Positions 1 through 40,334 are shown, numbered from the stretch's first letter. The stretch is DNA of 40,334 nucleotides from Sphingomonadaceae bacterium (GCA_025362895.1 JANYFA010000030.1:1-40334); one strand, 5' to 3'. The notes: generated from the letters alone by a model not told the origin. Translations and numbers: made by a program.

Positions 1-136
1 CTATCGTCGACCATGGCGGGCGTGGCACTTTCTGTCCGGGGTCAGAGGGTCGTCTAAACAACCTTTCTCTACACCAAATCAGCAAGTTAAGCTACGCTCG
101 CCAACCCAGAATGACCCGTCCAGTGAATAATCCGGG

Positions 137-1582
137 CTAAACCCAGTTGCCGTGGAAGCTGACCGGCAACGCGACGGCGGCGGTCCAGCTGACGATAGGC
201 CCGCTCGCAACATGGTGGGCATCGAAAACATGGAGCTCGCTGCGTCGGCTGTCGAGGTTGACCGTTGTGCCCATTATCAGCTCGCGCTTGCCTGCCGTCA
301 CCGGCACGAACTCCTCGACGAGGAGCCGCGCGCCGAAATCATGGGCGTCGTTTGTGCCGGTGCGCCAGTCCCATACGCCGACCCGCGCAGCGAACGGGCG
401 GCCAGGAATATAGCCGCCGACGTGGACCGTCCGGCTGCGCGGCAACCCGGCTGTGCGCGGGTCGCTGCGGGGGAATTCGGCGTCGATCCCGGCCGCGTGC
501 ATGTCGGCGCGACCATCCGGGCGGAGCGCGACCATCGTCAGGCGCGGCGACGGGACCGCCATAAAGCGCCCGTCGATCAGCGCGCGCGCCGCGTCGCGGC
601 CAAAGCTCGGGTCGGCCTCGAAGCAGCCATCGAAGCGGATCGTGCCGTCGGCCGCCTCCCACGCATCGCCGAAGTGGAACGCGGCGAACGGCGGCAGTTC
701 ATAGATGCGGCGCCGACTGAGATCGGCTTTGTCGAGAACGAGGATTTTGCTCCCCAGTTCGGGCTTCCAGCTCAGGCTTTCGACGAACGGCAACGCCATA
801 TGGTCTTGAGTCCATGGCTGGAGGACAATTGCGAGATGTCGTGCGGTCGCGGTGAAGTCATGAATATAGCTCCCCATCGGCAGCTCGACCGCCTGCGCGG
901 CTTCAAGTTTGCCCGCCGCCGACAACCGCCAGATCAATGCGGCCTTCGCCGACAACCCAAGGTTCCAGATCCGCCCATCGGGCTCGACCCGCGGATGGGC
1001 ACGGAAGGGCATCCCGGCGAGGTCGGGGCGGAAGACCTCCGCCCCGGTCGTCGCGAGCGATACCGGATCGACAGCGAACGCCGACCCCGCTTCCCACAAC
1101 GCGAGCAACCGCCCGCCCGCAGCGATCACTGACGTATTAGCCGCGTTGGTATCGTCGGCACTGATAACATGGCTCCCGGCGCGTGAAGGGGTGCCGAAGC
1201 CCGGCTGAACCATCGCCCCGGCCTGCTCCTCGAGCCGCCGCTTGGGCGTATCGACAAAGCGCGCGGTCAGCGTCGCCACCCGTTCCCGGATCGACCACGC
1301 ACGGATCAATCCTTCGCCATCGAACCAGTGGCCCGACGCGCTGCCACCGCGCCGGAAGCGCGCCGGCCCGTTGCGATACAGTGTGCCGTCGAGACCGTCG
1401 GGGACACGCCCGTGGAGCCGCGTCAGCGTTTGCTGCGGAACATCGGCGGCGACATCGCCGACACCGACGAACCAGTCGGGTCGCGCGGTCGCCGCGAGCG
1501 TCGTGTGCGGCAGCGCCAGTGCGCTGAGGGCGACAGCACCGCCCATCATCTGGCGGCGATCGAGGATCGTGGTATCGAACAT
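137..1582 (-). CDS. Carotenoid oxygenase (RPE65/CCD family), exported
   Basis: Translation from MFDTTILDRRQMMGGAVALSALALP (signal-like N-terminus) with LHGRVPDGLDGTLYRNGPARF, HWFDGEGLIRAW, HPRVEPDGRIWNLG, YIHDFTATARHLAIV, FHFGDAWE and C-terminal FHGNWV typical of carotenoid cleavage oxygenases. The track start at 1759 is too long; ATG at 1582 preferred. Confidence 0.88.
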   Translation of the reverse strand: MFDTTILDRRQMMGGAVALSALALPHTTLAATARPDWFVGVGDVAADVPQQTLTRLHGRVPDGLDGTLYRNGPARFRRGGSASGHWFDGEGLIRAWSIRERVATLTARFVDTPKRRLEEQAGAMVQPGFGTPSRAGSHVISADDTNAANTSVIAAGGRLLALWEAGSAFAVDPVSLATTGAEVFRPDLAGMPFRAHPRVEPDGRIWNLGLSAKAALIWRLSAAGKLEAAQAVELPMGSYIHDFTATARHLAIVLQPWTQDHMALPFVESLSWKPELGSKILVLDKADLSRRRIYELPPFAAFHFGDAWEAADGTIRFDGCFEADPSFGRDAARALIDGRFMAVPSPRLTMVALRPDGRADMHAAGIDAEFPRSDPRTAGLPRSRTVHVGGYIPGRPFAARVGVWDWRTGTNDAHDFGARLLVEEFVPVTAGKRELIMGTTVNLDSRRSELHVFDAHHVASGPIVSWTAAVALPVSFHGNWV

Positions 1583-1595
1583 CGTCAGATACTCC

Positions 1596-2045
1596 TTAGC
1601 GGATCTTGATGCTGTGGACGGCCGCGCCGGCACCGACGGCGAAGTTGGCGGCGGCCCATTTTGCCGGACCGGCCTCACCGACGGCATCGTTCGAAAAGGC
1701 ATAAGGTTCGAGAGGCATCCCGAACGGCGTCGTTGCCATTTTACCGTCGCCGTCGACATCGTGGAATGCTTTCACCGCATAGCGACCGGGAACCAACCCG
1801 GGAAAAACGGCTTCGGCGGTATCGCCCGTCACAGGAGCCATCATCGACGCGATCGGCTTGCCGCCGGCATCGAAGTCCGCCTCGCTGGAGAAAAGCGACA
1901 GCATGATGGCCCCGGTCGGCGTCGCGATGCCCGTGAAGCGGACGGTGAGGGGGGTTTCGGCATGGGGCGGGGTTGCCGGCCGGCGGTGGGTGGAAATGAT
2001 CGTCGTCGCGGCGATGATCGCCGTGCCGCACACTTTCGTCGTCAT
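1596..2045 (-). CDS. DUF2141 domain protein, exported
   Basis: MTTKVCGTAIIAATTIIS leader then LTVRFTGIATPTGAIMLSLFSSEADF...GLVPGRYAVKAFHDVDGDGKMATTPFGMPLEPYAFSNDA, typical DUF2141. 13-bp gap to the carotenoid oxygenase on the same strand. Confidence 0.8.
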   Translation of the reverse strand: MTTKVCGTAIIAATTIISTHRRPATPPHAETPLTVRFTGIATPTGAIMLSLFSSEADFDAGGKPIASMMAPVTGDTAEAVFPGLVPGRYAVKAFHDVDGDGKMATTPFGMPLEPYAFSNDAVGEAGPAKWAAANFAVGAGAAVHSIKIR

Positions 2046-2569
2046 CGTCGCGAGTATGTTGATGTTCGGGATCGACGCGCTGACACCGATGACCGTGATT
2101 GCCTTTGGCGGTGTTGTCTTGATGTTCAGCCTGATCCTGACGGCAATCAACTATCTCTCGGGGGCCGTGGCGGTTCCTCTTCATAGCGATATTGCACCCG
2201 TCGCGGCCGCACCTGTCGATGCAGCGGCGGCCGCCGTAGTGCCACTTGCGACGACGATGCCGCCCGGTCTCATCGAGCGCCTGCCACCGCGCCTTGCCAC
2301 CGGGCGGCTGCTCGCGCTGGAAGCGGAGGACCACTATATTCGCGTCCACACCGACCTTGGCCATCATCCTGATGCGGATGACCGACGCGGTCGCCCTCCT
2401 CGACAAGCTTCCTGGCGCGCGGGTCCACCGGTCGTGGTGGGTTGCGCGCGACGCCGTTGAAGGCAGCAGCAGCATCGGCGGGCGCACGACCCTATGCCTC
2501 GCCACGGGTATCACCGCTCCCGTCAGCCGGGCGTTGCGTCCGTCGATCGCGCAGGGTTGGTTCTTGTGA
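1927..2569 (+). pseudogene. Frameshifted LytTR-family membrane-associated transcriptional regulator
   Basis: Frame 1 encodes TM segments (MIVVAAMIAVPHTFVVIVASMLMFGIDALTPMTVIAFGGVVLMFSLILTAINYLSG) and the start of LytTR (RLLALEAEDHYIRVHTDLG). LytTR continues in another frame (AIILMRMTDAVALLDKLPGARVHRSWWVARDAVEGSSSIGGRTTLCLATGITAPVSR). Frame break near 2356-2366. Confidence 0.75.
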
Positions 2570-2616
2570 GTTCCGCTCGCCTAGCGTCGCCGCCCGCCAT
2601 CGGCTAACGCCGCGCG

Positions 2617-4857
2617 ATGCCCGATACCATCGACGATCCCCGCATTCTTGATACCCCCTTCGCCGATGCGCTGTCGGAACGCTATCTCGTGTATGCGCTG
2701 TCGACGATCACGGCGCGGTCGCTCCCCGATGTCCGCGACGGATTGAAGCCCGTCCACCGCCGCATCCTGTGGGGAATGCGCCTGCTCAAGCTCGATCCGG
2801 CGACGGGCTACAAGAAATGCGCGCGGATCGTCGGCGATGTCATGGGCAAATACCACCCTCACGGCGACGCCTCGATCTATGACGCGCTCGTCCGGCTGAG
2901 CCAGTCGTTCGCGCTGCGCTATCCGCTGATCGACGGGCAGGGCAATTTCGGCAACATCGACGGTGATAACGCCGCCGCGATGCGTTACACCGAAGCGCGC
3001 CTCACCGCTGCCGCTGCCGACCTGATGGACGGTCTCGACGAAGACAGTGTCGCCTTCCGCAAAACCTATAACGACGAGGAGGAAGAGCCCGAGGTCTTCC
3101 CCGCCGCCTTCCCCAATCTGCTGGCCAACGGAGCGAGCGGCATCGCAGTCGGCATGGCGACGTCGATCCCACCTCATAACGTCGCTGAGATCGCCGATGC
3201 AGCCATATTGTTGCTCGACGATCCAATGGCTTCGATCGATGCGCTGATGCAGCACATCACGGGTCCCGACTTTCCGACCGGCGGTGTCGTCGTCGAAATA
3301 GCGTCCGCCGTGCGCGCGGCCTATGCCACCGGACGCGGCAGCTTTCGCCTTCGCGCGCGCTGGACCGAGGAGAAGCTGGCCAACGGCATGTGGCAGATCG
3401 CGGTGACCGAAATCCCCTATCAGGTCCAGAAGGGCAAGCTGATCGAGGACATCGCAACGCTGATCAACGACAAGAAATTGCCGATCCTCGCCGACGTCCG
3501 TGACGAATCCGATACAGCGATACGTCTTGTGCTCGAACCCCGCGCGCGCACGGTCGATGCCGCCGTGCTGATGGAAAGCCTGTTCCGCCTGACCGATCTC
3601 GAGACGCGCTTTCCGCTCAACCTCAACGTACTCGACCGCGATCACGTCCCCCGCGTTATGCCGCTGACCGAGGTGCTGCAGGCGTATATCGACCATCAGA
3701 TCGAGGTCGCGGCGCGGCGGACGGGTTTCCGCCTCGGCAAGATCGACGATCGTCTCGAACTGCTCGATGGCTATTTAAAGGCCTATCTATCAATCGACGA
3801 GGTCATCCGGATCATCCGCGAAGAGGATGAGCCGAAGGCCGAACTGATCGCCCGCTTCGGCCTCAACGACCGTCAGGCCGAAGCAATTCTCAACCTTCGC
3901 CTGCGCGCGCTACGGCGGCTCGAAGAAATCGAAATCACCAAGGAACACAGGGCGCTATCGGCGGAAGCGAAGAAACTGCGCGCGCTGCTAGATTCCCCGG
4001 CCGCGCAACGCCGTCGGTTGCGCGACGATCTCGGCAAGCTGCGATTGCGCTATGGTCCTGATACCCCGCTAGGCACGCGACGCACCGAGATCGGGACCGC
4101 GCCAACGGTGACGATGATCCCATTAGAAGCAATGATCGACCGCGAACCGCTGACGGTCATCGTCTCGGCGAAGGGGTGGCTTCGCTCGCTCAAAGGCCAT
4201 GCCGACCTCAGCACCGGCGATACGACCAAGTTCAAGGAGGGGGACGGGCCCAGTTTTGCCTTCCACGCTCAAACTACCGACCGGATCGTCATCGTGGCGG
4301 CGACGGGACGATTCTATACCCTGTCCGCCGATCGTTTGCCGGGCGGACGCGGGTTCGGCGAGCCGGTGCGGCTGATGATCGATCTCGACGGCGCGGCGAT
4401 CGTGTCGGTGTTCGCCCATCGCCCCGCCGCGCGCTATCTTCTCGCCGCGAGCGACGGGCGCGGGTTTGTCGTCGAAGGCGACGAATTGCTGGCTGAAACC
4501 CGTAAGGGGCGGCAGGTGATGACACCGCGCGCCGGGGCGATGCTGAAACTTATTAAGCCCCTAGCCGATAACGATGATTTTCTTGCCCTGCTCGGTGACA
4601 ATCGCAAGCTGCTGCTGATCCCGCTTGCCGAGGTGCCGGTAATGGTGCGCGGTCAGGGGGTTGCGCTGCAGAAGCACAAGGACGGCGGGCTGGCCGATGC
4701 CCTTCCCTTCCGCCGCGCCGATGGTCTGTCGTGGGCAATGGGCGGGGCGACCGGACGAACGCGGACCGAGGCCGATGTCGGCCCGTGGGTCGGGCCGCGC
4801 GGTGGCACGGGGCGGATGCCGCCGCAGGGATTTCCGCGCGATAACCGGTTTAGCTGA
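2617..4857 (+). CDS. parC: DNA topoisomerase IV subunit A
   Basis: 746 aa with LPDVRDGLKPVHRRILWGM, GDVMGKYHPHGDASIYDALVRL, GQGNFGNIDGDNAAAMRYTEARL, FPNLLANGASGIAVGMATSIPPHN. Confidence 0.95.
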   Translation: MPDTIDDPRILDTPFADALSERYLVYALSTITARSLPDVRDGLKPVHRRILWGMRLLKLDPATGYKKCARIVGDVMGKYHPHGDASIYDALVRLSQSFALRYPLIDGQGNFGNIDGDNAAAMRYTEARLTAAAADLMDGLDEDSVAFRKTYNDEEEEPEVFPAAFPNLLANGASGIAVGMATSIPPHNVAEIADAAILLLDDPMASIDALMQHITGPDFPTGGVVVEIASAVRAAYATGRGSFRLRARWTEEKLANGMWQIAVTEIPYQVQKGKLIEDIATLINDKKLPILADVRDESDTAIRLVLEPRARTVDAAVLMESLFRLTDLETRFPLNLNVLDRDHVPRVMPLTEVLQAYIDHQIEVAARRTGFRLGKIDDRLELLDGYLKAYLSIDEVIRIIREEDEPKAELIARFGLNDRQAEAILNLRLRALRRLEEIEITKEHRALSAEAKKLRALLDSPAAQRRRLRDDLGKLRLRYGPDTPLGTRRTEIGTAPTVTMIPLEAMIDREPLTVIVSAKGWLRSLKGHADLSTGDTTKFKEGDGPSFAFHAQTTDRIVIVAATGRFYTLSADRLPGGRGFGEPVRLMIDLDGAAIVSVFAHRPAARYLLAASDGRGFVVEGDELLAETRKGRQVMTPRAGAMLKLIKPLADNDDFLALLGDNRKLLLIPLAEVPVMVRGQGVALQKHKDGGLADALPFRRADGLSWAMGGATGRTRTEADVGPWVGPRGGTGRMPPQGFPRDNRFS

Positions 4858-6019
4858 GAATTTGATCGAGGATAGGGGTAGCGTCTGAGGGGAAGCCGGC
4901 GGCAATCCATTCACGCTGAACCTGGCTGAGAATGCGACTGACCTCGGGACCGGCAGCGATACCACGGGCAATAATATCGCGCCCTGACAACGCGAAAACA
5001 GGTTTACGCCAGATTGTAATGAACTGTGACAAATCGTTGTGTTGACACAACAACCCGCGATCGACCGCGCTTTCCAGCCCGTCGCGATACGCCATCTCGG
5101 CGAGCGAACACGCCGTGTCGGCGGTGAGGACGAGGCGTTTGCGATCGGCGTTCGACAGTCGCAGGCGGAAGGCGACGGCGTCGAGAATGGCGGCGTCTCG
5201 GGGGAGCAGTGCGGCCAGACGGCGGCATGGATCGCCAGCGATTCCCGTGGCGACTTCCGTGACGCACAGCCGGTACAGGGAAGTCACGGCGCTCGCCGTG
5301 ATTTCGGGGAGAACGGAGGTTAAAATACCGTTCACCGTCATGGCTTTGACCGTGGGTACGGGATCGGCGACGGCGAGCAACTTGAATAATTCGTCGCGAA
5401 CACGCTCACGCGACAGCGTCACGAGATCGCCAGCACGCGCGACGCACGCTGCGAGGCCCGCCGGATCAGGTGGGCCCACCCCAAACCGCGCGTGGAACCG
5501 GAAAAAGCGTAGGATGCGGAGGTGGTCCTCGGCGATGCGTTCGAGCGGTACGCCGATGAAGCGCACCCGGTGCGCTGCTAGGTCGGCAAGCCCGCCGAAG
5601 AAATCGTCGACGACGCCGGTCAGCGGGTCCGCGTAAAGGGCGTTGATCGTAAAATCGCGGCGGGCGGCGTCGGCGCGCCAATCGTCGGTAAAGGCGACCG
5701 TCGCGTGGCGGCCGTCGGTGGCGACGTCGCGGCGGAGCGTCGTCACCTCGGCGACGATGCCGTCGGCAACCGCGGTGACGGTGCCGTGAGCGATTCCGGT
5801 CGGGACGGCCTTGATTCCGGCGGCGGTCAGTCGCGCAACGGTGTCAGCGGGGGCGAAGCGGGTCGCAAGGTCGATGTCGCTGGCGACGCGCCCAAGCAGT
5901 CCGTCACGCACCGCGCCACCGACGAGCTTCGTCGCGCCGCCCGCGACGTCGAGCGCCGCAACCAGCCGCGCCCCGCCCGGCGTGTCGAGCCACGCGGGAC
6001 GTGGCAGCCGTTCGCTCAC
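4850..6019 (-). CDS. cca: CCA tRNA nucleotidyltransferase / poly(A) polymerase family
   Basis: KLVGGAVRDGLLGRVASDIDLATRFAPADTVARL, RDFTINALYADPLTGVVDDFFGGLADLAAHRVRFIG, RIAEDHLRILRFFRFHARFG. GTG start at 6019 overlaps the upstream NUDIX stop (GTGA). Confidence 0.92.
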   Translation of the reverse strand: MSERLPRPAWLDTPGGARLVAALDVAGGATKLVGGAVRDGLLGRVASDIDLATRFAPADTVARLTAAGIKAVPTGIAHGTVTAVADGIVAEVTTLRRDVATDGRHATVAFTDDWRADAARRDFTINALYADPLTGVVDDFFGGLADLAAHRVRFIGVPLERIAEDHLRILRFFRFHARFGVGPPDPAGLAACVARAGDLVTLSRERVRDELFKLLAVADPVPTVKAMTVNGILTSVLPEITASAVTSLYRLCVTEVATGIAGDPCRRLAALLPRDAAILDAVAFRLRLSNADRKRLVLTADTACSLAEMAYRDGLESAVDRGLLCQHNDLSQFITIWRKPVFALSGRDIIARGIAAGPEVSRILSQVQREWIAAGFPSDATPILDQILS

Positions 6020-6612
6020 GCCAACCGCCGCGCGAGGTTGACGACGATCGCCGCCGTCGCCCCCCAAATCTCGTGCGTTTCCCACGCGATGACATAATAG
6101 GATCGCACCCGTCCCTGCCACTCGCTGGCGCGCAACTGATGGTTCGCGGGGTCGAGGAGGAAATCGAGCGGCACCTCGAAGATTGACGCGACCTCGGCGG
6201 CGTGCGGCACGAGCGCGAGGCCGGGCGCGACGATGCCGATGACGGGAGTAATGTCGAAACCGGTGCCGGTCGCATAGCGATCGGTCGCACCAACGACGGT
6301 GACGGCGGCAGGCGGCAGCGCGACTTCCTCATGCGCCTCACGCAGCGCAGCGGCGACGGGGTCGGCGTCGGTCGCGTCGATCCGCCCGCCGGGAAAGGCG
6401 ACCTGCCCGGCGTGAGCGCGGAGCGTCGTCGTTCGCCGGGTGAACAGCACGGTCGGACGGTCGTGGGTGATGACGGCGATGAGCACCGCCGCCGGTTTGA
6501 GTGGCGTGGGATCGGGCGCGTCGCCGTTCCCGGCAAAGTCCCAGTCGCCGCGCTTGCCGGGGCCGGGGCCGACGGCGCGTGCGAGAAGAGTGTGGAAGGG
6601 GACGTCGGGCAT
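6016..6612 (-). CDS. NUDIX hydrolase, CoA pyrophosphatase-like
   Basis: LRAHAGQVAFPGGRIDATDADPVAAALREAHEEVAL matches the NUDIX box with the CoA pyrophosphatase-type upstream signature. Start chosen at MPDVPFHTLL. Confidence 0.88.
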   Translation of the reverse strand: MPDVPFHTLLARAVGPGPGKRGDWDFAGNGDAPDPTPLKPAAVLIAVITHDRPTVLFTRRTTTLRAHAGQVAFPGGRIDATDADPVAAALREAHEEVALPPAAVTVVGATDRYATGTGFDITPVIGIVAPGLALVPHAAEVASIFEVPLDFLLDPANHQLRASEWQGRVRSYYVIAWETHEIWGATAAIVVNLARRLA

Positions 6613-6817
6613 CGCAGTCGTCGTCGCGCGGGGCGTGGGGTGAGTCAATTGCGCAAGACGCACCGGCGTCGTGTGCGTCGACAGCGACGACCGCTTTCGA
6701 CCCAGTTCCGGTCGTTCGTCATTGGACGCGGGAATGTCTGCTTATGGTGGATTGCGGACAGTCGAGTTAGAAAAACCCCTAATAAAAAACGCCCGGTGGT
6801 ATGACAATTGACCTCAA

Positions 6818-7264
6818 TCAGCCCTGCGCCATCTTGTCCGAATAGCGTGCAGCGATCGTCGCCATGCTTTTGACAAAGACGTCCCTCTCACTTTCATTAA
6901 TGTAGGCGAGCATTTGCTGGCAATTCTCAATATTCTGACCTTGGATCCGCGTGCGAAACGCTATGCCTTCTTCAGTAAGGGCTAGAGCAACTGCCCGGCC
7001 CTTCAATGCGGATGCATCACGCGTCACCAAGCTTCGCTTGTGCAGTCGGTCCATAACGGATTGCATCGTTGTCGAGCGCACACCCAGATGATCAGCAACG
7101 TCCTTGGCAACCGATTTTGGAAATCGGTGCAAGTAAGAGAGCGTCTCAAGGTCGATCGGGTTGAACGGAAGGGCGCCGAGCTCGGACGCTAGCCGTCGTT
7201 CGTCGATGGTGAGCAAGCGAAGCAAAGTGCCGATTGCTGCGTCAAGAGTCTCGGCCTGATCCAT
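6818..7264 (-). CDS. MarR family transcriptional regulator
   Basis: 148 aa; winged-helix segment SVAKDVADHLGVRSTTMQSVMDRLHKRSLVTRDASALKGRAVALALTEEG. Divergent from the SDR gene; RBS AAGGTGG. Confidence 0.85.
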   Translation of the reverse strand: MDQAETLDAAIGTLLRLLTIDERRLASELGALPFNPIDLETLSYLHRFPKSVAKDVADHLGVRSTTMQSVMDRLHKRSLVTRDASALKGRAVALALTEEGIAFRTRIQGQNIENCQQMLAYINESERDVFVKSMATIAARYSDKMAQG

Positions 7265-7274
7265 TTGCCACCTT

Positions 7275-7291
7275 AATACGAAAACCGTATT
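7275..7291. promoter_or_regulatory. Candidate MarR operator 1: AATACG-N5-CGTATT
   Basis: Perfect 6-5-6 inverted repeat AATACG AAAAC CGTATT immediately upstream of the marR RBS/start. Confidence 0.65.
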
Positions 7292-7296
7292 TACTG

Positions 7297-7313
7297 AATA
7301 CGAGCTTCGTATA
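7297..7313. promoter_or_regulatory. Candidate MarR operator 2: AATACG-N5-CGTATA
   Basis: AATACG AGCTT CGTATA; contains perfect ATACGA-gct-TCGTAT. Offset 22 bp from operator 1; overlaps a possible -10 (TATAAG, 7310-7315) for the SDR gene. Confidence 0.65.
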
Positions 7314-7363
7314 AGATTGTCGCATTACGCCAACGGTGGCAAGCCTGTCCTCAGGAGAGAGAC

Positions 7364-8308
7364 ATGAGTTCGACGAGATATTATCTGTTCACCGGTGCAA
7401 CATCAGGCCTCGGCCTCCAGGCGGCAGCGCAACTCGCCCGGGCAGATGAAAGCGCCGTTATTATCGCAGGCGCGCGCGAAACCGCGAACCTTGATCGCTT
7501 GCGGCATGCCATTCCGGCGGCGAAGCTGCATGTTCTGACGCTCGACACATCCTCGCTCGCCTCCGTTCAGTCGTTTGCAAATGAGGTCACAAAACTTCTT
7601 GGGGGCCATAGCCTGTCAGGTATGGCTTTGAATGCCGGCGTTCAGATCATCAGCGGCGATCAATATTCTGTCGATAGATTTGAATTGACGTTCGCAACCA
7701 ATGTACTTGGTCATATCGCCCTCTTCCGGCATCTACAGTCGGCCTTCTTACCTGATTCGATTATTGTCTCAACAGCCAGCGGCACCCACGACAAAGACCA
7801 CAAACTTGCCAAACCCTACAAATTTTATGGCGGGTATTTTCCATCAGTCGCCGATGTTGCGGCAGGAAAGGTATCCGCCAGTACTGACAAGGCCCAACTG
7901 GGTCGTGATCGTTATGGCACATCCAAGCTCTGTAATATTTTATTTACTTACGCCATGGCACGGAAGTTTGCGAAGGTTGGCCCTCGCTTCATCGCCTACG
8001 ACCCCGGCTTAATGCCCGGAACCGAACTCGCCCGGGACCAGCCTGCTGCAATCCGCTTCGCTTGGAAGAATGTTCTGCCCACCGCTGCCAAATTGATCGA
8101 TGGAGCCAGCACGGCGAAACAATCTGGCATAATGCTGGCTGAGTTGCTTGCCGGACGGCACTTGCCAAATGGCACCGGGCTCCATGTCGAATTCACTGGT
8201 CACGAAATTCCTTCATCCCAAATGTCCTACGATGAATCTCTTCAGGACGCGCTTTTTGAATGGGTCGGTACGACTGCTTTTGGGGTGGCACATTCGGCTG
8301 CTGAATGA
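7364..8308 (+). CDS. Short-chain dehydrogenase/reductase (SDR) family oxidoreductase
   Basis: YLFTGATSGLGLQAAAQL (TGxxxGxG), ALNAGVQ (NAG), DRYGTSKLCNILFTYAMARKF (YxxxK), YDPGLMPGT. Confidence 0.88.
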   Translation: MSSTRYYLFTGATSGLGLQAAAQLARADESAVIIAGARETANLDRLRHAIPAAKLHVLTLDTSSLASVQSFANEVTKLLGGHSLSGMALNAGVQIISGDQYSVDRFELTFATNVLGHIALFRHLQSAFLPDSIIVSTASGTHDKDHKLAKPYKFYGGYFPSVADVAAGKVSASTDKAQLGRDRYGTSKLCNILFTYAMARKFAKVGPRFIAYDPGLMPGTELARDQPAAIRFAWKNVLPTAAKLIDGASTAKQSGIMLAELLAGRHLPNGTGLHVEFTGHEIPSSQMSYDESLQDALFEWVGTTAFGVAHSAAE

Positions 8309-8447
8309 CCGGAAAGTTGTCGGAAGCCGCCGTTCACCACAGCCGTAGGGAATGGCAGCAATGTCCCAAAATAGGTCGTTGACGCCTAATGGCGCCCGGA
8401 CAATCGGTCGCTTGCGGGCAAGGCTACCCAGTTCCGACCCCTCAACT

Positions 8448-8978
8448 TCACCCGAACAGAAAAAACGCTCCCCCGCTCCACAACCCCGGCGGGTCCGCCC
8501 CTTCCGCCAGCGCCCAGTCGGCGAGTTGGTAGAATGTGGCGCGGTTGACGAGCGCTTCCAGCCCGCCGCGAACGTGGAGGTACGGGCGGGGTGTGCCGTC
8601 GGCGGCGGTCGTCACGCGCAGGACGTGGTCGGGCCCGGACAATACATGGTCGCCGGTATTCAGACGGAAGGCGAGGCGGCGGTTGGCCCCCTCCCCTTCG
8701 CTCGTCACGGCGACGGCGACGAACGGGGCATCGTCCACGATGATGTCGAGCTTTTCACCGGGCGTGACGAGGACATAGCTGCCGTCGGCCTCACGGCGCA
8801 GGATCGTCGAGAATAGCCGGACGAGTTCGGCACGTCCGATCGGCGACCCTTCGTGGAACCACGTCCCGTCGGCGGCAATCCGCATCAAGCTGTCGCCGCA
8901 ATGCGCCGGATGCCACGTCTCGACCGGCGGGATTTTCTGTGCCGCGACCAACGCGGCGATTTCAGCGAGATCAACCAT
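8448..8978 (-). CDS. DUF1285 domain-containing protein
   Basis: MVDLAEIAALVAAQKIPPVETWHPAHCGDSLMRIAADGTWFHEGSPIGRAELVRLFSTILRREADGSYVLVTPGEKLDIIVDDAPFVAV is the DUF1285 pattern. Start overlaps the upstream GNAT stop by 8 nt. Confidence 0.85.
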   Translation of the reverse strand: MVDLAEIAALVAAQKIPPVETWHPAHCGDSLMRIAADGTWFHEGSPIGRAELVRLFSTILRREADGSYVLVTPGEKLDIIVDDAPFVAVAVTSEGEGANRRLAFRLNTGDHVLSGPDHVLRVTTAADGTPRPYLHVRGGLEALVNRATFYQLADWALAEGADPPGLWSGGAFFLFG

Positions 8979-9528
8979 CGACGCTGACCATAGACAGCTC
9001 ACGAGCAAGCGCCGACTCCGCGACGATGTCGGCAATACGCGGCAGCGAACCATCGGCCCGGAGAAGCAGCCGTTCGCGCTCGGACGGGCCGGGGAGCGAC
9101 CACTCGCCGGTCGCGGTAGCGGTGAAGCCGAAGCGCCCGTAATAGCTTGCGTCGCCGATCAGTAGAATCGGCCCGAGGCACATCGCGTCGGCGACCGCGA
9201 GCGCCCGCGCGATGAGGAGGCGCCCAAGGCCGAGCGACCGAGCGGGATGGGCGACGACTACCGGGCCGAGAAGGGTGAGCGCGAAATGGTCGCGACCGGT
9301 GCGGAGCGCGATCGGCCAGAACTGGATCGAGCCGAGTAGCTCGTCGGGTCCGGCAGATGGACATTCGGCGGCATCGTCGCACCGCGCAACAAGGGTCGGT
9401 CCCGCGATCGCCGTCGCCCCTGCGCGCAACAGCGATGCCGCGCGCGCGTGACGACCGGGCCCGAACGCGGTGTCGAGCAGCGCATCGATCTCGGCGGTGT
9501 CGGCGGGTGTGGCGGGTCGGATCAGCAT
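8971..9528 (-). CDS. GNAT family N-acetyltransferase
   Basis: MLIRPATPADTAEIDALLDTAFGPGRHARAA...ALTLLGPVVVAHPARSLGLGRLLIARALAVADAMCLGPILLIGDASYYGRFGF. Confidence 0.85.
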   Translation of the reverse strand: MLIRPATPADTAEIDALLDTAFGPGRHARAASLLRAGATAIAGPTLVARCDDAAECPSAGPDELLGSIQFWPIALRTGRDHFALTLLGPVVVAHPARSLGLGRLLIARALAVADAMCLGPILLIGDASYYGRFGFTATATGEWSLPGPSERERLLLRADGSLPRIADIVAESALARELSMVSVDG

Positions 9529-9555
9529 GGCTCGGCCCCCTTCATGATCGCATCG

Positions 9556-10566
9556 CTATCGTCTCGCCGCTGCCAGCGCCGGGGCGACGAACGGCAGCCA
9601 GATCGACGGAATACCAAGCGTCGCATGGCCTCGTGTCGCCGCCGATGCGGGTACGCTGATCCGGGTGAAGCGCGGTGGCAGCGGCGGCGCTTCGGCGGGT
9701 GGATAGAGAATGTCATCGGCAAAGTCGAGTTCAACGACGGTCGCCGTCAATGCGTCGAGCCGCGTCTGCGGGGCATAGGTTCGCACCGCATCGAGGGCGA
9801 AGGCCAGATCGACCGGATTACCCCCTGCCGCCGCGCGGGCATCGAGCATCGCCGCCGCCGCCGTCGCATCGGGCGCGAGTTTGGCCAGCAGCGCGGGCGG
9901 CACGTTGCCGACCATGGTAATCGCCGCCGCCGCCCGCGCGCCCCCGCCACCAGGGAGCGGACTGGCGAGGAGCGCGTCGCGCGCCGCGAGCCGCCACAAC
10001 AGGTTGCGCCCTGTCACCGCCGTCGGCCACGCGCCCATCGCGATGAGGGTACCAATCTCGCCGGGGGAGGACCCGGCCCATGTCCAGCCCACCATTGCCC
10101 CCATCGACACACCGAGGACGGCGCGGACGCGGGTGACCTTGAGTTCGGCCAGGGTGGCGCGGACCCCGGCGACGATATCGGCATAATCATAGTGCGGAAA
10201 GTTTACGCCGAGGCCATCGCTCGGTTTCGACGACGCCCCCATGCCGATCGCGTCGGGCAGGATGACGAACGTCGTCTTACGGTCGAGCGGCGCGCCGGGG
10301 CCAAATAACAGCCCCGCCTGGGGGCCGAAGAACGCCGCCCCCGATCCGCCGGTGCCGTGGAGGAGGACGACGGCGTTATCGATGGCGCCGTCGGCCCCGG
10401 TGTGAGGACTGCCGAGGGTGCGAAAGGCGAGCTTGACCGGAGCCGTTCGTCCCCCGACGAAGTCGAACTGGCGGACGCGGACGAACTGGACGGGAATGCT
10501 GTCGGGCACGGTGATGTCGGCAGCGGTCGTGGCCGCGAGCAGAGCAACCGCGAGGAGGGCGCTCAA
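9556..10566 (-). CDS. Alpha/beta hydrolase (homoserine acetyltransferase-like fold), exported
   Basis: N-terminal leader MSALLAVALLAATTAA; VVLLHGTGGSG, FVILPDAIGMGASSKPSDGLG, AVLGVSMGAMVGWTWA (nucleophile elbow GxSMG). TTG start overlaps the mce stop. Confidence 0.8.
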   Translation of the reverse strand: MSALLAVALLAATTAADITVPDSIPVQFVRVRQFDFVGGRTAPVKLAFRTLGSPHTGADGAIDNAVVLLHGTGGSGAAFFGPQAGLLFGPGAPLDRKTTFVILPDAIGMGASSKPSDGLGVNFPHYDYADIVAGVRATLAELKVTRVRAVLGVSMGAMVGWTWAGSSPGEIGTLIAMGAWPTAVTGRNLLWRLAARDALLASPLPGGGGARAAAAITMVGNVPPALLAKLAPDATAAAAMLDARAAAGGNPVDLAFALDAVRTYAPQTRLDALTATVVELDFADDILYPPAEAPPLPPRFTRISVPASAATRGHATLGIPSIWLPFVAPALAAARR

Positions 10567-10979
10567 TGGTCGGGCTCCGCCATCAACTCGATCAGCACGC
10601 CACCTGTATCACGCGGGTGGAGGAAAATCACAGGTACGCCGTGGGCACCGAGGCGCGGCTCGCCGGTGCCAAGGATCGTTGCTCCCTTTGCGCGCAGGTC
10701 GTCGCGCGCGGCGATGATGTCGGGTACCTCGAAGCAGACATGGTGCTGCCCACCGTTAGGGTTTTTGGCGAGGAAGGCGTGGATCGGCGAGGCGTCGCCA
10801 TACGGTTCGATAAGCTCGATCTGGCTATTGGGGGTATCGACGAAACAGACCCACACACCCTGTTCGGGCAGCGCGAAGCGTTCACCGATCGCGGTCGCTC
10901 CGAGGAGGTCGCGGTAGATAACCGACGTCCGTTCGATCGACGGCGTCGCAATGCCGACATGGTTGAGGCGACCGATCAT
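10563..10979 (-). CDS. mce: Methylmalonyl-CoA epimerase (VOC family)
   Basis: MIGRLNHVGIATPSIERTSVIYRDLLGA...QGVWVCFVDTPNSQIELIEPYG...GQHHVCFEVPDI...GVPVIFLHPRDTGGVLIELME-like. Confidence 0.85.
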   Translation of the reverse strand: MIGRLNHVGIATPSIERTSVIYRDLLGATAIGERFALPEQGVWVCFVDTPNSQIELIEPYGDASPIHAFLAKNPNGGQHHVCFEVPDIIAARDDLRAKGATILGTGEPRLGAHGVPVIFLHPRDTGGVLIELMAEPDH

Positions 10980-11067
10980 GCGGAGACTCCGGTTTGACGA
11001 CGGCACGATAGCTTGCGTTTTGATCGCGGCAATGCCGTATGTCGCGCGGGCATACAGGGAAGCGACG

Positions 11068-12495
11068 ATGCGGACAGTAGCGACGGTGCTGGCGATGGCG
11101 TTTGGCGTGCCGGCAGCGGCACTAACCATGGCCGTGCCGCCATCTTTGACGCCCGACGAGGGCGCCGCCTTGGTCCGCGACCGGGCGCTGGCGGGTAATG
11201 CCGCTTACGCCGTCGTCGCCGGGCTGACGACCGACATCGGGCCGCGCCTCGCCGCGACCGCCCCCGAGGCGCGTGCGCGCGACTGGATGGCCGCGAAGAT
11301 GACCGCGCTCGGGCTAGCCAAGGTCCATGTTCAAACCTTTGCCGTGCCGCATTGGGAGCGCGGGGTCGAAACCGCGACGACGATTGGCACGAATCCCCAA
11401 CGGCTCGCGCTGACCGCGCTGGGCTATAGCGCGGCGACGCCCGACGCCGGGATCGACGCCGAGGTGGTGCAGTTCGCCGACCTCGAGGCGCTGAAAGCGA
11501 CGTCGCAAAACCTGGCCGGCAAGATCGTGTTTATCGACCATGACATGCGCGCCGCGCGGGACGGGTCGGGGTATGGCGCGTTCAACAGCGTCCGTACCGT
11601 CGGCCCCGCCATCGCCGCAAACAAAGGCGCGGCGGCGTACCTTCACCGCTCGCTCGGCACCGGCCCCGCACGGCTGCCGCATACTGGCGTCACTCGGTTC
11701 CCCGCGGGTATTCCCGCGATTCCAGCGGCGGCGCTCAGCGTGCCCGACGCGATGCAGTTGGCGCGCATGGTCCGTAACGGGCCCGTCCGCCTCCACCTTG
11801 TCCTGACCCCGCGCGATCTCGGCAGCGGCACGTCGGGCAATGTCGTCGGCGAAATTACGGGCACGACCGGCGACGTCGTGCTGACCGGCGGTCACCTCGA
11901 TAGCTGGGATCTTGGCACCGGCGCGATCGACGATGCCGCCGGGGTCGCGATCACCCTTGCGGCGACGGCGACGATCAACGACGCGATCCGCGCCGGGACC
12001 CTACCCCGGCCGAAACGCACGATCCGCGTCGTCGCGTTCGGTGACGAGGAGGCGCAGGGACCGCTTGGCGGCGCGACTTATCTCAAGGGCCATCCCGAAC
12101 CCGTCGTCTTTGCAGTCGAGGCCGACTTCGGCGCCGACCGCGTATGGTCGCTGCGAAGCAACTTCGCCGCCGCCGCGGCGCCGGGACCATCGACGCCCGT
12201 GCTTGCCCCTGCGATCGCCGCCCTCGCCCGCGTCCTCGCGCCGCTGGGCATTGCCCCCTCGCCGCTCCCCGCGCACGGCGGAACGGACATCGAGGCGGCG
12301 GTCGAGGCCGGCGCTGCCGTCGTCGATTTGGCACAGGACGGGGCGCATTATTTCGACCTGCACCACAGTGCCGACGACACGCTCGACAAGATCGATCCCG
12401 CCGCGCTGACTCAGGCGGTCGCCGCCTATGCCGCGACGCTGTGGTGGGCGGCGAACACCGACGCCAACCTGCGCCCGGCAAAGGCGGTGCCGTGA
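11068..12495 (+). CDS. M28 family metallopeptidase, exported
   Basis: Signal MRTVATVLAMAFGVPAAALTMA; metal-ligand motifs GGHLDSWDLGTGAIDDAAG, AFGDEEAQGPLGG, EADFGAD, HHSADDTLDKID. Confidence 0.87.
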   Translation: MRTVATVLAMAFGVPAAALTMAVPPSLTPDEGAALVRDRALAGNAAYAVVAGLTTDIGPRLAATAPEARARDWMAAKMTALGLAKVHVQTFAVPHWERGVETATTIGTNPQRLALTALGYSAATPDAGIDAEVVQFADLEALKATSQNLAGKIVFIDHDMRAARDGSGYGAFNSVRTVGPAIAANKGAAAYLHRSLGTGPARLPHTGVTRFPAGIPAIPAAALSVPDAMQLARMVRNGPVRLHLVLTPRDLGSGTSGNVVGEITGTTGDVVLTGGHLDSWDLGTGAIDDAAGVAITLAATATINDAIRAGTLPRPKRTIRVVAFGDEEAQGPLGGATYLKGHPEPVVFAVEADFGADRVWSLRSNFAAAAAPGPSTPVLAPAIAALARVLAPLGIAPSPLPAHGGTDIEAAVEAGAAVVDLAQDGAHYFDLHHSADDTLDKIDPAALTQAVAAYAATLWWAANTDANLRPAKAVP

Positions 12496-12510
12496 CGCCT
12501 AGGCGCGGGC

Positions 12511-12542
12511 GTTTAGACCGGCTAAACCCTTGCTGGGGTTAG
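12511..12542 (+). promoter_or_regulatory. Two mutually exclusive hairpins upstream of prsK
   Basis: GTTTAG-ACCGG-CTAAAC (12511-12527) and CTAAACCC-TTGCT-GGGGTTAG (12522-12542, one mismatch) share the CTAAAC arm. Confidence 0.4.
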
Positions 12543-12552
12543 GGGGCGGCGC

Positions 12553-14685
12553 GTGCATTTCACCGATGTCGGATTTCTTAGCCATCTGATCGCTGCCTTC
12601 GCTTTCGCCGCGCTCGCGGTGAGCGTCCTCGCGCGACAGTCACCGAACGGCACCAACGCCTGGCTCGTTATCGCGGCGATGGGAACGGTGGCATGGGCGG
12701 GGGACTTCGTCATGGCGGCGCGCTTCGGCGGCGTCTATGTCGCATTGTTGTCCCCCGCCGAGACGCTTCGGACGGGCGCGTGGATCGGTTTTCTTGTCGC
12801 CCTGCTGCGGACATCATGGGCTCTCGATACGCGGCTGAGTTCGTCGTTCGTCATCGCCAGCGCGATCGGCTTCGTCCTCTCGGTTCAGGTCGGCATCGAT
12901 CTGGTCGACCTGATCGGTCACAACGGCCCGTCGCTCCACGCCCGCCCGTTGATCGCGGCGCTGTTCATCGTCGGACGGTTGACCGTGGCGATTTCGGGTC
13001 TGGTCCTGATCCACAACCTGTACGTCAACGTCGAGGCCGGGAGCCGCACGAGCATTCGGTTGCTGTGCATCAGCCTCGCCGGGTTTTTCGGCTACGACCT
13101 CAACCTGTACACGTTCGAATTCTTGCTCGGAGCGCCGTCGCAGGACCTGTTCAATATTCGCGGTGCAGTCGATGTGCTGACCGTTCCCCTGCTTTTGCTG
13201 TCGGCGCGGGAGGCGTGGGTAGCGCGCGTTCAGCTGTCGCGGCAGGTCGTTTTCCACACCCTGTCGATGTCGATCATCGGCGGATACCTGATTGCGATGG
13301 CGCTGCTTGCTTATGGCTTGCGGTTGGTGGGCGGCGATTGGGGGCGGCTGCTTCAAATCACTTTTCTGTTCGCGACGATCACGCTCGGCGCGCTCGTCGT
13401 GCTGCTGCCGCGCTTTCAGGCAGCGCTGCGGCTGCTTATTGCGCGTAATTTTTTCGCCTATCGCTACGACTATCGCGTCGAGTGGCTGCGTTTCATCCGG
13501 ACGGTGTCGGGGATCGATGCCGCCGCCGGACACCTGCCCGAGCGCGTCGTCGAAGCGGTCTGTGCCGTCGTCGATTCACCCGGCGGCGCCTTGTTCGTGC
13601 CGAGCGACGACGGGCATTTCGACATGGCAGCCAAGTGGAACTGGCGCGGCTTCAGTGGCGCGGTCGTGGCCCTCGAGAGCGATCTCGCCATCTTCCTCGC
13701 CAGCCGCCAGTGGGTCATCGACCTCGATCGGCTCCGCGACGGTACCGGCAATTACGATGACCTCCCGGTCCCGGCGTGGGCCGATGGTGACCGGTCCGCG
13801 TGGCTGATCGTCCCGCTGCTCCATCTCGACACACTGCGGGGCTTTATCGTTGTCGAGCGGACGCTGGCGCGGCGGACATTGGGGTGGGAAGACTTCGAAC
13901 TCCTCCGCACCCTCGGGAGGCAGGCGGCGAGCTATATCGCCGAAGCGTCGACGCAGGCCGAGCTCGACGAAGCGGGCAAGTTTGACGAGTTCAACCGCCG
14001 CTTCGCTTTCATCATGCACGACATCAAGAACCTGGTCAGCCAGCTCAGCCTCGTTGCGCGCAACGCCGAGCGCCACGCCGACAACCCCGCCTTTCGCGCC
14101 GATATGGTCGCGACACTGCAGGGGTCGGTCGGCAAGATGAACGACCTGCTTGCGCGCCTCGCACAGCGTACCGCCGGGCGGACCGAACACGACGAGGCGG
14201 TCGACCTTGGCCACCTGATCGCCGAAGTCGTATCGGTCAAATCACGCCAGCACGCGGCGTTGACCTTCGTTCATGATGACGATCTTTGCTTCGTCTCGGG
14301 TGACCCCGTCCGGTTCGAGGCGCTGTTCGGCCACCTGATCCAGAATGCCATTGACGCGAGCGCACCCGATGCGGCGGTCGCGGTCACGCTGGCGCGCGAT
14401 GCCGCTGGTACGGTCGTCACAATCGCCGACTGCGGCAGCGGTATGTCGCCCGCCTTCGTCCGCAATCAATTGTTCAAGCCGTTCCGCTCCACCAAGCCCG
14501 GCGGGTTCGGGATCGGCGCGTATGAGGCCCGCGAGATCGCGCACGCCGCCGGTGGTCGTCTCGATGTCGTCAGCCACGAGGGTGAGGGCACGACATTCAC
14601 TATCTGTCTGCCACTAGCGATGCTGATCGCCGCGTCGAACCGAGTCGCACCCGCCAGCGACCTGCCCAAGAGGATATCTGCGTGA
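12553..14685 (+). CDS. prsK: PrsK-like (XrtA/PEP-CTERM system) membrane histidine kinase
   Basis: N-terminal multi-TM, GAF-like region, then FAFIMHDIKNLVSQLSLVARNAERHADNPAFRADM, LIQNAIDAS, IADCGSGMSPAFVRNQLFKPFRSTKPGGFGIGAYEAREIAHAAGG. GTG start. Confidence 0.85.
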   Translation: MHFTDVGFLSHLIAAFAFAALAVSVLARQSPNGTNAWLVIAAMGTVAWAGDFVMAARFGGVYVALLSPAETLRTGAWIGFLVALLRTSWALDTRLSSSFVIASAIGFVLSVQVGIDLVDLIGHNGPSLHARPLIAALFIVGRLTVAISGLVLIHNLYVNVEAGSRTSIRLLCISLAGFFGYDLNLYTFEFLLGAPSQDLFNIRGAVDVLTVPLLLLSAREAWVARVQLSRQVVFHTLSMSIIGGYLIAMALLAYGLRLVGGDWGRLLQITFLFATITLGALVVLLPRFQAALRLLIARNFFAYRYDYRVEWLRFIRTVSGIDAAAGHLPERVVEAVCAVVDSPGGALFVPSDDGHFDMAAKWNWRGFSGAVVALESDLAIFLASRQWVIDLDRLRDGTGNYDDLPVPAWADGDRSAWLIVPLLHLDTLRGFIVVERTLARRTLGWEDFELLRTLGRQAASYIAEASTQAELDEAGKFDEFNRRFAFIMHDIKNLVSQLSLVARNAERHADNPAFRADMVATLQGSVGKMNDLLARLAQRTAGRTEHDEAVDLGHLIAEVVSVKSRQHAALTFVHDDDLCFVSGDPVRFEALFGHLIQNAIDASAPDAAVAVTLARDAAGTVVTIADCGSGMSPAFVRNQLFKPFRSTKPGGFGIGAYEAREIAHAAGGRLDVVSHEGEGTTFTICLPLAMLIAASNRVAPASDLPKRISA

Positions 14686-16034
14686 GTGACGTGTCGCGTA
14701 AGTTGCTGGTGGTCGAAGACGATGAGGGACTGCAGCGGCAGCTTCGCTGGAGCTATGAGGACTATGACGTCGTCATCGCCGGCGACCGCACTGCTGCGCT
14801 TGCGGCGATCGAGGCTCATGCTCCGGCGGTTGTGACGCTCGATCTCGGCCTCCCGCCCGATCCCGATGGGACGAGCGAGGGTTTTGTGACGCTCGACGCC
14901 ATCCTCGCAGCGCGACCGCAGACCAAGGTCATCGTCGCATCGGGACACGGTGCGCGTTCGAGCGCGATGCGGGCAATCGCAGCGGGGGCGTTCGACTTTT
15001 ACGCCAAGCCAGTCGACATCGACGAACTCGGCATGATCGTCCGCCGGGCCTATCACGTCTACGATCTGGAGGACGAGAACCGCCGCCTGCGCGCCGCCGA
15101 AACGAATGTCGGCGTTCTTGGCGGCATCGTCACTGGGGCACCCGAGATGCTCAAGGTCGCGCGAATGATCGAGCGCGTCGCCACCGCCGACGTCTCGGTT
15201 GTCCTGCTCGGCGCGAGCGGGACGGGCAAAGAGCTCCTCGCGCGCGGGCTGCACCAGGCGTCGCTCCGCGCGGGCAAGCCCTTCGTTGCGATCAACTGCG
15301 CGGCGATCCCGGAGAACCTGTTGGAAGCCGAACTTTTTGGCTACGAAAAAGGGGCGTACACCGGGGCGATCAAGACAACCGAGGGCAAGATCGAGCTCGC
15401 CGAAGGGGGCACCTTGTTCCTCGATGAGATCGGCGACGTGCCCCTGCCCCTCCAGGTCAAGCTGCTGCGCTTTCTTCAGGAGCGCGTCATCGAACGGATC
15501 GGCGGGCGCAAGGCCATCCCGGTCGATGTCCGCATCGTCTGCGCGACGCACCAGGACCTCGAAAAAATGATCGCCGAGGGTCGCTTCCGCGAGGATCTAT
15601 ACTACCGCCTTGCCGAGATCATCGTTCGCATCCCCAGTCTCGCCGCGCGTTACGGCGACGCGACGCTGCTCGCCCACCATTTTCTCGCCAAGTTCAGCCG
15701 CGAGAACCGGCGCAGCTTCAAGGGCTTCACCCCCGCCGCCCTCGCCGCGCTCAACGACTGGCATTGGCCGGGCAACGTCCGCGAGCTGGAAAACAAGATG
15801 AAACGCGCGGTCATCATGGCGGAAAACCCGCTGCTCGACGCCGCCGACCTCGATCTCGGCGAGCACGTCCCGTCGTCGCTGGCGCTCAAGACAATGCGCG
15901 AAGACGCCGACCGCCGGGCTATCCGCCTCGCGCTTGCGCGCACCGAAGGCAATGTCTCGACCGCCGCCAAGCTGCTCGGCATCAGCCGCCCGACGCTGTA
16001 TGATATGCTCAAGCTATACGAGATGGAGGGGTAG
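14682..16034 (+). CDS. prsR: PrsR-like response regulator, sigma-54 interaction AAA+ activator
   Basis: Receiver [37 protein letters not shown]+ [55 protein letters not shown]-terminal [32 protein letters not shown] overlap with prsK. Confidence 0.88.
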
Positions 16035-16099
16035 GCATGAATGCTGCGTGCCGTTGACCTTGCGCTCGCGCACGCCGTCCCCTAGACGACCTTCTCGGT

Positions 16100-16176
<77 letters not shown>

Positions 16177-16219
16177 GTCCATAACCCCCGCCGCCCGGCG
16201 ATTGGCATTGTCGTCGGCG

Positions 16220-16735
16220 CTAGTCCCGAGGATGCAATTTCGCCAGTTCGACATACCCCGCCGCTCCGGCGCGGTTGCGGGCGATGTCGCGGTCGGTCAG
16301 GTCACGGACATAGACCGCCGGTCGCCCCGCCCACAACTGGCCGCGCGGAATCCGTTTGCCCGGGGTCAGCAGCCCGCCGGCGGCGAGCATCGCATCGCGT
16401 TCGATGATGCACCCGTCCATGACTATGGCGCCGAGGCCGACAAAGCTGTGATTATGCAGCTGGCAGCCATGGATCATCGCGAGATGGCCAATCAAGCAGT
16501 CTTCGCCGATAAAGGTGCCATCGGTCGAGCGCGTAACGTGGACGATGCTGCCATCCTGAATGTTCGACCGGGCGCCGACGACGATTGGGGCAACGTCGGC
16601 GCGCAGGACGCAGTTGTACCAGACGCTGGCATCCGGCCCGAGCGTGACGTTGCCGATCACCTGCGCGCCGGGGGCGACATAGGCGCTCGGCATGATCGTC
16701 GGCATGACGCCGTTGAAGCTATGCAGCGGCATCAC
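16220..16735 (-). CDS. Gamma carbonic anhydrase-like hexapeptide-repeat protein
   Basis: [49 protein letters not shown]...[37 protein letters not shown]. Confidence 0.9.
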
Positions 16736-17261
16736 GGTCGATCGTATAGACGATATGCGGGCGCAGCGGATCGGCGGCGGCGAGGCCTGGGTGATCGAAA
16801 TCGAGCTCGCGCCGCCGCGTCATCCCAAGCCGCTCCATCAGCCCCCACGAGCGGACGTTTCCAATCGTCGTCATCGCCACGATCCGGGCCAGCCCGCCTT
16901 TATCAAAACCCCACTCCAGCGAAGCCACTGCCGCCTCGCGCGCGAAGCCCGCGCCCCACGCATCGCGGCGGAGACGCCAGCCGATCTCGACCTCGCCAGC
17001 GATCGGCGACGCGGTGAGATCGACCCGCTTCAGGCCGCAGAAGCCAAGGAAGGCGCTGTCATCACGCCGCTCGACCGCCCAGAAGGTGAAACCGTGCGCC
17101 ACGTGATGCGCGATCATCCGATCGATCCCGATGTCGACGGTCTCCCTGTCTTGCAACGGGCCGAGGTGGCGCATGACCTCGGGGTCGGCAAGCGTGGCGC
17201 TAAAAGGCACGCGGTCGGCATCGCGCCAGTCGCGCAGGACGAGACGCGGTGTTTCGATCAC
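16719..17261 (-). CDS. GNAT family N-acetyltransferase (RimJ/RimL type)
   Basis: (V)IETPRLVLRDWRDADRVPFSATLADPEVMRHLGP...GEVEIGWRLRRDAWGAGFAREAAVASLEWGFDKGGLARIVAMTTIGNVRSWGLMERLGM. GTG start overlaps argC stop (GTGA); the longer 378-aa track ORF is an upstream artefact. Confidence 0.86.
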   Translation of the reverse strand: MIETPRLVLRDWRDADRVPFSATLADPEVMRHLGPLQDRETVDIGIDRMIAHHVAHGFTFWAVERRDDSAFLGFCGLKRVDLTASPIAGEVEIGWRLRRDAWGAGFAREAAVASLEWGFDKGGLARIVAMTTIGNVRSWGLMERLGMTRRRELDFDHPGLAAADPLRPHIVYTIDRDAAA

Positions 17262-18295
17262 GGGAACAACGGTGCCTGCGCCAGCCCCATCGTTTCGGGC
17301 AGGCCGAGCATGACGTTCATATTCTGCAGCGCCTGCCCGCTCGACCCCTTCACGAGGTTGTCGATCGCCACGACGACGACCGCGCGTCCCGGTACTCGGT
17401 CGGCGAAGACGTTGACGACGACATGATTTGATCCGCGCACCATCCGCGTCGCCGGAGCGACGCCATCGGGCAGCAGGTGGACAAACGGCTCGGCCGCATA
17501 GCGTTCGGCGAGGGCGGCGCGCAGGCGGCCGAGCGGCGCGCGCGTCTCGACGATCATCGTCACCAGTTCGCCGCGGTTCATCGGGACGAGGTGGGGGGTG
17601 AAGCTGACCGTGACGGACGTTCCGGCGGCGCGGGAAAGCTCCTGATCGATCTCTGGCATATGGCGGTGCCGTCCAATGGCATAAGGGGCAACGCCCTCGG
17701 CGATTTCGGGAAACAGGTTCGCCTCTTTGAGCCCGCGCCCCGCCCCGCTGACTCCGGACAGCGCGTTGATCGTGATCCGCTCGGACACGATCAGTCCCCC
17801 TTCGACTAGCGGCAGCAAGCCGAGCAGCACCGCCGTCGGATAGCAGCCGGGGCACGCGACGACCTGCGCGGCGGGGAGCCTGTCGCGGGCGAATTCGGTC
17901 AGGCCGTAGACGGCATCAGGCAGCAGGCGCGGAGCCGGGTGCGCGCCGCCGTACCAGTCGGCATAGGTCGCGGCGTCTTTCAGCCGGAAATCAGCCGACA
18001 GGTCGACGATGCGTGGTCCGGCCAGCTGACCGAGCAGCTCGGCCGACGCGGCGTGTGGCAGGCAGCCGAACACAACGTCGACGCCGCCGAAATCGATCTC
18101 GTCGGCCCGCACCAGTCGCGGCAACTGCGGAAACATCGCGAAATGCGGCCAGACCTCGGCCATCCCCTGCCCCGCCTTGGCGTTGGCGCTGAGCGCGACG
18201 ATCTCGACCGCCGGATGGCCAAGCGCGAGGCGCACAAGATCGGCCCCGGTGTAGCCCGAGGCGCCGAGCACGGCGATGCGGATTGGCTTCGACAT
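17258..18295 (-). CDS. argC: N-acetyl-gamma-glutamyl-phosphate reductase
   Basis: IRIAVLGASGYTGADLVRLALGHP, VVFGCLPHAAS, VVACPGCYPTAVLLGLLPL, SGVSGAGRG, PHLVPMNRGE, KGSSGQALQNMNVMLGLPE. Confidence 0.95.
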   Translation of the reverse strand: MSKPIRIAVLGASGYTGADLVRLALGHPAVEIVALSANAKAGQGMAEVWPHFAMFPQLPRLVRADEIDFGGVDVVFGCLPHAASAELLGQLAGPRIVDLSADFRLKDAATYADWYGGAHPAPRLLPDAVYGLTEFARDRLPAAQVVACPGCYPTAVLLGLLPLVEGGLIVSERITINALSGVSGAGRGLKEANLFPEIAEGVAPYAIGRHRHMPEIDQELSRAAGTSVTVSFTPHLVPMNRGELVTMIVETRAPLGRLRAALAERYAAEPFVHLLPDGVAPATRMVRGSNHVVVNVFADRVPGRAVVVVAIDNLVKGSSGQALQNMNVMLGLPETMGLAQAPLFP

Positions 18296-18352
18296 ACAGT
18301 GGCGGTATTGCAAGCCTCACGTCGCGGCAAGGCCGACGAAGAGGAAGTGTCG

Positions 18353-18784
18353 ATGATCGCGCTGCTGGTTGCCGTCGTCGGCACGTTGGGAACGCAGCCG
18401 CCGGTCACGGCGATGTTCTGCCGGAATGCGGCGACGACGATCGACATGAATGACTGTCTGGCGGCGGAGGTCGCGAAGGCGACGACGGTTCTCGATCACT
18501 ACCGGAAAGCCGCGCGGGCACGGATTGCCGCCGATACCGCAACGTCGACCAGCGTCCTCCCCGCCTTCGACGCCGCCGACGCGCAGTGGCGGCGCTTCGC
18601 CGAAGCAAACTGCAGCGCCGTCTACACCTTATGGGAAGGCGGGACGATCCGCGGAGCCGTCGCCGCCACGTGCCAGATCCGCCTCGTCCGCCTCCGCACG
18701 CATGAACTATGGGGCGAGTGGCTGACCAATATGGACAGCACGCCCCCGGTCCTGCCCGAGCCGGTCGTCGAAACCGGCCTTTGA
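18353..18784 (+). CDS. Lysozyme inhibitor LprI-like (DUF1311) protein, exported
   Basis: MIALLVAVVGTLGTQ leader; MFCRNAATTIDMNDCLAAEVAKATTVLDHYRKAA...AFDAADAQWRRFAEANCSAVYTLWEGGTIRGAVAATCQIRLVRLRTHEL is the DUF1311/LprI pattern. Confidence 0.75.
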   Translation: MIALLVAVVGTLGTQPPVTAMFCRNAATTIDMNDCLAAEVAKATTVLDHYRKAARARIAADTATSTSVLPAFDAADAQWRRFAEANCSAVYTLWEGGTIRGAVAATCQIRLVRLRTHELWGEWLTNMDSTPPVLPEPVVETGL

Positions 18785-18785
18785 C

Positions 18786-19817
<1,032 letters not shown>

Positions 19818-19861
19818 CTACGGTTGTGGAGCGCGACGGCCCGGCGCGAGTTGCCGCCGCC

Positions 19862-19890
19862 TTGACGCGACAGTAATCGTGCGATGCTAT
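19862..19890 (+). promoter_or_regulatory. Candidate sigma70-type promoter for the GH19 gene
   Basis: TTGACG (19862-19867)-N17-TGCTAT (19885-19890), followed by RBS-like GGGGGAAG and ATG at 19917. Confidence 0.4.
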
Positions 19891-19916
19891 CGTGATATTT
19901 TGCGGGGGAAGAAGTC

Positions 19917-20756
19917 ATGGCCAAGTCTGCGGCAGCCGTCGTCGCGCAATTCGCGCCCCAGGCGGCCCCGGCGTTCCGCGCCGCCTTCGCGCGAGGCGAT
20001 GAACTCCTTATGGCGGCAGGCATCACGAGCCCGATCCGTGTCGCGCATTTCATGGCGCAGGTGTTTCAGGAAACCGGGGCGCTGACGCGACTTGTCGAAA
20101 GTGGCACCTATACCGCCGTCGGTCTCGCCAGAATGTGGGACAGCGGGAACTGGCACCGTTATCTTGCCAGCCGCGATGCCTGTCTCGCGATGGCGAGCCA
20201 ATGCGCCATCGATCACGGGGTGGCGCTGTTCAACCTCGTCTACGGCAACCGTATGGGCAATGGCCCTGCTCCCAGCGGCGACGGCTGGAAATTTCGCGGG
20301 CGCGGCGTCCTGCAGACCACGGGTCGCGAAGCGTACGAGCGGTTCCGCACGGCGTGTCACGTCGACTTTATGGGTCAACCCGATCTTGTCATCGCTCCCG
20401 AACATATGCTCAAGCCGGCACTGTCGGAATGGACGGCGGGGCACCTCAACGCCGCCGCCGACAACAACGACATCAATGTCATCACCCATACGATCAACGG
20501 CGGTTTCACCGGGCTCGACGGGCGCAAGGCGTGGTTCGCCAAGTTCTTCCCCTTCCTGACCGGGGCGAACCCCGTCGAGCAGTCGCGCGAATGGCAGGTT
20601 CAGGAGAAGTTGGCGGCGGCGGGATATGACCTCCACCCCGACGGCGTGATCGGTACCGAAACGCGCAAGGCGATCCTCGACTACCGCGTCAAGCACAGAC
20701 TGCCGACCTCACCCGGGATTACCAGCGATCTGCTGTTATCGCTCGGCGTTGCCTGA
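19917..20756 (+). CDS. GH19-like chitinase/endolysin with C-terminal peptidoglycan-binding domain
   Basis: AHFMAQVFQETGALTRLVESGTY, GDGWKFRGRGVLQTTGREAYERF, ITHTINGGFTGLDGRKAWF, C-terminal WQVQEKLAAAGYDLHPDGVIGTETRKAILDYRVKHRL (PG_binding_1-like). No signal peptide apparent. Confidence 0.85.
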   Translation: MAKSAAAVVAQFAPQAAPAFRAAFARGDELLMAAGITSPIRVAHFMAQVFQETGALTRLVESGTYTAVGLARMWDSGNWHRYLASRDACLAMASQCAIDHGVALFNLVYGNRMGNGPAPSGDGWKFRGRGVLQTTGREAYERFRTACHVDFMGQPDLVIAPEHMLKPALSEWTAGHLNAAADNNDINVITHTINGGFTGLDGRKAWFAKFFPFLTGANPVEQSREWQVQEKLAAAGYDLHPDGVIGTETRKAILDYRVKHRLPTSPGITSDLLLSLGVA

Positions 20757-20824
20757 CGGTTAACAGGCGTCGACCGGCATTTCCCTATATCGATCCAGCA
20801 TCGACTCGCGCTAAGCCGCGCGGA

Positions 20825-21823
20825 ATGGTCGCGCCGATCCTGCTGTTCGATTCGGGTGTTGGTGGCCTGTCGGTGCTCGGCCCCATCCGCGCGGCGCTCC
20901 CGGAGCGGGCGGTCATTTATGCTGCCGACAATGCGGGTTTTCCTTACGGTACCAAAACCGAGGCGGAAATCGCCGGGCGCGTCCCTGCGTTGCTCGGGCG
21001 ACTCGTCGAACGCTACCGTCCGGCCCTCGTCGTTATCGCGTGCAACACCGCATCGACGATCGCACTCGCCGCCGTCCGCGCCGCACTCGACGTTCCAGTC
21101 GTGGGCACTGTGCCGGCGATCAAGCTCGCCGCCGCTTTCTCACGCACTCGCGTCATCGGCGTCCTTGGGACGACGGCCACTGTTCGCCAGCCCTATGTCG
21201 ACCGCCTCGCCGCCGAATTCGCCGCCGATTGCAGGGTAGTTCGGCATGGGTCGGCGCTACTGGTGGAGCTTGCCGAAGCAAAGTTGCGGGGGGCGACGAT
21301 CGACCCCGCCGTCGTCGCGCACGAACTCACGGGGCTGCTCGATCAGCCCGGCGGCGAGCACATCGACGCCGTCGTCCTCGCGTGCACCCACTTTCCGCTA
21401 CTCGCTCTCGAGCTTGCCTCCGCAGCACCACGCTCGCTCACCTTCGTCGATGGCGGCGAGGGAATTGCCCGCCGGGTCGCGTATTTGTTATCAGACGCGG
21501 GGTCGGCTCCTGCCCCCCCCGCAGGCGCCCGCCCCGCGTCTACCGTGCGTTCACTGGCTGCGTTCGGCGCCGCCCCGCCCGCAAGTTCCCGCGCCACCCC
21601 GCCCGCGAGTTCCCGCGCCACCCCGCCCGCGAGTTCCCGCGCCACCCCGCCCGCGAGTTCCCGCGCCACCCCGCCCGCGAGTTCCCGCGCCACCCCGCCC
21701 ACGAGATCCCGCGTGGCGATGCCCGCGAGTTCCCGCGCGGTATTCACCCGCCGCGACGCCGATGTTGACGCGCTCCGCCCGGCCCTCCACAGCGTCGGCC
21801 TCGATGCCATCGACTATCTGTGA
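20825..21823 (+). CDS. murI: Glutamate racemase with low-complexity repeat insertion
   Basis: ILLFDSGVGGLSVLGPIRAALPERAVIYAADNAGFPYGTK, VIACNTASTIAL, VVLACTHFPLLALEL, FVDGGEGIARRVAYLL; repeat insert; then RAVFTRRDADVDALRPALHSVGLDAIDYL. Confidence 0.93.
   Translation: MVAPILLFDSGVGGLSVLGPIRAALPERAVIYAADNAGFPYGTKTEAEIAGRVPALLGRLVERYRPALVVIACNTASTIALAAVRAALDVPVVGTVPAIKLAAAFSRTRVIGVLGTTATVRQPYVDRLAAEFAADCRVVRHGSALLVELAEAKLRGATIDPAVVAHELTGLLDQPGGEHIDAVVLACTHFPLLALELASAAPRSLTFVDGGEGIARRVAYLLSDAGSAPAPPAGARPASTVRSLAAFGAAPPASSRATPPASSRATPPASSRATPPASSRATPPASSRATPPTRSRVAMPASSRAVFTRRDADVDALRPALHSVGLDAIDYL
21577..21744 (+). repeat. 24-bp tandem repeat (about 7 units) inside murI
   Basis: Unit GCCCGCGAGTTCCCGCGCCACCCC; four identical copies 21601-21696, one copy with one mismatch 21577-21600, two diverged copies 21697-21744. 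Encodes (PASSRATP)n. Confidence 0.95.
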
Positions 21824-22281
21824 GGTCCACTGTGCCGCTGACCGACGCCGAACTCGTCGCGCGGATGAACCGCCGCAGCGCCCCGACGTCGGCACTGCTC
21901 GGGATGACCGTCGTTGCAATCGATCAGGCGGCGGGGACCGTCCGACTGAAGTTCGACCCGAAACCTGAATTCTGCAATCCGATGGGGAATGTCCAAGGCG
22001 GCTTCGTCGTCGCCATGCTCGACGACGCGGCGGCGCTCGCGGCGATCGTCAAGGCAGGCAAGCCGCTCGCAATCCCGACGATCGAGTTGAAGGCGAGCTT
22101 TTTCGGCCCGGCCAAGCTCGGCCCGCTGTTTGCCGAGGGGCGCTGCGTCAAGCTAGGCCAGCGCATCGCCTTCATGGAGGCCGACCTGTTCGACGAGGCG
22201 GGAACGCTGCTCGCGCGACTGACGACGAGCGCGGTGCCGATCCCGCGCGAAGGCCCCGGTAATTTTGTGGAGCGGACATGA
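21820..22281 (+). CDS. PaaI-like hotdog-fold thioesterase
   Basis: TVRLKFDPKPEFCNPMGNVQGGFVVAMLDDAAALAA...TIELKASFFGPAKLGPLFAEGRCVKLGQRIAFMEADLFDEAGTLLARLTTSAVPI. Start could alternatively be GTG at 21832. Confidence 0.87.
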   Translation: MRSTVPLTDAELVARMNRRSAPTSALLGMTVVAIDQAAGTVRLKFDPKPEFCNPMGNVQGGFVVAMLDDAAALAAIVKAGKPLAIPTIELKASFFGPAKLGPLFAEGRCVKLGQRIAFMEADLFDEAGTLLARLTTSAVPIPREGPGNFVERT

Positions 22282-23330
22282 CCGATACCATCTACACTGG
22301 CGCGGCAACCGACGTCGTTATCGAACGGCGTGGTCGCGCGCTATGGTTGACGCTCAACCGTCCGGCCGCGCTCAATGCGCTGACCCGTCCGATGTGCAAC
22401 ACGATCCAGCGCGCGCTTTACGAAAGCATGGGCGACGCTACCGTGGCGTTGACCGTCATCGAAGGCGCGGGCGAGCGCGCCTTTTGCGCCGGCGGCGATG
22501 TCGTCGCGATGCACGGTGCCCGCGCCGATGCCGCGACATGGGAGGGCTTCTTCCGTGACGAATATCGGATGAACCAGACGATTGCGCGCTACCCTGACCC
22601 TTATGTCGCCATCCTCGACGGCATCGTCATGGGCGGCGGCGTCGGCCTGTCGATTCACGGGCGTTACCGCGTCGCCACCGAGCGAACGCTGTTCGCGATG
22701 CCCGAAACCGCGATCGGGATTATCCCCGATGTCGGCGCGACCCACGCCCTACCCCGCCTGCCCGGCGAGATTGGGACATGGCTCGCGCTGACCGGCGCGC
22801 GGCTCAAGGGGCCGGACTGCCATTACGCCGGCATCGCAACGCACTACGTCCCCGACGACCGCCTCGTCGTCCTGCGCGACCTGCTGGCGAACGGCGACGA
22901 GGAGCCCGGCGCGATCCTCGACACCCTCCACGCCGACGTCGAGGCTCCGCTTGAGACCCTGCGCGACGCGATCGATTTCCACTTTGCCCACGATACGGTC
23001 GAGGCGATCGTCGCCAGCCTTGAGACCGGCGACGACTGGGCGCGCGCCACCGCCGCCGCGATGCTGGCAATGTCGCCGACCTCGCTCAAGCTGACGCTGC
23101 GCGCGCTGCACATGGGCGCGGGTGAGGAAATAGAAGGTGCCCTCCGCATTGAATACCGCATCGTCAGCCACCTGCGCGACCATCACGACTTCTTCGAAGG
23201 CGTGCGGGCGGTGCTGATCGACAAGGACAAGTCGCCGAAGTGGGCACCGGCGACGCTGGCGGCGATCGACGACGCGACCCTCGATATCTATTTCGCCGAG
23301 CCGGCTAGCGGTGACCTCGACTTCGAATGA
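22278..23330 (+). CDS. Enoyl-CoA hydratase/isomerase family; 3-hydroxyisobutyryl-CoA hydrolase-like
   Basis: LTLNRPAALNALTRPMC, GERAFCAGGDVVAMH, PYVAILDGIVMGGGVGLSIHGRYRVATERTLFAMPETAIGIIPDVGATHALPRLPG, ATHYVP, SPTSLKLTLRALH. ATGA overlap with the thioesterase. Confidence 0.9.
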   Translation: MTDTIYTGAATDVVIERRGRALWLTLNRPAALNALTRPMCNTIQRALYESMGDATVALTVIEGAGERAFCAGGDVVAMHGARADAATWEGFFRDEYRMNQTIARYPDPYVAILDGIVMGGGVGLSIHGRYRVATERTLFAMPETAIGIIPDVGATHALPRLPGEIGTWLALTGARLKGPDCHYAGIATHYVPDDRLVVLRDLLANGDEEPGAILDTLHADVEAPLETLRDAIDFHFAHDTVEAIVASLETGDDWARATAAAMLAMSPTSLKLTLRALHMGAGEEIEGALRIEYRIVSHLRDHHDFFEGVRAVLIDKDKSPKWAPATLAAIDDATLDIYFAEPASGDLDFE

Positions 23331-23452
23331 AGTTGCAGCCGCTACACCGCGAGCAATGACTGCTTTGTGCCAAACAGGATAGCAAGAGTATGCTGCCAGA
23401 CTAAAGCGAGGTACACGCAATCACTCTCTTGGAGGTAGCTTCGTTAAGTTGT

Positions 23453-26400
23453 TTATATTCGCGTGACCGGCTTGATGCGATCTTCGACCCGCCCGCTGCG
23501 CTCCAGCTTGCCCCATCCCACGCTCGGGCCGCGCAGCGCCGAGGTTATCGCGCGGATGACGACATAATACATAATCTGGCGATAGCCGAAGCGCTGCGGC
23601 AGCATCAGCCATAGCAGCCGCCACCGTTCGTTCGCCTCCAGCCCGAAGGCGACGATACCGGCAAGAATGTCGATCGCGCCGAAAGCCAGCCAGTAGATGC
23701 CCATGCGGACGACATCGTGCTGCGTCGCCGCCCAGCCGTGCGCCTCGACCGAGATGATTGTCGCGATCAGGCTGGCGATCAGCGCCAGGTCGATCACCGG
23801 TGACACGGCGGCGAACACGATCTGAAACACGATCGCCTGCGGCAAACCGATCCGCGCCAGCCCCGTCGGACGCCCGGTGATAAGGACGGCGCGGTGCTTC
23901 CATAGGCACTGGAGGGTACCGAACGCCCAGCGAAACCGCTGGCGAGCGAGCGCGGCGAAGGTCTCGGGCGCCTCGGTCCACGCGACGGCGTCCTGGTCGT
24001 ACATCACCTTCCACCCGGCGCGCTGGATGGCGATAGTCAGGTCCTGATCTTCCGCAAGCGTATCGGGCGGGTAGCCGCCAACCGCGCGAATCGTCGCCGC
24101 CCGCCATGCCCCGACCGCGCCGGGAACGACGGTCATCGCGTCGAGGCGGGCAAGCGCGCGGCGTTCGAGGTTCTGCGCGGTAATATATTCGAGCGCCTGC
24201 CAGCGGGTGACGAGATTGACGCGGTTGCCGACCTTTGCGTTGCCCGCGACTGCCCCGAGCGCCGGATCGACAAACCAGCGCGCGAGCCGCGCGATCGTGC
24301 TCGGTTCGAACTGCGTATCGGCGTCGAGCGCAACGACAATGTCGCCCGTCGCCAACGTGAGGCCGTGATTGAGCGCGCGCGCCTTACCGCCGTTCGTCAG
24401 CGTCAGCAGGCGAACGCGAGGGTCGTTGGCGAAAACGGTGCGGACGATATCGCTCGTCGCGTCGGTCGATCCGTCGTCGAGGACGATGACCTCGAGCCGG
24501 ACATCGGTGCTCGCGAGCACCCGGTGTATCGAGACCTCGATTACCCGCGCCTCGTTGAACGCCGGGATCAGCACGGAGACGAAGCGGTCGGGATCAATCG
24601 GCGGGCGAGCGACGCCCGCTTCGCGGCGGGCCTGCCACAATGCCAGCGCCGACAGGATTAGCGCGCGCCCGATGCCGAGCGTGATCGCGATCGCGAATAG
24701 CCATCTGAGGCCGACGATGAAAACGTCGATCATGTCGAATAACGCGAGGTCGGTTTTTGATGCGGCAAGCTCATCGGGCGGCAGATTCGGCATGACCTGC
24801 GCCGACGTCAGGCCGATCAGTTCGGACACCGGCACGAAACGAAAGCCTCGCGCTCGCAGTTCGTCGATGAGAACCGGCAACGCAGCAATCGTCTGGCTGC
24901 GGTCCCCGCCGCCATCGTGAAGCAGAACGATGTTGCCGCTGCGCTCGGTCGTTGCCCCCTCGACGCCGTCGATTGTCGTCTGGACGATCGCGTTGACTCC
25001 CGGGCGGCGCCAGTCGGCGGGATCGACGTGGAGACCGACCGTCAGATAGCCGAGCGCCTGGGCGACGGTGACGGGGTCGATTTCGTCGGTCGTCGTCGGC
25101 TCGGCGTCGCCGAAATAGGGCGCGCGGAACAGCTTCATCGCTCTCCCGGTAAACGCCTCGAACAGCCGCTGGTTGGCGCTTAGTTCGATCCGTGTCGCGC
25201 GGGCGGTGGCCTTGCCTAGGTTGGGATGGGTGTAGGTGTGGTTGCCGACCTCGTGCCCTTCAGCGAGCTCGCGTCGGAGGATACCGCGTTCGGGGAGGGT
25301 ATTTTCGCCGATGACGAAGAACGTCGCCGGGACGTGTTTCGCCTTGAGAATATCGAGGATCGCCGGAGTGTAGTTCGGATCAGGACCGTCATCGAAGGTT
25401 AGCGCAACGAGGCCCGGGCGGTAGCCGGCTCGCTCGATCGAGTAGGGCAACGGCAGGCGAACGAAATGCGCGTCGACGATCAAACCGCGCTTATCGATAC
25501 TGACCGCCCGCTGGCCCGGGATAGGCGTCGCGCCGACATGCAGAATTTCACCTGCGCCCTCGATGTCGACGTTGGTGCCAGCGGGCATCGCCTCGATCGT
25601 CGTTGCGGCGACCCGCGTCGTGTGACGTCGACCGAAAATCTTCCAGACCGTCGGGTCCTCTGTCCCCAGGCGCCAGAGCGCGAAGGCGTTGATGCCGAAC
25701 GCGCGGGTTGCGAGCATCTGGTTATAGACGCTGACTGCATCGAGCAGCCAGACAGTGTGAAGCTCCCCGCCACCATCGTAGCGGAACGTGAGGTTACCGC
25801 TCGCAGCATCGAATTGAGGCATGACGTTCGATTCGTGGGCAGTAAGCAGCGCTGATTCGACGGACGTCGCATCGGTTCCCGATTTCGACCAGTCATAGGC
25901 ATAGCTGCCGAGTGCGATCACGATCTTGGCCGGCGGCAGCCCGCGGGTCGCGCGCGCGACCGTCGTTACGAACCATGGTTGCGACGCAATCGGGCCAGAC
26001 GCGTTATCAGGGTCGTTCTCGTCATAGACCATCAGAAACAGGCGATCGACGACCGCTGCGTAGCGCTTCAGGTTCCATTCGGGGTTATCGGCTGGCGCGG
26101 CCATCGCGAGCCGCCACCCGTGCCGCGCGCACCGTTCGTGGGCCTCGCGCAGAAAGGCGAGATAATTCGGCTGGGCCGATTCCGGGAGACTTTCGATATC
26201 GAAGAATATGCCCTCGACGCCAAGGCGTTCGGCGAGAAATCCGGCCTCCAGATTGTCGAGCAGTCGTTTGCGTGCAGCAGGATCCGCCAGCAACGCCGCC
26301 ATGCCCGCGCCGTCCCATTCGCCTTGGATTGCGTTTTGCACCATCGGCACGATCCGCGGGCGCGCGGCGGCGGCGGCGATGATCTGTCGCCCGCGTAGAT

Positions 26401-26812
26401 CGGGGAAGCGCGTCACGACGTGCTCCGGCCCGGTAACCGAGACCCATGCCGGGACGAGCCAGTCGAGGTCGCCGATATGCCGTTCAAGCGAGGCGGCGCT
26501 CGCGTCATCCCACGGGGCATGGAAGCCGACGGCGAGCGCGGCCCCGATTGCCGGTGCCGGGCGGGCTAGCCACGATGCGCGACGAAGGGCCTTGCCGACG
26601 TCGCGCCGAGTGTCATGGGCGAGCTGACCAAGGTCGCGCACCGGCGGTCGTTCGACAGTGAAGGGTAGCGGTAGCCCGGCCGACGTCGATACGATCGAGG
26701 CGGCAAACAGGCCGATCGCTGCAACGATCAACAAAACAAACGCCGTGACGGCCACGCCGAAACGCCGCCGCCGCCGCCCGCTAGGGTCGTGAAATACCGC
26801 GCGCTCAACCAT
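23453..26812 (-). CDS. Tri-modular membrane protein: GH18-like domain + CE4 polysaccharide deacetylase (NodB) + GT2 family glycosyltransferase
   Basis: 1119 aa. GH18-like segment ~aa 90-400 with LGVEGIFFDIES and FLMVYDENDPDN; CE4 ~aa 465-665 with LTFDDGPDPNYTP, HTYTHP, RAPYFGDAEP, LLHDGGGDRSQT; TM; GT2 ~aa 740-1080 with VSVLIPAFNEARVI, VLDDGSTDATSD, ALDADTQFEP, TLAEDQDLTI, RQRFRWAFGTLQ; C-terminal TMs. Confidence 0.93.
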   Translation of the reverse strand: MVERAVFHDPSGRRRRRFGVAVTAFVLLIVAAIGLFAASIVSTSAGLPLPFTVERPPVRDLGQLAHDTRRDVGKALRRASWLARPAPAIGAALAVGFHAPWDDASAASLERHIGDLDWLVPAWVSVTGPEHVVTRFPDLRGRQIIAAAAARPRIVPMVQNAIQGEWDGAGMAALLADPAARKRLLDNLEAGFLAERLGVEGIFFDIESLPESAQPNYLAFLREAHERCARHGWRLAMAAPADNPEWNLKRYAAVVDRLFLMVYDENDPDNASGPIASQPWFVTTVARATRGLPPAKIVIALGSYAYDWSKSGTDATSVESALLTAHESNVMPQFDAASGNLTFRYDGGGELHTVWLLDAVSVYNQMLATRAFGINAFALWRLGTEDPTVWKIFGRRHTTRVAATTIEAMPAGTNVDIEGAGEILHVGATPIPGQRAVSIDKRGLIVDAHFVRLPLPYSIERAGYRPGLVALTFDDGPDPNYTPAILDILKAKHVPATFFVIGENTLPERGILRRELAEGHEVGNHTYTHPNLGKATARATRIELSANQRLFEAFTGRAMKLFRAPYFGDAEPTTTDEIDPVTVAQALGYLTVGLHVDPADWRRPGVNAIVQTTIDGVEGATTERSGNIVLLHDGGGDRSQTIAALPVLIDELRARGFRFVPVSELIGLTSAQVMPNLPPDELAASKTDLALFDMIDVFIVGLRWLFAIAITLGIGRALILSALALWQARREAGVARPPIDPDRFVSVLIPAFNEARVIEVSIHRVLASTDVRLEVIVLDDGSTDATSDIVRTVFANDPRVRLLTLTNGGKARALNHGLTLATGDIVVALDADTQFEPSTIARLARWFVDPALGAVAGNAKVGNRVNLVTRWQALEYITAQNLERRALARLDAMTVVPGAVGAWRAATIRAVGGYPPDTLAEDQDLTIAIQRAGWKVMYDQDAVAWTEAPETFAALARQRFRWAFGTLQCLWKHRAVLITGRPTGLARIGLPQAIVFQIVFAAVSPVIDLALIASLIATIISVEAHGWAATQHDVVRMGIYWLAFGAIDILAGIVAFGLEANERWRLLWLMLPQRFGYRQIMYYVVIRAITSALRGPSVGWGKLERSGRVEDRIKPVTRI

Positions 26813-26932
26813 GAAGGGAAGGTTTCATCCGCCGTCGTGTGCCGTTCGGGCGAGCCTTAGCGCAACCGACGTGCCCGCGCGATAGTTAGTCCGCCGGATG
26901 CCAATCCGCGCGTCCTAATCTTGGAGATTTCA

Positions 26933-27313
26933 ATGAGCTTGTTTGGACGGATCATGGACAAGATTTTCCACCACCCGGCCGCAGTGCCGACGCAAACCGT
27001 GGCCAGCAGCCCAGCTGCATCCGCAACTCCAACGCCCGTGGCTGCACCTGTTGCCGCCCCTGTCGATGTCGAGGCGGTGCTTACCGCGATGGCGGTGAAC
27101 GGCAATGGCGGCAACTGGCAAACGTCGATCGTCGATTTGCTCAAGCTCCTCGATCTCGATTCGAGCCTCGCCGCGCGCAAGGATCTCGCGAATGAACTGA
27201 ACATTCACGTCGGGGAGGACGGCACTCCGGAGGAAAATATCGCCTTGCACAAGGCGGTCATGACCAAGCTCTCCCAAAATGGGGGCAAGGTTCCAGAAAG
27301 TATGAAGAACTGA
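26933..27313 (+). CDS. DUF3597 domain-containing protein
   Basis: MSLFGRIMDKIFHHP, Pro/Ala linker, then VDVEAVLTAMAVNGNGGNWQTSIVDLLKLLDLDSSLAARKDLANELNI, the DUF3597 pattern. Confidence 0.85.
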   Translation: MSLFGRIMDKIFHHPAAVPTQTVASSPAASATPTPVAAPVAAPVDVEAVLTAMAVNGNGGNWQTSIVDLLKLLDLDSSLAARKDLANELNIHVGEDGTPEENIALHKAVMTKLSQNGGKVPESMKN

Positions 27314-27333
27314 TCTTCGCGCCATAAACAAAA

Positions 27334-27361
27334 CGGGCCGGGTCATTGCTGACCCGGCCCG
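27334..27361. terminator. Strong hairpin between convergent genes
   Basis: CGGGCCGGGTCA-TTGC-TGACCCGGCCCG, perfect 12-bp stem with tetraloop; on the minus strand followed by GTTTTGTTT. Confidence 0.8.
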
Positions 27362-27383
27362 GATAGTGTCGACAGCGAACCGT

Positions 27384-27764
27384 TTAGCGGCGGCTGCTCA
27401 CCAGCCAGCCGATCAGCACGCCGACGGCAATGCCGCCAACCAGCATCGCGACGGGCTGCTCGGTGACGGTGTCACGAACGGCCTGGCCGCCCTTTTCGGC
27501 GTACTGGCGGCCCGTCTCACGTGCCTTCTGGACATAATCCGGCGCGTTGTCGGCCCAATCATTCACAGCATCCTTCGCCTTGCCATAGGCATCCTGCACT
27601 TTGGCCTTGGCTTCGCCAAACGCGTCCTGCGCCTTGCCCTTGGTTTCCTCGAACGCGCCTGACACCTCGGTCTTCACATCGCCGGTAGCATGACCAAATG
27701 CATTTTTGGCCTTCCCGCCGAACTCGTTGAGGGTGCCCTCGACTGTATCGCTGTTGATAGCCAT
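27384..27764 (-). CDS. CsbD/ElaB-like stress protein with C-terminal membrane anchor
   Basis: MAINSDTVEGTLNEFGGKAKNAFGHATGDVKTEVSG (CsbD-like), Ala/Lys-rich helix, then EKGGQAVRDTVTEQPVAMLVGGIAVGVLIGWLVSSRR (ElaB/YqjD-like tail). Confidence 0.8.
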   Translation of the reverse strand: MAINSDTVEGTLNEFGGKAKNAFGHATGDVKTEVSGAFEETKGKAQDAFGEAKAKVQDAYGKAKDAVNDWADNAPDYVQKARETGRQYAEKGGQAVRDTVTEQPVAMLVGGIAVGVLIGWLVSSRR

Positions 27765-27825
27765 CGTAATTTCCTTTCGGTTGACTTCGACCGGGCCGAT
27801 TGATCGGCCGGCCTCGCATTGCACC

Positions 27826-27850
27826 AACGGACCTGCAGCGAAATGGTTCA
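27826..27850 (-). promoter_or_regulatory. Candidate EcfG (general stress response) promoter
   Basis: Minus strand TGAAC-N16-CGTT, one mismatch to GGAAC-N16/17-CGTT, about 60 bp upstream of the CsbD/ElaB-like start. Confidence 0.5.
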
Positions 27851-27858
27851 ACCCGATT

Positions 27859-28281
27859 TTAATCGTCGGCGTTGATCCGTCCGCGTGTTGCTTTGACTTT
27901 GGCACGCACCGTCTTTCCCGACAAGCGGCGCTCCTGCGATCCAGCCGTCGGCTTCGATGCACGGCGCTTGATCGGTGCGACGGCGGCGGCGACGATCAGA
28001 GCGGTCAGCCGTGCCCGAGCGTCGGCACGGTTGCGCTCCTGCTCTCGGAACCGCTGTGCCGTCAGGATCAGGACGCCGTCTTGGGTCACACGGCTGCCGG
28101 CAAGTTTCATCAACCGCACCGCAACCATGTCGGGCAGGTTCCGCGATCGCCGGACGTCGAAGCGTAGCTGAACAGCCGAGCTGACCTTGTTGACATTTTG
28201 CCCCCCCGGCCCGCTGGCGCGAATGAAGGTTTCGATCAGCTCGTCTTCGTCGAGAGTGATTTCGGGGGTGACGACGATCAT
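27859..28281 (-). CDS. arfB: Alternative ribosome-rescue factor / peptidyl-tRNA hydrolase with GGQ motif
   Basis: FIRASGPGGQNVNKVSSAVQLRFDV..., basic C-terminal tail RRLSGKTVRAKVKATRGRI. Confidence 0.9.
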   Translation of the reverse strand: MIVVTPEITLDEDELIETFIRASGPGGQNVNKVSSAVQLRFDVRRSRNLPDMVAVRLMKLAGSRVTQDGVLILTAQRFREQERNRADARARLTALIVAAAVAPIKRRASKPTAGSQERRLSGKTVRAKVKATRGRINADD

Positions 28282-28329
28282 CGCTCCAGACTAAACGATG
28301 TGCTTCGCGTCGTCACCGGAGCGCCACAA

Positions 28330-29001
28330 ATGATTACCGTCCACCATCTCAACGATTCGCGGTCGCAGCGCATCCTGTGGCTCTGCGAGGAACTTGGTGT
28401 CGGCTATGACATTAAATTTTATCAGCGCGATCTGACGACCAGCCTCGCACCCGCCGCGCTGAGCGCGGTCCACCCGCTCGGCAAATCACCGGTGATCGAA
28501 GACGGCAGCGTCACGATCGCCGAGTCGGGCGCGATTGTCGACTACCTGATCCGGCATCATGGTTATGGTGCATTCGCCCCTGAGCCAGGATCGACGCTGC
28601 ACGAGACCTATCTCGAATGGCTACATTTTGCCGAGGGATCGGCGATGCTGCCGTTCATGCTCAAGCTGTACACTGGTCGACTAGGTGCCGCCGCTGCACC
28701 GCTTCAGCCCCGGATCGATTCCCAGCTCGGATCGCACCTCGCCTTCTTCGATTCGGCACTCGGTGACAACGACTGGCTCGTCGGCAACACGCTGAGCGGT
28801 GCCGATATCATGATGTCGTTCGTCGCCGAGATCGCCGCAACAAGCGATGCGGCCGCTGCGTTTCCGCGCCTCGTCGACTATGCATATCGTATTCAGGTGC
28901 GACCAGCTTGGCAGGCCGCCCTCGCGCGTGGCGGACCGTACCGCTTTACGCTTCCTGACCGCTCGCCCAGCGCCGCGCCAGCGTCGGCCCCAGCAGGCTG
29001 A
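28330..29001 (+). CDS. Glutathione S-transferase family protein
   Basis: MITVHHLNDSRSQRILWLCEELGVGYDIKFYQRD, HPLGKSPVIEDGSVTIAESGAIVDYLI, NTLSGADIMMSF, RPAWQAALARGG. Confidence 0.9.
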   Translation: MITVHHLNDSRSQRILWLCEELGVGYDIKFYQRDLTTSLAPAALSAVHPLGKSPVIEDGSVTIAESGAIVDYLIRHHGYGAFAPEPGSTLHETYLEWLHFAEGSAMLPFMLKLYTGRLGAAAAPLQPRIDSQLGSHLAFFDSALGDNDWLVGNTLSGADIMMSFVAEIAATSDAAAAFPRLVDYAYRIQVRPAWQAALARGGPYRFTLPDRSPSAAPASAPAG

Positions 29002-29860
29002 GCCCAAGACCGCCGAGGATGAGCGCCTCGGCGGCCAACTTCCACCCAGGTAGCGGCTCGCCAAGCCACGCTGCGGCTGCGCTCATCCCGAATACAGGTA
29101 CGAGCAAAGACCACGGGGCGACCGCCACCGCCGGATAGCGGGTGAGCAGAAATCCCCAGGCACCGTAGCCGAACATAGTGTTGCCCACAGCCTGCCACCC
29201 GATCGCCGCCCAAGTGACCCATCCGGCATCGCGAACGCCTCCGACCATCGCGGGCCAGCCTTCGCGAACCAGCGACAGGACGAACAATGGCGGGACGGCA
29301 AACAGGCTGGCCCAGACGACATAGGCCAACATGTCGACACCGACGCTCCGGCGTTGAACCATGTTCCCGCAGCCCCACGCCAAGGCGGCACCGAGGACGA
29401 GGGCGATACCAGTTATCGAGGTTGCGCCGCCGGTGTGCGCCGCAATCACGCCAATGCCCCCAGCGCCGAGGGCGAGCGCGACAAGCTGGCCGAGCCGTAC
29501 CCGCTCGCCGCTCAGCCACACCGCCAGCCCAATGGTGAAAAACACCTGACTTTGAACCACAAGGCTGGCGAGCCCGGGCGCGATGCCTCCGGCAATTGCG
29601 ATGAACAACAGGCCGAACTGACCGACTCCGATCAGGATACCATAAAGCGCGAGCTGTATCAGGGGCACCGCCGGCCGCCGCAGAATGAAGACGCCGGGGA
29701 TCGCTGCAAAGGTGAAACGGAGTGTCGCAAACAGCAACGGCGGCAGATGTCCGAGTGCAAGCTTGATGACGACGAAGTTCGTTCCCCACACAGCAACGAT
29801 CGCCAGCGCCAGCAGCGCATGACGGGGAGGCAACGCGCCGCGCGCGACGTTAGCCGTCAT
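28946..29860 (-). CDS. EamA/DMT family transporter
   Basis: About 10 TM segments; ALAIVAVWGTNFVVIKLALGHLPPLLFATLRFTFAAIP, ALAWGCGNMVQRR. ATG overlaps MFS stop (ATGA 29857-29860). Confidence 0.9.
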   Translation of the reverse strand: MTANVARGALPPRHALLALAIVAVWGTNFVVIKLALGHLPPLLFATLRFTFAAIPGVFILRRPAVPLIQLALYGILIGVGQFGLLFIAIAGGIAPGLASLVVQSQVFFTIGLAVWLSGERVRLGQLVALALGAGGIGVIAAHTGGATSITGIALVLGAALAWGCGNMVQRRSVGVDMLAYVVWASLFAVPPLFVLSLVREGWPAMVGGVRDAGWVTWAAIGWQAVGNTMFGYGAWGFLLTRYPAVAVAPWSLLVPVFGMSAAAAWLGEPLPGWKLAAEALILGGLGLSLLGPTLARRWASGQEA

Positions 29861-31104
29861 CCGACAGGGATGCGGGGGCGGAGCGCAAGCCCATGAGCGA
29901 CAGCGGCAGTTCCGACGAGCGCAACCGCCATGACAATCGCCATCGGGCGCGGCGTACCGTCGTGAAAAGCACCGGCGATCGTGGCGGCAACCGCACCGAC
30001 AGCAAAGCTGGCCGAACCGATCAGCGCCGAGGTCGTGCCCGCGCGCAAGGGATCGACGCCGAGGGCACCGGCCGTCGCATTGGCTGCGATGAAGCCGAAC
30101 GACGACAAGGCGGCGAATAACAGCGCCAACATCACCCACTGAGCCGCGAAAAAGCTCGCGACGATTAAAAGGATCCCGGCAACCGCCCCGACAATCGACG
30201 CAGTACCGAGGACACGGTCACTGTCGTAGCGTGCCAGCAAGCTACGATTGACCTGGCTCGACCCGATCACGCCGACCGCAATCACGGCAAAGGCGATGGC
30301 GAAAGCACGCGGTGTGAAGCTGTACTGCGTAATCAGCAGATCGGGCGCCGTAGCGATATAAGTAAACAGTGACGCTCCATTGAGCGCCCCGGCAAGCAGA
30401 TAGCCGATCAGCCGCCGCTGCCGAAGAAGTCCGGCGAACGAGACGAACACCGACTCTCCTGCCGCCTGCGCTGCGGTGACCGCCGAGCGGCTTTCGGTCA
30501 GCCGTGTCGCAACAGCGATTGCAACGACGATTCCGGTTCCCGACAGTACGGCGAAGATGACACGCCAGCTGGCGAAGGTGATTAGCCACGCCCCAAGCGA
30601 CGGCGCGATAAGCGGCGCAACGCCAAGGACAAGCGTGAGCAGCGAGAAAATTCGCGCCGAATCCTGATGCCGGTAGCGGTCGCGAACGATCGCTCGCGTC
30701 ACGACCTGCCCGGCGCACGCGCCCAGCGCTTGCGCGAACCGCCCGGCAACCAGCCAGTCGATGGTGGGCGCAAACGCGCAGCCAAGAGAGGCAACCATGT
30801 AAATACCGAGGCCGACGAGCAGCGCGGGACGCCGGCCGAACCGATCCGACATCGGGCCATAGGCAATCTGACCGATCGCCATGCCGATGAAGAATGCCGA
30901 CATCGTACGCTGAACGGTTGCGGCGTCGACCACAAAGTCGCGCCCAATCGCCGGCAGGCTGGGCAAATACAGATCGATCGATAAAGCCCCGATCGCCGTC
31001 AGCGTCCCCAAGAGTATGATCGAGCCGAGCGTCGGGTGCGCGGGCGGTGCCATCAAGTGGGGCGCGGTGACTTGCGCCGTTCGGGCGTCGGGACTAGCGG
31101 TCAT
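29857..31104 (-). CDS. MFS transporter, Bcr/CflA drug-efflux type
   Basis: [72 protein letters not shown]; 12 TM-like. Confidence 0.9.
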
Positions 31105-31165
31105 GCCAACGCCTTACCGGCGATTGCTGCGCTGCAACAGCGCTTGTTTGGGGAGATCCGAGATT

Positions 31166-33211
31166 ATGTCCGCGATCAACACTGTGACCGACCTGACGGT
31201 CGACGATGATATCGGAGTCATCACGCTCAATTCGCCACCGGTCAACGCTCTGTCCGCCGATGTCCGTGACGGGCTTGCAGCGGCAATGGCCGCCGCCATC
31301 GCCGATCCGGCGGTCAAGGCGATCGTCCTTATCTGCGCGGGGCGCACCTTCATCGCCGGTGCCGATATTTCCGAATTCGGCAAGCCGCCGCGTGGTGCCT
31401 CGCTCCCCGATGTGCAGGCAGCGATCGAAGACAGTCCCAAGCCGGTCGTCGCTGCAATCCACGGCACTGCTCTGGGCGGCGGGCTCGAAGTTGCTCTCGT
31501 CGCGCACTTTCGCGTCGCTGTCGCCAATGCCAAGTTCGGCCTGCCCGAGGTCAAGCTCGGCCTGCTGCCCGGCGCCGGCGGAACGCAACGCCTGCCTCGC
31601 ATCGTCGGAGCGAAGGCAGCGCTTGAGATGGTCACGACGGGCAAGCCGATCGGGGCCAAGGCCGCCGCTGCCGCCGGGCTGATCGACGCGATCGTCGGCG
31701 ACCTCCGCACGGGCGCAGTGGCCTTTGCCCGCGATGCGGTCGCTCAGAACAAACCGCTGTCCAGGGTCCGCGACCGCACTGTCGATGGCGTCGAGCCGGG
31801 CATGTTCGACGCCTATCGCGCTGCCAACGCCAAGGCGTTTCGCGGCTTCGAAGCCCCGGAAGCCAATATCCAGTGTATCGAAGCAGCGGCGACGCTACCC
31901 TTCGACGACGGCATGGCGGTCGAGCGCAAACTGTTTACCGGCCTGATGATCGGGCTGCAATCAAAGGCGCAACGCTATGTGTTCTTTGCCGAGCGGCTCG
32001 CAAATAAAATCGAAGGGCTCGACCCCAACGCTCCCCTCCTTCCGGTAGCCAGCGTCGGTATCATCGGCGCGGGAACGATGGGCGGCGGCATTGCGATGAA
32101 TTTCCTCAACGCCGGCGTGCCGGTGACGATCGTCGAGACGAAGGCCGAGGCTCTCGACCGCGGCGTCGCGACGATCCGTAAGAACTATGAGAACACCGCC
32201 GCCAAGGGCCGTATGACCGCCGACGATGTCGCCGCGCGGATGGCGTTGCTGACACCCAGCCTCGACCTCGACAGCCTGTCCGCCGCCGACCTCATCATCG
32301 AGGCGGTTTTCGAGAACATGGCCATCAAGAAGGAGGTATTCGGCAAGCTCGACACCATCGCCAAGCCGGGTGCCATTCTCGCTTCCAATACGAGCTATCT
32401 GAACGTCGACGAGATCGCCGCCGCAACCACGCGACCCGAAAGCGTCGTGGGCCTGCATTTCTTTTCGCCTGCAAACGTCATGCGCCTTCTCGAAGTCGTG
32501 CGCGGCGCGAAGACCAGCGGTCAGGTCCTTGCCACCGCGATGGCAACGGGCAAGACGATCGGCAAGGTCGCGGTCGTTTCGGGGGTCTGCGACGGCTTCA
32601 TCGGCAACCGCATCCTGTCGCAGCGTCAGCAACAGGCCATGCAGTTGATCGTCGAAGGTGCGCTTCCCGCCGACATCGACCGCGTTCTGTTCGACTTCGG
32701 TTTCCCGATGGGGCCGTTCCAGATGTCCGACCTCGCCGGCCTCGATATCGGCTGGTCGGCAGAAACCTCGAAGGGCGTCACCATCCGCGACCGGCTATGC
32801 GAGGCGGGCTTGCGCGGTCAGAAGAACGGCCACGGCTTTTATGATTACGACGCGCAGCGTAACCGGACACCTTCTCCGGTCGCCGAGAAGATCATTCTCG
32901 ACTACGCCGCCGAGCGCGGTGTCAACCGTCGGCACATCGACGACGCCGAAATCCTCGAGCGTTGCCTATATCCGATGGTTAATGAGGGCGCGAAGATCCT
33001 CGCTGAGGGTATGGCGCAACGAGCGAGCGACATCGATATCGTCTGGCTGAACGGCTATGGCTGGCCGATCTATCGCGGTGGGCCGATGTTCTGGGCCGAT
33101 AGTGTCGGCCTGACGACAATCGTTGACAAACTGACGCACTACGGTATCGAACCCGCGCCGTTGCTGGTAAGTCTGGCGAGTGAGGGGAAAAGCTTTACGA
33201 ACGCTGCGTAA
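31166..33211 (+). CDS. Bifunctional enoyl-CoA hydratase/isomerase + 3-hydroxyacyl-CoA dehydrogenase (FadB/FadJ-like)
   Basis: N-terminal [41 protein letters not shown]; then [68 protein letters not shown]. Confidence 0.93.
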
Positions 33212-33268
33212 CCTTTCGGGCTGCGGCTGCGTACCTACCTTCGTATCGATCAGCCGCCACGAGGGTTC

Positions 33269-33772
33269 ATGTCCGCAGTCAATCGCCGTTCATTCGTCAA
33301 TCTGGCTGCTGTCGCCGTTGTCGCGGTGCCGGCAGCACGAGTCCTATCGGGGCCGCATGGCAAAGCGGCCACCGAGCGTTTCGAAGTCACCCTGACCGAC
33401 GCGCAGTGGCACGCAAAATTATCACCCGCCGCCTTTGAGGTGTTGCGGCGAGAGGATACCGAGCGCGCGTTCACCTCGCCCCTCAACGACGAGCATCGCC
33501 GGGGCACGTTCGCCTGCGCCGGCTGCGCGCTGCCGTTATTTGCCAGCACGACCAAGTTTGACAGCGGGACCGGCTGGCCCAGTTTCTACGCGCCGCTGAC
33601 GAACGCAATTCGTACTCGCAACGACGGCTCGCTCGGCATCTCCCGAACCGAGGTTCACTGTTGCCGTTGTAGCGGGCATCTCGGCCATGTGTTCGATGAC
33701 GGGCCGCGGCCGACTGGTTTGCGTTACTGCATGAACGGCGTCGCGATGACGTTCGCCCCCGCCAAAGCCTGA
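33269..33772 (+). CDS. msrB: Methionine-R-sulfoxide reductase, likely Tat-exported
   Basis: NRRSFVNLAAVAVVAVPAARV leader; CAGC and CCRCSGH zinc motifs; TGWPSFYAPL; GLRYCMNGVAMTF. Confidence 0.93.
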   Translation: MSAVNRRSFVNLAAVAVVAVPAARVLSGPHGKAATERFEVTLTDAQWHAKLSPAAFEVLRREDTERAFTSPLNDEHRRGTFACAGCALPLFASTTKFDSGTGWPSFYAPLTNAIRTRNDGSLGISRTEVHCCRCSGHLGHVFDDGPRPTGLRYCMNGVAMTFAPAKA

Positions 33773-33784
33773 GTGGAGTTTGTG

Positions 33785-34462
33785 ATGAAGACCCTGACCC
33801 TGTCCGCCGTGGCCGCCGCAGCCGCAGTCACTGCTTTTGCCGGTCATGCCAGCGGCGCCGCGGAAGCGATGAGAGTTGTCCGCGCACCCGCCTTCGAACT
33901 GCCCGCGGCCACGGCGCGAGGCGTCGCAGTCTTTGCCGGGGGTTGTTTCTGGGGCCTTGAAGGCGTCTTCGAGCACGTCGCTGGCGTCAAGTCGGTGACA
34001 TCGGGCTATGCCGGTGGTGCGGCAGCGACAGCGCATTACGAGATTGTCGGGACTAGTCTGACGGGCCATGCCGAGGCCGTGCGGATCGTCTATGATCCCG
34101 CCAAGATCAGCTTCGGAACGCTGCTTCGCGTCTATTTCTCGGTGGCGACGGACCCGACGCAGCTCAACCATCAGGAGCCCGACGACGGCACTCAGTATCG
34201 GGGTACCGTCTTCGCACAATCACCCGCGCAGGCCGAGGTGACGACGAAGTATATCGCTCAGCTCAACGCTACGAAGGCGTTCGCTCAGCCGGTGGTGACC
34301 ACCGTAGAGAGTGGAAAGCCATTCTATGCGGCGGAGGGCTACCACCAAAACTTCCTCGCCCGTAACCCGACTTATCCATATATCGTCTATAACGACCTGC
34401 CGAAAGTTACGGCGCTGAAGCGGTTTTTTCCCACATTATATCGTGACAAGCCAATGGCTTAG
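33785..34462 (+). CDS. msrA: Peptide-methionine (S)-S-oxide reductase, exported
   Basis: MKTLTLSAVAAAAAVTAFAGHASG signal; AVFAGGCFWGLEGVFEHVAGVKSVTSGYAGG, HAEAVRIVYDP, DPTQLNHQEPDDGTQYRGTVF, EGYHQNFLARNP. Confidence 0.94.
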   Translation: MKTLTLSAVAAAAAVTAFAGHASGAAEAMRVVRAPAFELPAATARGVAVFAGGCFWGLEGVFEHVAGVKSVTSGYAGGAAATAHYEIVGTSLTGHAEAVRIVYDPAKISFGTLLRVYFSVATDPTQLNHQEPDDGTQYRGTVFAQSPAQAEVTTKYIAQLNATKAFAQPVVTTVESGKPFYAAEGYHQNFLARNPTYPYIVYNDLPKVTALKRFFPTLYRDKPMA

Positions 34463-34487
34463 TTGCCATAGCTAATGTATTACTGCA

Positions 34488-34517
34488 CGGGTTAACGCTC
34501 CACTGAGAGTTAACCCG
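34488..34517. terminator. Hairpin between convergent msrA and clpX
   Basis: CGGGTTAAC-(12 nt with CTC/GAG)-GTTAACCCG, perfect 9-bp inverted repeat. Confidence 0.6.
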
Positions 34518-34566
34518 ACCAACCGTGTCCCGCTCCTCGGCGTCCACCACAGCCCTTGAGCGGCGG

Positions 34567-35820
34567 CTAAGCGCTCGCCGCCTCGTTGGCGAACACCCGT
34601 ACCGGCTCTTTCGTCCCGCCGACGACATCCTTGTCGACGACAACCTCGTCGACACCGTCCATGCCGGGAAGCTCGAACATCGTATCGAGCAGGATCGACT
34701 CCATGATCGAGCGCAACCCCCGCGCGCCGGTCTTGCGTTCGATCGCGCGTTTGGCGATCGCCGCAAGGGCATCGGTGGTGAAGGTCAGCTTGACGCCCTC
34801 CATCTCGAACAGGCGCGCATACTGCTTCGACAGCGCGTTCTTCGGATCGACGAGGATCTTGATCAGCGCACTCTCGTCAAGGTCTTCGAGCGTGGCGATG
34901 ACCGGAAGACGGCCAATGAATTCGGGAATCAGCCCGAATTTGAGCAGATCCTCGGGCTCGCACTGGCGGAGCATCGCGCCGGTGCGGCGCTCGTCGGGGG
35001 CAGCAACATGCGCGCCGAATCCGATCGACTTGCCCTGGAGACGGTCGCCGATGATCCGCTCAAGACCGTTGAACGCACCGCCGCAGACGAACAGGATGTT
35101 CGTCGTGTCGACCTGCAGGAACTCCTGCTGCGGATGTTTGCGTCCGCCCTGCGGGGGAACGCTTGCGGTTGTCCCCTCCATGATCTTCAGCAAGGCCTGC
35201 TGGACGCCCTCGCCTGACACGTCGCGGGTGATCGACGGATTGTCGGCCTTACGGCTGATCTTGTCGATCTCGTCGATGTAGACGATGCCGCGCTGCGCCC
35301 GCTCGACGTTGTAATCAGACGCCTGGAGCAATTTGAGAATGATGTTCTCGACATCCTCGCCGACGTAACCGGCCTCGGTCAGCGTGGTCGCGTCCGCCAT
35401 TGTGAACGGCACGTCGAGGAAGCGCGCAAGGGTCTGCGCGAGCAGCGTCTTGCCGCAGCCGGTAGGACCGACGAGCAGGATGTTCGATTTGGCGAGCTCG
35501 ACCTCGGCCCCCTTGGCACCGTGGTTCAGACGCTTGTAGTGATTATGGACCGCGACCGACAGGACACGCTTGGCGTGCTGCTGGCCGATGACATAATCGT
35601 CGAGGTGCTTGCAGATTTCGCGCGGAGTCGGAACGCCGTCCTTGGTCTTGACCAGCGCGGTCTTGGTTTCCTCGCGAATGATATCGTTGCACAGCTCGAC
35701 GCACTCGTCGCAGATGAACACCGTCGGACCCGCAATCAGTTTGCGGACCTCGTGCTGCGACTTGCCGCAGAACGAGCAATAAAGAGTGTTCTTCGAGTCC
35801 CCGCCATCCAACTTAGGCAT
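34567..35820 (-). CDS. clpX: ATP-dependent Clp protease ATP-binding subunit ClpX
   Basis: Zinc-binding [88 protein letters not shown]. Confidence 0.97.
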
Positions 35821-35881
35821 GAGAATCCTTTCGTGCGCCTTCAGCGCAATCTAGCGGGATACCGCAACACGGCAAGCCCGT

Positions 35882-35903
35882 GATCGTGACCAGCGTCACG
35901 ATC
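35882..35903. promoter_or_regulatory. Palindrome in clpP-clpX intergenic region
   Basis: GATCGTGAC-CAGC-GTCACGATC, perfect 9-bp arms, 4-nt centre. Confidence 0.45.
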
Positions 35904-35934
35904 GTGTCATAATAACCGCAACGGATCGCGAATG

Positions 35935-36579
35935 TCACGCCGCGCGCAGGGCCTCGCCCTCGGTCGGCGTCGGGCGCTTCTCGGTGACTTCGTCGATAAG
36001 GCCGAAGACCTTGGCTTCATCGGCCGACAGAAACTTGTCACGCTCCATCGCGCGTTCGATAACGTCGAGGGTCTGGCCGGTGTGCTTGACGTATAGCTCG
36101 TTCATCGCATGCCGGACGCGGAGGATTTCCTTCGCCTGAATCTCAATGTCGGTCGCCTGCCCCTGGGCACCTCCCGATGGCTGGTGAACCATGATGCGCG
36201 CGTTCTTCAGCGCGACGCGCATACCCGGCTCGCCGGCGGCAAGCAGAAAGCTGCCCATCGACGCTGCCTGACCGATGCAAACCGTTCCGACCTTGGGACG
36301 GATATATTGCATCGTGTCATAGATCGCCATGCCCGCCGTAATCACCCCGCCCGGCGAGTTAATGTACATGAAGATGTCTTTCTTCGGGTTTTCAGACTCG
36401 AGGAACAGCAGCTGGGCCACGATGACCGCCGACATGTAATCCTCGACTTGGCCCGTCACGAAGATGATACGCTCGCGGAGCAAGCGTGAGTAGATGTCGA
36501 ACGACCGCTCGCCGCGGTTCGACTGCTCGATAACGATCGGCACGAGGCCGGCAACAAGGTCGTGGTGATCGCGGGACAT
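35935..36579 (-). CDS. clpP: ATP-dependent Clp protease proteolytic subunit
   Basis: [88 protein letters not shown]. Confidence 0.97.
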
Positions 36580-36736
36580 GCGGGCTCCGTGGGGCGAGTG
36601 GCGTGACGGTAACATCGGCGTGAAGCGCGAACGGTTCAACCCCCCGGCGCTGGGACCGCGAAGATGAACAACTTAACGAAGTTCACGCCTACGCACCCAT
36701 TTCGGCGGGACCGAAACCCCGCCTTTGACCATTATC

Positions 36737-38290
36737 TCAAGCGGCGGGCGCAGCCTTCTTCGCCCGTGGCTTTCGTTCCGAGGCCGAAGCGTCCGGAGCG
36801 ACTGCCGCTGGCGGTTCGGTCGGGGCGGCCGGTACCGCGTTTGGAGCTGCGTCGACGGCGGCGACCTTCTTCGCACGCGGCTTCTTGGCCGGTGCCGCCA
36901 CCGGCGCAGCATGCGCGGCATGGTCGTGACCATGATCGCAATCGGGGCCATGCACGTGACCGCCCGGCGTCTCGTCGTCGCTTTCGATCTCCGCCTGAAG
37001 CGCCTCGCGCGTCACCGTCCGTTCGGTCACGACCGCCTTGCTCAGCAGGAAATCGACGACCTTGTCCTCGTACAACGGGGCGCGAAGCTGGGCCGCCGCC
37101 ATCGTGTTTTCCTGGAAGTATTTGACGACCTGCGGCTGCTCGGCCTGGCTGTACTTCGCGGCCTCCTGCCCGATCAGGCGGTTCATCTCGGGCTGGGTGA
37201 TGGCGACGCCGTTTACCTGGCCGATTTCGGACAGCAGCAGTCCGAGGCGGACGCGACGTTCGGCGATGCGACGATATTCTGCGCGCTCCTCCTCGCGCTT
37301 GGTGTCGTCGGTCGACACCTCGCCTTCGGCTTCGACCTGCTGCCAGATCGCGTCGAACTCGGCATCGACCATCGACGTCGGCACCGCGAAGTCATGCGCG
37401 CCGGCGAGAGTATCGAGCAATTTACGCTTCATGTGGGTGCGCGTCATCGTCGCCAGCTCGGCGGCGACCTGATCGCTCAGGATTTCGCGCAGCGCCGCGA
37501 TGCTATCGATTCCGAACTTCTTGGCGAACTCGTCGTCGAGCGTGGCGGTTTCGGGAATGTCGATCCCGCTCACCGTAACTGCGAACTCGGCGGCGCGACC
37601 GGCGAGATAGGCGACATTATAATCGGCGGGGAAGTTAACCTTGACCGTGCGGTGATCGCCGACCTTGGCCCCGATCAACTGGTCTTCGAAGCCGGGAATG
37701 AGCTGCCCCGAGCCGATGACGACGCGCATCCCTTCGCCCTTGCCGCCGTCGAATGCCTCGCCGTCGACCGTGCCTACGAAGTCGATGACCAGCGAATCGG
37801 CGGTAGCCGCGACATGGCCGTCGGTTGCGGGCACGAAGCCACGCGCCTGTTCGGCGAGACGGGCGACGGCGATGTCGATAGCGGCGTCGTCGACGGGGAC
37901 GACAAGTTTGTCGAGGGCGATGTCATCGATCGCAGGGGTCGCGATCACCGGCAGCACTTCGACCGCAACGGTGAACTCGACATCGTGGCCAGCGACCGGA
38001 GGCGCGGCGAGGTCGATCCGCGGCTGCATCGCGGGACGCAGGTTATGGTCGGCGATCAACTGCTGCATCCCGGCCTGGACCGCTTCCTGCAGCGCATCAT
38101 TGAGCAGCTGGGGGCCGTGCATCTTGCGGACGAGGTTCAACGGGACTTTTCCGGGGCGGAAGCCGGGCATCCGCACTTGCGCCGCGACCTTGCCGAGCTG
38201 CGCGTCGACGCGAGCGTCGAGGTCGGCGGCGGGCACGTGCACGCTATATTCGCGCTTCAGGCCTTCGTTCAACGTCTCGGCGATACGCAT
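36737..38290 (-). CDS. tig: Trigger factor with His-rich and Ala/Lys/Pro-rich C-terminal tail
   Basis: MRIAETLNEGLKREYSVHVPAADLDARVDAQLGKVAAQVRMPGFRPGKVPLNLVRKMHG; PPIase region DSLVIDFVGTVDGEAFDGGKGEGMRVVIGSGQLIPGFEDQLIGAKVGD. Confidence 0.95.
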   Translation of the reverse strand: MRIAETLNEGLKREYSVHVPAADLDARVDAQLGKVAAQVRMPGFRPGKVPLNLVRKMHGPQLLNDALQEAVQAGMQQLIADHNLRPAMQPRIDLAAPPVAGHDVEFTVAVEVLPVIATPAIDDIALDKLVVPVDDAAIDIAVARLAEQARGFVPATDGHVAATADSLVIDFVGTVDGEAFDGGKGEGMRVVIGSGQLIPGFEDQLIGAKVGDHRTVKVNFPADYNVAYLAGRAAEFAVTVSGIDIPETATLDDEFAKKFGIDSIAALREILSDQVAAELATMTRTHMKRKLLDTLAGAHDFAVPTSMVDAEFDAIWQQVEAEGEVSTDDTKREEERAEYRRIAERRVRLGLLLSEIGQVNGVAITQPEMNRLIGQEAAKYSQAEQPQVVKYFQENTMAAAQLRAPLYEDKVVDFLLSKAVVTERTVTREALQAEIESDDETPGGHVHGPDCDHGHDHAAHAAPVAAPAKKPRAKKVAAVDAAPNAVPAAPTEPPAAVAPDASASERKPRAKKAAPAA

Positions 38291-38318
38291 GGTCGGTCTT
38301 TCTTGAGAAGCGTCGGCA

Positions 38319-38402
38319 TGGTGCGGGCGAAGGGACTCGAACCCCCACATCTCACGATACTGGTACCTAAAACCAGCGCGTCTACCATTCCGCCACGCCC
38401 GC
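38319..38402 (-). tRNA. tRNA-Leu (anticodon TAG/UAG)
   Basis: Minus strand GCGGGCGTGGCGGAATGGTAGACGCGCTGGTTTTAGGTACCAGTATCGTGAGATGTGGGGGTTCGAGTCCCTTCGCCCGCACCA; class II, anticodon TAG, CCA encoded. Confidence 0.95.
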
Positions 38403-38416
38403 GAGGGAAGCGCGGG

Positions 38417-38444
38417 CTTATAGCAGGGGGGGACGCGGGTGCAA
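38417..38444 (-). promoter_or_regulatory. Candidate sigma70 promoter for tRNA-Leu (possibly also tig)
   Basis: Minus strand TTGCAC (38444-38439)-N16-TATAAG (38422-38417), extended -10 TGCTATAAG, just upstream of the tRNA 5' end. Confidence 0.6.
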
Positions 38445-38508
38445 GGACGTGCGAGAGAAGGACGGCGGCGACATTGACTGCGCCCCGTAGCAACCGAAAG
38501 TTCTGCCC

Positions 38509-39306
38509 ATGATCATGGCCATGCTCCTCGGACTTGCCGCTGCCGCCGGAGGGGCCGATCTGCGCGATCCGTGCTTCGACCGTCCGGGGCGGCTGACGCC
38601 GGCGTGCATCGTCGACGCGGGGCACGTCGCGGTCGAGACGGCGGTGGTCGATTTCACGCATGCCACGACACTGACCGACGTTACCGACACGTTCGCACTG
38701 GCGAACACAACGGTTCGCCTCGGCGTCACCCAGCACCTCGAGCTGCTCGCGGGATGGACGCCGTACGTCCATGCGCGGACGCGGACGTTCGGTGTCCCCG
38801 CCGGCACGGCGGTCAGCCACACCGAGGGAATCGGTGACGTTACGTTGGCGGTCAAGCAATCGCTCCTCAACCCCGACGGCAAGAAACTGAGCGTCGGGGT
38901 CCAGCCGTTCGTGATCGTGCCGACGGCCAAGGCGGCGCTTGGCGTCGGCAGCGTCGTCGAAGGAGTGATCGCGCCGATCAGCCTCGCCCTGCCCGCTGAT
39001 TTCGCGCTCGGCCTGTCGCCCGAGGTTGACTATATCGCCAACAGCGGCGGGCGCGGCCACCATTTCAGCCATACGATGATCGGCGGGATCAGCCGTCAGT
39101 TCGGCAGCGTCAGCACCGGCGTCGAGCTGGCCGGGGTGCACAACGACGATCCGACCGGACGCTCGACCAAGGCAACCGCCGATCTGTTCGCCGCATATAT
39201 CTCAAAGGCTCATCCCAACATCCAGTTCGACGCCGCGACCTATGTCGGTCTCAACCACGACACGCCCGATATCGAATTCCTGATCGGGATATCGAAGCGT
39301 TTCTAG
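38509..39306 (+). CDS. Outer-membrane transporter-like protein (MetA-pathway of phenol degradation type)
   Basis: Leader MIMAMLLGLAAAAGGA; ETAVVDFTHATTLTDVTDTFALANTTVRLGVTQHLELLAGWTPY, EGIGDVTLAVKQSLLNPDGKKLSVGVQPFVIVPTA, beta-barrel-like to C-terminal F. Confidence 0.7.
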   Translation: MIMAMLLGLAAAAGGADLRDPCFDRPGRLTPACIVDAGHVAVETAVVDFTHATTLTDVTDTFALANTTVRLGVTQHLELLAGWTPYVHARTRTFGVPAGTAVSHTEGIGDVTLAVKQSLLNPDGKKLSVGVQPFVIVPTAKAALGVGSVVEGVIAPISLALPADFALGLSPEVDYIANSGGRGHHFSHTMIGGISRQFGSVSTGVELAGVHNDDPTGRSTKATADLFAAYISKAHPNIQFDAATYVGLNHDTPDIEFLIGISKRF

Positions 39307-39321
39307 TTGCCGCCGCAGGTA

Positions 39322-39340
39322 AGGTCAGTTATGTTGACCT
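39322..39340. promoter_or_regulatory. Operator-like palindrome upstream of the IOR-like gene
   Basis: AGGTCA-GTTATGT-TGACCT, perfect 6-bp arms, 24 bp before the ATG at 39364. Confidence 0.45.
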
Positions 39341-39363
39341 AAATTGTCCTTGGGAAGTCGATC

Positions 39364-40334
39364 ATGGTTGCCGGTCTGCCCGTATCGCTTGATGACAAGT
39401 ACCGCTTTACCGACGGGCGTGTGTTCCTTTCGGGGACACAGGCGCTCGTCCGCCTGCCGCTGGTTCAGCGCGCGCGTGACAAAGCGGCCGGGTTGAACAC
39501 TGGCGGATTCATCAGCGGCTACCGCGGTTCACCGCTCGGGGCGTATGATCAGGAGTTGTGGCGCGCAAAAAAACTGCTCGCTGCCGAGAACATCGTCTTT
39601 CAGCCGGGCGTCAATGAGGAGCTCGGCGCGACGGCGGTTTGGGGCAGCCAGCATGTCGGCCTGCGTCCCGGCGCGACCGTCGATGGCGTATTCGGGATCT
39701 GGTACGGCAAAGGCCCCGGCCTCGACCGCGCGATGGATGTCATCAAGCACGCCAACGCCGCCGGCACGACCCCGCACGGCGGCGTCCTCGCGATCGTCGG
39801 CGACGACCACGGCGCGAAGTCGAGCACCCTGCCTCACCAGAGCGACCATAATTTCCAGGCGGCGTTCGTTCCCTTCCTCAGCCCGTCAAGCGTCCACGAG
39901 TTCGTCGAATACGGCCTGCTCGGCATCGCGATGAGCCGCTTCGCCGGAACGTGGGTCGGCTTCAAGGCAACCGCCGACACCGTCGAGACGTCGGCTACGG
40001 TCGATCTCGCCGTCGAGCATCGGACGATCGTCCTGCCGCCGTTCGACTTCCCCGAAGGTGGCGTCGGCATTCGCGGCAACGATATCTGGCGTGAGGAGGA
40101 CACTCGCCTCCAACGCTACAAGGGGTTCGCCGCGATGGCCTTCGCCAAGGCCAACGGCATCGACTGCCGGGTATGGGATACGCCCACCCCGCGCTTCGGC
40201 ATCGTCACGACCGGCAAGGCGTTCGCCGATACGATGGAGGCGCTCACCGAGCTTGGCATCGACGAGCGCATCGCCTCGCAGATCGGCCTGCGCGTCTACA
40301 AGGTCGGCATGCCGTGGCCGCTCGAGCCCGACGG
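39364..40334 (+). CDS. Indolepyruvate ferredoxin oxidoreductase family protein (3'-truncated by window)
   Basis: MVAGLPVSLDDKYRFTDGRVFLSGTQALVRLPLVQRARDKAAGLNTGGFISGYRGSPLGAYDQELWRAKKLLAAENIVFQPGVNEELGATAVWGSQHVGL...GKGPGLDRAMDVIKHANAAGTTPHGGVLAIVGDDHGAKSSTLPHQSD...; no stop before the window end, so absent from the ORF track. Confidence 0.9.
   Translation, partial: MVAGLPVSLDDKYRFTDGRVFLSGTQALVRLPLVQRARDKAAGLNTGGFISGYRGSPLGAYDQELWRAKKLLAAENIVFQPGVNEELGATAVWGSQHVGLRPGATVDGVFGIWYGKGPGLDRAMDVIKHANAAGTTPHGGVLAIVGDDHGAKSSTLPHQSDHNFQAAFVPFLSPSSVHEFVEYGLLGIAMSRFAGTWVGFKATADTVETSATVDLAVEHRTIVLPPFDFPEGGVGIRGNDIWREEDTRLQRYKGFAAMAFAKANGIDCRVWDTPTPRFGIVTTGKAFADTMEALTELGIDERIASQIGLRVYKVGMPWPLEPD

Follow-up and report, generated by a model that had tools for sequence, protein, structure and literature searches.

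A single gene on the minus strand of the DNA analysed here (the window: 40,334 nucleotides, GCA_025362895.1 JANYFA010000030.1:1-40334, Sphingomonadaceae bacterium) encodes a GH18-CE4-GT2 three-domain fusion protein, P0001 (23453..26812, 1119 aa, ATG start). All three domains are apparently active, and the protein is probably an inner-membrane synthase of a GlcNAc polymer, whose single chain would also deacetylate and trim the product in the periplasm. It is no one-off: the family to which it belongs, as an intact member, is widespread and uncharacterised. New here are the position of the fusion gene beside one orthologous two-component system in eight genomes of six genera, and a group of Rhodobacter-type relatives whose fused GH18 lacks the catalytic acid, with CE4 and GT2 intact and a candidate hydrolase gene alongside. 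This cis/trans hydrolase pattern may be the part that specialists find new.

Domain architecture and active sites

The order along the chain is a first TM helix, GH18, CE4/NodB, a second TM helix, processive GT2 and C-terminal membrane helices; the three domains thus stand on one chain in the order of the GH18-CE4-GT2 trifunctional fusion family. The initial annotation had proposed this layout for a single 1119-aa ORF, giving no strand, and Pfam, an AlphaFold2 model and Foldseek bore it out and backed all three domain identities. Pfam matches for GH18, CE4 and GT2 all exceeded the curated cut-offs. The motifs quoted earlier were located at D205-x-E207, T472-FDDGP, H525-TYTHP, R563-APY, L630-LHDGGGD, D779-D780, D830-A-D832, E921-D922 and Q958-xx-R961-W962. 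An assembly artefact as the source of the fusion was ruled out by dozens of full-length homologues in one frame.

The GH18 domain (residues 93-391; 25640..26536, minus strand) is of the SleL/YaaH/chitinase type (Pfam PF00704; Glyco_hydro_18 match at residues 164-383, 45.7 bits). It was matched by phmmer to 5jh8, 3cz8 and 4s3j, and by Foldseek to the Chromobacterium chitinase 5jh8 (TM-score 0.84 by target) and SleL. In alignments, the segment with the catalytic D205-I-E207 (26192..26200, minus strand) falls on the D-F-E of 5jh8, YdhD and SleL (5jh8, 3cz8, 4s3j). A Glu preceded by Asp (D-x-E), M-x-Y-D and a C-terminal Trp, as expected of an active GH18, are all present. A beta-rich linker domain (residues 403-465; 25418..25606, minus strand), seen as strands in the AlphaFold2 model, joins GH18 to CE4.

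The CE4/NodB deacetylase domain (residues 468-667; 24812..25411, minus strand; Pfam PF01522, Polysacc_deac_1 match at residues 467-566, 107.6 bits) has motifs 1-5 in non-permuted order, at residues 472, 525, 563, 597 and 630. The active-CE4 signatures TFDD, H(S/T)xxH, RxPY, DxxDW and LxH were all found. By Foldseek, the domain resembles peptidoglycan/chitin deacetylases and an acetylxylan esterase (0.83-0.90 by target; 4l1g/7fbw). The processive GT2 catalytic domain (residues 744-972; 23897..24583, minus strand) carries DD, DAD, AED and QRFRW (Pfam PF13641/PF00535; Glyco_tranf_2_3 match at residues 742-965, 114.7 bits), and its Foldseek relatives are hyaluronan and cellulose synthases.

To estimate conservation we used 89 full-length Sphingomonadales homologues of about 55-86% identity, in which every catalytic residue of the three domains is invariant: D205, E207, M261, Y263, D264 and W380 of GH18, the metal-binding and catalytic positions in each of the five CE4 motifs, and the DD, DxD, AED and QxxRW motifs of GT2. 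Neither of the sequence-based outcomes that the initial annotation had named as fatal to its proposal, a lack of GH18 support in domain searches or a loss of CE4 metal ligands, was observed, given the Pfam match and the invariant metal positions. Invariant positions amount to 9.6% in GH18, 27% in CE4 and 40% in GT2, so that GH18 is the fastest-evolving of the three. That the catalytic set alone is invariant in so fast a domain speaks for an active hydrolase within the Sphingomonadales group; on the same grounds, chance occurrence of the motifs and a decayed GH18 in the window protein were both ruled out.

Hydropathy analysis indicated a helix at the N-terminus, another between CE4 and GT2, and two or three at the C-terminus. 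The N-terminal TM helix (residues 13-42; 26687..26776, minus strand) has its hydropathy peak at 20-38 and is opened by the run RRRRR. The second (residues 679-733; 24614..24778, minus strand; peak at 705-723) would lead back into the cytosol. Both are helices over these residues in the AlphaFold2 model. The C-terminal membrane helices (residues 983-1094; 23531..23866, minus strand), modelled at 983-1025, 1027-1058 and 1064-1094, form a putative translocation channel. Since the arginine run stands at the first helix, the N-terminus is presumably cytoplasmic, and together with the hydropathy helices this would place GH18 and CE4 in the periplasm and GT2 in the cytosol. The AlphaFold2 model, built from 33 homologues, reached a mean pLDDT of 82 with a pTM of only 0.51; its single folds are therefore usable, but its inter-domain placement is not.

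Family distribution and gene neighbourhood

The fusion was found over most of its length in 26 of 151 sampled Sphingomonadaceae genomes, about a sixth (the window's own genome and one truncated copy included). The carriers include two 2.1-Mb genomes, and two genomes (G012 and G030) have two copies each. Among the best 80 of 349 related stretches in a GTDB species scan, nearly all were Sphingomonad copies. Outside the family, five other carriers are scattered among 289 genomes of the same class, one genome belongs to another class of Pseudomonadota, and further copies lie on Deinococcus and Prevotella plasmids; the family thus reaches Pseudomonadota, Deinococcota and Bacteroidota. Actinobacterial relatives on Kocuria and Streptomyces plasmids match the CE4-GT2 part only, and a 'chitinase' neighbouring the Kocuria gene was rejected as a free-standing counterpart of the fused GH18, with which BLAST gave no match. 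The resolution of domain trees of the distant members was too poor for dating the fusion.

The initial annotation had suggested that similar fusions may exist in databases; the exact three-domain protein is common. Its homologues are usually annotated as 'glycosyltransferase' only. The NCBI CDD models cd06549 (GH18_trifunctional) and cd10962 (CE4_GT2-like) stand for an uncharacterised bacterial family of GH18, NodB and GT2 domains, which is the architecture seen here. Our literature search found no paper on a GH18-CE4-GT2 protein and no biochemically tested GH18-bearing member; a full-text search for cd06549 matched one paper, in whose main text nothing on the model was found.

The copy at L134 9423-14399 (G136, same genus) matches over residues 1-920 only, and its open frame runs on without the rest of GT2, which is either an assembly error or a real truncation. 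The record L062 (QDFQ01000004.1), labelled 'Arthrobacter sp. TPD3018', has a copy 60% identical to that of the window, as is the Sphingomonas aquatilis copy over the same residues; the record is probably mislabelled or a mixed genome.

In Sphingobium, the fusion gene overlaps a run of genes for a VirJ/AcvB-like protein, MprF (904 bits, cut-off 600), a response regulator and a histidine kinase. We searched 26 carrier and 26 non-carrier genomes for the regulator at the same threshold. Of the 11 carriers having an orthologue, eight have it no more than about 2 kb from the fusion (a count inflated by shared ancestry), and the non-carriers gave a match in only 3/26, at 59-62% identity. The eight linked genomes represent six genera, with arrangements both upstream and downstream, and chance adjacency is implausible; MprF and VirJ/AcvB genes also stand beside the fusion in some of them. 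These neighbours point to a role in envelope stress or surface charge in the two-component-linked lineages. The window lineage is without regulator, MprF or VirJ neighbours; here a DUF3597 gene is divergent upstream and an enoyl-CoA hydratase-family gene convergent downstream.

Clues to an exporter were sought around the gene. The initial annotation had noted no pgaA/pgaD-like partners adjacent, which holds within the window, and no conserved outer-membrane partner stands next to the fusion gene in Sphingomonads. A shared neighbourhood was of no help, as the flanks of most Sphingomonads differ from those of the window. OPX genes are present in 26/27 carrier genomes but away from the fusion, hence nothing specific. 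A general-stress (EcfG) promoter was considered because DUF3597 and CsbD adjoin the fusion gene, and was rejected: GGAAC-N16/18-CGTT occurs in 0/100 upstream regions.

Several other features were recorded at these loci. The interval between the fusion and DUF3597 (window 26813-26932) has a motif (AACTATCGCGCG...CGGTTGCG.TAAG) that the closest two relatives, L023 and L024, also have and that may be a shared promoter or operator. A small protein encoded some 3 kb away from the fusion (window 19917-20756, plus strand) combines a weak, sub-cut-off GH19 chitinase-like match with a peptidoglycan-binding domain. An Asp/Glu racemase (MurI-like) gene (window 20825-21823, plus strand) contains about seven copies of a 24-base tandem repeat (21567-21738) encoding ATPPASSR near the C-terminus. 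In the Rhizorhabdus/S. formosensis group (L071 9344-10750, plus strand, and about 12 other loci), the gene just downstream of the fusion encodes a hydrophobic protein of roughly 468 aa with no Pfam or NCBIfam match. On the Deinococcus plasmid, a GAF-GGDEF diguanylate cyclase lies directly downstream (L113 9594-11129), a hint at a possible c-di-GMP link.

Relatives with an inactivated GH18

In the copies of G164, G303, G535, Sulfitobacter and Limimaricola, E207 and the MxYD motif are gone from the GH18-homologous region; GIFFDIESL of the window reads, for example, GYCLDASPL or GLCFDMRRL. Pfam GH18 was weak in the G164 copy and undetected in those of Sulfitobacter and Limimaricola. The CE4 and GT2 sites of these copies are complete apart from conservative changes.

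A DUF3131 gene adjoins the GH18-dead fusion at five loci (L114, L128, L129, L131, L133). At L132 (G164) its place is taken by a Poly_export (OPX) gene and a separate GH18, just downstream on the same strand, the latter with the textbook motif DGIDIDWE. On the Sulfitobacter sp. OXR-159 plasmid (L130), the fusion is split between two annotated CDS, close to IS elements, and its annotated neighbours include no DUF3131. DUF3131 was matched at none of the roughly 80 loci that have an intact catalytic set and 3 kb or more of sequence downstream (some of them duplicates of one genome). No solved relative of DUF3131 was found; the sole match of its profile was sub-threshold, to a putative glucoamylase (E=0.58). 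Another gene of L132, upstream of the fusion, encodes a cytochrome P450 fused to two cyclic-nucleotide-binding domains (12355-14688, minus strand).

The simplest reading of the pattern, offered as a hypothesis, is that a periplasmic cut is required and may come in cis from the fused GH18 or in trans from a neighbouring gene. The number of independent lineages behind this argument is small, and DUF3131 is only a putative hydrolase.

Relation to known systems and nature of the product

The PgaABCD/IcaADBC systems, like the fusion, comprise a GT2 synthase and a deacetylase (in PgaB a hydrolase too). They differ in having separate proteins, a permuted CE4, a GH153 hydrolase and a dedicated PgaA porin, which was found in none of the 27 carrier genomes. 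The hydrolase of PgaB belongs to GH153 (PMC5933820), and the CE4 domain of PNAG deacetylases is circularly permuted (PMC5855634), which that of the fusion is not. PgaA (TIGR03939) and PgaB (TIGR03938) exceeded the curated cut-offs in 0/27 fusion-carrying genomes, the window's own genome (G000) being 77% complete; one control genome was over the cut-off in each search. The PgaA porin and PgaB expected with a pga operon were thus not found in these carriers. Comparison of the fusion CE4 with E. coli PgaB yielded no significant match. On these grounds a fused PgaB-PgaC was ruled out, and the PgaB analogy of the initial annotation is not supported: the hydrolase is GH18, not GH153, and the CE4 motifs run 1-2-3-4-5, with 45% identity to NodB.

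The closest architecture is that of Streptomyces MatB (matAB), a CE4-TM-GT2 fusion required for PNAG production, whose product is recognised via mAb F598 and dispersin B (PMC5972031). As in the window protein, CE4 (of PgdA/NodB type) and GT2 are joined on one chain via a TM helix; MatB is without the N-terminal GH18, and Streptomyces is monoderm. The nearest GT2 homologues of the fusion are actinobacterial CE4-GT2 proteins (51% identity, MatB itself being outside the comparison set), with E. coli PgaC at 34% and NodC at 33%. A 2020 study (PMC7112194) described Gram-negative GT-deacetylase fusions encoded in operons that have neither pgaA nor pgaD. The initial annotation had assigned these activities, in poly-GlcNAc systems, to separate proteins, a claim contradicted by MatB, by those fusions and by the common three-domain protein. 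NodB and NodC resemble the CE4 (45%) and the GT2 (33%), but they are separate proteins without GH18, and NodC makes short oligomers. The fusion is far under both NCBIfam equivalog cut-offs (NodB, 141.6 bits against 240; NodC, 104.4 against 550); its best NCBIfam match is PgaC/IcaA (TIGR03937) at 170.8 bits, under the cut-off of 422.3.

We infer the substrate, the sequence of steps and the topology of the fusion protein as follows. The cytosolic GT2 would polymerise UDP-GlcNAc, and the C-terminal helices would pass the chain to the periplasm, by homology to hyaluronan and cellulose synthases. There the tethered CE4 may take off some acetyl groups, and the tethered GH18 may cut at residues still acetylated, which would fix the length of the chain, free it or clear stalled chains. 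The N-acetyl group of the substrate itself is used in GH18 catalysis, so GH18 should act where CE4 has not. The initial proposal that the protein may make, deacetylate and trim or export one polymer, with catalytic steps split across the inner membrane, is supported as regards the three apparently active domains, the likely topology and a poly-GlcNAc-type product; export by this protein is at most a conjecture, and no dedicated outer-membrane partner is adjacent.

The sugar specificity of GT2 is not readable from its motifs, and the cues to linkage differ: GH18 with an ordinary CE4 favours beta-1,4, and GT2 kinship with MatB/PgaC favours beta-1,6. Within the proposed GlcNAc-polymer synthase, the product is quite possibly, though not probably, a beta-1,4 chitin/chitosan-like polymer or oligomer, with GH18 as chitinase and CE4 as chitin deacetylase, in effect NodC and NodB on one chain. 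GH18 is closest to chitinase 5jh8 and SleL, CE4 is 45% identical to NodB and structurally like chitin/peptidoglycan deacetylases, and a separate DGIDIDWE GH18 adjoins a member whose own GH18 is dead; yet GT2 scores higher with PgaC/IcaA than with NodC, and MatB, with a similar CE4, is tied to a beta-1,6 product. We tentatively entertain, as the other sub-case, beta-1,6 PNAG as made by MatB/PgaC, with GH18 as a chain-releasing enzyme adapted to this linkage. The GT2 is nearest to the MatB type and PgaC/IcaA, and the MatB product was identified with mAb F598 and dispersin B, but the CE4 is not of the permuted PNAG type and resembles NodB/PgdA, and PgaA and PgaB are missing from the carrier genomes. 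To our knowledge, moreover, no characterised GH18 acts on beta-1,6-GlcNAc.

It is improbable that the fusion mainly remodels the existing wall, with GH18 and CE4 acting on peptidoglycan in the manner of SleL and PgdA and GT2 making a minor linked glycan. The nearest solved relatives do include the peptidoglycan enzymes SleL and BC1960. Against this, the nascent product of a synthase retained on their chain in three phyla is the more economical substrate, and in one lineage an OPX gene next door speaks for an exopolysaccharide. Returning to a GlcNAc-polymer synthase, its most specific form would be a self-contained Gram-negative machine that makes a partly deacetylated, chitosan-like beta-1,4 glycan, in which the required periplasmic cut comes from the fused GH18 or, where this has decayed to a non-catalytic scaffold, from an adjacent DUF3131 or chitinase gene, and which some of the Sphingomonadales would link, through a two-component system with MprF and VirJ/AcvB, to an envelope-charge response. 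In all its parts together, this picture is rather unlikely.

If the proposed role is correct, a single gene would make an amino-sugar polymer, deacetylate it and control its length, a task that takes several proteins in PNAG systems. The role of the hydrolase in PgaB has been called unknown (PMC7112194), and the split between members with an intact GH18 and those with a dead GH18 plus neighbour would make it possible to test directly what a hydrolase is for in exopolysaccharide systems. The fusion would also be a compact means of obtaining defined chitosan- or PNAG-like polymers from harmless environmental bacteria.
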